Origin: Marinobacter sp.
Lineage (GTDB): Bacteria > Pseudomonadota > Gammaproteobacteria > Pseudomonadales > Oleiphilaceae
Length of the DNA: 64,000 nucleotides
Assembly (NCBI GenBank): GCA_014359475.1
Contig: JACIZI010000011.1
Span: 27,808-91,807 of the forward strand
Direction of reading: 5' to 3'
Shown here: one piece after another, positions 1 through 64,000 of the stretch
Layout: every line of letters begins with the position of its first letter
Position numbering within the stretch: position 1 is the stretch's first letter
Notes under the pieces: generated by a model
The model's input: only the letters and a program-made list of their open reading frames with translations
Databases searched by the model: none
Told to the model about the DNA's origin: nothing
Program-made: the position numbers and the translations under genes

Positions 1-59
1 CTTTTGTGAATGATTGACGAGGCTCACACTTTTGGCAAGTCATGCCCCGGACTTGGTGA

Positions 60-968
<909 letters not shown>

Positions 969-975
969 CCCGGAG

Positions 976-1311
976 TCAATCCCGCGAAAGCAACCGGTCC
1001 ATTTCCGCCAGAATCCGGATCAGTCCATCACCGGCCTGATCCCGGCCCCGGAAATGCTCTTCCGCCATGGGCGCCATACCGGAAACGCCGGGCAGTTCAT
1101 GCCCCTTCTCCACCAGCACTTTCATTCTTCTGATAAACACAAACTGGAGCCATTCGGTGAATTCCAGGGTATCGATGCAAAACGGCCGGGTACTCTGCAG
1201 GGCCGACGGGTGAGGATCTTCCGCCCGCCACTCGCCCAGATACCGCAGCTCCTGTTCAATCCGCAGAAGGCACTCGGCAATATCGGACAACAGTGCATCG
1301 TTCCGGTCCAC
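976..1311 (-). CDS. YqcC-like (DUF446) protein
   Basis: A 111-residue soluble protein. The central block FCIDTLEFTEWLQFVFIRRM matches the hallmark of the YqcC/DUF446 family, small helical proteins of unknown biochemical role. No signal peptide or membrane segment is seen. It lies just downstream of parA on the same strand (15 bases between the parA stop and its start), so it is probably the last gene of the hda-parA transcription unit. The function is not known. Confidence 0.75.
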   Translation of the reverse strand: MDRNDALLSDIAECLLRIEQELRYLGEWRAEDPHPSALQSTRPFCIDTLEFTEWLQFVFIRRMKVLVEKGHELPGVSGMAPMAEEHFRGRDQAGDGLIRILAEMDRLLSRD

Positions 1312-1326
1312 AATATCCCCCTGAAA

Positions 1327-2124
1327 TCAGTCCGCCAGCGGTTCCAGCTCGACCGTTTCCCCATGCAGCACGCCATAAAGGTTCTCGTACTGGCGGGTCA
1401 GGTTGTGCTTTGGCGCCATATGAATCAGCGGTTGCCGAATCTGGTGGGATTCTTTCATTTTGACCGAGCTGGCCAGGCGCACCGGCAATACCGGCAGCCC
1501 CTCATCCATCAGTTCCTGCACCAGCTTGCGGGGCAGACTGGCCCGGGGCTGGAACTGGTTGGCCACAATACCTTCCACCACCAACTCCTGATTATGGTCT
1601 TCCTGCAGCTCCCGGATTTCATGAAGAATGTTGTACAGGGCCTGGCGGGAGAAATCATCACAGTCAAACGGAATCAGGCAACGCTGCGCTGCAATCAACG
1701 CAGAACGGGTATAGAAATTCAGGGCCGGTGCGGTATCAATGTAGATCGCATCGAAGGATTCACCGAGCTTCTTCAGTGCCTCACGCAGCTTGTAGATCTT
1801 GTGTTTGGCTTCCAGCTTGCGCTCCAGAAAATCCAGCTCGGGACTGGAGGGCAACACAAACAGGTTGGTATAGGGAGAGGCATGCACAAATTCATCCGGG
1901 CGCCGGTTAAACACAGTGAAGGCCACTGTCTGCTCCAGCATATCAGCCACGGTATCCTTCAGTTCTCCCGCCGGCTTGTTCAGCAGATACTGGGTGGAGT
2001 TCCCCTGCGGGTCGAGATCCACCACCAGGGTACGCAGTCCCCGGGACGCGCTGATCGCTGCCAGGTTACAGGTGATACTCGACTTGCCTACTCCGCCTTT
2101 TTGATTGAATACCACTCGTCTCAT
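1327..2124 (-). CDS. ParA-family ATPase, orphan
   Basis: A 265-residue ParA/MinD-type P-loop ATPase. The deviant Walker A motif KGGVGKSS is at residues 9-16, followed by VDLDPQGNST (Walker A', near 36-45) and YIDTAPALN (Walker B region, near 127). Such ATPases position DNA or protein cargo on the nucleoid. No ParB homologue or parS-like repeat is visible nearby, so it is probably not the chromosome-partition ParA. It follows hda on the same strand and precedes the YqcC-like gene. ParA-like proteins in this setting are common in marine gammaproteobacteria but have no settled role. Confidence 0.85.
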   Translation of the reverse strand: MRRVVFNQKGGVGKSSITCNLAAISASRGLRTLVVDLDPQGNSTQYLLNKPAGELKDTVADMLEQTVAFTVFNRRPDEFVHASPYTNLFVLPSSPELDFLERKLEAKHKIYKLREALKKLGESFDAIYIDTAPALNFYTRSALIAAQRCLIPFDCDDFSRQALYNILHEIRELQEDHNQELVVEGIVANQFQPRASLPRKLVQELMDEGLPVLPVRLASSVKMKESHQIRQPLIHMAPKHNLTRQYENLYGVLHGETVELEPLAD

Positions 2125-2198
2125 TCCTGCCCCCTCGAATATTGTTGTTCGGCCGCCTGGCCGTCATTCAGATACGTTCGATTTGTCGTGCCGGCCCG

Positions 2199-2894
2199 TC
2201 ACCACCCCATAACCGATTTGACGAACGGAATGGTCAGTCTGCGTTGAGCCTGGAGCGAATTATCATCCAGCCGATCCAGTATCGCCAGCAGGTCCCCGAG
2301 CCTGCGTGGTGCCCTGCGCATTATGAACCCCACCACCTCGTCACTCAGATCCAGACCGCGCTGCTCGGCCCGGGCCTGGAGAATCCGCAGCCGATCATCA
2401 TCCCGGTAGGTGCCAAGCTGGATCAACAGGCCGTGGCGTAATCGCGATTGCAGATCCGGCAGCACAAACCCGGCCACCGCCGGTGGCTCACGCATGCTCA
2501 CCAGCAACCGGTGCCCGCGATCCGATACGCGATTGTACAGATGAAACAGGGCTTCTTCCCACTGTGGGTCCCCAATAACCCGGTCAAGATCGTCCAGTGC
2601 TACCAATGGAAACTGCTCCAGCGAGGCAAGTGCCCCGGGGCCGGAAGGGAGCAATTCGTCCATGCTGATACAGATAGCCGATTCGTGGCGGGCTTCCGCG
2701 TCGTGACAAACCGCCTGAAGAAGATGGCTCTTGCCGGTATCCTCATCGCCACACAACACCACCGGCAGTGGATCATCGGTCCCGAGCGCCGCCGACAATC
2801 GCCCGGCGGCCTCGGCATTACGGGCACCGTGAAAATTGCCAAACCGGGCATCATCCCTGAGCTTTATGCCAAGCGTCAGCTGGGAAGGGGTCAC
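2199..2894 (-). CDS. hda: DnaA regulatory inactivator Hda
   Basis: A 231-residue AAA+ protein that, with the DNA-loaded beta clamp, stimulates ATP hydrolysis by DnaA after initiation. The frame is open further upstream, but the GTG at 2894 is the best start: it has GAGGAG nine bases before it, overlaps the stop of the preceding gene as GTGA, and puts the clamp-binding motif QLTLGI at residues 5-10, as in other Hda proteins. Walker A reads GDEDTGKSH and Walker B VALDDLDRV. The 4-base overlap suggests translational coupling to the phosphatidyltransferase gene. Confidence 0.92.
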   Translation of the reverse strand: MTPSQLTLGIKLRDDARFGNFHGARNAEAAGRLSAALGTDDPLPVVLCGDEDTGKSHLLQAVCHDAEARHESAICISMDELLPSGPGALASLEQFPLVALDDLDRVIGDPQWEEALFHLYNRVSDRGHRLLVSMREPPAVAGFVLPDLQSRLRHGLLIQLGTYRDDDRLRILQARAEQRGLDLSDEVVGFIMRRAPRRLGDLLAILDRLDDNSLQAQRRLTIPFVKSVMGW

Positions 2895-3469
2895 CGCGAC
2901 TTGCTCCTCTGAGCAACCACCGCCCGGCCGCCCCAAACCACACAGTAATGAAGGCCGCTGAATACCGAGGAAACAGCCACCACCCAGATGCCGCACTCAA
3001 GCACCCAGGGCTGCATCGGCAGATCCGCCAGCAGGATAATGATGGCCAGGGCGACCAGAATCTGCAGCAGGGTGTTCAGTTTGCCGGGCATACTGGGTTC
3101 CATCTCGAAGCGCCCGACCAGATAGTGAAACGCGAGTCCGCCGACGACAATCAGCAGGTCCCGGCCCAGTACCAGCCAGAACAACCAAACGGGAAGTACC
3201 CCGGTGAGCGTCAGCATCAGGTAGGTGGTAATAAGCAGCGCCTTGTCCGCCAACGGGTCGGCAATAGCACCGAGACGCGACTGCCAGTTGTAATGGCGGG
3301 CAAGAAAACCGTCAACAGCATCCGAGACGGCAGCAAACAAAAAGACCAACAGGGCGACCAGGTACTCATGCCTGTGAAGTGCGATCGCAAAGGGCACAAT
3401 CAACAGCAGACGCAGAAACGTCAGCGCATTAGGTATCCAGCGCCAGGTCTGAATCATAGGGCAGAGCAC
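2891..3469 (-). CDS. CDP-alcohol phosphatidyltransferase family membrane protein
   Basis: A 192-residue integral membrane enzyme with the full CDP-alcohol phosphotransferase signature D-x2-DG-x2-AR-x8-G-x3-D-x3-D, seen as SDAVDGFLAR...GAIADPLADK near residues 50-75, and several hydrophobic segments. The family transfers a phosphatidyl group from CDP-diacylglycerol to an alcohol, as in phosphatidylglycerophosphate synthase. Whether this is PgsA itself or a paralogue cannot be settled here, so no symbol is given. The stop overlaps the hda GTG by four bases, and the gene starts four bases after the DUF2066 stop. Confidence 0.88.
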   Translation of the reverse strand: MLCPMIQTWRWIPNALTFLRLLLIVPFAIALHRHEYLVALLVFLFAAVSDAVDGFLARHYNWQSRLGAIADPLADKALLITTYLMLTLTGVLPVWLFWLVLGRDLLIVVGGLAFHYLVGRFEMEPSMPGKLNTLLQILVALAIIILLADLPMQPWVLECGIWVVAVSSVFSGLHYCVVWGGRAVVAQRSKSR

Positions 3470-3472
3470 TCC

Positions 3473-4801
3473 CTAGCCTTCACTGGTATCATCTTCCCGC
3501 ACAACGCCCGGCTGCGGCTCCCAGCGGTAGTGAAGCACCTGATACAGGGAGCCGAACACTTCATCACTCTCCTCCTCCACCATCAGAGACTGGTAGCGGA
3601 CGAGCGGGTTGATCACCGCCTCAACGGGCTCATTGCTATTTCCGGGTGGCGATTGCTGCGGTTTCGGAGCCGGGTTCCGCGTTTCCGACGAACCGGCACC
3701 TGACGAACGACCAGGCGTTGCTTCCTGCTGGCCGGCCACTGCCACAAAGCGGGGATCCAGCGCCACATATTCACGCAGTTGATCCAGCTCTCCGCTGAAC
3801 GCCACTTTCAACTCCAGCCGGTCACCGGCCACCCGGGAGACAGCCACCCGGTGCACCGGGGTCAGCCCCTCAAGAATTCGGTTGATGCGCGCATAGTCCT
3901 CCAGTGAGCTGACTCCGCGAATCACCATTTCCACCTGCGGCAGCTCGCCCACATCCCCCGCTGCCACCGCATAGCGGGCGGCCAGCATATCGGCCCAGCG
4001 ACCTACCACCTGATCGGCCAGCAACCCGGCAGTGGCTGCCTCCGCACTGCCCGATTCACTCACCCCCCGTCCACTCAGGGACCAGGCCGCCTGCCAGCCA
4101 CCGCCCTGCCGGCGCACCCGCACGGTCGCAAGAAGGTCATGGGGAATGACCGAAGCTGCCTGCTCCAGACGCTGGTCGAACTGCCCCCAGATATCGGACA
4201 GCAAGTCCGTATCATTCCGGTAATCTCCAGGGGGGAGAGCCAGCGGCAGTCCCCGGCGGGCCGCGGCTTCCCGCAGTGCTGCCAACCAGTCACCGGAGCC
4301 GCCGCGCGGGTCAGGCGCGCCCCCGGCATCAGGCGCAACCTTCTGCTCAACGACCAGTTCACGGCTACCCCCTGCCTGCACTGCCACCAACGCCAGGGTC
4401 AGAGGTCGGTTGGAGCCCCATACCGGAGCATCGGCAGCAGCCAGCGCCCGATTGATGCCTACAGCACCAAACGACATCCGCAACCGGTCCGGATCTTCGG
4501 GCTCCGCCCCACCAAGGAACTGGTAGGACTGCAGGTAATTTTCGGCATTCTCAACCAGGGTCAGCACCGCTTCCTGCCCGAGAACCTCGCGGCTGCCGGA
4601 GACTCTCAGCAGCACCTGCTGCATGCCCCGCGCATAACCGTCCCGGAGTGCCTCCTGGTCTGAGCCCTCCACCGGCACTTCTGCAGAGTACAGCCCGCTG
4701 ACCGTCACTGCACCGGCTGGAGCAACCAACACTCCGAGCATCACGACAAGTGCTATCCGGCGGACCAGGCCGGTTACCTGAACTGCAAATCGTCCTGACA
4801 T
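3473..4801 (-). CDS. DUF2066 secreted protein
   Basis: A 442-residue protein beginning MSGRFAVQVTGLVRR with a signal peptide (hydrophobic run ending near VAPAGAVT). The frame stays open far upstream, but that part lies antisense to purM, so the ATG at 4801 is chosen. After the signal come YSAEVPVEGSDQEALRDGYARGMQQVLLRVSG, typical of the DUF2066 N-terminus, and a Ser/Gly/Pro-rich stretch near residues 360-395. DUF2066 genes commonly lie beside hda and purM in gammaproteobacteria, diverging from purM as here. The function is unknown; an envelope location is inferred from the signal peptide. Confidence 0.82.
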   Translation of the reverse strand: MSGRFAVQVTGLVRRIALVVMLGVLVAPAGAVTVSGLYSAEVPVEGSDQEALRDGYARGMQQVLLRVSGSREVLGQEAVLTLVENAENYLQSYQFLGGAEPEDPDRLRMSFGAVGINRALAAADAPVWGSNRPLTLALVAVQAGGSRELVVEQKVAPDAGGAPDPRGGSGDWLAALREAAARRGLPLALPPGDYRNDTDLLSDIWGQFDQRLEQAASVIPHDLLATVRVRRQGGGWQAAWSLSGRGVSESGSAEAATAGLLADQVVGRWADMLAARYAVAAGDVGELPQVEMVIRGVSSLEDYARINRILEGLTPVHRVAVSRVAGDRLELKVAFSGELDQLREYVALDPRFVAVAGQQEATPGRSSGAGSSETRNPAPKPQQSPPGNSNEPVEAVINPLVRYQSLMVEEESDEVFGSLYQVLHYRWEPQPGVVREDDTSEG

Positions 4802-4932
4802 TCGCCTCACTATCCTGCGTTTGCTTCGGGATGGCGCATAGGATACACCAACACCCGCTGACTGAGTAGCAAAGCGGCATTGCCATTGCTGCAAGCACCG
4901 GGAGCAAATACCTGCCCCCCGTACAATTGCAT

Positions 4933-4961
4933 TTGGAGCCGTTTGCCGCAGCTGGTAAAAT
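4933..4961 (+). promoter_or_regulatory. Predicted sigma-70 promoter of purMN
   Basis: TTGGAG (4933-4938) and TAAAAT (4956-4961) are separated by 17 bases, 38 bases before the purM ATG. It is the best-spaced pair in the 198-base divergent region between the DUF2066 gene and purM. No clear PurR-box palindrome is seen. Confidence 0.45.
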
Positions 4962-4999
4962 CCGCGGCCTGTCCCACTGGCCAACACGGTTTTCACACC

Positions 5000-6064
5000 A
5001 TGAGCGAACAGAAGCCCTCCCTTACTTACCGCGATGCGGGTGTCGACATCGACGCCGGCAACGATCTCGTCAACCGCATCAGGGACACTGCCGCCCGTAC
5101 CCGTCGGCCGGAAGTGCTGGGCGGACTGGGCGGCTTCGGAGCCATGGTATCCATCCCGGCCGGCTATGAAGAACCGGTTCTTGTGTCCGGCACTGACGGC
5201 GTGGGCACCAAGCTGCGCCTGGCGATGCAGTTGCAGCGCCACGATACCATCGGCATCGATCTGGTGGCCATGTGCGTCAATGACCTGATCGTCGGGGGTG
5301 CGGAGCCTCTGTTCTTTCTCGACTACTACGCCACAGGCAAGCTGAATGTGGATGTTGCCGCACAGGTGGTTGAAGGCATCGGCACCGGCTGTGAACAGGC
5401 CGGCTGCGCGCTGGTGGGTGGTGAAACCGCCGAGATGCCGGGCATGTATGAGGGAGACGACTATGACCTGGCGGGCTTCTGTGTGGGCATCGCCGAGCGC
5501 AGTCGTATTATTGACGGCAGCCGCGCACGACCGGGCGACGTGCTGATCGGCCTGGGCTCTTCCGGTCCCCATTCCAATGGCTATTCACTGATCCGCAAGG
5601 TTCTTGAAATCAGCGGTGCCGACCTGGAGATGCCGGTGGGCGATACCACTCTGGCAGGGGCGCTGATGGCACCCACCCGCATCTACGTGAAAAGCCTGCT
5701 GCAACTGATCCGGGAAGTAGACGTGCGGGCCATGTCCCACATTACCGGCGGCGGCCTGCCGGAGAATATTCCCCGGGTACTGCCGGCGGGTTCCGTGGCC
5801 GCCATCGACACCGCCAGCTGGCAAATGCCGGAGGTATTCCGCTGGTTGCAGGAGGCCGGCGGTATTGCGGATAACGAAATGTACCGTACCTTTAACTGCG
5901 GTGTTGGCATGATTGTGTGCGTACCGGGGGAAAGCCTGCAACTGGCGCTGGACACCCTGCACGCTCTTGGCGAAAACGCCTGGCAGATTGGCGAGCTGCG
6001 CGCTGCGGAATCCGCCGATGCGGAGCCCACGGTCACCTATGAACCGGGCCTGACTGCCTCATGA
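5000..6064 (+). CDS. purM: Phosphoribosylformylglycinamidine cyclo-ligase
   Basis: A 354-residue PurM (AIR synthetase), which closes the imidazole ring of AIR using ATP in purine synthesis. An earlier in-frame ATG exists at 4880, but the ATG at 5000 gives the family N-terminus [21 protein letters not shown]. Diagnostic stretches are [55 protein letters not shown] and [11 protein letters not shown]. Its stop overlaps the purN start by four bases (ATGA), the usual purMN operon. Confidence 0.97.
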
Positions 6065-6729
6065 AAGCCGACCCAGCTCCGAAACCCGGAATCCTGATTC
6101 TCGCCTCCGGCAGCGGCACCAATTTCCAGGCTTTGGTGGATGCCTCCCGGCAGCGGGACTTTCCCGGCGATGTTGTTGCTGTTGGCTGCAACAACCCCCA
6201 GGCATTTGTGCTTGAACGGGCTGCCCGCAGCGGCATTGAATCCTTTACGGTCAACCACCGGGACTTCGACAGCCGGGAGGCATTCGATGCTGCCCTGTTA
6301 GCCCACATACAGCGCTACAACCCCGATGTAATCCTGCTGGCCGGCTTCATGCGTATTCTTACGACGGATTTCGTAAGGGCCTTCCGGGGCCGACTGCTGA
6401 ACATCCACCCCTCACTGTTACCCCGATACACGGGCCTGAACACCCATCAGCGGGCACTGGATGCCGGCGACGAGGTGCACGGTGTTTCGATTCATTTCGT
6501 GACCGAAGAACTGGACGGCGGCCCGGTGATTGCCCAGGCTCAGGTTGCGATAGAACCGGACGACACGGCCGACAGCCTCGCTGAGAAAGTTCAGCAGAAA
6601 GAGCACCTGCTCTATCCGATCGTGCTGCGCTGGTTCTGTGAAGGCCGGTTATCCCTGAGCGCACAGGATCAGATTTTATTCGATGGCGAGGCCATCCCCG
6701 GCCCGCTGGTGCTGCCGGAGCAGCCCTGA
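6061..6729 (+). CDS. purN: Phosphoribosylglycinamide formyltransferase
   Basis: A 222-residue PurN (GAR transformylase), which moves a formyl group from 10-formyltetrahydrofolate to GAR. The phosphate loop GSGTNFQAL is near residue 14. The catalytic core shows [30 protein letters not shown] and [16 protein letters not shown], containing the Asn/His/Asp trio expected of the family. It is translationally coupled to purM. Confidence 0.96.
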
Positions 6730-6852
6730 AGCTGCCAGGCGAATACCGAATCGTGAAGGGATTTTCATGAACCGGCCAGCAAAGCCACATACACTGACAT
6801 CAGGTCCGGAGGCATCCGGCACTGTTCAGATGCACTTTGCGGGAGATCACTG

Positions 6853-7602
6853 ATGTTGACGCCACGTTTCCGAACCCTGTTGTTCCTGCTGCTGGCCTGG
6901 CTGATTGTCACGCCCGTCTATGCCGACGAAACCCAAGCAGCCGCCACTGCCCCGGAACCCCCCGGCCTCACCCCCATGCGAGCCAGCTACAACGCCTCCA
7001 TGGACAAGGGCATCACCCTGAACGGCAGTGCCGAGCGCCTGCTGAAAAAACAGGATGACGGCAGCTGGTTGTACCGCACCCGGGTCGACTCCTTCATTGC
7101 GGATATTGATGAAACCCTGACCCTGCGCTGGGAGAACGGCAAGATCACCCCCCTGCGCTACCGCTACAAACTCTCCGGACTGTTCATCAAGGATCGCAAG
7201 CAGGCCATTGATTTTGACTGGGAGGCGGGCAAGGCCACCGGCCACTATCGCGGCGAGCGGTTCTCTGTCGAGCTGAAGCCGGGCACCCTGGATCCGATGG
7301 GATTTCAGCTGCAATTGCTGCAGGATGTCCGGGCCGGCAAGGAACGAATGGAGTACCAGGTACTCGATCGTGGCGATTATGACCTGGATGTCTTTGCCGT
7401 CATCGGTGAGGAAACCCTGGATACCGATAACGGCGAGATGGTGACCGTCAAGGCGGCGAAAGTCCGCGAGGGAGACAGTAAACGGGAAACCCTGATGTGG
7501 TTTGCCCCGCAGAAGAATTACATGCTGGTGCGCCTGCTACAGGTAGAGCCGGATGGCAGCCGTTATCAGATCATGCTGGATAAAGTGCAGTTCCGGAACT
7601 GA
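6853..7602 (+). CDS. DUF3108 exported protein
   Basis: A 249-residue protein with an N-terminal signal peptide (FLLLAWLIVTPVYADE, cleavage probably after the Ala near residue 24). The mature part matches the DUF3108 pattern: YNASMDKG...GSAERLLKKQDDGSWLYRTRVDSFIADIDETLTLRW and LKPGTLDPMGFQLQLLQDV. Proteins of this family are periplasmic and of unknown role. Its TGA directly abuts the stop codon of avtA on the other strand. Confidence 0.8.
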   Translation: MLTPRFRTLLFLLLAWLIVTPVYADETQAAATAPEPPGLTPMRASYNASMDKGITLNGSAERLLKKQDDGSWLYRTRVDSFIADIDETLTLRWENGKITPLRYRYKLSGLFIKDRKQAIDFDWEAGKATGHYRGERFSVELKPGTLDPMGFQLQLLQDVRAGKERMEYQVLDRGDYDLDVFAVIGEETLDTDNGEMVTVKAAKVREGDSKRETLMWFAPQKNYMLVRLLQVEPDGSRYQIMLDKVQFRN

Positions 7603-8871
7603 TCAGTTCCCGGCAAAGACCGCCTGCACTTCTTCCGCAATCACCTGTAGCCCCTGGGCGACCATTTCATCGTCCTGGGAATAGGTCACCCGCAGACACT
7701 CATGGCGGTGCCGCCAATGATCCTCTTCCGGCAAGCCCGGGAAGAAATAGTGTCCGGACACCACCAGCACACCCCTGGCTTTCAAGCGCTGATAGAGTTC
7801 CAGGCTGGTGATCGGCAGCCCCGGGAACCATAACCACAGGAACATGGCCCCTTCCGGCTTGTGGATGTACCAGGGGCAGTCACTGCCCTCCATGGCACCG
7901 CTGAAGGCCGCTACCGCTCTCTTCATCTTCGCCTTGTAGAAGGGGCAGACCACGTCCCGGCTCAGCGTCAGGATTTCTCCCGAACGCACCAGGGGCTCCG
8001 CCAGCATGGCTCCGAAACTGCCGGTCGCCAGGTTCATGATGGCGTTGATGCCGGACAAGGCTTTGATAACAGGCTGCGCGGCAATCACAATCCCGGTCCG
8101 CGCAGCGGGCAGGCCAAGCTTGGACAAGCTCAGGCACAAAACGACCTGCTCATTCCACTCCGGCCGGGCATCCACAAATAGCAGGTTGGGGAACGGTGTG
8201 CCGTAGGCACCATCCACAATCAGTGGCACATCGTGTTTTTTGGCCAGGTATTCCAGCCGGGCCAGCTCGTTGTCGGTGATCACGTTGCCGGTGGGGTTGG
8301 TCGGGCGGGATACGCAGATTGCACCGGTATCTTCGGTGACTTCGATGGCATCAAAGTCCAACCGGTACTTGAATTCGTGGTCACCGGTGTAGGTGATCTC
8401 CGGCTCGAAGGCCCGGAACAGGCCCGGCTCGATGCCGGCATCCGCATAGCCGATGTACTCCGGAGCCAGTGGCAGCAGGATATGCTTGCGCGACCCGTCG
8501 CCGTAGTCACCCCCGAACATGTTGAACAGCATGAAGAAAGCGGCCTGACTGCCGTTGGTCAGCGCAATATTTTCAGGCTTCAGACCCCAGTCGTATTCCC
8601 GGTTGAGCAACTCCGCCAGTGACGCGATAAACTGCTTTTCTCCCTGGGGCGGATCGTAGGTACCCACCAGCCGGCGCATACCTTCCTGGCTGGTCACCAG
8701 ATCCGCCAGTACCGACTGCACCCGCGCCTGCACTTGCGGAATGTGGCCGGGATTGCCCCCGCCCATCATGATCATTTCATCGCCGGATGCCAGGGCGTTT
8801 CCCAGGTCGTCCATCAACGAGGTGATGCCGGCCTCGGCAGTAAATTTGCGGCCAAATGCAGAGAGTTTCAT
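7603..8871 (-). CDS. avtA: Valine--pyruvate aminotransferase
   Basis: A 422-residue fold-type I PLP aminotransferase. The opening MKLSAFGRKFTAEAGITSLMDDLGNAL and the block MMGGGNPGHIP are characteristic of AvtA rather than other aspartate-aminotransferase relatives. The PLP lysine is in LSLSKLGLPAARTG, and VSRPTNPTGNV carries the cofactor-contacting Asn. It interconverts valine/2-ketoisovalerate and alanine/pyruvate. It is probably cotranscribed with the DUF416 gene two bases upstream. Confidence 0.93.
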   Translation of the reverse strand: MKLSAFGRKFTAEAGITSLMDDLGNALASGDEMIMMGGGNPGHIPQVQARVQSVLADLVTSQEGMRRLVGTYDPPQGEKQFIASLAELLNREYDWGLKPENIALTNGSQAAFFMLFNMFGGDYGDGSRKHILLPLAPEYIGYADAGIEPGLFRAFEPEITYTGDHEFKYRLDFDAIEVTEDTGAICVSRPTNPTGNVITDNELARLEYLAKKHDVPLIVDGAYGTPFPNLLFVDARPEWNEQVVLCLSLSKLGLPAARTGIVIAAQPVIKALSGINAIMNLATGSFGAMLAEPLVRSGEILTLSRDVVCPFYKAKMKRAVAAFSGAMEGSDCPWYIHKPEGAMFLWLWFPGLPITSLELYQRLKARGVLVVSGHYFFPGLPEEDHWRHRHECLRVTYSQDDEMVAQGLQVIAEEVQAVFAGN

Positions 8872-8873
8872 GG

Positions 8874-9467
8874 TCAGAGCTCGATTCCGAGATTGCTGAT
8901 GCCGTTGTTGGCGGCCATGTTCCGGGTTTCTTCAACAAACCGGCCTGTCGGGGTGCGCTGCTTCTTGAGGGCCAGCACCAGATCCCGCTGGAACAGCTTG
9001 TCTTCCTTCATCAGCGGGTGCTGCTCCAGCAAACGAACCAGTTCATCTTCATCCAGGCCGTCCCCTTCTGACAGCTCGATAAAGTTCATCACGGTCGCGG
9101 TGGCCAGTCGGGTGGCATCGGAGGCCCGGTGTTTCGCCGGATTGAGCCGGTTCAGCAGTGCCTGCTCCAGCAGCTGGCAGAAATCGAAGGCCGGATAGAC
9201 GCCGTAGGCATCGTACTCATCCACGTCCGGGGACAGGGATTCCAGTCGCGCCAGCATCTTCGGGATTTCCGACTCGGAAGGCCGCTCCTCCAGCATCTCC
9301 CAGCAGTTATCCAGCAGCAGGCGCATTTTGGCACCGGTTTTCAGGCCGACTGCATCGGCAAACAGGGCATAGTTGGGAAAGCTGCGCTCGGCCAGGGCGA
9401 GCAGGAAGGTGAATTCCCGCCAGCCCTGCAGTTGCGCCACTGCTTTGATGAACTGGTTTGCATTCAC
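8874..9467 (-). CDS. DUF416 (YjaG-like) protein
   Basis: A 197-residue soluble protein. LQGWREFTFLLALAERSFPNYALF at the N-terminus and EYDAYGVYPAFDFCQLLEQAL in the middle fit the DUF416/YjaG family, whose function is unknown. It lies two bases before avtA on the same strand. Confidence 0.75.
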   Translation of the reverse strand: MNANQFIKAVAQLQGWREFTFLLALAERSFPNYALFADAVGLKTGAKMRLLLDNCWEMLEERPSESEIPKMLARLESLSPDVDEYDAYGVYPAFDFCQLLEQALLNRLNPAKHRASDATRLATATVMNFIELSEGDGLDEDELVRLLEQHPLMKEDKLFQRDLVLALKKQRTPTGRFVEETRNMAANNGISNLGIEL

Positions 9468-9507
9468 GCTGTTGCTCCGTTTGCGTTACGCCAACCGCTG
9501 TATCCGC

Positions 9508-10074
9508 TCAGGCGCGGGGCAGCGTGACTCCGGTCTGGCCGAGGTATTTGCCGCCACGGTCCTTATAGCTGGTTTCGCAGACTTCGTCGGATTCGAAGAA
9601 CAGCATCTGTGCCACCCCTTCGTTGGCGTAGATTTTCGCCGGCAGGTTGGTGGTATTGGAGAACTCCAGGGTCACCTGCCCTTCCCATTCCGGCTCCAGC
9701 GGCGTGACGTTGACGATGATGCCACAACGGGCGTAGGTGGACTTGCCCAGACAGATAGTCAGCACGTTACGGGGAATGCGGAAATACTCCACGGTGCGCG
9801 CCAGGGCAAAGGAATTCGGGGGGATGATGCATACGTCGCCGGTGAAGTTCACGAAGCTGTTGTCGTCGAAGTTCTTGGGGTCGACAGTGGCGGAGTGTAC
9901 GTTGGTGAAGATCTTGAATTCGTTGCTGCAACGTACGTCGTAGCCGTAGCTGGAGGTGCCGTAGGATATGACCCGGCCCTTTTCGCTCTCACGGACCTGA
10001 ACAGCCTCGAAGGGCTCGATCATGCCGTGTTGTTCGGACATCCGGCGAATCCACTTGTCGGATTTGATGCTCAT
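9508..10074 (-). CDS. dcd: dCTP deaminase
   Basis: A 188-residue Dcd that makes dUTP from dCTP to supply thymidylate synthesis. The family start [12 protein letters not shown] is present, then [20 protein letters not shown], the catalytic-region motif [24 protein letters not shown] and a C-terminal [12 protein letters not shown]. Length and motifs are canonical. A long inverted repeat occupies the 5' intergenic region. Confidence 0.96.
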
Positions 10075-10182
10075 CGGGGGTGGTCTCGTTGTTCGCTGAT
10101 GGGAAAGGGCGCTAGTTTACCTGTTCATTTCTTGCCTGTCGAAAGGTCCCGTGTTGCTTCTCAGGACTTCTGGCCCGGGGTG

Positions 10183-10296
10183 CTGCGGGAGCGGGTAGAG
10201 GTTCCCAAAACACGCCCGTGAACCCGTCCCTGGGGGGCTCGTATCGCGCCGTCCTTGGCGCTCCACGGTTTTGGGAACCTCTACCCGCCCCCGCAG
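10183..10296. repeat. 114-bp intergenic inverted repeat (copy 1)
   Basis: Two 29-nt arms, 10183-10211 and 10268-10296, are reverse complements with one mismatch and enclose a 56-nt interior. The arm core is GCGGGTAGAGGTTCCCAAAA. The element lies between the apbC stop and the dcd start, both genes on the minus strand. Read on the minus strand, the interior resembles the interior of the element at 35284-35399, while the arms differ. There is no T-tract at the hairpin foot as expected for a simple terminator. Confidence 0.85.
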
Positions 10297-10366
10297 TGAA
10301 ACAATGGTGCCATTCGCCTTAACCGTTCAGGCGTAGTCACCGATAACAGAACACGCCGGCACTTCC

Positions 10367-11467
10367 CTAATGCTCTGTCACCGACACACTCGAAATCGAG
10401 CCAGTCAGGTTCTTTTCCCGGGTGGAGAGGTCCGCGCCTACCCTTCTGGCGATATCCAGGTAACGGCGGGCGACTTCCGAATCCGGTTCGGCGGCCACCG
10501 AGGGGTTGCCGCTGTCGGTCTGTTCGCGGATGGTCATGTGCAGCGGGAGCTGGCCCAGCAAGGTGGTCTGGTAGTCTTCGGCGATACGTTCGCCGCCGCC
10601 GTGGCCGAAGAGGGGCTCTTCATGGCCGCAGTTGCTGCAGATGTGGACGCTCATGTTTTCGATGATGCCCAGCACCGGGATGTCGACTTTGCGGAACATT
10701 TCGATGGCCTTTTTGGCATCCAACAGCGCGATGTCCTGGGGGGTGGTGACGATGAGAGCACCGGTGACCGGGATTTTCTGGGCGATGGTGAGCTGGATGT
10801 CACCGGTGCCCGGGGGCATGTCGAGGATCAGGTAGTCGAGTTCGTCCCAGAGGGTCTGCTGCAGCAGTTGCATGACGGCACCGCTGACCATGGGGCCGCG
10901 CCAGACCATGGGGGTTTTGTCGGTGGTGACGTAGGCCATGGAGTTGGACTGGATGCCGTGGGCCTGCATGGGAACAAAGTATTTGTTTTCCCGCACGTCC
11001 GGGCGTTGGCCTTCGGGTACCCCGAGCATCATGCCGACGCTGGGACCGTAGATGTCGGCATCGAGGATGCCTACCCTCGCGCCTTCCTGGCTGAGGGCCA
11101 GGGCCAGGTTGACGGCGGTGGTGGACTTGCCCACACCGCCCTTGCCGGAGGCGACGGCGATGATGTTTTTCACGCCGGGTACCGAGCCGATGTCCTTGTC
11201 CACTTTTGCTGCATGGATGCGCTGGCTGACCTTGACGGTGACGTTTTCCACGCCATCCACGTTTTCCAGCGCTGTGGTGACCAGCTGGCGCAGGGCACCG
11301 GCGATACCGGTGGAGGGATACGGCAGTTCCACGTCCAGTGAGACCTCCCCCTGCTCATTGGCCGCAAGGTTTTTGACGGCATTGAGGGCGAACAGGTCTT
11401 TTTCCAGGTAGGGATCCTGATACTGACGGACGGCTGTTTCCAGCGCGTCCCGGGAAATCTGGGCCAT
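10367..11467 (-). CDS. apbC: Mrp/ApbC-type iron-sulfur cluster carrier ATPase
   Basis: A 366-residue Mrp/NBP35 ATPase. The start at 11467 (MAQISRDALE, with GGAGA about eight bases upstream) is preferred over an upstream in-frame ATG at 11542. The N-terminal MIP18-like domain (residues 1-85) is followed by the deviant P-loop ASGKGGVGKSTT near residue 104 and the cluster-binding CSNC motif in ICSNCGHEEPLFG. It is thought to hold and hand over Fe-S clusters in the cytoplasm. It is divergent from metG. Confidence 0.92.
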   Translation of the reverse strand: MAQISRDALETAVRQYQDPYLEKDLFALNAVKNLAANEQGEVSLDVELPYPSTGIAGALRQLVTTALENVDGVENVTVKVSQRIHAAKVDKDIGSVPGVKNIIAVASGKGGVGKSTTAVNLALALSQEGARVGILDADIYGPSVGMMLGVPEGQRPDVRENKYFVPMQAHGIQSNSMAYVTTDKTPMVWRGPMVSGAVMQLLQQTLWDELDYLILDMPPGTGDIQLTIAQKIPVTGALIVTTPQDIALLDAKKAIEMFRKVDIPVLGIIENMSVHICSNCGHEEPLFGHGGGERIAEDYQTTLLGQLPLHMTIREQTDSGNPSVAAEPDSEVARRYLDIARRVGADLSTREKNLTGSISSVSVTEH

Positions 11468-11622
11468 GGGTCTCTCCGGGAGGTGTGATCGGAACAATAA
11501 TAAGGGGTTTCGGATGAAAAATGACTGGCTGAAAGGTATCATCTGTGCCCGCTTCTGACCATACGGGGCATTGACCTGGCTTCAGGCCCCTCAAGCTGAT
11601 CGACGAAGGTTCGGATACTGAC

Positions 11623-13710
11623 ATGAGCACAGCGAGTTCCAAGCAGCGTGATATTCTGGTAACCAGCGCACTCCCCTACGCCAATGGCCCGATTCATCTG
11701 GGGCATTTGCTGGAGTACATTCAGACGGACATCTGGGTGCGTTACCAGAAGATGCGCGGCCAGAACTGCTACTACGTGTGTGCCGATGATGCCCACGGTA
11801 CCGCCATCATGCTGCGTGCCGAGCGGGAAGGCATCACCTCCGAGCAGCTCATCGATCGGATCCGCGGCGAGCACCAGCAGGACTTTGCCGGTTTCCACAT
11901 CCGTTTCGACAACTATTATTCCACCCACTCGGAGGAGAACCAGTATTTCGCCGAGTATATCTATCGCCAGTTGCAGGAAAACGGGCACATTGCCACCCGC
12001 AGGATCACCCAGTTTTTCGATCCCGAAAAAGAGATGTTCCTGGCGGACCGCTTCATCAAGGGTACCTGCCCCAAGTGCAAGGCAGAAGATCAGTACGGGG
12101 ACAATTGTGAGGCCTGCGGTGCCACCTATACCCCTGCCGAGCTGATCAACCCTCGCTCCGCGGTTTCCGGTGCCACTCCGGTGGAGAAGGAGTCCGAGCA
12201 CTATTTCTTCAGGCTGCCGGAGTTCCATGACTTCCTGAGCAAGTGGACCCGCAGCGGTGCCCTGCAGCCCCAGGTGGCCAACAAGCTGGCCGAATGGCTG
12301 GATGCGGGCCTGCAGGAATGGGACATCAGCCGTGATGCCCCCTATTTCGGTTTCGAGATTCCGGATGCCCCCGGTAAGTACTTCTATGTGTGGCTGGATG
12401 CGCCGATCGGTTACCTGGCCAGCTTCAAGAACCTGTGCAACCGGGAGAACATCGACTTCGAGCACTTCTGGAAGGCGGATTCCGATGCCGAGGTGTACCA
12501 CTTCATCGGCAAGGACATCATCAATTTCCACGCGCTGTTCTGGCCGTCCATGCTGCACGATGCGGGCTTTCGCACCCCGACGGCGGTCTGGGCCCACGGT
12601 TTTGTGACGGTGAATGGCAAGAAGATGTCCAAGTCCCGGGGCACCTTTATCATGGCCCGAACCTATCTGGATCACCTGAATCCGGAATACCTGCGCTACT
12701 ACTTCGCCGCCAAACTGACCGGCGGGGTGGATGACATGGACCTGAACCTGGAGGATTTCGCCTCCCGGGTGAATTCGGATCTGGTGGGCAAAGTGGTCAA
12801 TATTGCCAGCCGCAGCGCCGGGTTTATCTCCAAAACCTTCAAGGGACAACTGGGCGCCATTACCGAGCCCGACCTTATCCAGCGGTTTGTTGATGCCGGG
12901 GACGATATTTCTGAACTTTATGAAAAACGCGAGTTCGGGAGAGCCATGCGCCGCATCATGGAGCTTGCTGATGAGGCAAATCAATACTTTGATGAAAAGC
13001 AGCCCTGGACACTACCCAAAAAGGCAGCGCTGGCCGGCAACGAAGTTGAGAAAGCTAAAGACCCGGCACTTGGAGACCGAGAGGAAATCCTGAACGAACT
13101 TCAGGCCATCTGCACCAACGCCATCAACATGTTCCGCCTGCTGATGACCTATCTGGCTCCGGTCCTGCCGGAAACCGCCAAAGCATCCGAAGCCTTCCTG
13201 AGCGCGAAGCTGGACTGGAATGGCCGCGAGGCGCACCTGGAAAACCATGAGATCAACAAATTCAGGCCGTTGATGAACCGGGTGGATATGGAACACATTG
13301 AGAAAATGCTCGAAGCCTCGAAAGAAGAGCTGCCAGTCGCCACCGGCAAGCAGGCGCCATCCAAAGACCTGGAGCCGATCGCAGAGGAAATCGAATTCAA
13401 CGACTTCGCCAAGGTCGACCTGCGGGTGGCAAAGATCATCAAGGCCGAGCATGTGGAAGGGGCGGACAAGCTATTGCGCCTGACTCTTGATATAGGGCAT
13501 GGCGAGCGCAATGTATTTGCTGGTATTAAATCAGCCTATAAGCCGGAAGACCTGGAAGGTCGTATGACCGTCATGGTGGCCAACCTGAAGGCTCGCAAGA
13601 TGAAGTTCGGCATGTCCGAAGGCATGGTACTGGCAGCCGGCCCCGGCGGTAAGGATATTTTCCTGCTGTCACCGGACTCCGGGGCTGCCCCCGGCATGCG
13701 TGTGATGTAA
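11623..13710 (+). CDS. metG: Methionyl-tRNA synthetase
   Basis: A 695-residue class I synthetase. The HIGH motif is HLGH in [15 protein letters not shown], the KMSKS loop is KKMSKSRG, and the zinc knuckle is [20 protein letters not shown]-terminal EMAP/Trbp111-type tRNA-binding domain begins near [23 protein letters not shown]. The arrangement is the homodimeric E. coli type. It lies immediately before the rsx operon on the same strand. Confidence 0.98.
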
Positions 13711-13737
13711 AAGGCTGGTAAAAACGGAGCCTGTCCG

Positions 13738-14319
13738 ATGACCGAGTACCTGCTGATTCTGGTCAGTACCATTCTGGTAAACAACTTTGTGCTGGTGCAG
13801 TTCCTGGGGCTGTGCCCGTTCATGGGGGTCTCCGGCAAGCTGGAAACCGCCATGGGTATGTCCCTGGCCACCACCTTTGTGTTGACCCTGGCTTCGGTGT
13901 GCAGCTATCTGGCTTACACCTATTTGCTGGAGCCACTGGGCCTGGCCTTTCTGAAGACCATCACCTTCATTCTGGTGATCGCCGTGGTAGTCCAGTTCAC
14001 CGAGATGGTGGTGCGCAAGACCAGCCCCCTGCTCTACCGGGTGCTGGGCATCTTCCTGCCACTGATCACCACCAATTGCGCGGTGCTGGGTGTAGCGCTG
14101 CTGAACCTCAATCGCCAGAACAACTTCGTGGAATCCGTTCTCTACGGTTTCGGCGCGGCAGCGGGCTTCTCGCTGGTACTGGTATTGTTCGCCGCCCTGC
14201 GTGAGCGTATTGCCGTCGCCGATGTGCCGGTCGCCTTCCGCGGTGCGGCGATCGGCATGGTGACGGCCGGGCTGATGTCCCTCGCCTTCCTGGGTTTTAC
14301 CGGCCTGGTCAGCGTCTGA
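13738..14319 (+). CDS. rsxA: Electron transport complex subunit RsxA/RnfA
   Basis: A 193-residue polytopic inner-membrane protein, six hydrophobic segments, beginning [32 protein letters not shown], the RnfA/RsxA signature. Conserved Cys residues lie in LGLCPF and [12 protein letters not shown], where the family binds an Fe-S cluster with RsxE. It opens the rsxABCDGE operon, whose complex couples NADH/ferredoxin electron transfer to ion gradients and in enterobacteria reduces SoxR. Confidence 0.96.
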
Positions 14320-14332
14320 AGGAGTTCAGCTT

Positions 14333-14911
14333 ATGTGGACCAGTATCCTGATAGCAGTGGTTGTACTACTCGCCCTGGCGATGGTTTTCGGCGGCCTGCT
14401 GGGTTTTGCCGCAGAACGCTTCCGGGTTGAGGGCAACCCGCTGGTAGAACAGATTGATTCAATGCTGCCCCAGACCCAGTGCGGCCAGTGCGGCTACCCC
14501 GGATGCCGGCCCTACGCCGAATCCATCGCCGAAGGTGGCCCGATCAACAAATGCCCGCCCGGTGGTGAAACGACCATCAAGGCCCTGGCGGACCTGCTGG
14601 ATGTGGAGCCGGAGCCCCTGGATGCCGAACACGGGGTTGAACAGGCCAGGCGGGTGGCCGTTATCCGCGAAGACGAGTGTATCGGCTGCACCAAATGCAT
14701 CCAGGCCTGTCCCGTGGATGCCATTCTGGGTGCCGCCAAGCACATGCATACGGTGATCGAAAGCGAGTGCACTGGCTGTGACCTTTGTGTGGAGCCCTGT
14801 CCTGTCGATTGTATTGACATGGTGACCATCGAGCCGGATATCCGCACCTGGACCTGGAGTCCACCCGCCAGCAACGTCATTGCCACGGACCGTCAGGGGG
14901 CGAGCGCCTGA
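14333..14911 (+). CDS. rsxB: Electron transport complex subunit RsxB/RnfB
   Basis: A 192-residue protein with one N-terminal membrane helix, then the four-Cys motif [16 protein letters not shown] and two 4Fe-4S ferredoxin motifs, [16 protein letters not shown] and [16 protein letters not shown]. It relays electrons from RsxC towards the membrane subunits. Its stop overlaps the rsxC ATG. Confidence 0.96.
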
Positions 14912-16734
14912 TGTCCGTCAAACTGTTCGATTTCCCCGGCGGCATCCATCCCCCGGAAAACAAACAGCAGTCCACCCGCACCCCCATCCGGCCAGCCGGC
15001 ATACCGGATCGCCTGGTACTGCCATTGCAACAGCATATCGGTGAACCGGCAGAGCCTTGTGTCGAAATCGGAAACCGGGTACTCAAGGGTCAGGTCATTG
15101 CCACGGTAGCCGGTTCCCTGGGGGTGCCGGTACACGCGCCCACGTCCGGCACGATCGAGGCCATCGGCGACTATCCGGTGCCGCACCCGTCCGGCATGAA
15201 AGACACCTGTATCGTGCTGCAGCCGGACGGCGAGGACCAGTGGACGGAGCTTGCTCCGCTCGGCGACTACCGGCGCATGGACCGGGAAGAGGTACTCCGG
15301 CGCATCCGGGAGGCCGGCATTTCCGGCATGGGCGGGGCCGGTTTTCCCACCGACATCAAGCTTCGCCCGCCAAAGGATCGCAAGGTCGACACCCTGATTC
15401 TCAATGGTGCCGAATGCGAGCCCTACATTACTGCCGACGATATGTCGATGCGGGAGCGGGCAGAGCAGATCATCTCCGGCCTGCAGGTCATGGCGTGGAT
15501 TCTGCGACCACACCGGTGCGTGGTTGCCATTGAGGACAACAAACCGGAAGCCATTGCCGCCATGGAAAACGCGGCGACAGGCACCCAGGTTGAGATACGG
15601 GTGATTCCCACCAAGTATCCTTCCGGTGGTGAGAAACAGCTCATCCAGATTGTGACCGGCCTGGAGGTTCCCCACGGGGGCATCCCGGCGGATATCGGTA
15701 TTATCTGCCAGAACGTAGGCACCGCCATTGCCGTGTCCCGGGCCATCCACCAGGGCGAACCGCTGGTTTCGCGGATTACCACGCTCACCGGTGAGGCGCT
15801 TGCCAATCCGGGCAACGTGGAAGCCCTGATCGGCACCCCCATCCGTTACCTGCTGGAACAGGCCGGACTGGACAAAAGCAGACTCAACCGCCTGGTTCTG
15901 GGCGGACCGATGATGGGCTATACCCTGGAAAGCCCGGAAGTACCGGTGATCAAGACCACCAACTGCGTGATTGCCGCCACCGCCAGCGAACTACCGGCAC
16001 CGGATCCGGAACAGCCCTGTATTCGCTGCGGCATGTGTGCCGAGGTGTGCCCCATGGAGCTGCTGCCTCAACAGCTGTTCTGGTATGCCCGGGCCCAGGA
16101 GTTCGACAAGGCGGAGCACCTGAACCTGTTTGATTGTATCGAGTGTGGTGCCTGCTCCTACGTCTGCCCCAGCTCGATTCCGCTGGTCCAGTACTACCGG
16201 TTTGCCAAGGGCGAGATCCGGGTGCAGCAGGCCGAGCAGCTTAAGGCAGACCGCGCACGGGAACGCTTCGAAGCCAGGCAGGCGCGACTGGAACGCGAGA
16301 AAGAAGAAAAGGAGCGGCGTCGCAAGGAGCGGGCCGCTGCCGCCAAAGCCAAGAAAGAGCAGCAGGCTGAAGCCCCGGACACCGCGAAGGCTGCAGCCGA
16401 TGCCACCGACGAACGGGCCAGCAAGGCGGCTCTGGTGCAGGAGGCCCTGGCCAGAAAGAAAGCCCGAAACCAGACAGGTGATAAGAAGCAAGCAGAAACT
16501 GCCACGGCCCCCGAACGCCCGCCGGTACCGGAAGCGAACCAGCCAGAGGTGGACATTGAAGAACTGGAAAAGCAGCTGCTGAAAGCAAAAGCGAAACTGG
16601 AAAACATGCAGGGTATGCTCAATGAGGCACGCACTGCCAATGCCGATAATGTAGACAAGCTGGAGCGTGCTGTGGCCAAGAACACTGAACGCGTCAAACG
16701 AGCCGAAGAAGCCCTGGAAGAGGCCCGGTCATGA
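14911..16734 (+). CDS. rsxC: Electron transport complex subunit RsxC/RnfC
   Basis: A 607-residue peripheral NADH-oxidising subunit. The glycine-rich [16 protein letters not shown] is near residue 137, [12 protein letters not shown] near 170, and two 4Fe-4S motifs, [17 protein letters not shown] and [21 protein letters not shown], lie near residues 370-425. The last 160 residues are Ala/Lys/Glu-rich with a predicted coiled coil ([16 protein letters not shown] onward). This low-complexity tail is shorter than in E. coli RsxC. The gene overlaps rsxD by four bases. Confidence 0.96.
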
Positions 16735-17780
16735 GCCTGGTGCAGCAATCCTCCCCCCACGCTCGCAAGGCGATGCCTACCTCAAAAGTCATGCTCTGGG
16801 TGATTCTGGCCGCCATCCCCGGCCTGCTGGCCCAGACGCTGTTCTTCGGCTGGGGCAACCTGATCAACGTGATCTGGTGTATTGCGGTGGCCCTCGGCTC
16901 CGAAGCGATGATGCTCTCGCTGCGCAAACGGCCGGTGGCCTTTTTCCTGAAAGACAACACCGCCGCCGTCACCGGGCTGCTGCTGGGCCTGTCCCTGCCC
17001 CAGTTCACCCCCTGGTGGGTATCCGGCATCGCAACCGCCAGTGCCATCATCATGGTCAAGCAGCTCTACGGTGGCCTGGGTTCCAACCCCTTCAACCCGG
17101 CCATGGCCGGCTACGCGCTGGTACTGGTGTCCTTCCCGGTGGCGATGACCACCAACTGGGCCGAGGCTGCCATGCTCTGGGACGGTGCCCCAGGCTTTGT
17201 TGAAACAGTGAAGATCATCGCATCCGCCCAGCAGACCACGGTGGATGCCTTTACCATGGCCACCCCACTGGACGAATACAAACACAAGATCGCCACCCAT
17301 ACGGCTGCCGAAGTACTGCAGCACCCGACCTTTGGGGAGGGCGTGGCCCGTGGCTGGGAATGGGTCAACGCCGGATTCCTGCTTGGCGGCCTGATTCTGC
17401 TGGCCCGCCGCATTATCACCTGGCATATTCCGGTCAGCATGCTGGCCGCCCTGGCCTTCATGAGCCTGGCCTTTGGCAGCAACGAGGACCTTTATGCACC
17501 CCTGACACTGCACCTGCTGGCCGGCGGCACCATGCTGGGCGCGTTCTTTATCGCGACAGACCCGGTATCTGCCGCCACCAGTCATCAGGGCAAGCTCATC
17601 TATGGTGCAAGCATCGGCATATTGCTTTACATCATTCGTACCTGGGGCAACTACCCGGATGCGGTGGCTTTCAGCGTCCTGCTGATGAACTTTGCGGTAC
17701 CGTTCATCGACTATTACACGCCTCCCAGAACCTACGGGCATCACAAACCACCGCGTGGCATCGCCGGCAAGGGGAACTGA
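16731..17780 (+). CDS. rsxD: Electron transport complex subunit RsxD/RnfD
   Basis: A 349-residue polytopic membrane protein related to NqrB. Family blocks are [43 protein letters not shown], the flavin-attachment neighbourhood [10 protein letters not shown] near residue 180, and [20 protein letters not shown] near 280. It carries covalent FMN in studied homologues. The modified Thr is inferred from family knowledge. Confidence 0.95.
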
Positions 17781-17783
17781 ATC

Positions 17784-18428
17784 ATGTCAGCCGTTACCCA
17801 GTCAATACGCCGCAACGCCATCGGGCTCGGGCTGTTTGCCGTGGTCACCGGCGGCACCATTGCCCTCACCCAGGGACTGACGCAACAACGAATTGCAGAG
17901 CAGGCCGCCCGTGCCGAAGCCGCTGCCCTGTTCGAGATTATTCCGGAATCAGAGCATGATAACGATCTGCTTAACAGTACCGTGACCCTGCCCGGCGGAC
18001 TCAGGCCCCACACCGAACAACCGGTGAGTGCCTGGGTGGCCCGGCAAAACGGGGAAGTCACCGGGCTGATCGTGCCGGCGGTCGCGCCGGACGGCTATTC
18101 CGGGGAGATTCACCTTCTGGTAGGTGTGGACTTGTCCGGCACGGTGCTCGGAGTAAGGGTCACCAGCCACCGGGAGACACCGGGCCTGGGCGACCGCATA
18201 GAGGCCCGTAAATCGGACTGGATTGAACAGTTCGAGGGCCGATCCCTGAGTAACACACCGCCCCGGGAATGGAACGTAAAAAAGAACGGTGGTGAATTTG
18301 ATCAGTTCACCGGGGCAACCATTACACCACGGGCGGTGACAAAAGCCGTAAAGAACGTGCTTACCTGGCACCGCAAAAACCGCAAGGCCATTCGCTCAGC
18401 TGCAGAGACGGCAGGAGGAACCCGCTGA
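17784..18428 (+). CDS. rsxG: Electron transport complex subunit RsxG/RnfG
   Basis: A 214-residue protein with one N-terminal membrane anchor ([20 protein letters not shown]) and a periplasmic FMN-binding domain. The flavinylation motif is [15 protein letters not shown] near residue 175, with covalent FMN expected on the Thr of [26 protein letters not shown] is also typical. Its stop overlaps the rsxE ATG. Confidence 0.95.
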
Positions 18429-19141
18429 TGGCGACCAAAAGCAATCAGGATATCATTCGTGAAGGACTCTGGACCAACAACCCGGCACTGGTGCAGGTAC
18501 TGGGTCTGTGCCCCTTGCTCGCAGTAACCAGCACCGTCGTCAATGCGGTCGGCCTCGGGCTGGCAACCCTGCTGGTACTGATCGGCTCCAACCTCGCCGT
18601 CTCCCTGATCCGTAACTTTGTCAGTGAATCGGTACGCCTGCCAGCCTTCGTTATGATTATCGCCTCTTTCGTGACCTGTGCCGAGCTGCTGATGCAGGCA
18701 TTCACCTACGAGTTGTACCAGATTCTGGGCATCTTTATCCCACTGATCGTCACCAACTGCGCCATCCTTGGCCGGGCGGATGCCTTTGCCTCCAAAAACA
18801 CCCCGCTGCCCGCGGTACTTGACGGTGCCATGATGGGGCTGGGTTTTCTGGGGGTGCTGATTGTACTGGGCGGCCTGCGCGAACTGGTTGGCCAGGGCAC
18901 CCTGTTCAGGGATATGCACCTGTTGCTCGGCCCCATGGCCCGGGACTGGACCCTTGAGCCTTTTGCCCATTACCCCGACGTGCTGTTCATGGTCCTGCCA
19001 CCCGGCGCCTTCGTGGGACTCGGACTGCTGATAGCACTCAAGAATGGCATCGACCGCAACCTGGAAGCCCGCAAAAACGTTAGCGAACCGGCACCCGTGG
19101 CGGGTAGCAAGCGGGTAAGGGTAACCGGGCATGTGTCCTGA
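18428..19141 (+). CDS. rsxE: Electron transport complex subunit RsxE/RnfE
   Basis: A 237-residue membrane protein homologous to RsxA and Nqr[29 protein letters not shown] and [23 protein letters not shown] carry the two conserved Cys regions. It completes the six-gene rsx operon, with nth 18 bases downstream. Confidence 0.95.
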
Positions 19142-19159
19142 GCAAGGTTCCGGATTTTT

Positions 19160-19801
19160 ATGAACAAGCAGAAACGCATCGAGATATTTACCCGGCTGCG
19201 GGATGCCAACCCCGAGCCGACCACGGAACTCAACTACTCAACCCCCTTCGAATTACTGGTTGCCGTCATTCTCTCAGCCCAGGCCACCGACGTGGGGGTC
19301 AACAAGGCCACGGCCAAGCTGTTCCCGGTTGCCAACACACCGGAGGCCATTCTGGCACTGGGTGTGGACGGGCTGAAGGAGTACATCAAGACCATTGGCC
19401 TGTATAACAGCAAGGCGGAAAACATCATCAAGGCCTGCCGTATGCTCGTCGCAAAGCACGGCGGCGAGGTGCCGGACAACCGGGAAGATCTGGAAGCGCT
19501 ACCCGGTGTGGGCCGCAAAACCGCCAATGTCGTATTGAATACGGCCTTTCGCCAACCGGCCATGGCGGTGGATACCCATATTTTCCGGGTATCCAACCGC
19601 ACCGGCATTGCCCCGGGCAAAAATGTGCTGGAAGTTGAAAAACGCCTGATGCGGCTGGTACCCAAAGAATTCCTGATGGATGCCCACCACTGGCTGATCC
19701 TGCACGGACGCTACACCTGCACCGCCCGCAAGCCCAAGTGCGGGGCCTGCATCATCGAGGATCTCTGCGAGTTCCCCCAGAAGAGAGATTACATGGACTG
19801 A
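19160..19801 (+). CDS. nth: Endonuclease III
   Basis: A 213-residue DNA glycosylase/AP lyase for oxidised pyrimidines. The helix-hairpin-helix LPGVGRKTANVVLN carries the catalytic Lys, the Asp follows in MAVDTHIFRVSNR, and the 4Fe-4S motif C-x6-C-x2-C-x5-C spans residues about 189-205 (CTARKPKCGACIIEDLC). nth at the end of the rsx operon is the standard gammaproteobacterial order. The accessory island begins about 40 bases downstream. Confidence 0.97.
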   Translation: MNKQKRIEIFTRLRDANPEPTTELNYSTPFELLVAVILSAQATDVGVNKATAKLFPVANTPEAILALGVDGLKEYIKTIGLYNSKAENIIKACRMLVAKHGGEVPDNREDLEALPGVGRKTANVVLNTAFRQPAMAVDTHIFRVSNRTGIAPGKNVLEVEKRLMRLVPKEFLMDAHHWLILHGRYTCTARKPKCGACIIEDLCEFPQKRDYMD

Positions 19802-19843
19802 CGGCGGGCCGGGTTATTATCCGCCTCATCAACGCCCCCTTCC

Positions 19844-20089
19844 TCACAGGTATACACCCAAATTCCGATAAGATCGGATTTCGACCGCCGTAGTCCAGAG
19901 CGTGTCACCGACTTCCTCAAGGTAATGGTTTTCTTGCAAATCATTCGCTGTTGCTACCCGCTCAACAAACAAACACCACCCCGGATCTTCAGAATCAAAA
20001 CGGGCTGCAGCCCAACAAATTGAAACTCCGGCACGCGGCATCTGGACGCAATGATGTATGAGGTGGGACAGGCTATCCATTAATTTCAT
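19844..20089 (-). CDS. Hypothetical protein of the cassette array, 81 aa
   Basis: A small soluble protein I do not recognise. The ATG at 20089 is chosen because GAGGAG lies ten bases upstream; a longer frame from 20143 would run into the preceding small gene. The sequence is Trp-rich for its size (AGVSICWAAARFDSEDPGWCLFVERVA). It overlaps the 3' end of the frameshifted small gene at 20073-20268, so the two look like a coupled pair. It is the last gene of the accessory island before nth. It could be one half of a two-gene cassette, but no function can be named. Confidence 0.5.
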   Translation of the reverse strand: MKLMDSLSHLIHHCVQMPRAGVSICWAAARFDSEDPGWCLFVERVATANDLQENHYLEEVGDTLWTTAVEIRSYRNLGVYL

Positions 20090-20268
20090 CCACAAATATC
20101 TCCTCTTCGACAGCATCCGCAATGGCGCGATCCAATCGTGCAAGCAAATCCCAGAATGACTCTTCAGGCTGGCGAACTAACATCACAAGACACTGGTCTT
20201 CATCATATGCGGTCGCCGCACAGGGAGGCTTGGTCCCAGTGTCTGGCCACCGAGACCGACGAGTTCAT
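20073..20268 (-). pseudogene. Frameshifted small hypothetical gene
   Basis: Read on the minus strand from ATG 20268, one frame gives MNSSVSVARHWDQASLCGDR then a stop. Shifting frame within the next few codons gives TAYDEDQCLVMLVRQPEESF, then WDLLARLDRAIADAVEEEIF and VDEING with a stop at 20073. The join would make an acidic protein of about 65 residues with an amphipathic helix near its C-terminus. A single-base indel near 20212-20220 would explain the break. The 3' end overlaps the start of the 81-aa gene. It may instead be a shorter real gene starting at a downstream GTG. Confidence 0.45.
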
Positions 20269-20300
20269 GTCGCAATTAACTCAGAAGGCAGCGGCGCGCA

Positions 20301-20603
20301 TTAGCGCGTCCGCTGGCCTGACTTGCTAGCAGAGATGTCCTTGAGGCCGCCGGAGACATACTTGTGCAGGACACTGGAAACGAGGGACTGGTAAGGAAGA
20401 CCCTCTTCCAACGCCCGACGTTGAAGTGCCTCCAGGTCGCGACTGGAGATGCGTATATTTATCCGCTTGTCTTTCTTGAACGTTTCTTCCGCTGCCTTGA
20501 TCAGGTACTCTCGACGATCGGCATCCAGATCTGACTCGAACTCTCCGGATTCGTATGCCTCCAGCAGCTCTTGCTCTTCGGGATCCAATTTGGTCTTGGC
20601 CAT
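20301..20603 (-). CDS. BrnA/CopG-like ribbon-helix-helix antitoxin
   Basis: A 100-residue protein. The core KRINIRISSRDLEALQRRAL (residues 46-65) is a ribbon-helix-helix DNA-binding motif, followed by EEGLPYQSLVSSVLHKYVSG, typical of CopG/BrnA-type antitoxins. The N-terminus is acidic (DPEEQELLEAYESGEFESD). The gene lies one base downstream of the toxin-like gene at 20605-20883 on the same strand, so toxin precedes antitoxin as in BrnT/BrnA loci. It is expected to neutralise the toxin and repress the operon. Confidence 0.75.
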   Translation of the reverse strand: MAKTKLDPEEQELLEAYESGEFESDLDADRREYLIKAAEETFKKDKRINIRISSRDLEALQRRALEEGLPYQSLVSSVLHKYVSGGLKDISASKSGQRTR

Positions 20604-20604
20604 G

Positions 20605-20883
20605 CTACCCCCCTAGAAATGTCTTGGTGGCTTTGAGACTGGGGATGACCGTTTTGAGAAAGATCTCTCTATCATTCTCGACGTACGGCACCAGCCAGGC
20701 GTAATCGTCAATCCGAACCACAAGCAGGCGTTGATTCGGGTACTTGTCCCTGTTGGGGTGAGGGTGAGGTCCATCATCAAGTAAACCACCAGACTGAAGA
20801 GCAAACAGGACATCTTCGAAGGAAACTCCGCGCTCGCTCATCAACTGCTGGTTCTTTTCAGCATTCCAGTTAATTTGCTTCAT
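20605..20883 (-). CDS. BrnT-like toxin of a type II toxin-antitoxin pair
   Basis: A 92-residue protein, MKQINWNAEKNQQLMSERGVSFEDVLFALQSG, whose opening resembles BrnT/DUF497 RNase toxins (W-N/D-x-x-K-N-x-x-x-x-x-x-x-G-V-S-F-E-D). The middle (GGLLDDGPHPHPNRDKYPNQ) departs from classic BrnT, so it is a diverged relative. It is the first gene after the attC-like core at 20921, in the array's main orientation, paired with the antitoxin one base downstream. RNase activity is inferred from family resemblance. Confidence 0.65.
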   Translation of the reverse strand: MKQINWNAEKNQQLMSERGVSFEDVLFALQSGGLLDDGPHPHPNRDKYPNQRLLVVRIDDYAWLVPYVENDREIFLKTVIPSLKATKTFLGG

Positions 20884-20920
20884 GGGACGAGTCTAGCAGA
20901 GTGTGTGCCTATTGGCATCT

Positions 20921-20995
20921 TGCTAACGCCAGCGCACAACGGCGCCCTTGTAATGGAGGCGCAGCCGCAATGAAAAGGGCATCCGGCGGCGACAG
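20921..20995 (-). other. attC-like site, truncated (attC-C)
   Basis: Core TGCTAAC at 20921-20927 (GTTAGCA on the minus strand) is followed by CGCAGCCGCAATG and other stretches shared with the sites at 24409-24492 and 25092-25176. The outer core expected near 21005 is missing; the sequence runs into an IS91-family transposase remnant instead. On the minus strand the next cassette starts straight after the core. Confidence 0.5.
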
Positions 20996-20997
20996 CG

Positions 20998-21131
20998 GGG
21001 CTCGCAAAACCCTCCATCGGCTGCAGTTACTCCTGCACGTGATGCTGCCCTCAAGCGACACCCTGGCTCAACCCCGTCAGCAACGCACTTGTCCCTGCTG
21101 CGGCAAACCCATGTCCATGACCTTCTGGTGA
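20998..21131 (+). pseudogene. IS91-family transposase, C-terminal remnant (copy 1)
   Basis: The plus-strand frame gives ARKTLHRLQLLLHVMLPSSD, then TLAQPRQQRTCPCCGKPMSM and TFW with a stop at 21129. The end with CPCCGKPM matches the zinc-ribbon tail of IS91-type Y2 transposases, and a parallel tail (CPCCGQAM) occurs at 23457-23579. The N-terminal and catalytic parts are absent, so the element is dead. The left border cuts an attC-like site. Confidence 0.6.
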
Positions 21132-21336
21132 CGCTCCTGTCGCTGGCCCGTAATCCGGCGACGATGTCCGACCTGAACTCTCTGACACCCTCCATGCACA
21201 CCCCAAAGGGAGGAAACCAAAGCTCCTTATGACACAACAAACAGGACCCCAACCGGCTATCGGTTCCACCGATGGTCTCGGGTCCGTCTGGCCTGGCGAA
21301 AATGACCGACCAGGACCAGGACAAAACCACCTCTCA
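21132..21336. other. Putative IS91 terminal (origin) region, non-coding
   Basis: About 205 bases follow the transposase remnant and end at GTTC (21337-21340). IS91 elements terminate next to GTTC or CTTG with a subterminal hairpin region, so this is probably the origin end of a dead copy. It holds the palindromic ACCGACCAGGACCAGGAC area but no gene. Confidence 0.4.
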
Positions 21337-21430
21337 GTTCACCGCCGCTATTTCTTAATAGAGAAGCACCGGGCTCGTCCAACACCGGATCAGGTCGCGG
21401 CTGCGCGCGACCTATCCTTATTTGTTATGC
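21334..21430. repeat. 97-bp direct repeat, copy 1 (IS91 border plus attC)
   Basis: This block is repeated at 23736-23832 with a few mismatches and small indels. Both copies begin at CTCAGTTC, pass through GCTATTTC.TTAATAG and end with the 54-nt attC-like site. The same junction of a mobile-element border and an attC thus occurs twice, about 2.4 kb apart. Confidence 0.85.
21377..21430 (-). other. attC-like recombination site, 54 nt (attC-E)
   Basis: On the minus strand the site runs from core GCATAAC (21430-21424) to core GTTGGAC (21383-21377), the latter fitting GTTRRRY. Between them GGAT-AGGTCGCG pairs with CGCGACCTGATCC, leaving one unpaired G, the extrahelical base typical of folded attC strands. 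The sister copy at 23779-23832 is nearly identical. Confidence 0.65.
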
Positions 21431-21449
21431 TCTCCTTGAGGTGCCACCA

Positions 21450-21477
21450 TGTGTATCATGAGCCACATTTATACACA
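21450..21477 (+). promoter_or_regulatory. Operator-like palindrome before vapBC
   Basis: TGTGTAT (21450-21456) and ATACACA (21471-21477) form an inverted repeat with a 14-base spacer, ending 14 bases before the vapB GTG. The position suits autoregulation by a VapB/VapC complex. Confidence 0.5.
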
Positions 21478-21491
21478 CACATAGGTGCAGC

Positions 21492-21686
21492 GTGAGAACG
21501 AACATTGTCATTGACGACCAATTGATGAACGAAGCCCTCAAGGCCTCCGGTTACGAGACCAAAAAAGAGGCCGTTGAGCAAGGTCTAAAGCTCCTTGTGC
21601 AAAAGAGCAAGCAGCAGCAGATTCGAAATTTGCGAGGCAAGATCAAGTGGGAAGGAGACCTGGATGAAATGCGGAGTGCCAGGTGA
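21492..21686 (+). CDS. vapB: VapB-family antitoxin
   Basis: A 64-residue protein from a GTG start. MRTNIVIDDQLMNEALKASG with YETKKEAVEQGLKLLV is the AbrB/RHH-like VapB antitoxin pattern (DUF2191 type), and the C-terminal part RNLRGKIKWEGDLDEMR is the expected toxin-binding tail. Its stop overlaps the vapC start (GTGA). The pair runs against the main direction of the cassette array and has its own operator-like repeat upstream. Confidence 0.85.
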   Translation: MRTNIVIDDQLMNEALKASGYETKKEAVEQGLKLLVQKSKQQQIRNLRGKIKWEGDLDEMRSAR

Positions 21687-22084
21687 TACTGGTGGATACC
21701 AGCGTCTGGGTCGACTATTTCAACGGCGCCGAGAGCCCACAGACTGATCTGCTGGACTCTTCGATAGTCGAGGGATCAGTCGCGATTGGCGACCTCATAT
21801 TCCTGGAGATCCTCCAAGGGATTCGCAGTGACAAGGAGTACCGCCAGACCAAACAAAGCCTATTGACGCTGGATCAGCATGAAATGTTTGGCAGAAAGAT
21901 GGCCGGAAAGTGCGCCGACAATTATCGAGCACTCCGGAAAAAGGGGATTGCGATCAGAAAAACCGCCGATATCATCATCGCGACCTTCTGTATAGAGAAC
22001 GACCTCCCCCTACTTTTCCTGGATCGCGACTTCATCCCCTTCGTTGAGCACTTAGGCCTCGAACCGGCCCTAAGAGAAACATAA
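21683..22084 (+). CDS. vapC: VapC-family PIN-domain toxin
   Basis: A 133-residue PIN-domain RNase. Acidic catalytic positions are visible: Asp in MILVDTSVWVDYF, Glu in FLEILQGIRSD, Asp in IRKTADIIIATFC and Asp in LLFLDRDFIPF. It starts at GTG 21683, coupled to vapB. VapC toxins cut initiator tRNA or rRNA in studied cases; the target here is unknown. The TAA stop lies inside the core of the attC-like site at 22079-22162. Confidence 0.9.
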   Translation: MILVDTSVWVDYFNGAESPQTDLLDSSIVEGSVAIGDLIFLEILQGIRSDKEYRQTKQSLLTLDQHEMFGRKMAGKCADNYRALRKKGIAIRKTADIIIATFCIENDLPLLFLDRDFIPFVEHLGLEPALRET

Positions 22085-22162
22085 CGCCCGCGCCCGCCAT
22101 CACCGGTGGCAAAACCGGAGCAAAGCGGAGGTTTTGGCATCCGGTGGATGGCCTGGTTAGCA
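22079..22162 (-). other. attC-like recombination site, 84 nt (attC-D)
   Basis: On the minus strand the site runs from TGCTAAC (22162-22156) to GTTATGT (22085-22079), with GGGCGTTATG at the 3' end like Vibrio repeats. The interior is a long imperfect hairpin (GGCCATCCACCGG against CCGGTGATGG, and CAAAACC against GGTTTTG). It lies just after the stop of the 98-aa minus-strand gene, as expected for that cassette. Confidence 0.6.
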
Positions 22163-22190
22163 CTGCTCAACTGAACACCTGTGGCTAAAG

Positions 22191-22487
22191 TCAAAATGGT
22201 ATTCCATCCTCGTCTTCTGTTGCACCTGATTCGGTAGACGGCTCAGGACCCAAAAGGGCGTCTTCAACCGGCATCAGCTCCCACAGCTCGTTCTGATGGA
22301 GCCAGATCGGATCAGCATTCTCCTCAATGAACTGATCTACAGGCATACCATCCACGGTTGGTGGCCGCTTTATTCTGACTTGCTTGCCGCTCATAAAGAC
22401 CCACTGGTACTTCCTTTGCCGCTCTGCCTTCGCGGCTTTCTTTGCTCTCTTTTGAGCCGGAGTGAGCTTTTTCTTAACCTTTGTCAT
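22191..22487 (-). CDS. Hypothetical cassette protein, 98 aa
   Basis: An unrecognised protein with a very basic N-terminus (MTKVKKKLTPAQKRAKKAAK) and an acidic C-terminus (STESGATEDEDGIPF); the middle KYQWVFMSGKQVRIKRPPTV is probably a small beta fold. It starts about 20 bases after the attC-like core TTAGCAC (22506-22500, minus) and stops about 30 bases before attC-D, so it is a complete one-gene cassette in the main orientation. The charge pattern could suit nucleic-acid binding, but that is only inference. Confidence 0.6.
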   Translation of the reverse strand: MTKVKKKLTPAQKRAKKAAKAERQRKYQWVFMSGKQVRIKRPPTVDGMPVDQFIEENADPIWLHQNELWELMPVEDALLGPEPSTESGATEDEDGIPF

Positions 22488-22508
22488 ATCTGAACTTTTT
22501 GGTGCTAA

Positions 22509-22712
22509 TCGGGATAGGGAGGCACCTCACGGCACCTCTCCCCCCACACCACCGGGCATACGGATCACGTACCACGGCGGTTCGGCTGATTGAGTTGTTC
22601 AACGCTCAACAAGATCCGGTAACCCCAGCGACAGGAAGTACTGGCGGGGCAAGGCTTGCGCCAGACCCGGACTGCGGCTCAAGCGCCACGGGCCATGAGC
22701 AGATTTGGCCGT
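22509..22712 (-). pseudogene. Group II intron 3' remnant with reverse transcriptase tail
   Basis: The minus strand reads AKSAHGPWRLSRSPGLAQAL then PRQYFLSLGLPDLVER with a stop at 22599. The phrase HGPWRLSRSP is typical of the C-terminus of group II intron reverse transcriptases of bacterial class C. After the stop the DNA continues as GAACCGCCGTGGTACGTGAT and GGTGGTGTGGGGGG, resembling intron domains IV-VI, and ends at CCTATCCCGAT. Next comes TAGCACC, an attC-core-like 3' exon. The rest of the intron is lost. Confidence 0.6.
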
Positions 22713-22745
22713 GTTCCAAGCCAACCTTACACTCACGCCGCGCTT

Positions 22746-22834
22746 TCGCAACTGGCGGTAGCCGGCGCCGGAGCGATAGCGTAGGGAACCAAAAGCGCCA
22801 CGCTTTTGGCGTCCGGTTGGCCGCCTTGTTGGAC
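22746..22834 (+). other. attC-like site in the opposite orientation (attC-G)
   Basis: Core TCGCAAC (22746-22752) and core GTTGGAC (22828-22834) bracket arms GGCGGTAGCCGGCGCC and GGCGTCCGGTTGGCCGCC, which pair with bulges, and a perfect inner hairpin CCAAAAGCG-CCA-CGCTTTTGG. The GTTGGACGA end equals the 3' ends of attC-E and attC-F, but here on the plus strand. It could be a rearranged site between the intron and IS91 remnants. Confidence 0.4.
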
Positions 22835-22921
22835 GAAGCCGCTACGCGGCAGAGGCGGTCCAAATCGTCTGTAATCCTCTGAGTCCCTTCCATGTCGGGA
22901 GGGCCTCCGAGGAGAGGCACC

Positions 22922-23104
22922 ATGATTGCTCAAGACCATGCCCGATTCCAGTCCCTGTATCAACGCTACCTCACCGAACTGACCCTGTGGGGCAAGAGCG
23001 ACAAGCCCATCGATCTGTATGCCCGTTGTCTGCGCCAGATCAGCGAGTATTTCGACACCTGCCCGGATCAGCTTGGCACCGATCAGCTCCAGCAGTATTT
23101 CAGG
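22922..23104 (+). pseudogene. Tyrosine integrase-like N-terminal fragment linked to IS91
   Basis: From ATG 22922 the frame gives MIAQDHARFQSLYQRYLTEL followed by TLWGKSDKPIDLYARCLRQI and SEYFDTCPDQLGTDQLQQYF. This is the SAM-like N-terminal core-binding domain of integrases that accompany some IS91-family transposases. At about 23104 the reading frame leaves the family and a transposase-like segment begins in another frame, so most of the integrase is deleted. It has a ribosome site (GAGGAG) before the ATG but no catalytic domain. Confidence 0.6.
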
Positions 23105-23579
23105 CGCAAAGCGCCTATCCGTCCTGCGGCCATCGCAGCTGTCCGGCCTGTCAGCACGGCACCAACAACCAATGGCTGGACCGGCAGCGGCAGAAGCTGT
23201 TGCCGGTGGACTATTATCTGGTGACCTTTACCCTGCCGGCCCAGCTCAGAGGCCTGGTTTGGCACCATCAGCGACGGCTCTATCACGCCCTGTTCTCGGT
23301 GGCTCAGGCCACCCTGAACCAGTTTGCCGGCAATGACCGGCGCATCGGCAGTGACCTGGGGCTGGTGGGGGTGTTGCACACTCATTCCCGGCGACTCGCC
23401 TTCCATCCCCATGTGCATTTCGTGGTGCCCGGCGAACCCTGCAACGGCTGCAACTGCTCCTGCGCACACCACTACCCGAGACGCTGCCCGCCAAAAAGCG
23501 CACGCCAAGACTCTGTCCCTGCTGCGGTCAGGCCATGAATGTCACCCTGAGGCGCCGGCCCGACGCTCGCCGACGATGA
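23097..23579 (+). pseudogene. IS91-family transposase remnant (copy 2)
   Basis: One frame encodes YPSCGHRSCPACQHGTNNQW with LPVDYYLVTFTLPAQLRGL and ends the recognisable part at HPHVHFVVPG near 23432, with the zinc-binding N-terminus (CGHRSCPACQ) and the HPHVH motif of Y2/HUH transposases. A second frame from 23457 gives LLRTPLPETLPAKKRTPRLC and PCCGQAMNVTL, the C-terminal zinc tail, with a stop at 23577. The region between HFVVPG and the tail, where the catalytic tyrosines should be, is missing. The gene is dead. Confidence 0.7.
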
Positions 23580-23735
23580 CACACCACCCATACCATCACC
23601 CTCATGCACCGGATCAGGAGGCACAGGATAGCCTATGAAAGATTGAAACCCCTTTACCGCCAGTGGTTCAACCGCCGGCTTCAGCCTCGCTCGGCCCGGG
23701 AAAAGTGCCTTCCCGCCAAAGACCCATCCGGCCCC
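23580..23735. other. Putative IS91 terminal region, copy 2, non-coding
   Basis: About 155 bases lie between the transposase tail and GTTC at 23739-23742, the same layout as copy 1. No gene is seen in it. Confidence 0.35.
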
Positions 23736-23832
23736 TCAGTTCCCCGAAGCTATTTCCTTAATAGAAGCACCCGGGTTCGTCCAACCCCGGATCAGGTCGC
23801 GGCTGCGCACGACCTATCCTTATTAGTTATGC
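23736..23832. repeat. 97-bp direct repeat, copy 2 (IS91 border plus attC)
   Basis: Near-identical to 21334-21430. It begins CTCAGTTC and ends with the attC-like core GTTATGC. The downstream sequences differ at once (vapB leader in copy 1, the toxin stop in copy 2). Confidence 0.85.
23779..23832 (-). other. attC-like recombination site, 54 nt (attC-F)
   Basis: On the minus strand GCATAAC (23832-23826) leads to GTTGGAC (23785-23779), with the stem AGGTCGTG/CGCGACCT and one unpaired base as in attC-E. It begins one base after the TAA of the YoeB-like gene, the normal place for that cassette's attC. Confidence 0.65.
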
Positions 23833-23833
23833 A

Positions 23834-24097
23834 TTATTCGTAGTGGCTCCAGAGCCTGAGGACTTTCACCACTTGCTCGTCCTCTAACACTTGGTAGGCC
23901 AGGCGATGCTGAATATTGATGCGGCGTGAATAGGCCCCCGCAAGATCACCAATGAGTTTCTCAAACGGAGGTGGTTTGCGGTATGGATCTTCCGCTATCA
24001 GCGCTAAAAGTTCCTGGGCCTTTGGTTTGAGGCCGCTGGAGGCCAACTTCTTTGCATCTCTCTGGGCTTGCTTGGTGTAAACCAACTTCCATGTCAC
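23834..24097 (-). CDS. Txe/YoeB-family toxin
   Basis: An 87-residue RelE-superfamily mRNA interferase. MTWKLVYTKQAQRDAKKLAS opens the fold, and the C-terminal run GAYSRRINIQHRLAYQVLEDEQVVKVLRLWSHYE is the YoeB signature, with the expected Arg, His and Tyr catalytic residues near the end. The start overlaps the stop of the antitoxin gene by four bases. YoeB toxins cut mRNA at the ribosome. The pair follows the main orientation of the array. Confidence 0.9.
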   Translation of the reverse strand: MTWKLVYTKQAQRDAKKLASSGLKPKAQELLALIAEDPYRKPPPFEKLIGDLAGAYSRRINIQHRLAYQVLEDEQVVKVLRLWSHYE

Positions 24098-24336
24098 CAG
24101 TCCAGCTCCTCATCGCATTCATCCACGGGGGTATCCATCCCCTCACGAATAGACTCCCGCATACCTGGTACGGAGAGCAGATAAAGTGTTTCCTGAATTG
24201 CAGACCAGTCTTCCTCGGAAACCAGAACGGCTTTGTTCCGCTTACCCATGATGACGATTGGTTGGTGGGACTCGGCGGTCTCGTCGATCAACCGATATAG
24301 GTTGCTGCGCGCCTCAGTTGCTGTGATTCCGGTCAT
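24094..24336 (-). CDS. YefM/Phd-family antitoxin
   Basis: An 80-residue antitoxin. MTGITATEARSNLYRLIDETAESHQPIVIMGKRNKAVLVSEEDW is the Phd/YefM DNA-binding half, followed by a helix (AIQETLYLLSVPGMRESIREGM) and an acidic tail for toxin binding. It precedes and overlaps the YoeB-like gene. The promoter at 24368-24396 carries an inverted repeat suited to autoregulation. Confidence 0.9.
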   Translation of the reverse strand: MTGITATEARSNLYRLIDETAESHQPIVIMGKRNKAVLVSEEDWSAIQETLYLLSVPGMRESIREGMDTPVDECDEELDW

Positions 24337-24367
24337 GACGCACCTCTTGCGTGTTCAAACTTCCATC

Positions 24368-24396
24368 AAGTGTACGCCTATGGGCACGTACGTCAA
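24368..24396 (-). promoter_or_regulatory. Promoter/operator of the yefM-yoeB pair
   Basis: On the minus strand TTGACG (24396-24391) and ACACTT (24373-24368) are 17 bases apart, about 31 bases before the antitoxin ATG. An inverted repeat GTACG (24372-24376) and CGTAC (24387-24391) lies within the promoter. Confidence 0.5.
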
Positions 24397-24408
24397 GACG
24401 AACGCTTT

Positions 24409-24492
24409 GCAGAACGCCTGCAGCATGCGCGCCCACGCAATGGAGCCGAAGGCGCAATGTAGTGGGCGTCGCCGTGCCTGCAATGGTTAGCA
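24409..24492 (-). other. attC-like recombination site, 84 nt (attC-B)
   Basis: Minus-strand core TGCTAAC (24492-24486) leads to GTTCTGC (24415-24409). It aligns along its whole length with attC-A at 25092-25176, sharing GCAGCATGCG, AATGGAG and CGTCGCCGTGCCTGC. A second, shifted outer core GTTCGTC lies a few bases beyond, so the exact boundary is uncertain. Confidence 0.6.
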
Positions 24493-24496
24493 CTTG

Positions 24497-24526
24497 TTGA
24501 CGCCTGCGTATATGCTGATAATATAC
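24497..24526 (+). promoter_or_regulatory. Promoter with operator palindrome for brnTA
   Basis: TTGACG (24497-24502) and TAATAT (24519-24524) are 16 bases apart. A perfect inverted repeat GTATAT-N7-ATATAC (24508-24526) covers the -10 element. The brnT ATG at 24531 follows within a few bases and has no Shine-Dalgarno, so the transcript may be leaderless. Confidence 0.55.
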
Positions 24527-24530
24527 TTTT

Positions 24531-24842
24531 ATGATCAATTGGGCACAAGTTACTGGCTTTGACTGGGACCAAGGTAACTCCCGCAAAAATGCGGAGAAAC
24601 ATGGCGTAAACCAGTCTGAGGCGGAAGAAATTTTCTTTAATGAGCCGCTTCTGGTGCTGGAAGACTCCAAACACAGCCAGACTGAGGCCCGTTTTCATGC
24701 CCTTGGTGAAACCGATGATGAGAGATTACTCCACATCACGTTCACACTGAGGCAGAACGGTACACTGATTCGGGTGATTTCCGCTCGCGACATGCACCGA
24801 AAAGAGAGGGCTGTTTATGAGCAAACCAAAAAAGATGCCTGA
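24531..24842 (+). CDS. brnT: BrnT-family toxin
   Basis: A 103-residue DUF497/BrnT RNase toxin: VTGFDWDQGNSRKNAEKHGVNQSEAEEIFF carries the family start, then RFHALGETDDERLLHITFTLRQNGTLIRVISARDMHRKER, including the conserved R-x-I-S-A-R-x-M/D-x-x-x-E-R block. The ATG at 24531 has no ribosome site and sits on the edge of the predicted promoter. The antitoxin gene overlaps its end by 26 bases. The pair is inverted relative to the flanking attC sites. Confidence 0.92.
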   Translation: MINWAQVTGFDWDQGNSRKNAEKHGVNQSEAEEIFFNEPLLVLEDSKHSQTEARFHALGETDDERLLHITFTLRQNGTLIRVISARDMHRKERAVYEQTKKDA

Positions 24843-25089
24843 GTTCAAAACTGAAGCACAAGAACGGGAATTCTGGGAAACCCACGATTCCACCGACTAC
24901 CTGGACTGGAGCCAGGCCAAGCAGGCTTCGTTCCCGAAACTGAAACCCTCTACCAAGACGATTTCACTCCGGTTGCCGGAAACTCTGCTTGATCGGATCA
25001 AAATCGAAGCCAACAAGCGGGATATGCCTTATCAATCGCTGATCAAGGCTTGGCTTGCGGATGATGTGAACGACAGCCGTCGGACCTGA
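24817..25089 (+). CDS. brnA: BrnA-family antitoxin
   Basis: A 90-residue antitoxin with an N-terminal extension (MPEFKTEAQEREFWETHDST) and a C-terminal ribbon-helix-helix domain (KTISLRLPETLLDRIKIEANKRDMPYQSLIKAWL), the standard BrnA layout. It overlaps brnT by 26 bases and probably represses the operon through the GTATAT/ATATAC repeat. The stop is two bases before attC-A. Confidence 0.9.
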   Translation: MSKPKKMPEFKTEAQEREFWETHDSTDYLDWSQAKQASFPKLKPSTKTISLRLPETLLDRIKIEANKRDMPYQSLIKAWLADDVNDSRRT

Positions 25090-25091
25090 GG

Positions 25092-25176
25092 TGCTAACGC
25101 CCGCAGCATGCGTGGCTTTGGAATGGAGGCGAAGCCGCAATGGAAAAGACGTCGCCGTGCCTGCGATTGTTAATGC
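25092..25176 (-). other. attC-like recombination site, 85 nt (attC-A)
   Basis: On the minus strand GCATTAACAATCGCAGGC begins the site, close to the 5' end of classical attC sites, and GCGGGCGTTAGCA ends it. The inner part GGCTTCGCC can form a small hairpin. The TAA of the zinc-ribbon gene (25172-25170) falls within the first core, a common cassette feature. Confidence 0.65.
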
Positions 25177-25553
25177 TTTTGCTTGCGGCCCTTTGCAGAA
25201 CCATGACCTTGGTGCTGAGACAGCGGCTCCGCACACTGATGAATAACCTCATCGGATTCGTAGTCCGTTACTTTTTCCACGTACCGATCATTTTCACGAT
25301 CAATCAACATTGTTCGGTGTACATGTTTTTTTCTGCTTCGAGAGAAGCTTGGCCCAGTACGCTCTTCTATAAATGGTTTTTTCTGACCTGGTCGCCTCCC
25401 TTTGAGGCCCAGACCATCATAGGCGATTACCCGCTCCACTATACTGACGTGCACGGCTTTGCGCGTATCTCCACACTCGGGACATACTGAATCACTTTCA
25501 TCCAACTGTAATCCACAGCCCAAACACTCAATTGACTCTGATGTATCTGTCAT
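25170..25553 (-). CDS. Hypothetical zinc-ribbon cassette protein, 127 aa
   Basis: An unrecognised protein with an N-terminal zinc ribbon, ECLGCGLQLDESDSVCPECG (two CxxC pairs, residues about 10-28), followed by a basic region and a His/Gly-rich tail. The ATG at 25553 is chosen because it follows GTTAATGCCT, an attC-like cassette boundary; the frame also opens from 25583. Its stop lies inside attC-A. The ribbon suggests metal or nucleic-acid binding, but no family is recognised. Confidence 0.6.
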   Translation of the reverse strand: MTDTSESIECLGCGLQLDESDSVCPECGDTRKAVHVSIVERVIAYDGLGLKGRRPGQKKPFIEERTGPSFSRSRKKHVHRTMLIDRENDRYVEKVTDYESDEVIHQCAEPLSQHQGHGSAKGRKQKH

Positions 25554-25583
25554 AGGCATTAACATTTGTATATAAGTCCCCAA

Positions 25584-25873
25584 GACCGCTTTCCCGATGA
25601 CTCATATCTCCAGTCAGATTTCCTGAAAGCCAAGCAGAAAATTCCGGAAGGTCAATGAGCTACGATTCTGGATCGTATTCTGGACCCAGTAAAAACTGGT
25701 CGTTAAGACTAGTATCCTGTTTTTTCCGGATGGCGCAACCTGATGAAAATAAATGAGAAAACTCCATCTCGTTCATTGGGCCTGAATCACGCCCCCAAGA
25801 CCGCATTTCAGTTGCGAGAAGGAATTCAATACGCTGTATATCAAGAGCCCTTCACTTCTTTTAGTAAAGAGCC
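25584..25873. other. Gene-free edge of the accessory island
   Basis: About 290 bases between the outermost cassette and the chalcone-isomerase-like gene. No convincing gene, integrase remnant or attI-like site is seen, although an integron integrase would be expected at this edge. A short AT-rich stretch near 25840-25870 precedes the neighbouring stop. Confidence 0.4.
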
Positions 25874-26443
25874 TTATTTACCCAGCAGCTCCTTCTTGAG
25901 ATCTTTCTGGGCCGGCTTATCGGAAAGCCAGATGCCGAAAAGGATTTTCTTGAAGCGCAGATCGCCGATGGTGGCAAGTTCCTTGCCGTTTTTGGATGCA
26001 CGGACCCCGTTGCCGGGCAGATACGCCAGCTCGAATGTATCCCCTTTGTTGATCTCGTCCGAAAACACGTCCAGAAAGGTATACACTTCCTCCGGAATGG
26101 CTGAGAGGTCGCCGTCCGTGGAATTGCGGAAACCCTCCATGGTCGCGTCTTTCATCCGCTCGCTGGTGATCATATCTGAAACGATATGCAGAATGAGCAC
26201 CTGGGGCTCGTCGGCATTGATAATGGCCCGGGCATCGGTTGTTTCTTCCGGGAGATAAAGGCTCGCCACATACTGATCCATGAACCACTTGGAGCGATCC
26301 CCTGCCCCGTTCAGCACCAGGGTCTTACCGTCAAGTTTATAGGTTTCCGGGATATTCACCCCGTCCAGGGTGCGGGCACCAATGGACATTACCGGGCCCA
26401 GTGCCAGAGAAAAAACCAGCAGAAAGTTAAAAAGAGATCGCAT
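25874..26443 (-). CDS. Chalcone-isomerase-like exported protein
   Basis: A 189-residue protein with a signal peptide (FNFLLVFSLALGPVMSIGA) and a chalcone-isomerase-like domain: DGVNIPETYKLDGKTLVLNGAG, WFMDQYVASLYLPEET, ERMKDATMEGFRNSTDGD and LRFKKILFGIWLSDKP. Bacterial members are periplasmic and of uncertain function, and there is no sign of flavonoid metabolism here. It is separated from rpoS by a terminator. Confidence 0.85.
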   Translation of the reverse strand: MRSLFNFLLVFSLALGPVMSIGARTLDGVNIPETYKLDGKTLVLNGAGDRSKWFMDQYVASLYLPEETTDARAIINADEPQVLILHIVSDMITSERMKDATMEGFRNSTDGDLSAIPEEVYTFLDVFSDEINKGDTFELAYLPGNGVRASKNGKELATIGDLRFKKILFGIWLSDKPAQKDLKKELLGK

Positions 26444-26569
26444 TGGCTGTTACCCCTGTTTCCAGAATGTTTGAGTCCAGCCACATAGTAGTGATTAACA
26501 CGTCTCGGGGCTGTTGCCAAAGTGCCAGGGGCACCTGCACGGCCGGCCAATGGAGGGGGCAGGTGACAG

Positions 26570-26598
26570 AAAGACCGGCCCGTCTGGCCGGTCTTTTT
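26570..26598 (-). terminator. rho-independent terminator after rpoS
   Basis: AAGACCGGCC (26571-26580) and GGCCGGTCTT (26586-26595) form a 10-bp stem with a 5-base loop. T-rich sequence flanks both sides, so it may act in both directions. It lies about 20 bases past the rpoS stop. Confidence 0.8.
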
Positions 26599-26617
26599 GC
26601 AGGAGTCCGGGGATGAC

Positions 26618-27637
26618 TTACTGGAACAGCATATTACCGGAAAGCCCCTCTTTCTCCAGAATCTCACGCAGACGACGCAGCGCCTCCACCTGGATCTGGC
26701 GTACCCGCTCACGGGTCAGGCCGATTTCCTGCCCCACTTCTTCCAGGGTGCTGTTGGGATAACCCCGCAGTCCGAAACGACGCGACAGAACCTCTTGCTG
26801 TTTGTCGGTCAACTGGTCAATCCATTTCTCGACACAGGAACAGATATTATTGTCCTGCAGCAGGTCCGCCGGGTCGGAGGCGCCTTCATCGGCCACGGTA
26901 TCCAGCAGGGACTTTTCACCGCCGCTGCCGATCGGGGTGTCCATTGAGGCAACCCGCTCGTTCAGGCCGAGCATTTTCTTCACATCCGCGACAGGCTTGT
27001 CGACCATACGGGCAATCTCTTCGGCCGAAGGCTCATGATCCAGCTTCTGAGCCAGGTCACGGGCGGCCCGCAGATACAGGTTCAGCTCTTTCACTACATG
27101 GATCGGCAGACGAATCGTGCGAGTCTGGTTCATGATGGCCCGCTCGATGGTCTGGCGAATCCACCAGGTAGCGTAAGTGGAGAACCGGAAACCACGCTCC
27201 GGGTCAAACTTTTCCACCGCCCGGATCAGGCCAAGGTTGCCTTCCTCGATAAGATCCAGCAGGGTCAGGCCCCGATTCACATAGCGACGTGCAATTTTGA
27301 CCACCAGCCGCAGATTGCTTTCGATCATGCGCTTGCGGCCGGATTCCTCTCCCTTGCGAGCCAGCCGGGAGAAGTAGACTTCCTCCTCGGCCGTCAACAG
27401 TGGGGAAAAGCCGATTTCGTTCAGATAGAGCTGGGTGGCGTCCAACTGCTTCTGACTGGAGTAATACTTACCGTGGGCGGGAAAATCCGCTACCGGCTCG
27501 CCGGTTCCGGCTGCGGCTTTGCCGGGTTCTTCTACAACCAGTTGCTCTTCAGCCTGTTCCGCTTCTTCTACATCTGCAACGCGATCGACGATAAGTTCTG
27601 CTTGCTCTGCTGACATAACGCTTGCCCCGTCTTTCAT
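26618..27637 (-). CDS. rpoS: RNA polymerase sigma factor RpoS
   Basis: A sigma-70 family factor of about 339 residues governing stationary-phase and general stress genes. Region 2 reads [68 protein letters not shown], and region 4 ends with [29 protein letters not shown]. Region 1.2 is [21 protein letters not shown]. The start is uncertain: ATG 27637 has AGGA just before it, ATG 27616 is a good alternative, and the frame opens at 27667. It follows nlpD as in other gammaproteobacteria. Confidence 0.95.
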
Positions 27638-27784
27638 TGATCCTGGATAGTAAGTGACCCACCACAATTTTTATTATTTGCTGAGCCCTTGCGTGTTCGT
27701 CTTTTTTTATTATCAGGACATTTCGTTCCGGCACTGGAGAGATATTATGGTTCTTCTGAGTTGATAATCCGTGACAGCAGTATT

Positions 27785-28618
27785 TCAACGGGAAGGCAAG
27801 AACCCCATGGGGTCAACCGGATTGCCGTTTTTCCGTATCTCGAAATGCAGCTTTGGCCGGTCTGCTCCACTGCTTCCGAGTTCTGCAATCACCTGTCCGG
27901 CTTTCACATCCTCCCCTTCCTGCACCAGTATTTTCCGGTTGTGCGCGTAAGCACTAAGATAGTGCTCGTCATGGTTCACGATAATCAGGTTGCCATACCC
28001 CAACAAACCGCTACCTGCGTAAACCACCTGACCACCAGCGGCGGCCCGCACCGGATCTCCCGGATTTCCTGCAATATCAAGCCCTTTATTGACTTTGCCG
28101 GATGTAGAATAAGATGCAAGCACGGTGCCAACGTGGGGCCAGCGCCAGGCAATATTGCTTACCGTCTGGCTGGTCCGCGGAGCTGGCTTTGATTTTTGCG
28201 AAGGAGCAGAAGGTGACGTCCGGGGAGAGGGCCCGGGTGACACGGAAGCGGTTCGCTGCCTGGCCTCTGCTGAAGGGGGCGAAGCAGGAGCCACCCCGGA
28301 AGGATCGCCCCGTTTATCGAGACGCAGCACCTGGCCGGCCCTGATGGTCCAGGGTGGCCCTATGCCGTTGGCATCCCCCAGCTCCCGGTAATCCCGGCCG
28401 TAGCGCCAGGCAATGCTGTAGAGGGTTTCCCCCGGGCGAACCACATGCTGCCCCCAATAGACTGGCGGGTTATAACGATCATCCTGATAAATGGAGGATG
28501 ATGTGCAAGCGGTCAGAAGAAAATATACGGAGGTAAAAAGGACAGTCAAACCGGAACGTAGCAGAGCCGCACAGCCTCTGCGCGGCGATACTCCCTGTTT
28601 GCCTGATGCCTGGCGCAT
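27785..28618 (-). CDS. nlpD: NlpD-like LysM/M23 lipoprotein
   Basis: A 277-residue outer-membrane-type lipoprotein: a lipobox LLTAC near residue 38, a LysM domain (HVVRPGETLYSIAWRYGRDYRELGDANGI, about 58-105), a Ser/Pro-rich linker and a C-terminal M23 domain. In the M23 domain the usual His ligand is Asn-Lys (VNKGLDIAG) and the HxH motif reads KLHFE, so it should lack peptidase activity, like E. coli NlpD, which activates the amidase AmiC. It lies upstream of rpoS, whose promoter commonly sits within nlpD. Confidence 0.9.
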   Translation of the reverse strand: MRQASGKQGVSPRRGCAALLRSGLTVLFTSVYFLLTACTSSSIYQDDRYNPPVYWGQHVVRPGETLYSIAWRYGRDYRELGDANGIGPPWTIRAGQVLRLDKRGDPSGVAPASPPSAEARQRTASVSPGPSPRTSPSAPSQKSKPAPRTSQTVSNIAWRWPHVGTVLASYSTSGKVNKGLDIAGNPGDPVRAAAGGQVVYAGSGLLGYGNLIIVNHDEHYLSAYAHNRKILVQEGEDVKAGQVIAELGSSGADRPKLHFEIRKNGNPVDPMGFLPSR

Positions 28619-28850
28619 AAACTTCTCGGATCTGAATTCCGGATCTAAAATAACAAAATAATCTGAAAAATCCGACTGCTCCTGAAGTGTCCGAAGTAAC
28701 CTGCTAATTTATTGCGCATTTTGCCTATCAGGCCAAGTTACCCAAAACGTGAACCTGTTACCCTTAGAAACACCAGCAATGATCAAAAAGTAACACCAGA
28801 TCGCAAAAAACATGCGATCACAGATACAGATTAGCAAACCCGGCGTTGTT

Positions 28851-29816
28851 TTACCTGTCTGCCTGCTTACGGGCACCTAACCACTCAACCACCAGAACAA
28901 CAGCAATACCCGCCAGGGCTATCAACAGGGCCAGCGGCCATTGCGAGGGTTCGCCGGTCAAATCCGTATACCGTGCCGGGGAAATGACCGTTTCGTTCAA
29001 CGGCACCTGCTGCCCCGAGCTGTTGGTGCGCCAGCTGAGAGTCTCCTTCCAGGGCCAGACTTTGGCCAGTGCGCCGACCATAAAGCCGGTCAGAAGTACC
29101 AGTATCAAGTCGTGAAACCGGTGAAACGCCCAGGTAATCAGGCGGGCAACAGACAGCAGGCCCACCACACAACCCGCCATAAACAGCAACACCGGAATCA
29201 CATCGAAGCTGCGTACCGCATCCAGCACCGGGGCATACATGCCCAACAGTACCAGAATAAAGCTGCCGGAAATGCCCGGCAGAATCATGGCACAGATGGC
29301 AATGGCTCCCGCACCAAAAAACGCCAGCCGCTCCGGTGCCACCTGTCCTGCGGACAGGGTGCTGATCCACCAGGCGAAGACGACACCCGTGACAAACGGT
29401 ATCAGCTGTTGCCAGCGGGGCTCGCGGATCTCTCGGGCCACATGCTGTACCGAGGCGACAATCAGCCCGAAAAAAAAGCTCCAGACCAGCACAGGATAAT
29501 TGGCGAGAGCGTAACTGATCGCCGAGGCAAAGGCGACAACACTACTGACAATGCCCGCCAACAGGAGCACCAGAAACGTGCCGTCACAGGCCTCCCAGAA
29601 TGCCTTCCAGCGACCGCGCAAAAGTTGCTGGACAACGGCCCGGGGGACCGCGTTCACGGCTTCCAGCAGGCGAAAGTAGATGCCGGTGATAAACGCAATG
29701 GTTCCTCCGGATACGCCCGGGACAATATCGGCCGCCCCCATGGCCAGGCCACGGCAATAGATCGCGGCAGGATGGTGCTGCTGTGTCTCTGATACTGACT
29801 CAGAGTGCCGGGTCAT
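28851..29816 (-). CDS. DUF368 polyprenyl-phosphate transporter family protein
   Basis: A 321-residue polytopic membrane protein. GLAMGAADIVPGVSGGTIAFITGIYFRLLEAV at residues about 24-55 is the DUF368 hallmark, and a second similar motif is CAMILPGISGSFILVLLGMY. DUF368 proteins such as PopT have been implicated in recycling undecaprenyl phosphate across the membrane. It overlaps pcm by four bases. The 232-base gap to nlpD downstream is AT-rich and gene-free, and probably carries the nlpD promoter. Confidence 0.88.
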   Translation of the reverse strand: MTRHSESVSETQQHHPAAIYCRGLAMGAADIVPGVSGGTIAFITGIYFRLLEAVNAVPRAVVQQLLRGRWKAFWEACDGTFLVLLLAGIVSSVVAFASAISYALANYPVLVWSFFFGLIVASVQHVAREIREPRWQQLIPFVTGVVFAWWISTLSAGQVAPERLAFFGAGAIAICAMILPGISGSFILVLLGMYAPVLDAVRSFDVIPVLLFMAGCVVGLLSVARLITWAFHRFHDLILVLLTGFMVGALAKVWPWKETLSWRTNSSGQQVPLNETVISPARYTDLTGEPSQWPLALLIALAGIAVVLVVEWLGARKQADR

Positions 29817-30469
29817 CGGACAACCCCGCCCAGCAGAGGCACAAAGCGCACCGGTTCGATTTCCGTTGTATGGAACTGATCGCCTTCACGAACCACTTCC
29901 ACCAGCATCTGGGTTTTCTCCCCTACAGGTGCCACCATCACACCACCATCTGCCAGTTGATCCAGCAATTCACGGGGCAGCTCACGGGGTGCTGCGGTTA
30001 CCATGATGCCGTCAAAAGGCCCCATCTCCGGCCAGCCCATGCCCCCATCCGAGAGCCTGAGCATCACATTACGGTACCCCAGCTTGCGCAGCCGCTGCCG
30101 GGCCTGTTCCTGCAGAATCCGGATCCGCTCCACACTGAACACCTGCTCCGCCATGCCCGCCAGAATGGCCGTCTGGTAGCCGGAACCGGTGCCGACCTCC
30201 AGCACCTTGCGAGGTTTGTGGGCCATCAGCACTTCCGTCATACGGGCAACAATGTAGGGCTGGGAAAGTGTCTGTCCCTGACCGATGGGCAAAGCCGTAT
30301 CTTCATAGGCGCGATGGGACAGTGCTTCATCAAGAAAAATATGCCGCGGCACTTCTCCGATCGCGGCAAGCACCTGCTCATCAGAGATTCCTTCATCCCG
30401 CAGGCGCTGGACAAGTCGCATGCGCGTTCGCCGGGATGTCATCCCGATGCCCTGTAACTCTGCATTCAT
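29813..30469 (-). CDS. pcm: Protein-L-isoaspartate O-methyltransferase
   Basis: A 218-residue SAM-dependent repair enzyme that methylates L-isoaspartyl residues in aged proteins. Motif I is [18 protein letters not shown], preceded by [17 protein letters not shown], and [15 protein letters not shown] follows. The gene is coupled to surE upstream and DUF368 downstream by 4-base overlaps, the common surE-pcm-nlpD-rpoS stress cluster. Confidence 0.95.
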
Positions 30470-31230
30470 CGACGAAAGCCTCCTTCCATGCCACCTACCC
30501 AGCCTCGCAACTCATCCAGCACTTCGTGCCGGGTCATATCCACCTGCACCGGAGTGACCGATACGTAGTTCTCCCGAACCGCATGGAAATCGGTGCCCGG
30601 ACCGGCATCGCTGCCCTCGCCCGCTGCGCCTATCCAGTACCGCTCCTTGCCACGGGGGCAAGTCATGGGTACAGCGCCTTCGGCACGGTCCCGGTGACCC
30701 AGCCGGGTGACCCGGATGCCTCGCAACTCTTCCCAGGGCACATCGGGAACATTCACATTGAGAATACACCTCGGGCCCAGATTCAGAGGACTGTTCTGCT
30801 CCAGCAGCCGCCGCACCACCCGTGCGGCGGTGTCGTAATGTCCGAGCCCACGGTTGACCAGGGACACCGCAATAGCCGGCAACCCCAGGTGCCGGCCCTC
30901 GGTGGCTGCCGCCACGGTGCCTGAATAAATAATGTCGTCGCCCAGATTCGCATGGGTATTGATGCCGGAAACCACCCGGTCAAAAGGCTGTTCAAACAGG
31001 CCGTTGACCGCCAGATGGACACAGTCAGTGGGTGTGCCATCCACAGAACGGAAACCACCGGTGTGGAATTCCACCGTCAGCGGCCGGTTCAGGGTCAGCG
31101 CGTTGCTGGCCCCGCTATGGTCCCGGTCCGGTGCGACCACTTCCAGCTCGGCCAGACCTTCCAGGCCCTCGTATAGGGCCCTGAGCCCCGGCGAGTGAAC
31201 ACCGTCATCGTTGGATAACAGAATACGCAC
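30466..31230 (-). CDS. surE: 5'/3'-nucleotidase SurE
   Basis: A 254-residue SurE phosphatase. The metal-binding start [19 protein letters not shown] is followed by [29 protein letters not shown] and [27 protein letters not shown], all classical. It hydrolyses nucleoside monophosphates and polyphosphate. Confidence 0.96.
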
Positions 31231-31241
31231 AATTAACCCCG

Positions 31242-32258
31242 CTAAGCATTCTCAAGTTCAAACAGATCCCCGAGCACGGTCGTGGCATACTGCCCGGGTG
31301 GTAATGTAAACGCCAGATTCAGATGCCCCGAATCGCTCCACTGCCAGGTCATCCCTTCCGGCTGACATATCAGGGGGCGTCGCTCCGGTTTCATCCGGGT
31401 GTCGGCAAACAATCTGAGCAGCGATGGCCAATGGCCCACCACCTCACGCTCCAGTTGCTCCTGCGCGCCGCTGGCAAGAGTACCACCATCACCCCACATG
31501 GGGCCGGTGGGTACTCCGGAGCCCTCCGGCTCGCCGTCCATCATACGCTGCCAGGAACCGTCGGCCACGCGCCGGGCCAGCACTTCATTAAACAGAAAGG
31601 ACCGGGCCGCGGAAAAATACAATACGTTTTTGGCGTTTTGACCGCCACCGTTATGTCGCCCAGGACGACGCTTACGGCGGTGGCCGGCACCCATCCTCGA
31701 GGGATCCATGCGGGCAGCCTGATCGAGATTACCGCCCTGATGCCCGAAGCGCTGTGTACCAAAGTAGTTGGGGCAGCCATGGACGGCCAGACGTTCAAGG
31801 CCGGATTCGATGGCTTCGCGCTCACCCTGTACATCACGCAGACGAATACGGAAATGGTTGGCCTGATGATCCCCCCGGCGCAGCTTGCGGGCCAGGCGGG
31901 TTTTCTCACGTACCGGCCACTGCACACTGATCTGACGGATCAGGGCATCGTCGTCTGCCTCCATACCCGGCCGGTACAGACTGAACCATTGACGGGTCAC
32001 CGCATGTCGGTCTTTCAGGCCGCAAAAACTCACATCCATGGGGCGACACCCGGCCAGCGCCGCCAGTTGCCGGGCCAGATACTCCGTGTTGTCACCCCGT
32101 TTTTCAATGTACAGACACAGGTGTTCGCCCGCTACGCCGGGTGGCAAGGGCAGGATCTCGTCGACCCGGAAATCCTCCGGCTCGGCTTTAAGATATGCCC
32201 GCCCTGCTCTTTGACCACCCCCGACGGGCCAGTCCAGCGGCCAGATTGAATCCGTCAC
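31242..32258 (-). CDS. truD: tRNA pseudouridine(13) synthase
   Basis: A 338-residue TruD. The GTG at 32258 overlaps the ispF stop as GTGA and gives [11 protein letters not shown]; a longer frame from ATG 32282 would overlap ispF by 28 bases. The catalytic Asp lies in [17 protein letters not shown], and the C-terminal [18 protein letters not shown] is also diagnostic. It modifies U13 in several tRNAs. Confidence 0.94.
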
Positions 32259-32734
32259 CTGGCTTCCGGCTCCAGCAGGCACACGGCCTGACAGGCGATT
32301 CCCTCTTTGCGGCCGGTAAAACCGAGTGTTTCGGTCGTAGTCGCCTTGACACTGATCCGTCCCGCCGGGGCTCCCAGGTCTTCGGCAATATTCAGGCGCA
32401 TGGCCTCGATATGAGGGGCCATTTTCGGAGACTGGGCAATGATGGTGGTATCGACATTCACCACCCGATAGCCCTCTTCCGCCACACGGGCCATCACGCG
32501 GCGAAGGAGATCCCGGCTATCGGCACCGGCCCACTCCTCGCTGGTGTCCGGGAAAAAGTGCCCGATATCACCCAGCGCCAGTGCACCAAGCAAGGCGTCG
32601 GCGAGGGCATGCAGCAGCACATCACCATCGGAGTGGGCTTTCAGGCCGTGGCTGTGGGGAATGGCAATGCCACCCAGGATCACTTCACTTCCCTCGCAAA
32701 AGGCGTGAACATCAAACCCCTGACCTATGCGCAT
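32255..32734 (-). CDS. ispF: 2-C-methyl-D-erythritol 2,4-cyclodiphosphate synthase
   Basis: A 159-residue IspF of the non-mevalonate isoprenoid pathway. [15 protein letters not shown] holds the metal-binding Asp and His, followed by [35 protein letters not shown]. The length is standard. It lies downstream of ispD. Confidence 0.97.
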
Positions 32735-32779
32735 ATCTGCTCCCGTTCAAGAAAACTCAACCAGCCTGGCGGGGCCCAC

Positions 32780-33481
32780 TTATAACTGACTCAGAATGAA
32801 TTCCGCCAGCGCCAGATCCGACGGCACGGTGATCTTGATATTATCCGACCGGCCCTCTACCAGCACTGGCATTTTACCGGAAAACTCGATGGCAGAAGAC
32901 TCATCCGTCACTCCGTGACCCGCCGCAAGGCTCGATTCCAGGGCCTGCCTCAAAACACCGAACCGGAACATCTGCGGCGTCAACGCACGCCACAGCCCGC
33001 GACGATCCACGGTAGAGACCACCCCTGACGGCTTTTCCCCATCCGACTGTTTGAGCGTGTCCGCCACGGGTGCCGCCAGCAGTCCTCCCACCGGGTGGTC
33101 TTGCAAGGTGTCGACAAGGCGGACAAGATCCCGCTTATGCAAACATGGCCGTGCCGCATCATGCACCAGTACCCAGTCATTTTCACCGGCCAGTCCGTCC
33201 AGGCCACCAAGCGCGGCGAGCACCGAATCTGCCCGCTCCTGACCACCGGCACAGGTATGGACTCTGCTGTCTGCCGCGGATTCCGTCGCCGACCACCATT
33301 GATCACGTGCGTTGAGCGCTACCATGCAGCCAGCAAACCCTGCACTTTCGAGCAGGCGGGATACCGTGATATCCAGAATGAACCGGCCGTTCAGCTTAAG
33401 GTACTGCTTGGGACACTCCGCCTGCATTCGCTGGCCAATACCTGCGGCCGGAATAACGAGCCAGAGTCGGTGGTGGGTCAT
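32780..33481 (-). CDS. ispD: 2-C-methyl-D-erythritol 4-phosphate cytidylyltransferase
   Basis: A 233-residue nucleotidyltransferase. From ATG 33481 it begins MTHHRLWLVIPAAGIGQRMQ, placing the PAAGIGQRM signature at the family position; an upstream ATG at 33523 would run into ftsB. CPKQYLKLNGRFILD and VHDAARPC are further motifs. It makes CDP-methylerythritol just before IspF's step branch. Confidence 0.95.
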   Translation of the reverse strand: MTHHRLWLVIPAAGIGQRMQAECPKQYLKLNGRFILDITVSRLLESAGFAGCMVALNARDQWWSATESAADSRVHTCAGGQERADSVLAALGGLDGLAGENDWVLVHDAARPCLHKRDLVRLVDTLQDHPVGGLLAAPVADTLKQSDGEKPSGVVSTVDRRGLWRALTPQMFRFGVLRQALESSLAAGHGVTDESSAIEFSGKMPVLVEGRSDNIKITVPSDLALAEFILSQL

Positions 33482-33491
33482 GGGAAGGGGA

Positions 33492-33764
33492 TCAGTTTTC
33501 GATAACCAGGAAAAACGTTTCATCCTCGCGGATTAACCCTAGATTCATCCGGGCCCGCTCTTCCACCGCTCCCTGTTCATTACGGAGGTTTCGAACCTCC
33601 GCGTACAGCCGCTCATTGCGGGTGGAAAGCTTGCTGTTTTCCTCGCGCTGTTCGGCAATCGACTGCTCCAGGGTCCACACCTGCGCAAAGCTGCCTTCCC
33701 CGACCCACAGGCGCACCTGCAGCAGGAGAATCAGAATGACCATAATGGACCACAACAGCTTCAT
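33492..33764 (-). CDS. ftsB: Cell division protein FtsB
   Basis: A 90-residue bitopic membrane protein of the divisome. MKLLWSIMVILILLLQVRLW gives a short cytoplasmic tail and one membrane helix, followed by a periplasmic coiled coil (EQSIAEQREENSKLSTRNERLYAEVRNLRN). The ATG at 33764 is preferred to 33794 because it gives the normal short N-terminus. FtsB works with FtsL and FtsQ in septum assembly. eno-ftsB-ispD is a common order. Confidence 0.94.
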   Translation of the reverse strand: MKLLWSIMVILILLLQVRLWVGEGSFAQVWTLEQSIAEQREENSKLSTRNERLYAEVRNLRNEQGAVEERARMNLGLIREDETFFLVIEN

Positions 33765-33863
33765 GACCGGTTCCGTTTTCGGGGCATGGAACAAGCAGTA
33801 TAGACGTTAAAGAACTTTAGCAAAAGAAATCGCTAACCGCCCGGATAACGCGCACTTTTTAAC

Positions 33864-33908
33864 AAAAAACCACCAACGCCGGTATTCCTTCCCAGCGTCG
33901 GTGGTTGC
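33864..33908 (-). terminator. rho-independent terminator after eno
   Basis: On the minus strand AACCACCGACGC pairs with GCGTTGGTGGTT through a slightly bulged stem, followed directly by a run of Ts. It lies about 25 bases past the eno stop. Confidence 0.8.
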
Positions 33909-33931
33909 CAGCACAAGTTAACTGTTGCGAA

Positions 33932-35245
<1,314 letters not shown>

Positions 35246-35283
35246 TTACTTTGTCTAAACGGTTACAGCTTGTAGTCGGGCCG

Positions 35284-35399
35284 AGAACAGGTGGGGGATG
35301 GCTTTCCGAAACTGTGCGAAGCCAGGGATGGCGTAGCTCAAGCGTCACATGGAAGTGCCGCCAGGAGCGTGTTTCGGAAAGCCATCCCGCACCTGTTCT
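35284..35399. repeat. 116-bp intergenic inverted repeat (copy 2)
   Basis: Arms 35284-35312 and 35371-35399 (29 nt each) are reverse complements with one mismatch; the arm core is GGATGGCTTTCCGAAAC. The 58-nt interior (GTGCGAAGCC...AGGAGCGT) resembles the minus-strand interior of the element at 10183-10296. It lies between kdsA and eno, both on the minus strand, the same context as copy 1. Confidence 0.85.
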
Positions 35400-35426
35400 G
35401 CCCCCAGATAAAACAAACACCGCCAA

Positions 35427-37951
<2,525 letters not shown>

Positions 37952-37991
37952 TCAAGATGGGGTGCCAGACTACCAGAATCCCGACCCTGAC

Positions 37992-39332
37992 TCAATTGGA
38001 ATCCTTCTCTATGACAATCCGCCAGCCACTGTCAGGGGCGCTTCCGGAGAACGCCGGCGACTGCCAGAGGTGCCCGACCGCCAACAACGCCTCGCCCTCC
38101 CCGGAACCCAGGTAAACCAGAGGTAGACGCTGCCTTTCCCAGGGCGGAACCGCTCGCTCCTGGAGCCATTTGGACAAGGGCCTGGAGCTTCCCCCCGGCA
38201 TCGGACGAAAGCGTTCACCACCAGACCTCCCGGTGACTCTTAATGACGGGCAAGGGGCCTTCTGATCCGCCGCAGGCTGCAGACGTAAACGCCAGCCATT
38301 GCGCTCCAGCACTTCATCCGGCAGCAGCCGTTGCTCCCCTTCAACCATCAAGGCATCCGGCACCAGGTACAGCTGTCCACGGTAGCGCCGCAGGCGGTAA
38401 CCGTCTCCGGCCAGCTGCGGCTCCCGATCCTCGCCGGCCCACACCAGTTGTTGTATGACACCGGCCCAGTCCGCCACTGAGGGCAAGCGGTAACCCTTTA
38501 TTTCAACCCACCGTCGCAGCAGGTTTTTCTGTTCAGCCAGCTCCAGCTCACTGAGCGGCCCCAGGGACAAACGCCCTTCCCCGTCCTGCAACTGCCCGAG
38601 CCGGAGATCCGCCAGACGGTCCGCCAGCAGGGCAGACTCCCTGCAGGCCCCGGCTGTGTGGTCGAGACGACGCTCAAGGGACGGCCAGCGCTCCCTCAAC
38701 AGGGGCATCACCCGCAAGCGAAGAAAGTTGCGGTCGAACCGGTCACAGCTGTTACTGGGATCCTCTGACCATTCCAGACGATTTTCTCTGGCATGGGATT
38801 CCAGCAATCCACGGCTGAATGACAACAGCGGACGATAAATATGCCCCGCCCCCAATGCCCTCTTAACGGGCATGCCCGCCAGGCCACGGGGACCCGAGCC
38901 ACGCAACATGCGAAACAGCACGGTTTCGGCCTGATCGTCGCCGTGATGCGCCATAAGCAACAGATCACCGGGATTCAGTATCTGACGGAAAAATTCGTAT
39001 CGACGCGCCCGCGCCTGCTCTTCAATACCGCTGCGCGGAGCACCGGAATCCCATTCGAGCCGGTGCACCATCAATGGCACCCGGAGGCGGTCACACACTC
39101 GCCGGCAAAGCGCTTCCATCTCGCCGGCGCAGGCTTGCAACCGGTGATTGACGTGAACAGCCTCCACCGACCCATGACCATGAATGGCAACCGCCAGATT
39201 CAACAACACAACGGAGTCGAGCCCCCCACTGAGGGCAATAACAAGACGGGAATGATCCGGCAGATTTCTCACCGCCGCCAACAACTGCGGCGGCCAGACC
39301 TGACTGTCAGCTGGCTCAGCGGCTCGCGTCAT
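37992..39332 (-). CDS. tilS: tRNA(Ile)-lysidine synthetase
   Basis: A 446-residue TilS, which puts lysidine at position 34 of the AUA-reading tRNA-Ile. The PP-loop SGGLDS is in [19 protein letters not shown], and [26 protein letters not shown] is characteristic, followed by the C-terminal domains. ATG 39332 is chosen because it gives a short N-terminus and overlaps the accA stop by 17 bases; an upstream ATG at 39395 would overlap more. Confidence 0.94.
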
Positions 39333-40269
39333 AGCGGGTGAGCCGCTCATAACGGCGGGATACCAGCTCATCCAGCGGCAGGCGGGAGAGCTCATCCACT
39401 CCGCGAACCAGCATGGCTTTGAGGGACTCGCCCATGGCGGCAGGATCCCGGTGGGCTCCCCCCAGGGGTTCCGGAATCACATTGTCTGCCACACCCAGAC
39501 TCTTGAGACGATCCGCCGTCACACCCATGGCTTCCGCGGCATCGGCGGCGTGTTCTGCACTCTTCCAGAGGATGGAGGCACAGCCCTCCGGGGAAATCAC
39601 CGCATAGGTGGCGTACTGCAGCATATTGAGCCGGTCACAGACACCAATCGCCAGGGCACCGCCGGAGCCACCCTCGCCGATCACCGTGGAGATGACCGGG
39701 GTACGCAGGCGGGACATGACCGCCAGATTGAATGCAATCGCCTCACTCTGACCCCGTTCCTCGGCACCGATACCCGGATAGGCACCCGGGGTGTCGATAA
39801 AGGTGAGGATCGGCATCCTGAAGCGCTCTGCCATCTCCATCAGGCGCAACGCCTTGCGATAACCTTCCGGTCGCGGCATGCCGAAGTTGCGGCGCACCTT
39901 GTCCTTGATCTCGCGACCCTTCTGGTGCCCGATCACCATCACCGGGCGACCATCCAGCCGTGCGGTTCCGCCCACAATCGCAGCGTCATCCGCGTAACGA
40001 CGGTCGCCGTGGAGCTCATCAAAATCGTCAAAAATCTGCTCAATATAATCCAGGGTATAAGGGCGGCGGGGATGCCGGGCCAACCGGGTAATATCCCAGG
40101 CCTGCAGCTGTGCAAAAATGCTTTCCGTCAGACTGACGCTCTTCTTGCGCAGGCGGCTGATTTCATCGGCAATGTTGATATCCGTGTCGTTACCCACCAT
40201 ACGAAGCTCTTCGATCTTGGCTTCCAGGTCGGCAATCGGCTGTTCGAAGTCCAGATAATTAGGGTTCAT
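39316..40269 (-). CDS. accA: Acetyl-CoA carboxylase carboxyltransferase subunit alpha
   Basis: A 317-residue Acc[23 protein letters not shown] with the N-terminal coiled segment, [56 protein letters not shown] and [23 protein letters not shown]. It works with AccD to make malonyl-CoA. dnaE-accA-tilS is the usual order. Confidence 0.98.
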
Positions 40270-40416
40270 GACGTTCCATCATTTTCTAGCGGTGCGAGGA
40301 ACTCAGCCTCACCCTTGAGAGTTCAGTGTTCTATACAATAACAGGCCGGGAATGCATGCCAAAGCGTACCTTTGTATGAGAACCGTTTTCCTGGCTGAAA
40401 GTAACGCGGTGACTGG

Positions 40417-43400
40417 CTAACTATAAACCAGTTCCACCGACTGATCCCCCACCAGATACTTCAGTTCCAGCAGCAGATCGTCGCTGGGCTGTACCCGCCA
40501 GTTCTGCCCCAGCTCGATGCGAGTAGTTGCCTGCTCACCCCGGTAGTCGATCCATACGGGGCTGCCCTCGCCCCGGAACGGCCGCAACGTGGAATCCAGC
40601 TTGTCCAGCAGCCCGTTCTGCAACTGCGCGGCCCCCAATTCAAGGCGCAGCCCCTGACTGAACTGGCTGCGGGCAGTGGCCACATCCATCACCGAATTAA
40701 CCCGCATTTTGAGCTGGCCGGAATAATCATCGTGGCTGACCTGGCCCTCTGCAATGATCACCTGATCCGACTGCAATAACTCCCGGTTCTCGAAAAACGC
40801 CTCGGAAAACAGTGTGGCCTCGATACGGGCGCTGCGGTCGTCCAGGGTGATAAAGCACATGGTGGAGCCGGTACGGGTTTTCATGGTGCGCTGGGCCACC
40901 ACGAGGCCTGCGACACGCTGGGGCGATTTCGACGGCTTGAGATCGGCAATGGGGGAGCGCACAAAACGACGCACTTCCTGCTCGTATTCGTCGAACGGAT
41001 GGCCGGTGAGATACAGCCCCAGGGTGTCTTTCTCCCCCTTGAGCTGTTCTTTCTTGGGCCATTCCCGCAGCCCGGCCACATCACTGAAGGGGTCACCGTG
41101 TTCACCACCTTCCAGCATCTCTCCGAACATGTCCACCATGCCGGCGGCATCGTTACGGGACTGTTGGGTCGCCTGCTGTATAGCCTTGTCGATGCTGGCC
41201 ATCAGCCGGGCACGGCCAGGCCCCAGCTTATCCATGGCCCCGGCGCGGATCAGCGCTTCCAGGGCCCGCTTGTTGACCTTTTTGAGATCCACCCGGCGGC
41301 AGAAATCAAACAGATCCTCGTACGGACCACCTTGCTGGCGGGCTTCCACGATGCTGTGAATGGGGCCCTCCCCGAGCCCTTTGATAGCCCCGAGACCGTA
41401 AACCACCTGCCCCTCATCATTCACCGTGAAGGTGTACTCCGAGGTGCTGACATCCGGAAGCACCAGCTCGAGGCTCATGTTCCGACACTCCTCCACCAGC
41501 GTCACCACCTTGTCGGTGTTCTGCATATCCGCTGTGAGTACCGCAGCCATGAATTCGGCCGGGTAATGGGCCTTCAGCCAGAGGGTCTGGTAGGACACCA
41601 GTGCATAGGCGGCGGAATGGGACTTGTTGAAGCCGTAGCCCGCAAACTTTTCCACCAGATCGAAGATATTCTCCGCCAGCGCCTTGTTGATGCCATTCTT
41701 TTCGCAGCCATCCAGAAAAATGGCCTTCTGTTTCTCCATTTCCTCCGGCTTTTTCTTGCCCATGGCGCGGCGCAGCATGTCCGCACCACCCAGGGTATAG
41801 CCCGCCATCACCTGGGCAATCTGCATGACCTGTTCCTGATACAGGATGACCCCGTAGGTAGGCTCCAGAACCGGTTTCAGCCCTTCGTACTGGTAATCAG
41901 GGTGCGGGTAGGAAATCGGCTGGCGGCCGTGCTTCCGGTCAATAAAATCATCCACCATGCCCGACTGCAGGGGGCCGGGGCGGAACAGGGCCACCAGGGC
42001 AATCATGTCTTCCAGCGAATCCGGCTGCAGGCGGCGGATCAGGTCCTTCATGCCCCGGGATTCCAGCTGGAACACGGCGGTGGTTTCCGCTTTCTTCAGC
42101 ATGCTGAAGGAAGGCTTGTCGTCCAGCGGGATGGTATTGATATCCAGGGCCTCCTCGCCGCGTTTTTCGCGGCGCGGATTGATCATGTTCAGGGCCCACT
42201 TGATGATGGTCAGGGTCCGCAGACCCAGGAAGTCGAACTTCACCAGCCCGGCTTCTTCCACATCCCCCTTGTCGAACTGGGTGACCGGGCTGCCGCCCTC
42301 GTCATCGCAGTAAAGCGCGGAAAAATCGGTGATCTTGGTGGGGGCAATTACCACGCCACCGGCGTGCTTGCCCGCGTTACGGCAGACACCTTCAAGCTTG
42401 AGGGCCATTTCCCAGATTTCCTGGGCTTCCTCATCCTGATCAAGAAATTCCCGCAGCGGCTCTTCCAGTTCCAGCGCCTTTTTCAGGGTCATGCCCGGCT
42501 CAAAGGGAATCATCTTGGACAGCTTGTCCGCCAGCCCGTAGGATTTACCCTGCACCCGGGCCACGTCCCGCACCACCGCCTTGGCCGCCATGGTGCCGAA
42601 GGTAATGATCTGGGACACCGCATCCCGACCGTACTTCTCGGCGGTGTAGTCGATCACCCGGTCGCGGCCTTCCATGCAGAAATCCACATCAAAATCAGGC
42701 ATGGACACCCGTTCCGGGTTCAGGAACCGCTCGAACAGCAAGTCGTATGCCAGCGGGTCCAGATCCGTGATCAGCAGTGCATAGGCCACCAGCGAGCCGG
42801 CACCGGACCCCCGGCCCGGGCCAACCGGTACGCCGTTGTTCTTGGCCCACTTGATGAAGTCCATCACGATCAGGAAGTAGCCGGGGAAGCCCATCTGGAT
42901 GATAATATCCAGCTCAAAATTCAGGCGTTTATAGTAGGCTTCCCGCTTCTGGTCATACTCCGGGTCATGCCGGTCCAGAATGCCCTTGAGGCGCTCTTCC
43001 AGGCCTTCTTCGGACACCTTCCGGAAATACTCATCCCTGGTCAGGCCATCCGGAATCGGATAGTTGGGCAGGAAGTACTCACCCATGCGCACCGGCACCG
43101 AACAACGACGGGCGATTTCCAGAGTATTCTCCACCGCCTCCGGAATATCCGAGAACAGCTCGATCATCTCATCGGCGCTGCGCAGGTACTGCTGATCACT
43201 GAACCGTCTCTCCCGGCGGGGGTCGTCCAGGGTGCGGCTTTCGCCGATACAGACCCGGGCCTCGTGGGCCTCGAAGTCTTCCGCTTCCAGAAAGTGCACG
43301 TCATTGGTGGCCACCACCGGCACACCCAGTTGCTCCGCCAGCCATACCGACTCGTGCACACAGTCCTCATCGCCGGGCCGGCCGGTGCGCTGCAGCTCCA

Positions 43401-43899
43401 GGTAGTAACTGCCCGGGTAAAGAGACTGCCAGTAACGGGCCCGCTCCAGCGCCAGCTCCCGCTTGCCGGCCAGCAGGGCCTTGCCCACATCCCCCATCTT
43501 CGCACCGGACAGGGCAATCAGGCCCCTGGCATGCTCTTCCAGCCAGGTGCGACGGATGATGGGCTTGCCCAGCAACTGGCCATCGGTATAACCGAGAGAC
43601 ACGATTTCTGTCAGGTTCCGGTAACCGTCACTATCTTTGGCGAACAGGGTCAGGCGGAAAGGATTCTCCGCTTCCTCCGGGTTTTCCAGCCACAGGTCCG
43701 CACCGATGACCGGCTTGATGCCGGCCGCCATGGCCCCCTTGTAGAAACGCACCAGAGAACACATGTTGGATTGCTCGGTCAGTCCCACGGCGGGCATGCC
43801 CAGCTCCGCCACCCGCTTGATCAGTGGCTTGACCCGGACCAGACCGTCCACCATGGAATATTCGGAATGCACCCGCAGGTGTACAAAAGTGTTTGCCAT
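40417..43899 (-). CDS. dnaE: DNA polymerase III subunit alpha
   Basis: A 1160-residue replicative polymerase. The PHP domain starts [20 protein letters not shown]. The catalytic core shows [16 protein letters not shown], the metal-binding [18 protein letters not shown] (near 398-415) and [27 protein letters not shown]. An OB-fold region near residue 990 ([19 protein letters not shown]) precedes the C-terminal domain. The length equals that of E. coli DnaE. Confidence 0.98.
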
Positions 43900-43943
43900 A
43901 ACGTCAGGGGTTTCCTGCCAGTAAAACCGGTTACCGGAAAAGA

Positions 43944-44402
43944 TCAGCGATCAGTGAGCTCTCGAATCTGTTGCTCTGTCTGGGGGCCGAAACGGGCTTC
44001 CACCAGATCCCCAGCGGGATTCAGCACCATGGTGGCAGGCAGGGCGACCGGGGTATCCCAGCCAATCAGCGGCCCGGGATCCTCCGCCAGCATGGTGTAA
44101 CGGATACCCATTCGACGACCAAGATCCTGCAGTGCCGGGCCCTGCACCTCGTCGTAATTGACACCGATGACGGTGATGTACGGGTCCTGGTCCAGAGCAT
44201 TCAGCTCCGGAATCTCCTCCAGGCAGGGTTTGCACCATTCCGCCCAGTAATTGACCAGCACCCACTGCCCCTCAAGCTCTCCCCATTCGAGGGTTTGTCC
44301 GGAGGCCGTCTGCAAGGCGCGCTTCTCGCATCCCGCCAGCAGGATCCCGGCGAGCAAAATCATACCGGTACCGACAACGCCCCTGTTAACATGGTGAATC
44401 AA
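43944..44402 (-). CDS. TlpA-like thioredoxin-fold lipoprotein
   Basis: A 152-residue lipoprotein. The TTG at 44402 is chosen because AGGAGG lies seven bases upstream and it places the lipobox LLAGC correctly; the frame opens further upstream without better support. The thioredoxin-type active site is [16 protein letters not shown], with the cis-Pro in [10 protein letters not shown]. It is expected to reduce or exchange disulfides in the periplasm. It diverges from the arsC-like gene. Confidence 0.88.
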
Positions 44403-44469
44403 GGCCAGTCCTCCTGTTAGACTACGGGCTCTCCAACATCGGCCCCAGTTGACCGGAAGAGCCAGAACC

Positions 44470-45436
<967 letters not shown>

Positions 45437-45463
45437 GTCAATCGGACCCCACAGGAATTACTG

Positions 45464-45838
45464 ATGCTGCACACCCCCAATGCAAGAATGACCAACCGAC
45501 TGACCATTGCACTCTATCTGGCAACCCTGGTCACCCTGACAGTTACCACTTTCTGGCCCGCACAGGTGGAAGGTGTTTCTGTGCTTCTGATGCTCAGCGT
45601 GAAGCTGCTGCCCCTGCTGGCGTTTATCATCCCGGTGTTCCGGGGCCATAACCGGGGCTATATCTGGCTGAGCTTCGTGGTCATTTTCTACTTCACCCAG
45701 TACACCGTCTCCGCCTGGCTGAGCGAAGGTGCTGCTGCTCCGCTGATCCTGGCGATTCTGACTTTCCTGCTGTTCACCGTGGCCATGATCCATCTCAAGG
45801 TCAACCGCCCGGACCCGGCAGCGGCTGCCGGAGAATAA
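45464..45838 (+). CDS. DUF2069 membrane protein
   Basis: A 124-residue protein with four hydrophobic segments (LTIALYLATLVTLTVTTFW, LLMLSVKLLPLLAFIIPVF, YIWLSFVVIFYFTQYTVSAWL, PLILAILTFLLFTVAMIHL). The pattern matches DUF2069, found next to wrbA in many gammaproteobacteria. The function is unknown. Confidence 0.8.
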   Translation: MLHTPNARMTNRLTIALYLATLVTLTVTTFWPAQVEGVSVLLMLSVKLLPLLAFIIPVFRGHNRGYIWLSFVVIFYFTQYTVSAWLSEGAAAPLILAILTFLLFTVAMIHLKVNRPDPAAAAGE

Positions 45839-45841
45839 CCC

Positions 45842-47617
45842 ATGCCTATGCCCCCCGCCCCGCACGAAAGCCGGCTCAGCCTCAGCGACGTCTGCCGCGC
45901 GCTGGTGCAGAGCGGTGAAATCGACCAGGCCGAAGCAGAAAAAGTGCTTTCTGCCAATCTCGGAGCAGAATCCAGGGAACGTCACCCGCTGGAAGTGGTG
46001 GCCCTCGCGGAGCTGACCAGTCAGCAGAGCGGCCAGGTGTTGGATACCGAACGTCTGACCCGCTGGCTGGCAGAGTGGGCGGGGCAGCCCTATTACCACA
46101 TCGACCCCCTGAAGATTGATACGCCGGCCATCGCCCGGGTCATGTCCTATGCCTTCGCCCAGCGCCACCACATTCTCGCGGTAGAGATCGGACAACAGGA
46201 GGTGGTGATTGCCAGCGCGGAGCCTTTCAGGCATGACTGGATGGCCAACCTCCGGCAGGTACTGCGCAAAGACATCCGCCGGGTGGTGGCCAACCCCGAG
46301 GACATCCGCCGTTTCACCGTGGAGTTCTACCAGCTGGCCAGCTCGGTTCACAAAGCCGGCGGCAACCAGGGCAGCGGCCCCGGTCATACGCAGAATTTCG
46401 AGCAGCTGCTGGATCTGGGTACCGGAGAAAACCCGGATGCCAACGATCAGCACGTGGTCCGCATCGTTGACTGGCTGCTGCAGTATGCCTTTGAGCAACG
46501 AGCCTCGGATATTCACATAGAGCCGCGTCGGGGTGTCACCCAGGTACGCTTCCGGATCGACGGCGTCTTGCACCCGGTCTATGAGTTCCCGGAGCAGGTG
46601 GGCGTGGCGGTCACCAGTCGCCTCAAAATCCTCGGCCGGCTCAATGTGGCCGAAAAGCGCCGCCCCCAGGATGGCCGGATCAAGACCCGCAAGCCGGATG
46701 GCCGGGAGGTGGAGCTGCGGCTGGCCACCATGCCCACGGCCTTCGGTGAAAAGATGGTGCTGCGGATCTTCGATCCCGAAGTGCTGCTCAAGTCTTTCAC
46801 CCAGTTGGGTTTCTCCAAAGAGGATCAGGCTGTCTGGACGGACATCACCGGGCGGCCCCATGGCATTGTGCTGGTTACCGGCCCGACCGGGTCCGGCAAA
46901 ACCACCACCCTCTACTCCACCCTCAAACAGCTGGCGTCCAGCGAGAACAACATCTGCACCATTGAAGACCCCATCGAGATGGTGGAACCGGCCTTCAACC
47001 AGATGCAGGTGCAGACCAGTATTGATCTGACCTTTGCCTCCGGGGTACGGGCACTGATGCGCCAGGATCCGGACATCATCATGATTGGCGAGATCCGCGA
47101 CCTGGAAACCGCGGAAATGGCGGTGCAGGCCGCGCTGACCGGCCACCTGGTGCTGTCCACCCTGCATACCAATGATGCGCCGTCCGCCATCACCCGCCTG
47201 ATGGAGCTGGGCATTCCGCCCTACCTGATCCGCGCCACCGTTCTCGGCATCATGGCCCAGCGGCTGGCCCGTACCCTGTGCCCCGGATGCAAGGAACCCG
47301 CCGAGGTGGACGAGCAGGCCTGGCACAGTCTGGTACGGCCCTGGAAGGCACCGCCACCCAAACAGATTTTCCAGCCCGTGGGCTGCCTGGACTGTCGCAA
47401 CACCGGTTATCTGGGCCGGGCCGGCGTGTACGAAATCCTCAAACTCTCAGACAACCTGACGCGCCGTATCACCGAGAAATGCGAACTGGAGGAGTTGCGG
47501 GTGCAGGCCTACAAGGAGGGCATGAAATCCCTGCGCCTGAGCGGAGCCCAGAAGGTGGCTGTGGGCGACACTACCATCGAGGAAATCCTGCGGGTGACGC
47601 CGGAAAGCCAGCGCTGA
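45842..47617 (+). CDS. GspE/PilB-family secretion ATPase, orphan
   Basis: A 591-residue hexameric ATPase of the type II secretion/type IV pilus family. An N-terminal MshEN-like domain (residues 1-170) precedes the catalytic core: Walker A GPTGSGKTTTLYSTL near 350, the Asp box IEDPIEMVEPAFNQMQV, Walker B MIGEIRDLETAEMAV, the His box HTNDAPSAITRL, and a CxxC zinc motif (CPGCKEP, CLDCRNTGYLGRAGVYE). No pilin, inner-membrane or secretin genes are adjacent. It lies three bases after the DUF2069 gene and converges on the DUF3080 gene. Confidence 0.92.
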   Translation: MPMPPAPHESRLSLSDVCRALVQSGEIDQAEAEKVLSANLGAESRERHPLEVVALAELTSQQSGQVLDTERLTRWLAEWAGQPYYHIDPLKIDTPAIARVMSYAFAQRHHILAVEIGQQEVVIASAEPFRHDWMANLRQVLRKDIRRVVANPEDIRRFTVEFYQLASSVHKAGGNQGSGPGHTQNFEQLLDLGTGENPDANDQHVVRIVDWLLQYAFEQRASDIHIEPRRGVTQVRFRIDGVLHPVYEFPEQVGVAVTSRLKILGRLNVAEKRRPQDGRIKTRKPDGREVELRLATMPTAFGEKMVLRIFDPEVLLKSFTQLGFSKEDQAVWTDITGRPHGIVLVTGPTGSGKTTTLYSTLKQLASSENNICTIEDPIEMVEPAFNQMQVQTSIDLTFASGVRALMRQDPDIIMIGEIRDLETAEMAVQAALTGHLVLSTLHTNDAPSAITRLMELGIPPYLIRATVLGIMAQRLARTLCPGCKEPAEVDEQAWHSLVRPWKAPPPKQIFQPVGCLDCRNTGYLGRAGVYEILKLSDNLTRRITEKCELEELRVQAYKEGMKSLRLSGAQKVAVGDTTIEEILRVTPESQR

Positions 47618-47623
47618 CCCCGG

Positions 47624-48685
47624 TCAGACTCCGGGCCGCAACCCGCACTGACCGAGCAGCTCCTGCCAGTGTTCAGTGTGACGCTGAATGGCTTCGTCCA
47701 GTTGTCGCCAGAGGCTGCCCGGGGCATCCGCCGACAGATGCCGCTGGTACCAGCCCCGAAACCCATTATCCATGACATCTTCCTGCAGCTCCCCCAGTCG
47801 GGCAAAGCCCGCAATCAGGCTGTCCCTGGCCCGGCTCACGTCGCTCATCCAGGGCTGAACCCTGCCAATATAGATATTGAAGAAGAAGTTCCGGACAATG
47901 GACGACTGGTTGTTGGGCTTGCCGTTCAGGCACAAAGGCCGGTCAGACAGGCGACCGGCAATGATCTCTGTGCCAGCATCCAGCGCAGCAATCAGCAGCC
48001 TTGCACTGTTGATAATCTGGCCGGCGCGGTATTCCGCCTGCCAGCGCTGGTGGATAGCGCCAAGCCCCTGCAGATCGGCGCTTAAATCACCCCGCAACAG
48101 CTTTTCCACAACGACGTTAAGGTGCTCAAGATCCAGCACCAGATCCGATACCGGGTTCCCTTCCGCGGCGACCGGGTAATAGCCTTTGGTCAGGGTGAAG
48201 AGCTGTTCGATTTCCCGGGTACCCCAAGTGGCGTTCCACACCGCAAGGGGCAAGGAGTCCCGTTTACTGGCTATGGCGGCCTCCAGCACATCTTGCACGG
48301 ATGCCTCTTCCACCTCCGGCAGACAATCCTCCCCGGTCTTTATAAAGCGGATTTCATAACGAAGCCGGTTAATGGGCTGCATCACCCGGCCCATCACGGA
48401 ATTCTTCTCCCCCACAACGAACTGGAGCTCGCACCCGTACAGGGACAGGAAGTCCAGCACACCCATGTCGAGTTCAGGCAACTCACGGATACGATCCCGA
48501 CGTCGGGGTAATGGAGAGGCGGCAGGCAGGGGCGCAGCCAGTGAAACGGCGGGGGTATCGAGCACCCGGCCCAGCCGTTCCAGGTACTCATCCATCATGG
48601 GTCTGGCTTCGGTGAAGGGGTCACAGGCTGCCAGTAGTACACACAGGCCCGGAACCAGCCATGGCAGCAGTCGGGCTCCGTTCAT
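47624..48685 (-). CDS. DUF3080 lipoprotein
   Basis: A 353-residue exported protein with a lipobox (LCVLLAACDPF, Cys near residue 20) and EARPMMDEYLERLGRVLDTPAV, typical of DUF3080. No catalytic motif is seen. It is three bases downstream of mtnC on the same strand and probably shares the transcript, though no link to methionine salvage is known. Confidence 0.8.
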   Translation of the reverse strand: MNGARLLPWLVPGLCVLLAACDPFTEARPMMDEYLERLGRVLDTPAVSLAAPLPAASPLPRRRDRIRELPELDMGVLDFLSLYGCELQFVVGEKNSVMGRVMQPINRLRYEIRFIKTGEDCLPEVEEASVQDVLEAAIASKRDSLPLAVWNATWGTREIEQLFTLTKGYYPVAAEGNPVSDLVLDLEHLNVVVEKLLRGDLSADLQGLGAIHQRWQAEYRAGQIINSARLLIAALDAGTEIIAGRLSDRPLCLNGKPNNQSSIVRNFFFNIYIGRVQPWMSDVSRARDSLIAGFARLGELQEDVMDNGFRGWYQRHLSADAPGSLWRQLDEAIQRHTEHWQELLGQCGLRPGV

Positions 48686-48688
48686 GGA

Positions 48689-49375
48689 TCAGCCTCCCAG
48701 GTATTCGTCCACCTCGGCAAAATTACGGGCCACAAACCGATCCGTATCAGGAAGATCGCCTTCTCTTACCAGCCAGGCGGTATGCAGACCGGACTGTTCT
48801 GCCGCTGCCAGCTCTGCCTCCACGTCTGACAGAAACAACACTTCAGCGGCGGCAACACCGACCTCGGCGACAATATTGCGGTACGATTGAGCTTCTTTTT
48901 TTCCACCGACACCGGTATCAAAGTAACCGGAAAACAAAGGTGTAAGGTCCCCCTCGCGGCTAAAACCAAAGATCAGTTTCTGGGCCTGCACCGAACCGGA
49001 GGAATAGACATACAGGTCCAGACCCTGGTCATGCCAGCGCTTCAGATATTCCGCAGCATCCGGGTAGATATCACCCTTCAGCTCGCCACTGCGATAACCC
49101 TGCGCCCAGACCATGCCCTGCAGGGATTTCAGGGACCCCTCCTTACGGTCCTCGGCAATCCACCCCTGCAGTACACTGATCAGCCCCTCCGTATCGGACA
49201 GGTCCACGCCACTTTTTCCGGCAACCACTGCCAGTTGTTCAGAGACCTCCGGAGCTTCCCGGTGTTCCCTTATAAAATCCGGCAAATGGTCTCTGGCAAA
49301 GGGAAACAGCACATCATGGACAAACGCAATGGAGCTGGTGGTGCCCTCGATATCCGTCAGGATCACACGGATCAT
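48689..49375 (-). CDS. mtnC: Acireductone synthase (enolase-phosphatase E1)
   Basis: A 228-residue HAD phosphatase of the methionine-salvage pathway. The nucleophile Asp is in VILTDIEGTTSSIAFVHDVLFPFA; later come LYVYSSGSVQAQKLIFG and FLSDVEAELAAAEQSGL. It turns diketo-methylthiopentyl-phosphate into acireductone, the substrate of MtnD. It overlaps mtnD by four bases. Confidence 0.95.
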   Translation of the reverse strand: MIRVILTDIEGTTSSIAFVHDVLFPFARDHLPDFIREHREAPEVSEQLAVVAGKSGVDLSDTEGLISVLQGWIAEDRKEGSLKSLQGMVWAQGYRSGELKGDIYPDAAEYLKRWHDQGLDLYVYSSGSVQAQKLIFGFSREGDLTPLFSGYFDTGVGGKKEAQSYRNIVAEVGVAAAEVLFLSDVEAELAAAEQSGLHTAWLVREGDLPDTDRFVARNFAEVDEYLGG

Positions 49376-49932
49376 GCCCCCGCTCCGACCAGGCCTTCGT
49401 AACGGGGCAAACGACTGGCGATGTCCTCACCGGTAAAGCTGGCCACCCAGCCCGCCGGGTTGGTAAACAGCCGGATGCAGGTAAACTCCGGCTCCGGCCC
49501 CATATCGAACCAGTGCCGGGTACCGGCCGGAACACTGATCAGGTCGTTCTTTTCACACATCAATGCATAGACCTGTTCGCCAAAATGCAGGTAAAACAGG
49601 CCCTCACCGCGCACAAAGAAGCGCACTTCATCTTCACTGTGGGTATGTTCGTCAAGAAATTTCTGGCGGAACGCCTCCTTCTGGGGATGATCCGGGGTCA
49701 GGCTCACGACATCGGCGGTCTGGAAACCACATGCCGCTTTCAAGCTCGCCACTTCGTCGGCGTAGGCCTGCAGAATCTCATCCTGGCTGGCCGCTGCCGG
49801 CAGCTCGCGGGTGGGCCATCGCTCAAAGCGAACCTGTTGGCCCGCCAGTGCCTCACCAATCATCCGGGGATCGGAAGTGACGGTATGGGGCGTTTGCGGC
49901 TGATTCTGGTTAAAAATACTCAGGGTGGTCAT
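49372..49932 (-). CDS. mtnD: Acireductone dioxygenase
   Basis: A 186-residue cupin metalloenzyme. The metal-binding His/Glu set is in HTHSEDEVRFFVRGEGLFYLHF and PAGTRHWFDMG. It cleaves acireductone to ketomethylthiobutyrate (Fe form) or other products (Ni form). It is coupled to mtnB upstream and mtnC downstream by 4-base overlaps. Confidence 0.95.
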   Translation of the reverse strand: MTTLSIFNQNQPQTPHTVTSDPRMIGEALAGQQVRFERWPTRELPAAASQDEILQAYADEVASLKAACGFQTADVVSLTPDHPQKEAFRQKFLDEHTHSEDEVRFFVRGEGLFYLHFGEQVYALMCEKNDLISVPAGTRHWFDMGPEPEFTCIRLFTNPAGWVASFTGEDIASRLPRYEGLVGAGA

Positions 49933-50567
49933 GACTGGACTCTCATTGTTTCAAGTTCACATGCAAACAGAAATTCAAAGGCTTCCACATGGCGCAGGCA
50001 ATCGGCCATGGTCTTGCCCCAGGTATACAGCCCATGCCCGCGAATCAGATATCCCGGCTGTTGTGGATTGTCGGTAAACCAGCGCTGGGTCTGCTCCGCC
50101 AGTGCCGGTATATCCTGGGTGTTGTCGAATACCGGGATACGCAGGGTGCCCTCATGGCTGTCGATGCCGGGAAATGCTTTCTGGATCTCGTACCCCTGAA
50201 CTTCATACACCTGCCCCGGCGGGGTCAGGCGGCTCAGTACCGTCGCCTTGACAGAATGAGTATGCAGCACCGCGCCGGCCTCCGGATACAGTTCGTACAG
50301 GACCGTGTGCAGCAGGGTCTCGGCGGAGGGTTTTGCGCGGCTCTGCACGGGCTTGCCTTGCAGGTCAACCACCATAACGTCGCTTTCCGTCAGCTGGCCC
50401 TTATGCCGGCCAGACACCGTAATGGCCACATGCCGGTCGCCGATACGCCGGGAATAATTACTGCTGGTCGCCGGCGACCAGCCCTGCTGATATAAAAAGC
50501 GACCCGCTTCAACAATAGAACGGGCCGCCTCGGCAACATCGGCAAAGTCATATGAAGGGGTGCTCAC
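49929..50567 (-). CDS. mtnB: Methylthioribulose-1-phosphate dehydratase
   Basis: A 212-residue class II aldolase-fold enzyme. GWSPATSSNYSRRIGDRHVAITVSGRHKG and AGAVLHTHSVKATVLS (metal-binding His) are characteristic, with IRGHGLYTWGKTMADCLRHVEAFEF. It dehydrates methylthioribulose-1-phosphate. mtnA and mtnP or mtnN/K are not in the window. Confidence 0.95.
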   Translation of the reverse strand: MSTPSYDFADVAEAARSIVEAGRFLYQQGWSPATSSNYSRRIGDRHVAITVSGRHKGQLTESDVMVVDLQGKPVQSRAKPSAETLLHTVLYELYPEAGAVLHTHSVKATVLSRLTPPGQVYEVQGYEIQKAFPGIDSHEGTLRIPVFDNTQDIPALAEQTQRWFTDNPQQPGYLIRGHGLYTWGKTMADCLRHVEAFEFLFACELETMRVQS

Positions 50568-50767
50568 TTCACCACATCCTCCCCTTCCTTGTTCTCCCAG
50601 ATCTCGCGGTCACCACCTTCCAGCTTGCCATTGCTGTCCCAGACTTCCCGGTCTTCAGTGGCGGACTCCAGCTTGCCATTATCGTCCCAGATGACCCGGT
50701 CCTTACAACCGGCCATGGCCAGAACCAGGGCCAGGCACATCAAACTGAAAAACAAAACATTCTTCAT
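50564..50767 (-). CDS. Small repeat-containing lipoprotein, 67 aa
   Basis: ATG 50767 has GAGGG eight bases upstream. A signal peptide with lipobox LAMAGC (Cys near residue 21) is followed by an acidic mature part built from three short repeats: RVIWDDNGKLE, REVWDSNGKLE and REIWENKEGE. I do not recognise the family. It sits between the Smr gene and mtnB on the same strand; its stop overlaps the mtnB start by four bases. Confidence 0.75.
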   Translation of the reverse strand: MKNVLFFSLMCLALVLAMAGCKDRVIWDDNGKLESATEDREVWDSNGKLEGGDREIWENKEGEDVVK

Positions 50768-50781
50768 TACGGATCCCTCTT

Positions 50782-51360
50782 TCAACCTCCGTGCATTTCG
50801 CGATTGCGTTGCTTGTCCCGATCGCCCTTACGGATCATGACGTAAACTGCGCCAGTGCCTCCATGATGCTTCTGGGCCGAATGGAACGCCAGCACATCCT
50901 CAAGCTCCGGCAGCCATTTGGCCAGATAACTTTTCAGCTGGGCTATCCCGTCCGGGTTACGCTCTCCCTTGCCGTGCAGAATGATCACCGAGCGCAGCCC
51001 ATAGCGGACGCAGTCCCGAACAAACCCGAATACCTCCCGGCGAGCCTCTTCGACCGTCATACGGTGCAGATCCAGTCGCGCCTCAATGGCATACTGGCCA
51101 AGCCGGAGCTTCCTGAAAACCCCATGTTGCACACCTGGGCGCATCCAGCTGAGCAGGTCCTGCGCGCCCAGGGGCTCGACCGCATCGGAGGTCAGCGGGT
51201 TGCTATCCCTGGCCGGCGTTGCCACCGCCGCCCGCTGGCGTTCCAGGTGTCCCGGTGTGAGATCACGGGGGGGCGCCACATCGGCTTTGTTGGGGCGTTT
51301 GATTCGCCTGACATCTTTCATTTCCTCCAGAAAGCTCAGGCGCTCTTCTTTGGTTGTCAT
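50782..51360 (-). CDS. Smr-domain protein
   Basis: A 192-residue protein with a C-terminal Smr domain: ARLDLHRMTVEEARREVFGFV and the nuclease-associated HGKGER, then YLAKWLPELEDVLAFHSAQKHHGGTGAVYV. The N-terminal 90 residues are charged and probably disordered. Stand-alone Smr proteins (as YdaL/SmrA/SmrB) have DNA-nicking or ribosome-rescue nuclease roles; which applies here is unclear. Confidence 0.9.
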   Translation of the reverse strand: MTTKEERLSFLEEMKDVRRIKRPNKADVAPPRDLTPGHLERQRAAVATPARDSNPLTSDAVEPLGAQDLLSWMRPGVQHGVFRKLRLGQYAIEARLDLHRMTVEEARREVFGFVRDCVRYGLRSVIILHGKGERNPDGIAQLKSYLAKWLPELEDVLAFHSAQKHHGGTGAVYVMIRKGDRDKQRNREMHGG

Positions 51361-51510
51361 GATCGCTTCTTTCCGGAACCAGCCTTTTGCAAAACTTTAC
51401 CATCCGCAGCCAACTCGATAAACAAAAGCCCCGACACGGATCCGTTCTTTACCCAGGCGGCATGGTCTACACTCCAGACACGGTTCATTCAAAAAAGCGA
51501 TGTCCCAGCC

Positions 51511-53424
51511 ATGTCAGCAACTCAGGATATCACCAAACCCCAGAACATCCGCGCGATCATGACGTTCCTGCGTCAGCACACGCCGTTCAGCCATATGGAT
51601 GAAACACACCTGGCCTATTTCGCCGAACATGCGGAACTGCGCTTCTTTGCAGACGGGGATGTGGTACTCACACCGGACGATGGCCCGGTCCAACGTTTCC
51701 ATGTGGTCAAGCAGGGCCGCATACGCGGAGAGCGGGAAAGTGGCAAGGGTGGCGCAGTACAAACCACCTTTGAGATCAGTCAGGGCGAGTGCTTCCCCCT
51801 GGCAGCGCTGGTCGGCGAGCGGCCCACCCGCACACTGCACCGGGCGGCCGGCGACACTTTCAGCCTGAGTATCGACAAGCCCACGTTTGTACAGCTGCTC
51901 TCAGATAGCGAACCCTTCCGGGACTTCTGCCTGCGCGGTGTCAGCAGCCTGCTGGAGCAGGTGAATCAGCGTATCCAGTCCGGTGCCATGGCCTCCATCA
52001 GCTCCAGCAATTCCCTCAATACGCCACTGGAGCGCTATGCCATCCGCAACCCCATTGTCTGTTCTCCGGACCTGCCGGTACGCAAGGCGGTGGCCCGTAT
52101 GCACGAGAACAATGTCGGCAGCATTATCATCACGGATGATGAGCGCCATCCTGTCGGCATTTTCACCCTCCGGGACCTGCGGACCATGGTCGCGGAAGAA
52201 AAGGCACCCCTGGACACGCCGATCCGGCAAGTGATGACCCGGGCCCCCTCCCGGCTGACCGCCCGGGCGGATGCCTTTGAAGCGGCCATGCTGATGGCCG
52301 AGCACCACTTTGCGCATATCTGTGTGGTGGACGAGGACGACCGGCTGATCGGTGTGGTGTCGGAAAGAGATCTGTTTTCCCTGCAGCGGGTGGATCTGGT
52401 CAACCTGGCGCGAACCATTGGTACCGCCAGCCATTTGCGCACCCTGGTGAGCCTGCGCTCCGATGTATCACGGCTGGTGGACGCCATGCTGGCCCATGGA
52501 GCCGACTCCGGTCAGGTGGTCCGGATCATTACCACCCTCAACGATGTTACCGTGCGCCGTGTGCTGGAGCTGAACCTGAAAAAGAACGACCCGGGCATCC
52601 CCTTCACCTGGCTGACCTTCGGCAGTGAAGGCCGCCAGGAGCAGACCCTGCTGACCGACCAGGACAATGGCATTCTGTTCCGGACCCCGGCGGGCATGAC
52701 GGAAGACCAGGTCCGGGAAAAACTGCTGCCATTTGCCGAAAAGGTCAACAGGGAGCTGGCCGAATGTGGTTTCACCTGGTGCAAGGGCAACATCATGGCC
52801 AGCAACCCGAAACTCTGCCTGAGTGGCGACGAGTGGAATGAATGGTTCCTCCGGTTTATCGATGCGTCCACTCCGCAGAATCTGGTCTACAGCTCCATTT
52901 TCCTGGACATGCGTGCGGTATTCGGGCCCCGGGAGCCACTGCAAGAACTGCTGCAAAAGGTGCTGGGCCGTATCCGCAAGAACAAGCTGTTCCAGAAAAT
53001 GCTCGCCGGCAATGCCATCAACCGCAAGCCACCGCTGACCATGTTCCGCAACTTTCGTTACGCACCCGACGGAGACAAGCATTCCCTGGACCTCAAGCGC
53101 CAGGGCCTGGCACCCTTTGTTGAATCGGTGCGGGTGTTTGCCCTGGCCAACGGCGTGGAAACGGCGAACACACTGGCGCGAATGGAGGCTCTGACCCGGA
53201 AAGGAGTCTTCGACGAAAAGGACGCCAACGCCTGGCAGGAAGCCTATAGTCTGATTCAGGCCATGCGCATGCGGGCGCATCAGGAGATGCTGAATAAAGG
53301 CGACAAGCTGACCAACTACATCAATCCGGATGACCTCAACCCGCTGGACCGGCGAATCCTCCGGGAATCCTTCCGACAGGCCCAGCGGCTCCAGCAGAAG
53401 CTGGAACTGGCTTACCAACTCTGA
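51511..53424 (+). CDS. cNMP-binding/CBS/DUF294 nucleotidyltransferase-like protein
   Basis: A 637-residue cytoplasmic protein starting MSATQDITKPQN at ATG 51511 (the frame is open from 50791, antisense to the Smr gene). Domains in order: a cyclic-nucleotide-binding-like beta barrel (about 20-130), two CBS repeats (about 175-295: NPIVCSPDLPVRKAVARMHENNVGSIIITDD and VMTRAPSRLTARADAFEAAML), a DUF294 nucleotidyltransferase domain with TFGSEGRQEQTLLTDQDNGIL, and a DUF294 C-terminal helical domain. Such proteins usually sit with a DnaQ-like exonuclease and an acetate-type symporter, as here. The signal sensed is unknown. Confidence 0.9.
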   Translation: MSATQDITKPQNIRAIMTFLRQHTPFSHMDETHLAYFAEHAELRFFADGDVVLTPDDGPVQRFHVVKQGRIRGERESGKGGAVQTTFEISQGECFPLAALVGERPTRTLHRAAGDTFSLSIDKPTFVQLLSDSEPFRDFCLRGVSSLLEQVNQRIQSGAMASISSSNSLNTPLERYAIRNPIVCSPDLPVRKAVARMHENNVGSIIITDDERHPVGIFTLRDLRTMVAEEKAPLDTPIRQVMTRAPSRLTARADAFEAAMLMAEHHFAHICVVDEDDRLIGVVSERDLFSLQRVDLVNLARTIGTASHLRTLVSLRSDVSRLVDAMLAHGADSGQVVRIITTLNDVTVRRVLELNLKKNDPGIPFTWLTFGSEGRQEQTLLTDQDNGILFRTPAGMTEDQVREKLLPFAEKVNRELAECGFTWCKGNIMASNPKLCLSGDEWNEWFLRFIDASTPQNLVYSSIFLDMRAVFGPREPLQELLQKVLGRIRKNKLFQKMLAGNAINRKPPLTMFRNFRYAPDGDKHSLDLKRQGLAPFVESVRVFALANGVETANTLARMEALTRKGVFDEKDANAWQEAYSLIQAMRMRAHQEMLNKGDKLTNYINPDDLNPLDRRILRESFRQAQRLQQKLELAYQL

Positions 53425-53436
53425 GGTACTGTCAGC

Positions 53437-54144
53437 ATGCTGGAAACGCTCAGAAACTGGCTGTTAACACGCCGCCACGGTGACTCTCCGGATCTGGATG
53501 AAAGCCAGTTGCCGCAGCCCAAAACAGCCGGCAACCAGCCTTTGGACAAAACCCGCTTTATCGTTCTGGATCTGGAAACCAGCGGCCTGAACCACAACCG
53601 GGATGAGGTGATTGCCATCGGTGCCGTTGCCATCCGCAATAACGCCATCAGCCTGGCTGACCAGTTTGACCTGATACTGCGGCGCCCCGGGCTGGACATC
53701 TCTGAGACGGTGCTGATCCATGGTATCGGACCGGAAGCTCTGACTCAGGGCCATGAAACCGAAGATGCATTGCTGCATCTGCTGGACTGGATGAACGGAG
53801 ACCCGATACTGGCCTACCATTCGGCCTTCGATCAGCGATTCCTGGAGAAGGCACTCAAGCAGACCCTGGGGTACACCCGCAACCACACCTGGCTGGATGT
53901 GGCCGAGCTGCTGCCAGCGATGTTTCCGGATGCAGAAACCGGCGGACGCGGCCTGGATCACTGGGCCGATCACTTCCGACTGGAGATCAGCGAACGCCAC
54001 CACGCGGCGGCGGATGCGATGGTCACCGCAGAACTCACCCTGATTGCCCTGAACCGTGCCATGAACCAGGGCATCCTCACCCTCGGCGATCTGGCCGCCA
54101 AACTGAAATACCACCGCAAGCTGCAAAACATGCACCGCCTCTGA
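53437..54144 (+). CDS. DnaQ-like 3'-5' exonuclease
   Basis: A 235-residue DEDDh exonuclease: FIVLDLETSGLNHNRDEVIAIGAVAI (Exo I, DxE), LAYHSAFDQRFLEKALKQTLG (Exo II Asp) and ERHHAAADAMVTAELTLIAL (Exo III, H-x4-D). It resembles the epsilon subunit but stands next to the CBS/DUF294 gene, 12 bases downstream, a recurrent pair. It is probably not the main proofreading subunit. Confidence 0.9.
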   Translation: MLETLRNWLLTRRHGDSPDLDESQLPQPKTAGNQPLDKTRFIVLDLETSGLNHNRDEVIAIGAVAIRNNAISLADQFDLILRRPGLDISETVLIHGIGPEALTQGHETEDALLHLLDWMNGDPILAYHSAFDQRFLEKALKQTLGYTRNHTWLDVAELLPAMFPDAETGGRGLDHWADHFRLEISERHHAAADAMVTAELTLIALNRAMNQGILTLGDLAAKLKYHRKLQNMHRL

Positions 54145-54325
54145 AGCGCCACCCGGGCGGATCGGCCACTCCTTAGACCAATTGCCAATACCGATATATC
54201 CATTGGGCAGTAGAGTCAGAGATAGTCCAAAACGGGGGAAAATTACAGGAATAACACATTCTTTCGTTGTTCGACCCCGCCAGAATTTATAACAGCTCCA
54301 CAACAACAAAGCAGGAGTGAATGCC

Positions 54326-54589
54326 ATGTCAGATCACAGCTACGACGCTGAAAACTACTGGAAGGCCAATCTAAGGCTGATCTTCGGGAGCCTGATCATC
54401 TGGGCCCTGGTTTCCTACGGCTTCGCCATACTCCTCCGCCCGATGCTTGAAAGCATTGCGGTTGGCGGCACGGATCTCGGGTTCTGGTTTGCCCAGCAGG
54501 GATCCATTCTCACCTTCATTGCCCTGATCTTTTTCTACGCCTGGCGTATGAACAAGATCGACGAGCAATTCGGCGTGCACGAGGAGTAA
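54326..54589 (+). CDS. DUF4212 small membrane subunit
   Basis: An 87-residue membrane protein with two helices (LRLIFGSLIIWALVSYGFAILL and WFAQQGSILTFIALIFFYAWRM). ATG 54326 follows AGGAG with an 8-base spacer; an upstream GTG is also in frame. DUF4212 proteins accompany VC_2705-type sodium:solute symporters, and the symporter ATG is 5 bases downstream. A role as its accessory subunit is likely. Confidence 0.88.
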   Translation: MSDHSYDAENYWKANLRLIFGSLIIWALVSYGFAILLRPMLESIAVGGTDLGFWFAQQGSILTFIALIFFYAWRMNKIDEQFGVHEE

Positions 54590-54593
54590 GCCC

Positions 54594-56366
54594 ATGGATC
54601 AGCAATACATCATCAACCTGTCCTTCGTGGGTGCCTCCTTTCTGCTCTATATCGGTATCGCGATCTGGGCAAAAGCCGGAAGCACCAGCGACTTCTACGT
54701 GGCCGGTGGCGGTGTCCACCCGATCACCAATGGTGCGGCCATCGGTGCCGACTGGATGTCTGCCGCGTCTTTTATTTCCATGGCGGGCCTGATTGCCGCC
54801 GGGGGTTACTCCAACTCCACCTTCCTGATGGGCTGGACCGGCGGTTATGTGTTGCTGGCCATGCTGCTGGCACCCTACCTGCGTAAATTCGGCAAGTTCA
54901 CCGTGCCTGAGTTTATCGGTGACCGCTTCTACAGCCAGAACGCGCGGCTGGTGGCGGTGATCTGCCTGATTGTGGCCTCGGTTACCTACGTTATCGGCCA
55001 GATGGCCGGTGCCGGCGTGGCCTTCTCCCGCTTCCTGGAGGTGGACTCCACCATGGGCCTGATGATTGCTGCGGTGGTGGTCTTCATCTACGCGGTTATG
55101 GGCGGCATGAAAGGTATTACCTATACCCAGGTGGCCCAGTACTGCGTGCTGATCGTCGCATACACTATTCCCGCCGTGTTCATTTCCATGAACCTGACCG
55201 GCAATGCCATTCCGCCGCTGGGCCTGTTCTCCACTCATGTTGATTCCGGTATGCCGGTGCTGGAGAAGCTGAACCAGGTGATCACTGATCTTGGCTTCAA
55301 CTCCTACACTGCAGATGTGGACAACAAGCTGAACATGGTACTGTTCACCCTGTCCCTGATGATCGGTACCGCCGGCCTGCCCCACGTGATCATCCGCTTC
55401 TTCACTGTTCCCAAGGTGGCTGACGCACGCTGGTCCGCAGGCTGGGCGCTGGTATTCATCGCCCTGCTGTACCTGACCGCCCCGGCCGTCGCCTCCATGG
55501 CGCGACTGAATATCATGACGACCATCTATGAGGACGGTACCGATGCCCAGCCCATCCTCTACGAAAATCGGCCGGACTGGATCAAGGAATGGGAGGTGAC
55601 CGGCCTGATTGAGTTCCAGGACAAAAACAATGACGGCAGGATCCAGCTCTACAACGATGCCAACGAAGATTTCGCTCCGGTGGCAAAGGCCCGCGGCTGG
55701 GAAGGCAATGAATTCACCTACAACAACGACATCCTGGTACTGGCCAATCCGGAAATTGCCCAGCTGCCCGGGTGGGTCATCGGCCTGATTGCCGCCGGTG
55801 GCCTGGCTGCAGCCCTGTCGACAGCCGCCGGTCTGTTGCTGGCGATATCCTCGGCAGTCAGTCACGACCTGATCAAGGGGCGCTTCAACCCCGACATATC
55901 AGATAAGGGCGAGCTGCTGGCGGCCCGCATATCCATGGGCGTGGCGATAGTGGTGGCCACCTATCTGGGGGCCAACCCACCCGGATTTGCCGCCCAGGTT
56001 GTCGCGCTGGCCTTCGGTATTGCCGCTGCCTCCCTGTTCCCCGTCCTGATGATGGGCATCTTCTCCAAGCGGGTGAACAACGTAGGTGCCATCAGCGGTA
56101 TGCTGGCGGGCCTGATCTTCACGCTGGTATACATCTTCATTTACAAGGGGTGGTTCTTCATCCCGGGCACCAACAACCTGCCGGATACCGCTCAACACTG
56201 GGTAGCGGGCATTTCACCCCTGTCCATCGGTGCGGTTGGTGCCATCGTGAACTTTGCGGTAGCCTTCATTGTCTCCAATGCCACTGAAGAGCCGCCTGAA
56301 GAGATCCAGAAACTGGTAGAAAGCGTTCGTTACCCGCGGGGTGCGGGCACTGCCCAGGATCATTAA
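54594..56366 (+). CDS. ActP-like sodium:solute symporter (VC_2705 type)
   Basis: A 590-residue SSF transporter with about 13 membrane segments: YIGIAIWAKAGSTSDFYVAGGGVHPITNGAAIGADWMSAASFISMAGLI, and GTAGLPHVIIRFFTVPKVADAR, matching acetate/pyruvate-type symporters. A soluble insert near residues 310-385 contains DKNNDGRIQLYND, an EF-hand-like loop at residue 343. The substrate is probably a short carboxylate such as acetate, by family. It ends at a strong terminator. Confidence 0.9.
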   Translation: MDQQYIINLSFVGASFLLYIGIAIWAKAGSTSDFYVAGGGVHPITNGAAIGADWMSAASFISMAGLIAAGGYSNSTFLMGWTGGYVLLAMLLAPYLRKFGKFTVPEFIGDRFYSQNARLVAVICLIVASVTYVIGQMAGAGVAFSRFLEVDSTMGLMIAAVVVFIYAVMGGMKGITYTQVAQYCVLIVAYTIPAVFISMNLTGNAIPPLGLFSTHVDSGMPVLEKLNQVITDLGFNSYTADVDNKLNMVLFTLSLMIGTAGLPHVIIRFFTVPKVADARWSAGWALVFIALLYLTAPAVASMARLNIMTTIYEDGTDAQPILYENRPDWIKEWEVTGLIEFQDKNNDGRIQLYNDANEDFAPVAKARGWEGNEFTYNNDILVLANPEIAQLPGWVIGLIAAGGLAAALSTAAGLLLAISSAVSHDLIKGRFNPDISDKGELLAARISMGVAIVVATYLGANPPGFAAQVVALAFGIAAASLFPVLMMGIFSKRVNNVGAISGMLAGLIFTLVYIFIYKGWFFIPGTNNLPDTAQHWVAGISPLSIGAVGAIVNFAVAFIVSNATEEPPEEIQKLVESVRYPRGAGTAQDH

Positions 56367-56411
56367 CCCATGGCACGTCAACCGGTACACAGGTACTGAT
56401 GGTTGACCAGT

Positions 56412-56444
56412 AACGGGCTTCCTCGGTGAGGAAGCCCGTTTTTT
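56412..56444 (+). terminator. rho-independent terminator after the symporter
   Basis: AACGGGCTTCC (56412-56422), loop TCGGTGA and GGAAGCCCGTT (56430-56440) form an 11-bp stem followed by a T run. It closes the DUF4212-symporter unit about 45 bases past the stop. Confidence 0.92.
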
Positions 56445-56463
56445 GTACAAGGATAAAAGTTAT

Positions 56464-56967
56464 ATGTTCTGGACGTTTGTTGCGACAATATTTGCCGGCC
56501 TGGGGGCTGCGGGTATTGCCCTGGGAATCCGGGCAATTACCGCACAAAAAGCCCCGAAGTGGATAATCCCCGCCTTCGCCGGTGCCGGCATGCTCGCGTT
56601 CCTGATCTACGGTGATTACACCTGGTATGACCTGAAACGCAGCCAGTTACCGCCGGAAGCCGAGATTGTCGGTACCGAGTCGGATGCCCAGTTACTCAGA
56701 CCCTGGACCTATCTGGCCCCTTATGTCACCGCCTTTTCCATTGTGGATACCGAAAGCCTGGCCCGGGATACCGGCAACCCTGATGTAGTCCGCTTCACCC
56801 TTTACCGGTTTCACCAGGGCTATACGGATTCCGTCGCCCACCGTGTTCACCTGCTAAACTGCACGTCCGGAGAACTGGTTCCGCTGGCATCCGATGGCCG
56901 TCCAGGCGTCGACAATATGCAGCAACTCAACCAGAAGGACCACCTGTTCACTACCGTTTGCAACTGA
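56464..56967 (+). CDS. Hypothetical membrane-anchored protein
   Basis: A 167-residue protein with two N-terminal hydrophobic segments (FWTFVATIFAGLGAAGIALGI, WIIPAFAGAGMLAFLIYGDY) and a soluble part YLAPYVTAFSIVDTESLARD. No family is recognised with certainty. It lies between the terminator and the hybrid kinase on the same strand, 23 bases before the kinase ATG, and may be the first gene of that signalling operon. Confidence 0.7.
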   Translation: MFWTFVATIFAGLGAAGIALGIRAITAQKAPKWIIPAFAGAGMLAFLIYGDYTWYDLKRSQLPPEAEIVGTESDAQLLRPWTYLAPYVTAFSIVDTESLARDTGNPDVVRFTLYRFHQGYTDSVAHRVHLLNCTSGELVPLASDGRPGVDNMQQLNQKDHLFTTVCN

Positions 56968-56990
56968 CCCGATCAGGGAACTGACCGCTG

Positions 56991-59900
56991 ATGATTAGCG
57001 CCTGGCTACTGATACTCATATCACTGGCTTATATCTCCCTGCTGTTCCTGATTGCCTGGGCGGGTGACAAACATCCGGGCCTGTACCGCAAGCGACTGGT
57101 GAGGCCCCACATTTATTCACTCTCGCTGGCGGTCTACTTCACGTCGTGGACCTTTTACGGAGCGGTGGGACGTGCCACTCAGGAAGGTTTTGCCTACCTG
57201 CCGATCTATCTCGGCCCGTTACTGGGCTTCCTGCTCGGCGCACCGCTACTGCACCGGATCATCTACATCAGCAAGCGCAACAACAGCACATCCATTGCTG
57301 ACTTCATCGCCTCCAGATACGGCAAATCACAACTGCTGGCCGCCATGGTTGCCGCTTTTGCCCTGATCGGCAGCGTTCCCTACATTGCCCTGCAGCTGAA
57401 GGCCATTGCCATGGGCTTCAATTTCCTCTCAGATGCCGGCACAAACTACCTCTCCATGAGCAACACTGCCTGGCGTGACAGCGCCTGGTACATCACCCTG
57501 GTACTGGCTCTGTTCACTATTCTGTTCGGAACAAGGCACCTGGAATCAACGGAACACCATCGGGGCATGATTCAGGCGATCGCCTTTGAATCGGTCATCA
57601 AACTGGTGGCTTTCATTGCCGTCGGCCTGTTTGTGATTTACGGGCTTTACAACGGCTTTGGCGATCTGTTTGGCCAGGTACGGGACGCGGATCTGCTGGG
57701 CAGGCTTACTACCGAGAGCTTTCACGCACCCTCCTTCATAACCCAGACACTCGTCGCCATGCTGGCCATTGTCTGCCTGCCCCGACAGTTCCATGTGATG
57801 GTCGTGGAAAATACCGATCACCGGGACTTTCAGACGGCCCGGTGGGCCATGCCGATTTACCTGGTGATTGCCAGTACCTTTGTGCTGCCGATTGCAGCCG
57901 CCGGGCTTCTCTCGTCGGAAGCTTTGTCAGCCAATCCCGACACCCTGATCCTGAAACTGCCCGTTGCAGCGGGTGAGACCGCTTTGTCTGTGCTGGTGTT
58001 TCTGGGTGGTGGCTCCGCGGCTGCCGCGATGGTGATTGTCAGCTCCGTGGCCATTGCGACCATGGTCAGTAACGAAATCATCATGCCGGCGCTGCTCAAG
58101 TTCGCGAACCCCCGGATGAATCGACGCAATAATCTCAGTTACCTTCTGATTGGCATCCGCCGGGTCGCGATTCTCGCGGTAATGCTGATTTCCTATGGGT
58201 TCTATCGCCTTGCAGGCGCAGAATACAGCCTTACAGCCTTTGGCTTGTTGTCCTTTGCGGCTGCAGCCCAGTTTGGCCCGGCGCTCATCGGGGCCATCGT
58301 CTGGCGGCGCGGCAATTTCACCGGAGCTGCATGGGGACTGGGGCTCGGTTGTCTGATGTGGGGCTATACCCTGCTCCTTCCGGCACTTACATCCACCGGC
58401 TGGATCAGTGACACGCTGGTTTCCGAGGGGCTTTTTGGCATCGGCTGGACCAGGCCCACCGCCCTTTTCGGTTCGGAGCTGGATCATATCAGCCACGGTA
58501 TTGCATGGAGCCTGGGCATCAATACCCTGACCTATATTCTGTTGTCGCTGCTCACTCGCCAGCGGGTAAGGGAAAAGATACAGATTGCCTCTTTCTTCCA
58601 CGATCCACTGCCACGACCCGATACTCCCCACCAGCCCAGCTGGGAAAGAGAAGTGCTGACCGCTGACTTGCAGGCATTGGCAGACCGGTTCATGGGCGAG
58701 GAACGGGCAGAGGCGCTGTTCCGCAACTATGAACGACGCAACGCCGTCCGACTGCACTCCCAGCGACCCGCCTCCCCCCACCTTATGAAATTTCTGGAGC
58801 GCCAACTGGCGTCGGTCATCGGTGCATCCACGGCCCGGGTGGTGCTTGAGTCGACACTTACCGGCCGGGACATGCAGATCGAAGATGTGGTCAGCATTGT
58901 CGATGAAGCCTCCCAGGCCATGACCTTCAGCCGGGAGCTGCTTCAGTCGGCCATTGAGAATATTGCCCTGGGCGTGTCCGTGGTGAACCATCAGCAGCAA
59001 CTGGTGGTCTGGAACCAGCGTTATCTGGAGCAGTTCAGTTACCCGAGAGGTTTTGTCCGGGTGGGGCGGCCGATTCAGGACATGATGCGCTATAACCTCA
59101 CCAGTGCCAGCCTGCCCGCCCGCCGGATCGATGAGATCATTGCCAGCCGGATGTCCAGAATGCGCAACGGTGAGCCCATGTCCTATGAGCGTCAACGCCC
59201 GGACGGCACCGTACTTCGCATTGAAGGCAGCCCGATTCCCGGCGGTGGCTACGTAACGACGTTCCAGGACATTACCGCCATGCGGCGCACGGAACAGGCG
59301 CTGAAAGAAACCAACATCTACCTGGAACACAGGGTCAAAGAACGTACCCAGGAGCTCCAGGTCATTAACGAGCAAATGCTTAAAGCCAAGTCTGTCGCCG
59401 AACAGGCCAACCGGAGCAAGACCCGTTTCCTGGCATCCGCGAGCCACGACCTGTTGCAGCCCATTAATGCGGCCCGGCTGTTCTCTTCTGCCTTGTCCGG
59501 AAAATCCCGTGATCCCGCGACCCGCGAACTGGTGCAACACATTGACAGCTCGCTGGGTGCTGCCGAGGAAATCATCAGCACCCTGCTGGATATCTCGAAA
59601 CTGGATGCCGGGGCACTGGAGCCCAAAATCAGTGATTTCCCGATCGATGAAATGCTCAGCCACCTGGCCACCGAGTTCACTGCCATTGCCGAAGATCAAA
59701 ACCTGGCGCTGGAGGTGGTGACAAGCAGTGCCTGGGTACGGTCCGATCCCAAGCTGTTGCGACGTGTCATCCAGAACTTCCTGTCCAACGCCATTCGTTA
59801 CACCCCGGAAGGTCGAATCCTGCTGGGCTGCCGGCGGCTAAAGGGCTACTTGCGCATTGAGGTCTGGGATACCGGCCCCGGCATCCCGGAAGACCAGCTG

Positions 59901-60509
59901 GCACACATCTTCGAGGAATTCCGGCGCTTCCAGCATGGCCGGGACAAGAAAGGCCTGGGTCTGGGCCTCGCCATAGTGGAGCGGATCAGCAGCATGCTGA
60001 ATCACCCGGTCAACGTCCATTCAATGCAGGGCAAGGGCAGCGTCTTTTCCCTGACTGTACCGCTGGCGGCTGCGGTTACTGCAACAGCCCGGCCCGCCAA
60101 GACCCGCAGTCAGACACGCCGGGTTTCCAGCCTCAGTGGTCTGCAGGTGTTGTGTATCGATAATGACCCCAATATTCTGGAAGGTATGAGGGCACTGCTG
60201 AACAACTGGAAATGTGACGTAACAACGGCAGAAAGCCTGGAAGACTCGCGTCAGAAACTGGACGGGCGGATTCCCGATATTATACTTGCTGATTATCAGC
60301 TGGATGATGAGAAAAACGGCCTGGACGCGATGGACTCGCTTCGCTCCGATGCCGGAATTGATGTGCCCGGAATACTGATTACGGGTTACATGGCACCGGA
60401 GGTGCGTGAAGATTCGGTTGCCCGGGGCTATCAAATTCTCTACAAGCCTGTGAAACCAGCCGCCCTGCGTGCCATGGTCAACAACCTTCTCAAGCGGCGA
60501 CAGCCATGA
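56991..60509 (+). CDS. Symporter-fused hybrid histidine kinase (SSF-PAS-HK-REC)
   Basis: A 1172-residue sensor. The first ~490 residues are a membrane SSF symporter-like domain (LKAIAMGFNFLSDAGTNY, VCLPRQFHVMVVENTD). A PAS domain near 640-760 (NIALGVSVVNHQQQLVVWNQRYLEQF) and a coiled coil follow, then HisKA with His819 in ASASHDLLQPINAARLF, HATPase (NFLSNAIRYTPEG, DTGPGIP, GLGLGLAIVERI) and a receiver with Asp1101 (IILADYQLDD). The layout is that of CrbS/MxtR-type kinases, which control acetate use in Vibrio and Pseudomonas. The stop overlaps the next ATG by four bases. Confidence 0.92.
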   Translation: MISAWLLILISLAYISLLFLIAWAGDKHPGLYRKRLVRPHIYSLSLAVYFTSWTFYGAVGRATQEGFAYLPIYLGPLLGFLLGAPLLHRIIYISKRNNSTSIADFIASRYGKSQLLAAMVAAFALIGSVPYIALQLKAIAMGFNFLSDAGTNYLSMSNTAWRDSAWYITLVLALFTILFGTRHLESTEHHRGMIQAIAFESVIKLVAFIAVGLFVIYGLYNGFGDLFGQVRDADLLGRLTTESFHAPSFITQTLVAMLAIVCLPRQFHVMVVENTDHRDFQTARWAMPIYLVIASTFVLPIAAAGLLSSEALSANPDTLILKLPVAAGETALSVLVFLGGGSAAAAMVIVSSVAIATMVSNEIIMPALLKFANPRMNRRNNLSYLLIGIRRVAILAVMLISYGFYRLAGAEYSLTAFGLLSFAAAAQFGPALIGAIVWRRGNFTGAAWGLGLGCLMWGYTLLLPALTSTGWISDTLVSEGLFGIGWTRPTALFGSELDHISHGIAWSLGINTLTYILLSLLTRQRVREKIQIASFFHDPLPRPDTPHQPSWEREVLTADLQALADRFMGEERAEALFRNYERRNAVRLHSQRPASPHLMKFLERQLASVIGASTARVVLESTLTGRDMQIEDVVSIVDEASQAMTFSRELLQSAIENIALGVSVVNHQQQLVVWNQRYLEQFSYPRGFVRVGRPIQDMMRYNLTSASLPARRIDEIIASRMSRMRNGEPMSYERQRPDGTVLRIEGSPIPGGGYVTTFQDITAMRRTEQALKETNIYLEHRVKERTQELQVINEQMLKAKSVAEQANRSKTRFLASASHDLLQPINAARLFSSALSGKSRDPATRELVQHIDSSLGAAEEIISTLLDISKLDAGALEPKISDFPIDEMLSHLATEFTAIAEDQNLALEVVTSSAWVRSDPKLLRRVIQNFLSNAIRYTPEGRILLGCRRLKGYLRIEVWDTGPGIPEDQLAHIFEEFRRFQHGRDKKGLGLGLAIVERISSMLNHPVNVHSMQGKGSVFSLTVPLAAAVTATARPAKTRSQTRRVSSLSGLQVLCIDNDPNILEGMRALLNNWKCDVTTAESLEDSRQKLDGRIPDIILADYQLDDEKNGLDAMDSLRSDAGIDVPGILITGYMAPEVREDSVARGYQILYKPVKPAALRAMVNNLLKRRQP

Positions 60510-62143
60510 CTGACAACAACCCGACCAATAGCCAGCTTTTCGGCAAACTCAGCTATCTGGTGGTGGATGACTTCGAAAACTTCCGCCTCTCCCTGCGCCA
60601 GATGTTGCGCAGTTGCGGTGCTGACAAAATCGAACTGGTACCCAATGCGACCACCGCCATCCAATACACCGCCTACAACCCTGTCGATGTGGTGCTTTGC
60701 GACTATAACCTCGGTGATGGCAAGAACGGCCAGCATATACTGGAAGAACTCCGCCAAAAAAAGCTTCTCAAACGGGCCTCACTGTTTTTGATGGTCACCG
60801 CTGAAACGTCCAGGGATATGGTCATGAGTGCCCGGGAGTACCAGCCTGATGCCTATCTCACCAAGCCAATCAACCGTGCCATGCTGGAAAAACGCCTCGG
60901 CAGTCTGCTGAAACAACGCCAGGCATTGCTCCCTGTTAATCGGGAAATTGACCGCGAAAATTATCCGTCGGCCATCTCCCTCTGTCTGTCTACCCTGCCC
61001 AAACAGCCCCGTTACAAAACCTGGCTGATGAAAACCCTTGCGGACCTCTATTACAAGGTGGGCGACCTGAGCAACGCCCGGAAGATCTTTGATGAGGTGC
61101 TGGAACAACGGGAACTGTCCTGGGCACGGCTGGGTAAATGCAGGGTACTGATCGCCTTGGAAAACTACGAGCAGGCAGTCAATGACCTCAAGGAACTGGT
61201 TCGGGTGCATCCTGATTACATGGAGGCCTATGATCTGCTCGCAGAGGCACTGGAAGCCATGGGACGACCCACACAGGCCCAGCAGATTCTGGAAAAAGCA
61301 ACGGAACACTCACCCCATGCGCTGCTTCGTCAAAAGCATCTGGCCAGCCTGGCCGCCACCAACCAGGACATGGAGGCGGCTGCAGAGGCCTGGCGGAGCA
61401 CGGTTGAACTGGGCACCTGGTCGATCCATGACAGCCCTGAACACTATCTGGCACTCGGGCAGTCACTCTCCGACCTCAGTGAGGGAGACCTGTCAAAGGA
61501 AGGAGCACAACGTTCGGATGAGGCCTTGCGGGTGCTGAAGCGGATGGAAAAACGCTTCCCTGACCAGGAAGCCGTTACCGTCAGAAGCCGGATTGTGCAG
61601 TCCCGGATTCACGCCGGCCAGGGTCGGCCAGGGGAGGCGGAAAAACTGATCGAGGCGGCCGAAGTAGAGATCGACCCGGAAACCATTGATGCCGACACCG
61701 GTGTGGATTTTGCCAAGACCCTTTTCCGTCTCGGCCGGGAAGACCAGGCCAATGAACTGCTGGGCGTACTGGCCAGACGCTTTGGAGAAGAGCCTGAAAC
61801 CCTGCAGAAAATCGAGAACTTGCTGGATGAGCCTGTGGGGTTCCGCCAAAAACTCCAGGCCCGTTCATTCAACCGGGAAGGCATCAAGGCATTCGAGGAT
61901 GGCGAGCTGGACAAGGCGGCCAGGGCCTTTCGGGAAGCCCTGGAAATCGTGCCTTCCCATGCTGCGCTTAATCTGAACCTGATACAGGTGTTGCTCAAAC
62001 AGCATCAGGCCGAACCGGACAACAATGAGCTCATCGGACAATGCAGAAAACACCTTGCCCAACTGAGCCACCTGCCGGCTCAGCACCGCCAGTACCGGCG
62101 CTACACAGCCATCAAGAACAAACTGGAGGGCATGCCCCAATGA
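60506..62143 (+). CDS. Response regulator receiver with TPR repeats
   Basis: A 545-residue protein. The receiver domain (about 15-135) has YLVVDDFENFRLSLRQML, the phosphoacceptor Asp66 in VVLCDYNLGDGKNG and Lys in AYLTKPIN. The rest is a chain of tetratricopeptide-like repeats (for example LADLYYKVGDLSNARKIFDEVLEQRELSWARLGKCRVLIALENYEQAVND and AIKAFEDGELDKAARAFREAL-like stretches). There is no DNA-binding output, so it probably acts by protein contact. It is coupled at both ends by ATGA overlaps to the kinases on either side. Confidence 0.88.
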   Translation: MTDNNPTNSQLFGKLSYLVVDDFENFRLSLRQMLRSCGADKIELVPNATTAIQYTAYNPVDVVLCDYNLGDGKNGQHILEELRQKKLLKRASLFLMVTAETSRDMVMSAREYQPDAYLTKPINRAMLEKRLGSLLKQRQALLPVNREIDRENYPSAISLCLSTLPKQPRYKTWLMKTLADLYYKVGDLSNARKIFDEVLEQRELSWARLGKCRVLIALENYEQAVNDLKELVRVHPDYMEAYDLLAEALEAMGRPTQAQQILEKATEHSPHALLRQKHLASLAATNQDMEAAAEAWRSTVELGTWSIHDSPEHYLALGQSLSDLSEGDLSKEGAQRSDEALRVLKRMEKRFPDQEAVTVRSRIVQSRIHAGQGRPGEAEKLIEAAEVEIDPETIDADTGVDFAKTLFRLGREDQANELLGVLARRFGEEPETLQKIENLLDEPVGFRQKLQARSFNREGIKAFEDGELDKAARAFREALEIVPSHAALNLNLIQVLLKQHQAEPDNNELIGQCRKHLAQLSHLPAQHRQYRRYTAIKNKLEGMPQ

Positions 62144-62847
62144 TCGACGAAAAACCGACAGAAGCCGGTCAGAAAGAAGACATTGCCTTCTCACTGGTGC
62201 TCGCCTCCGCAGTGCACGACATGAAAAACTCCCTGGGAATGCTACTCAACTCCCTGGATGAACTCAGGCAGGAAAACGAAGACTCTCTGGGCAACTCCAG
62301 GAAGTTCAATACCCTGCAATACGAAGCAGAAAGAATGCACAGCGATCTGGTCCAGTTACTGGGTATTTACCGCATGGATCAGAAACACCTCACTGCCCAC
62401 ACCGAAGAGCAATTCGTGCCGGACTTTCTGTCAGAACATCTGGCCCGCCACACCCCGCTGCTGGAAGGTTTGGGTATCGCATGCTCCGTAGAATCAGATA
62501 ATATCAACGGCTTCTTTGACCCGGACCTGCTCACCGGAGTGCTGAACAACACCATAAATAATGCCATTCGCTACACACGCAGCCGGATCACTCTGACTGC
62601 CCGCGAAGAAGATGGCTATCTGGTGATTGGCGTGGAGGACGACGGCGACGGCTATCCGGAACACATGCAGCGCTCCGGTCCCCTGCCGTTCAAATCCCTG
62701 GATTTCAAAAGCGGCAGCACCAGTCTGGGGCTTTACTTCGCTTCATCCGTGGCCGCCATGCATACCAACGGCGACCGTACCGGTTCCATCAAGCTGACCA
62801 ACGGTGGCAAACTCGGCGGCGGCGTATTTGAAATCTGGCTTCCCTGA
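62140..62847 (+). CDS. Small cytoplasmic sensor histidine kinase
   Basis: A 235-residue kinase from ATG 62140 (ATGA overlap with the receiver-TPR stop). A HisKA-like helix with His26 (SAVHDMKNSLGMLLNSLDEL) is followed by a HATPase domain: NNTINNAIRYTRSRITL (N box), VEDDGDGYPE (G1) and STSLGLYFASSVAAMH (G2). It has no input domain or membrane segment, so it probably takes its signal from a partner such as the receiver-TPR protein. Confidence 0.85.
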   Translation: MIDEKPTEAGQKEDIAFSLVLASAVHDMKNSLGMLLNSLDELRQENEDSLGNSRKFNTLQYEAERMHSDLVQLLGIYRMDQKHLTAHTEEQFVPDFLSEHLARHTPLLEGLGIACSVESDNINGFFDPDLLTGVLNNTINNAIRYTRSRITLTAREEDGYLVIGVEDDGDGYPEHMQRSGPLPFKSLDFKSGSTSLGLYFASSVAAMHTNGDRTGSIKLTNGGKLGGGVFEIWLP

Positions 62848-63011
62848 CTTTCAATGGTCAGGTTTTGCGCAGTAACTGGTGCCATGTCTCAAATTCCTGA
62901 GTCCGGTGCCTGTACGCTAACCCTGCAGCTTTATTCAAGGGGCATCCGGGTTGCTACCCACCCGTGCATGTGGCTGGCTCGGGGGATTTAATCACGTGAA
63001 GGAGTTCTGAC
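62848..63011. other. Intergenic region before the membrane receiver gene
   Basis: 164 bases without a gene. GAAGGAG lies seven bases before the ATG at 63012. The length suggests a separate promoter for the downstream gene, but no convincing -35/-10 pair is seen. Confidence 0.4.
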
Positions 63012-63764
63012 ATGGCTCGGGGCCGCGCCCTCATTGTTGATGATTCGTCAACGGCTCGTATCATACTGGCACGGCTGCTGGAAAGAGCCGATATCAGCAC
63101 AAAAGGTGTCGTATCCGCCGAGGAAGCCTTTACACGCCTTCAGAACGAGACATTCGATATTATATTCCTGGATCACCTGCTCCCCGGCATGGACGGATTC
63201 CAGGCTCTGGAGAAGTTAAAAAGCCAGAGCGATACCCGGGAGATCCCGGTATTCATGTATACCTCCCAGAACGCCGAGCGCTATCTGCAGGAAGCCAAAG
63301 CGAGGGGGGCCGCCGGTGTGATCGGCAAACAGGTCGATCGGGAGCACTTGCTGAAAACCATCGATGCCATACTGACAGGCACGCCCGAACCGGAGCATAG
63401 CGAAGCCCTGCTCCGTGCTGTAGAAGAGGAACCTTCGGGCGGCATGTCACCAAAAACCACCAGTACACGCCGTATTACTGGCCGCCTGGCCACGCTGGAA
63501 GTCGCTTACGAAGAAGCAGACGAAGAAATTACCCACCTCAGACACGCGTTGACCGACCTCCATGCCCAGAACGAGGCGCTACTGCAGCAACAGCGCAAGA
63601 GCTTGCGCAAGCTCTGGGCCTTTACCATCACCACTTTTGTGGTGGTGGGAGGCTACTTCGCCTGGGAACTGGGTAACACCACCGAGATTGTCCAGAATGT
63701 GAATAATCAGTTGGTGCTGATTCAGGAGATCATGAGTGGGTTGGTAGAGTTGGTTGAGCGGTAA
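63012..63764 (+). CDS. Response regulator receiver with C-terminal membrane anchor
   Basis: A 250-residue protein. The receiver (1-125) has ALIVDDSSTARIILARLL, Asp54 in IIFLDHLLPGMDGFQAL and Lys near 104 (AGVIGKQVDRE). A linker and coiled coil (EADEEITHLRHALTDLHAQN) lead to one membrane helix (WAFTITTFVVVGGYFAWEL) near residue 200 and a short tail. A receiver tethered by a C-terminal helix is unusual. The operon context suggests it belongs to the same signalling network. Confidence 0.85.
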   Translation: MARGRALIVDDSSTARIILARLLERADISTKGVVSAEEAFTRLQNETFDIIFLDHLLPGMDGFQALEKLKSQSDTREIPVFMYTSQNAERYLQEAKARGAAGVIGKQVDREHLLKTIDAILTGTPEPEHSEALLRAVEEEPSGGMSPKTTSTRRITGRLATLEVAYEEADEEITHLRHALTDLHAQNEALLQQQRKSLRKLWAFTITTFVVVGGYFAWELGNTTEIVQNVNNQLVLIQEIMSGLVELVER

Positions 63765-63773
63765 ACTGCTTTG

Positions 63774-63804
63774 GGCAGTGCTTCGCACTGCAACGATGAC
63801 CCGG
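63774..63804. repeat. 31-bp direct repeat, copy 1
   Basis: GGCAGTGCTTCGCACTGC begins a 31-bp unit identical to 63858-63888. The first part folds as GCAGTGC-TTC-GCACTGC. It is followed by a unit-specific hairpin at 63804-63826 with a 10-bp stem (GAGCACCCCG, loop AGA, CGGGGTGCTC). Confidence 0.85.
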
Positions 63805-63857
63805 AGCACCCCGAGACGGGGTGCTCGTCCTTACCTGAGAAGGCGTAGACTGAGACA

Positions 63858-63888
63858 GGCAGTGCTTCGCACTGCAACGATGACCCGG
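63858..63888. repeat. 31-bp direct repeat, copy 2
   Basis: Identical to 63774-63804. It is followed by a hairpin of different stem but the same AGA loop (CGGGGCG-AGA-CGCCCCG, 63891-63907). The rest of the window, to 64000, holds no gene. Confidence 0.85.
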
Positions 63889-64000
63889 CCCGGGGCGAGA
63901 CGCCCCGGTCGTTCGCTCCCTGACAAAGCTTCGCTTCGTCTGCCCTGCGGGCACCGGGGCTCACACTCCCGTAGGTCTCTCTCGTGTTAACTGCTCTTAA

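Follow-up and report, generated by a model that had tools for sequence, protein, structure and literature searches.

A probable decayed chromosomal integron in Marinobacter sp. and a candidate class of attC-targeting IS91-type elements

The region between nth and a Chalcone_3 gene in this Marinobacter genome is very probably a decayed chromosomal integron, comprising an attI site, part of the upstream region of the integrase gene and at least six cassettes, from which intI itself has been deleted and in which an IS91-type element has inserted in attC. The element matters more than the array: IS91-type elements with a tyrosine recombinase of their own probably form a further class of attC-targeting elements, found from Marinobacter to plasmids of Vibrionaceae and a class 1 resistance integron. 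They would insert opposite to the cassettes, at the G|TT step of R'', with a conserved attC-like end on one side and a rebuilt attC box on the other, so that the inserted element has the layout of a cassette and the array stays recombinable.

The insertion site and the probable loss of the integrase gene

The array lies within the 64 kb stretch of contig C3 that was analysed (the window) and is bounded by the following features:

19160..19801, plus strand: nth, an open reading frame, left flank of the insertion
19809..19886, minus strand: part of a putative parE-type toxin gene (ParE call made by eye from the translation) at the array's distal end; loci L206-L211 contain stretches with 82-91% identity to it
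25559..25660, minus strand: attI, predicted from segment similarity, with the crossover core G|TTA at 25563/25562
25661..25839, plus strand: former intI upstream region, homologous to the sequence upstream of a truncated intI on contig C7
25874..26443, minus strand: Chalcone_3 (chalcone isomerase-like) gene, right flank, beside rpoS (Pfam PF16036 and synteny)

Comparison of the nth interval in relatives, which the preliminary description had proposed, identified an empty site, with nth adjoining the Chalcone_3 gene and no array between them, in 29 of the 29 loci examined. The repeat at 19809-19886 was considered as a seventh attC and dropped, the sequence being coding.

Of 120 genomes sampled from the genus, 23 (this one among them) carry the attI-like segment. 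Among the 19 loci in other genomes, intI begins 217-225 nt after the segment (identity 73-79%) in 11; the other eight have no intI nearby, one of them ending at a contig end on that side. Homology to the region upstream of the C7 intI stops at 25839, 30-40 nt short of the expected start of intI, and the gene beyond attI has very probably been deleted, with a breakpoint near 25840. The integron integrase model has no match in the window or on contig C3, as had been claimed for the window, its 14 matches listed for the whole genome lying elsewhere; contig C10 carries a complete integron (intI plus five attC on the other strand). Pieces of intI on contigs C36 and C37 may be parts of one gene divided between two contigs, although at the break each frame runs on into other sequence.

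Five model matches to attC within 4.9 kb on one strand (three with E ≤ 0.007) and, by whole-genome search, no integron integrase gene alongside place the array among clusters of attC lacking an integrase (CALINs), as the preliminary description had it for the interval between nth and the rpoS region. The window does not hold a complete integron, with intI next to attI, but the locus is more than a bare CALIN, and the survival at 25559-25839 of attI, together with a portion of the sequence that once preceded intI, argues that it is a decayed integron. It is very unlikely that no integron ever stood here and that a trans-acting integrase inserted the cassettes singly into a chance site, the CALIN having arisen by off-target insertion: the genome does have intI at another location and attC of this family on several scattered contigs, but the window retains attI and about 180 nt of further intI upstream region, beginning exactly at the recombination core. 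The array shows one route by which a chromosomal integron can decay, intI having gone while attI and toxin-antitoxin cassettes were kept.

attC sites and cassettes

Sites were sought with an attC covariance model (R1) built from 12 sites, none of them from the window. At E ≤ 5, the search of the 64 kb window returned five matches, each of them on the minus strand and inside 20274-25175. The cassettes and their sites, from attI outwards, are:

25170..25553, minus strand: cassette 1 open reading frame (sole family match DUF7129, under cut-off)
25092..25176, minus strand: attC1 (R1 match at 25092-25175, 32.0 bits, E 1e-5); R'' GCATTAAC complementary to the cassette start GTTAATGC
24817..25089, plus strand: brnA/CopG antitoxin, cassette 2 (PF12441, 125 bits)
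24531..24842, plus strand: brnT-like toxin, cassette 2, reverse to the cassette direction (PF04365, 88 bits)
24409..24492, minus strand: attC2 (R1 37.4 bits, E 4e-7)
24094..24336, minus strand: Phd/YefM antitoxin, cassette 3 (PF02604, 69.8 bits)
23834..24097, minus strand: YoeB/Txe toxin, cassette 3 (TIGR02116, 87.4 bits)
23826..23833, minus strand: R'' box of attC3 (TGCATAAC), separated from the rest of attC3 by the IS91-type element
22746..22834, minus strand: remainder of attC3, its R'' box rebuilt by the left end of the element (by eye on the sequence; no R1 match)
22508..22582, minus strand: putative remnant of domains V-VI of a group II intron (RF00029, 26.8 bits, below the gathering level of 40)
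22191..22487, minus strand: cassette 4 open reading frame, 98 aa, no family match
22079..22162, minus strand: attC4 (R1 14.4 bits, E 0.37, lost with filters off); R'' GTGCTAAC complementary to the cassette start
21683..22084, plus strand: VapC toxin, cassette 5 (NF047959, 159 bits)
21492..21686, plus strand: VapB antitoxin, cassette 5 (PF09957, 58.4 bits)
20921..20994, minus strand: attC5, truncated at the R'' side, its R'' box at 21424-21431 (partial R1 match at 20921-20956, 14.9 bits, E 0.27)
20605..20883, minus strand: BrnT/DUF4258-like putative toxin, cassette 6 (DUF4258 23 bits, BrnT 17.7 bits, both under cut-off)
20301..20603, minus strand: CopG/BrnA-type antitoxin, cassette 6 (PF12441, 31.8 bits, cut-off 28)
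20274..20331, minus strand: attC6, with a degenerate R'' (R1 21.0 bits, E 0.007)

With filters off over 6.3 kb, R1 gave lower scores for the sites at 24409 and 25092. Four of the six attC-like sites of the preliminary description are attC, one of them truncated (20921) and two weak by R1 (20921 and 22079); the other two are right ends of IS91-type elements, 21377-21430 being matched by R1 only with filters off over 6.3 kb (E 3) and 23779-23832 not at all. Its list lacked the sites at 20274-20331, matched by R1, and 22746-22834, which is split and was recognized by eye. The covariance-model search that it called for upheld the array, with matches on the minus strand only inside it, and not these two members. 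Its stop codons in the cores and gene starts just after them can be seen in cassette 1, whose stop codon falls inside its R'' core and whose ATG comes 9 nt past the core, and its four toxin-antitoxin cassettes, which may, as it proposed, stabilise the array, are confirmed by family matches, weakly for the pair at 20301-20883. PADLOC found no match for seven array proteins, nor did Rfam at gathering level within the window.

Cassette starts agree with the complement of their own R'' at 27 of 30 variable box positions (cassettes 1-6), the best pairing, a value reached by 2 of 720 permutations, of which the second owes its place to the identical boxes of cassettes 2 and 4. The leading G of cassette 4 has been replaced by the end of the putative group II intron; it was added for this comparison and lies outside the scored positions. 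That the sites are REP-like or chance repeats, as the likeness of some of them over their length might suggest, is hardly credible, given that model matches fall only within the array, the cassette boundary rule holds, attI is present, relatives have an empty site and homologues of the repeats sit in other cassette arrays, in a manner unlike REP repeats.

The integron remnant is a further example of an already known kind of array. The CALIN of Halorhodospira halochloris, as described (PMC7923331), likewise has several attC, no adjacent intI, and BrnT/A along with other type II toxin-antitoxin pairs; it also has truncated group II introns, which the putative remnant here would match. In contrast to that CALIN as described, the Marinobacter array retains attI and some of the sequence upstream of the former intI, its attC are interrupted by IS91-type elements, and its genome has intI elsewhere, whereas that of H. 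halochloris is reported to have none (PMC7923331).

The IS91-type element and its insertion into attC

The array has apparently been invaded by one group II intron and twice by the IS91-type element, both copies of which are broken:

22829..23826, plus strand: copy a, internally deleted, with recombinase and transposase truncated (element positions 1-273, 1157-1488, 1892-1932 and 2217-2314; domains Zn_Tnp_IS91, Y2_Tnp and a weak Phage_int_SAM_4)
20995..21424, plus strand: copy b, a right-end remnant (element positions 1890-2314; 96% identity to C37:1-393)

Copies a and b include, save for their final bases, 23779-23832 and 21377-21430, respectively. Both intervals are end hairpins of the element, in the orientation opposite to the attC, and were rejected as cassette attC, the same ends being found on 2314-bp elements. 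This full-length element (~2.3 kb) encodes an IS91 transposase (NF033538, 349 bits versus a cut-off of 125, the only NCBIfam match listed) and a tyrosine recombinase, whose gene is also found beside other IS91 transposases, and has an attC-like right end. Its termini are fixed in the 14 copies with both ends, and the stem of the right end covaries (eight cells changed on both sides, equalled in 0 of 500 shuffles).

The element resembles the IS91 family (NF033538) in the HUH transposase of its full-length relatives, but differs in the added recombinase gene, the attC-like right end and the location of its insertions, 25 of 30 of which, judged by eye, lie in attC, from Marinobacter to a class 1 integron of E. 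coli. Of 32 loci, 22 had attC matches (E ≤ 0.05), 74 in total and every one opposite to the element, and attC is again opposite in L192 and L196. One insertion on an E. coli plasmid falls inside the attC adjoining an annotated aadA1 cassette. The element is flanked by sequence other than attC in L113, L115 and L149, and by the end of a group II intron in L103. R1 called attC at 9 of 20 left junctions (5 with filters off), 5 of the 9 having been in its training set, and at 4 of 14 junctions outside the training set. A first pairing score for the junction flanks failed; by a second, simple one, the junctions separate from the background, which contains true attC, as a set (p 7e-7) and not singly. 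No copy in normal orientation at R' or attI was present among those examined. The Marinobacter transposase has no match among plasmids at E 1e-80, and 306 records at E 1e-20, each with less than 60% identity; the L192 element is matched by nothing in the collection of E. coli genomes and, among plasmids, by one other record, in part.

These observations suggest that the element's target is attC in its folded form, entered at the G|TT step within R'' on the strand not used by IntI. Its attC-like right end and TTGRAC left end would leave attC-like sites on either side, so that, with an integrase in trans, the array might remain able to recombine.

It is possible, though less likely than not, that the HUH transposase alone targets attC through a preference for a CTTG- or CTGG-like tetranucleotide exposed in the single-stranded site, the tyrosine recombinase only resolving or circularizing the product. 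The IS91 family transposes by rolling circle into CTTG or GTTC targets, and the left flanks of the element mostly end in CTTG, CTGG or TTTG; but the same letters are the usual attC spacer letters on the other strand, and CTTG is common in genomes, yet 25 of 30 insertions are in attC by eye. It is unlikely that the elements are ordinary gene cassettes put in backwards by the integron integrase, the right-end hairpin being the cassette attC. Their junctions at G|TT are like those of IntI, and joining of the two ends in a circle would give a complete attC that has an extra base on the usual arm. However, IntI puts cassettes in array orientation, whereas the element is opposite to attC in all 22 loci with matches, and that reading was set aside because of this orientation; 3 of 30 flanks, moreover, are not attC, and full-length copies have their own recombinase and HUH transposase.

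If the proposed targeting of attC by elements with their own recombinase is true, attC hairpins are a niche for further machinery beside the integron integrase, group IIC introns and IS1111-type elements, and, the strand chosen being opposite to that of IntI, the determinant of attC strand polarity becomes directly testable. The attC-like ends can be mistaken for cassette sites in counts, an error made in the earlier site list for this array.

Relation to other elements at attC

Transposases of IS1111-attC elements belong to the DEDD class (IS110/IS1111), whereas that of the present element is of IS91 type. Like the present element, IS1111-attC insertion sequences are described as targeting attC (cited in PMC9229058), but the present one has an HUH transposase, a tyrosine recombinase and attC-like ends. 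Among the published descriptions consulted, partly in excerpt, none of attC targeting by IS91-type elements was found, the nearest being a study of a Shewanella integron (PMC9229058). There ISShvi3, also IS91-like and next to attC, is described as yielding a new gene cassette structure; that study reports no IS interrupting attC and, in the parts consulted, neither a tyrosine recombinase nor a targeting rule for ISShvi3, which was compared by description and not by sequence. Group IIC-attC introns are likewise described as inserting into attC, mostly opposite to the cassettes (PMC9229058, PMC7923331), but are RNA-based retroelements, whereas the present element is DNA with an IS91 transposase.

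The integrase-less cassette array

R1, a covariance model of attC trained on 12 sites, none from the window (six joined flanks of element insertions in other genomes and six sites on other contigs of the same genome), gave five matches at E ≤ 5 in the 64 kb window. Every one is on the minus strand, in the interval 20274-25175; three are firm (E = 4e-7, 1e-5 and 0.007) and two weak (0.27 and 0.37). With filters off, some window sites scored lower and 22079-22162 was lost. The six attC-like sites of the preliminary description form an incomplete list, lacking the third firm match (20274-20331).

A genuine cassette begins, past the crossover (G|TTRRRY), with bases complementary to its own R'' box. 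In cassettes 1-6, numbered from the attI side, start and R'' box agree at 27 of 30 variable box positions (44 of 48 counting near-constant ones), a figure reached by 2 of 720 permutations of the start/R'' pairing, the second of them because cassettes 2 and 4 share identical boxes; in cassette 4 an intron end replaces the expected leading G, which was assumed in the comparison and lies outside the 30 variable positions. The cassettes encode a BrnT/BrnA pair (cassette 2), Phd-YefM/YoeB (cassette 3), VapBC (cassette 5) and a CopG/BrnA-type antitoxin alongside a toxin-like gene scoring below the DUF4258 and BrnT cut-offs (cassette 6); family searches with the proteins of cassettes 1 and 4 gave no match above cut-off. 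The array ends at nth with a parE-type gene fragment, and 19877-20226 has a homologue (71%) between two attC matches in a contig of Marinobacter ELB17. A sequence of 45 bases at 20215-20259 recurs at 89% identity among the matches listed, at 10 places in five other genomes of the genus. A putative remnant of group II intron domains V-VI lies at 22508-22582 (score below Rfam gathering), oriented as the cassettes; introns in attC sites usually lie opposite to the cassettes.

Contig C7 of the same genome carries a truncated intI, and the sequence directly upstream of it shares 73% identity with window positions 25560-25822; a longer alignment reaches 25839. Part of 25540-25860 (mostly the first hundred bases from 25559) is found in 23 of 120 genomes of the genus, this one included. 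At 11 of 19 loci in other genomes (two of the 11 incomplete), intI starts 217-225 nt beyond the attI-like segment in the same relative orientation, and at the other eight (L173, L177, L183-L185, L187, L188 and L191, of which L177 ends at a contig end on the intI side) no intI was found in the stretch examined; integrase-less integrons may be common in Marinobacter. In the window, homology ends 30-40 nt short of the expected intI start, and the Chalcone_3 gene has its stop codon at 25874. The Chalcone_3 protein was matched in 106 of the 120 genomes, and the locus was examined in 30 of these, the window's own included. In 29 of the 29 others nth lies beside the Chalcone_3 gene, the two converging with 49-88 nt between aligned ends. 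PMC7923331 describes a CALIN rich in toxin-antitoxin genes, with truncated group II introns.

Ends and copies of the IS91-type element

An 81-base repeat at 21377 and 23779, counted among the attC-like sites in the preliminary description, forms the right end of an IS91-type element, present in the window as one copy with an internal deletion and one right-end remnant. Of 163 genomes in the family, 14 matched the right end, in some cases by short partial matches only; the identity is 100% over 79-82 bases in seven (G000, which is the genome under study, G004, G064, G070, G081, G096 and G150). The full element of G070 (2314 bp, running TTGAACGAAGCCGC to TTATTTG|TT) encodes an IS91 transposase (349 bits versus a cut-off of 125) and a tyrosine recombinase. 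For the recombinase, Xer-type models score best, none exceeding its cut-off; the integron integrase model scores 136 bits versus a cut-off of 265. In the genome under study, contig C28 carries a copy that aligns over 2040 of the 2314 positions at 84% and breaks off at the contig end.

An alignment was made of nine diverse right ends, among them those of Photobacterium, Salinivibrio and E. coli plasmid elements, whose transposases share only 40-44% identity with the query. The inner stem of eight pairs is 95.8% paired with eight cells changed on both sides, values that none of 500 shuffles reached; the number of pairs changed on both sides (four) was reached by 10 of 500 and the number of pair types (five) by 34 of 500, and slid versions of the stem had at most one cell changed on both sides. 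By sequence inspection, the 5' arm of most of the nine has one base left unpaired, a feature shared with attC L'' arms. In a window copy, the box GTTGGAC inside the right end matches GTCCAAC (22834-22828) at 7 of 7 positions. It is doubtful that the hairpin is a working attC in the array orientation, because R1 gives at best E = 3.

The right-end part alone was matched over about 130 bp in Vibrio campbellii plasmid pVIBHAR (L195, 801-930), in front of a GNAT gene; two more plasmid records match this part alone.

Targets, orientation and probable mode of insertion

In 14 copies with both ends, inspection of the joined flanks showed an attC in eleven, one of them partial; L103 has a group II intron end there, and L113 and L115 have no attC. 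Counted by left ends there are 30 distinct insertions, 25 with attC flanks as judged by eye rather than by model, the other five, also by eye, being non-attC (L113, L115 and L149), the intron end (L103) and ambiguous (one in L194). At E ≤ 0.01, R1 called 9 of 20 left junctions versus 0 of 20 control stretches, six of the 20 junctions being training sites and the independent figure 4 of 14; L223 had one match away from its junction. With filters off, five of the 20 junctions are called, and a single control is reported at E = 0.53. In the nine called junctions the match extends six bases into the element, so that the R'' box is supplied by the element's left end. E. coli plasmid RCS41_p carries the element between the aadA1 cassette and qacEdelta1, inside the attC beside aadA1, with the cassettes on the opposite strand; the 25-base left flank of this insertion recurs at a copy in Marinobacter fuscus.

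Across 32 element loci, R1 found 74 attC sites at E ≤ 0.05, in 22 loci, and all 74 are opposite in orientation to the element; because sites within one array are non-independent and some are training sites, the effective sample is 22 of 22 loci. The other ten loci gave no R1 match at this threshold. The termini served to assign the element's strand in all loci but L114 (DNA match) and L138 and L140 (transposase gene only). Two plasmid loci (L192 and L196, one with a right-end remnant only) are also opposite, and six further loci in the same search had no attC match.

Termini, targets and orientation were observed; the mechanism is inferred from them. The most likely route would start with the HUH transposase producing single-stranded circles, the circle junction folding into an attC-like hairpin; the element's recombinase would then join the circle to a folded attC, at G|TT in its R'' box, and insertion would leave attC-like sites on both sides of the element. 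The main rival is that the transposase alone performs the whole insertion. Insertion by IntI is unlikely, because it would yield the opposite orientation. Two papers come close, PMC7923331 and PMC9229058, the latter on ISShvi3, an IS91-like element in a Shewanella integron. Priority for the association of IS91-type elements with attC is uncertain, the literature search having been made without most subscription journals or ISfinder.

Other integron sequences in the genome

In the whole genome, where 150 of 3380 candidates were scored, R1 gave 21 matches at E ≤ 0.5, including six training sites; five lie on C10 and five on C37, contigs that both have intI or a piece of it. Integron sequences outside the window include the following.

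C10:853-9743 (L030), complete integron with intI on the plus strand (8817-9743) and five attC matches on the other strand; this intI shares only 43-47% identity with the type accompanying the window's attI
C10:2685-2737 (L030), near-perfect palindrome in which the element's right-end half is joined to its reverse complement, flanked by two array ORFs
C37 (L032) and C36 (L031), a second group of intI pieces, located at contig ends; C37 also has five attC matches
C37:3546-4880, reverse transcriptase gene, of group II intron type by eye
C43:70-3197 (L206), four attC matches on a 5.7 kb contig without genome placement
C7:78038-78415 (L033 12039-12416), truncated intI adjoining an attI like the window's

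The C7 region also holds a toxin-antitoxin-like gene pair, recognized by eye, and beyond it an IS91-type fragment at the contig end.
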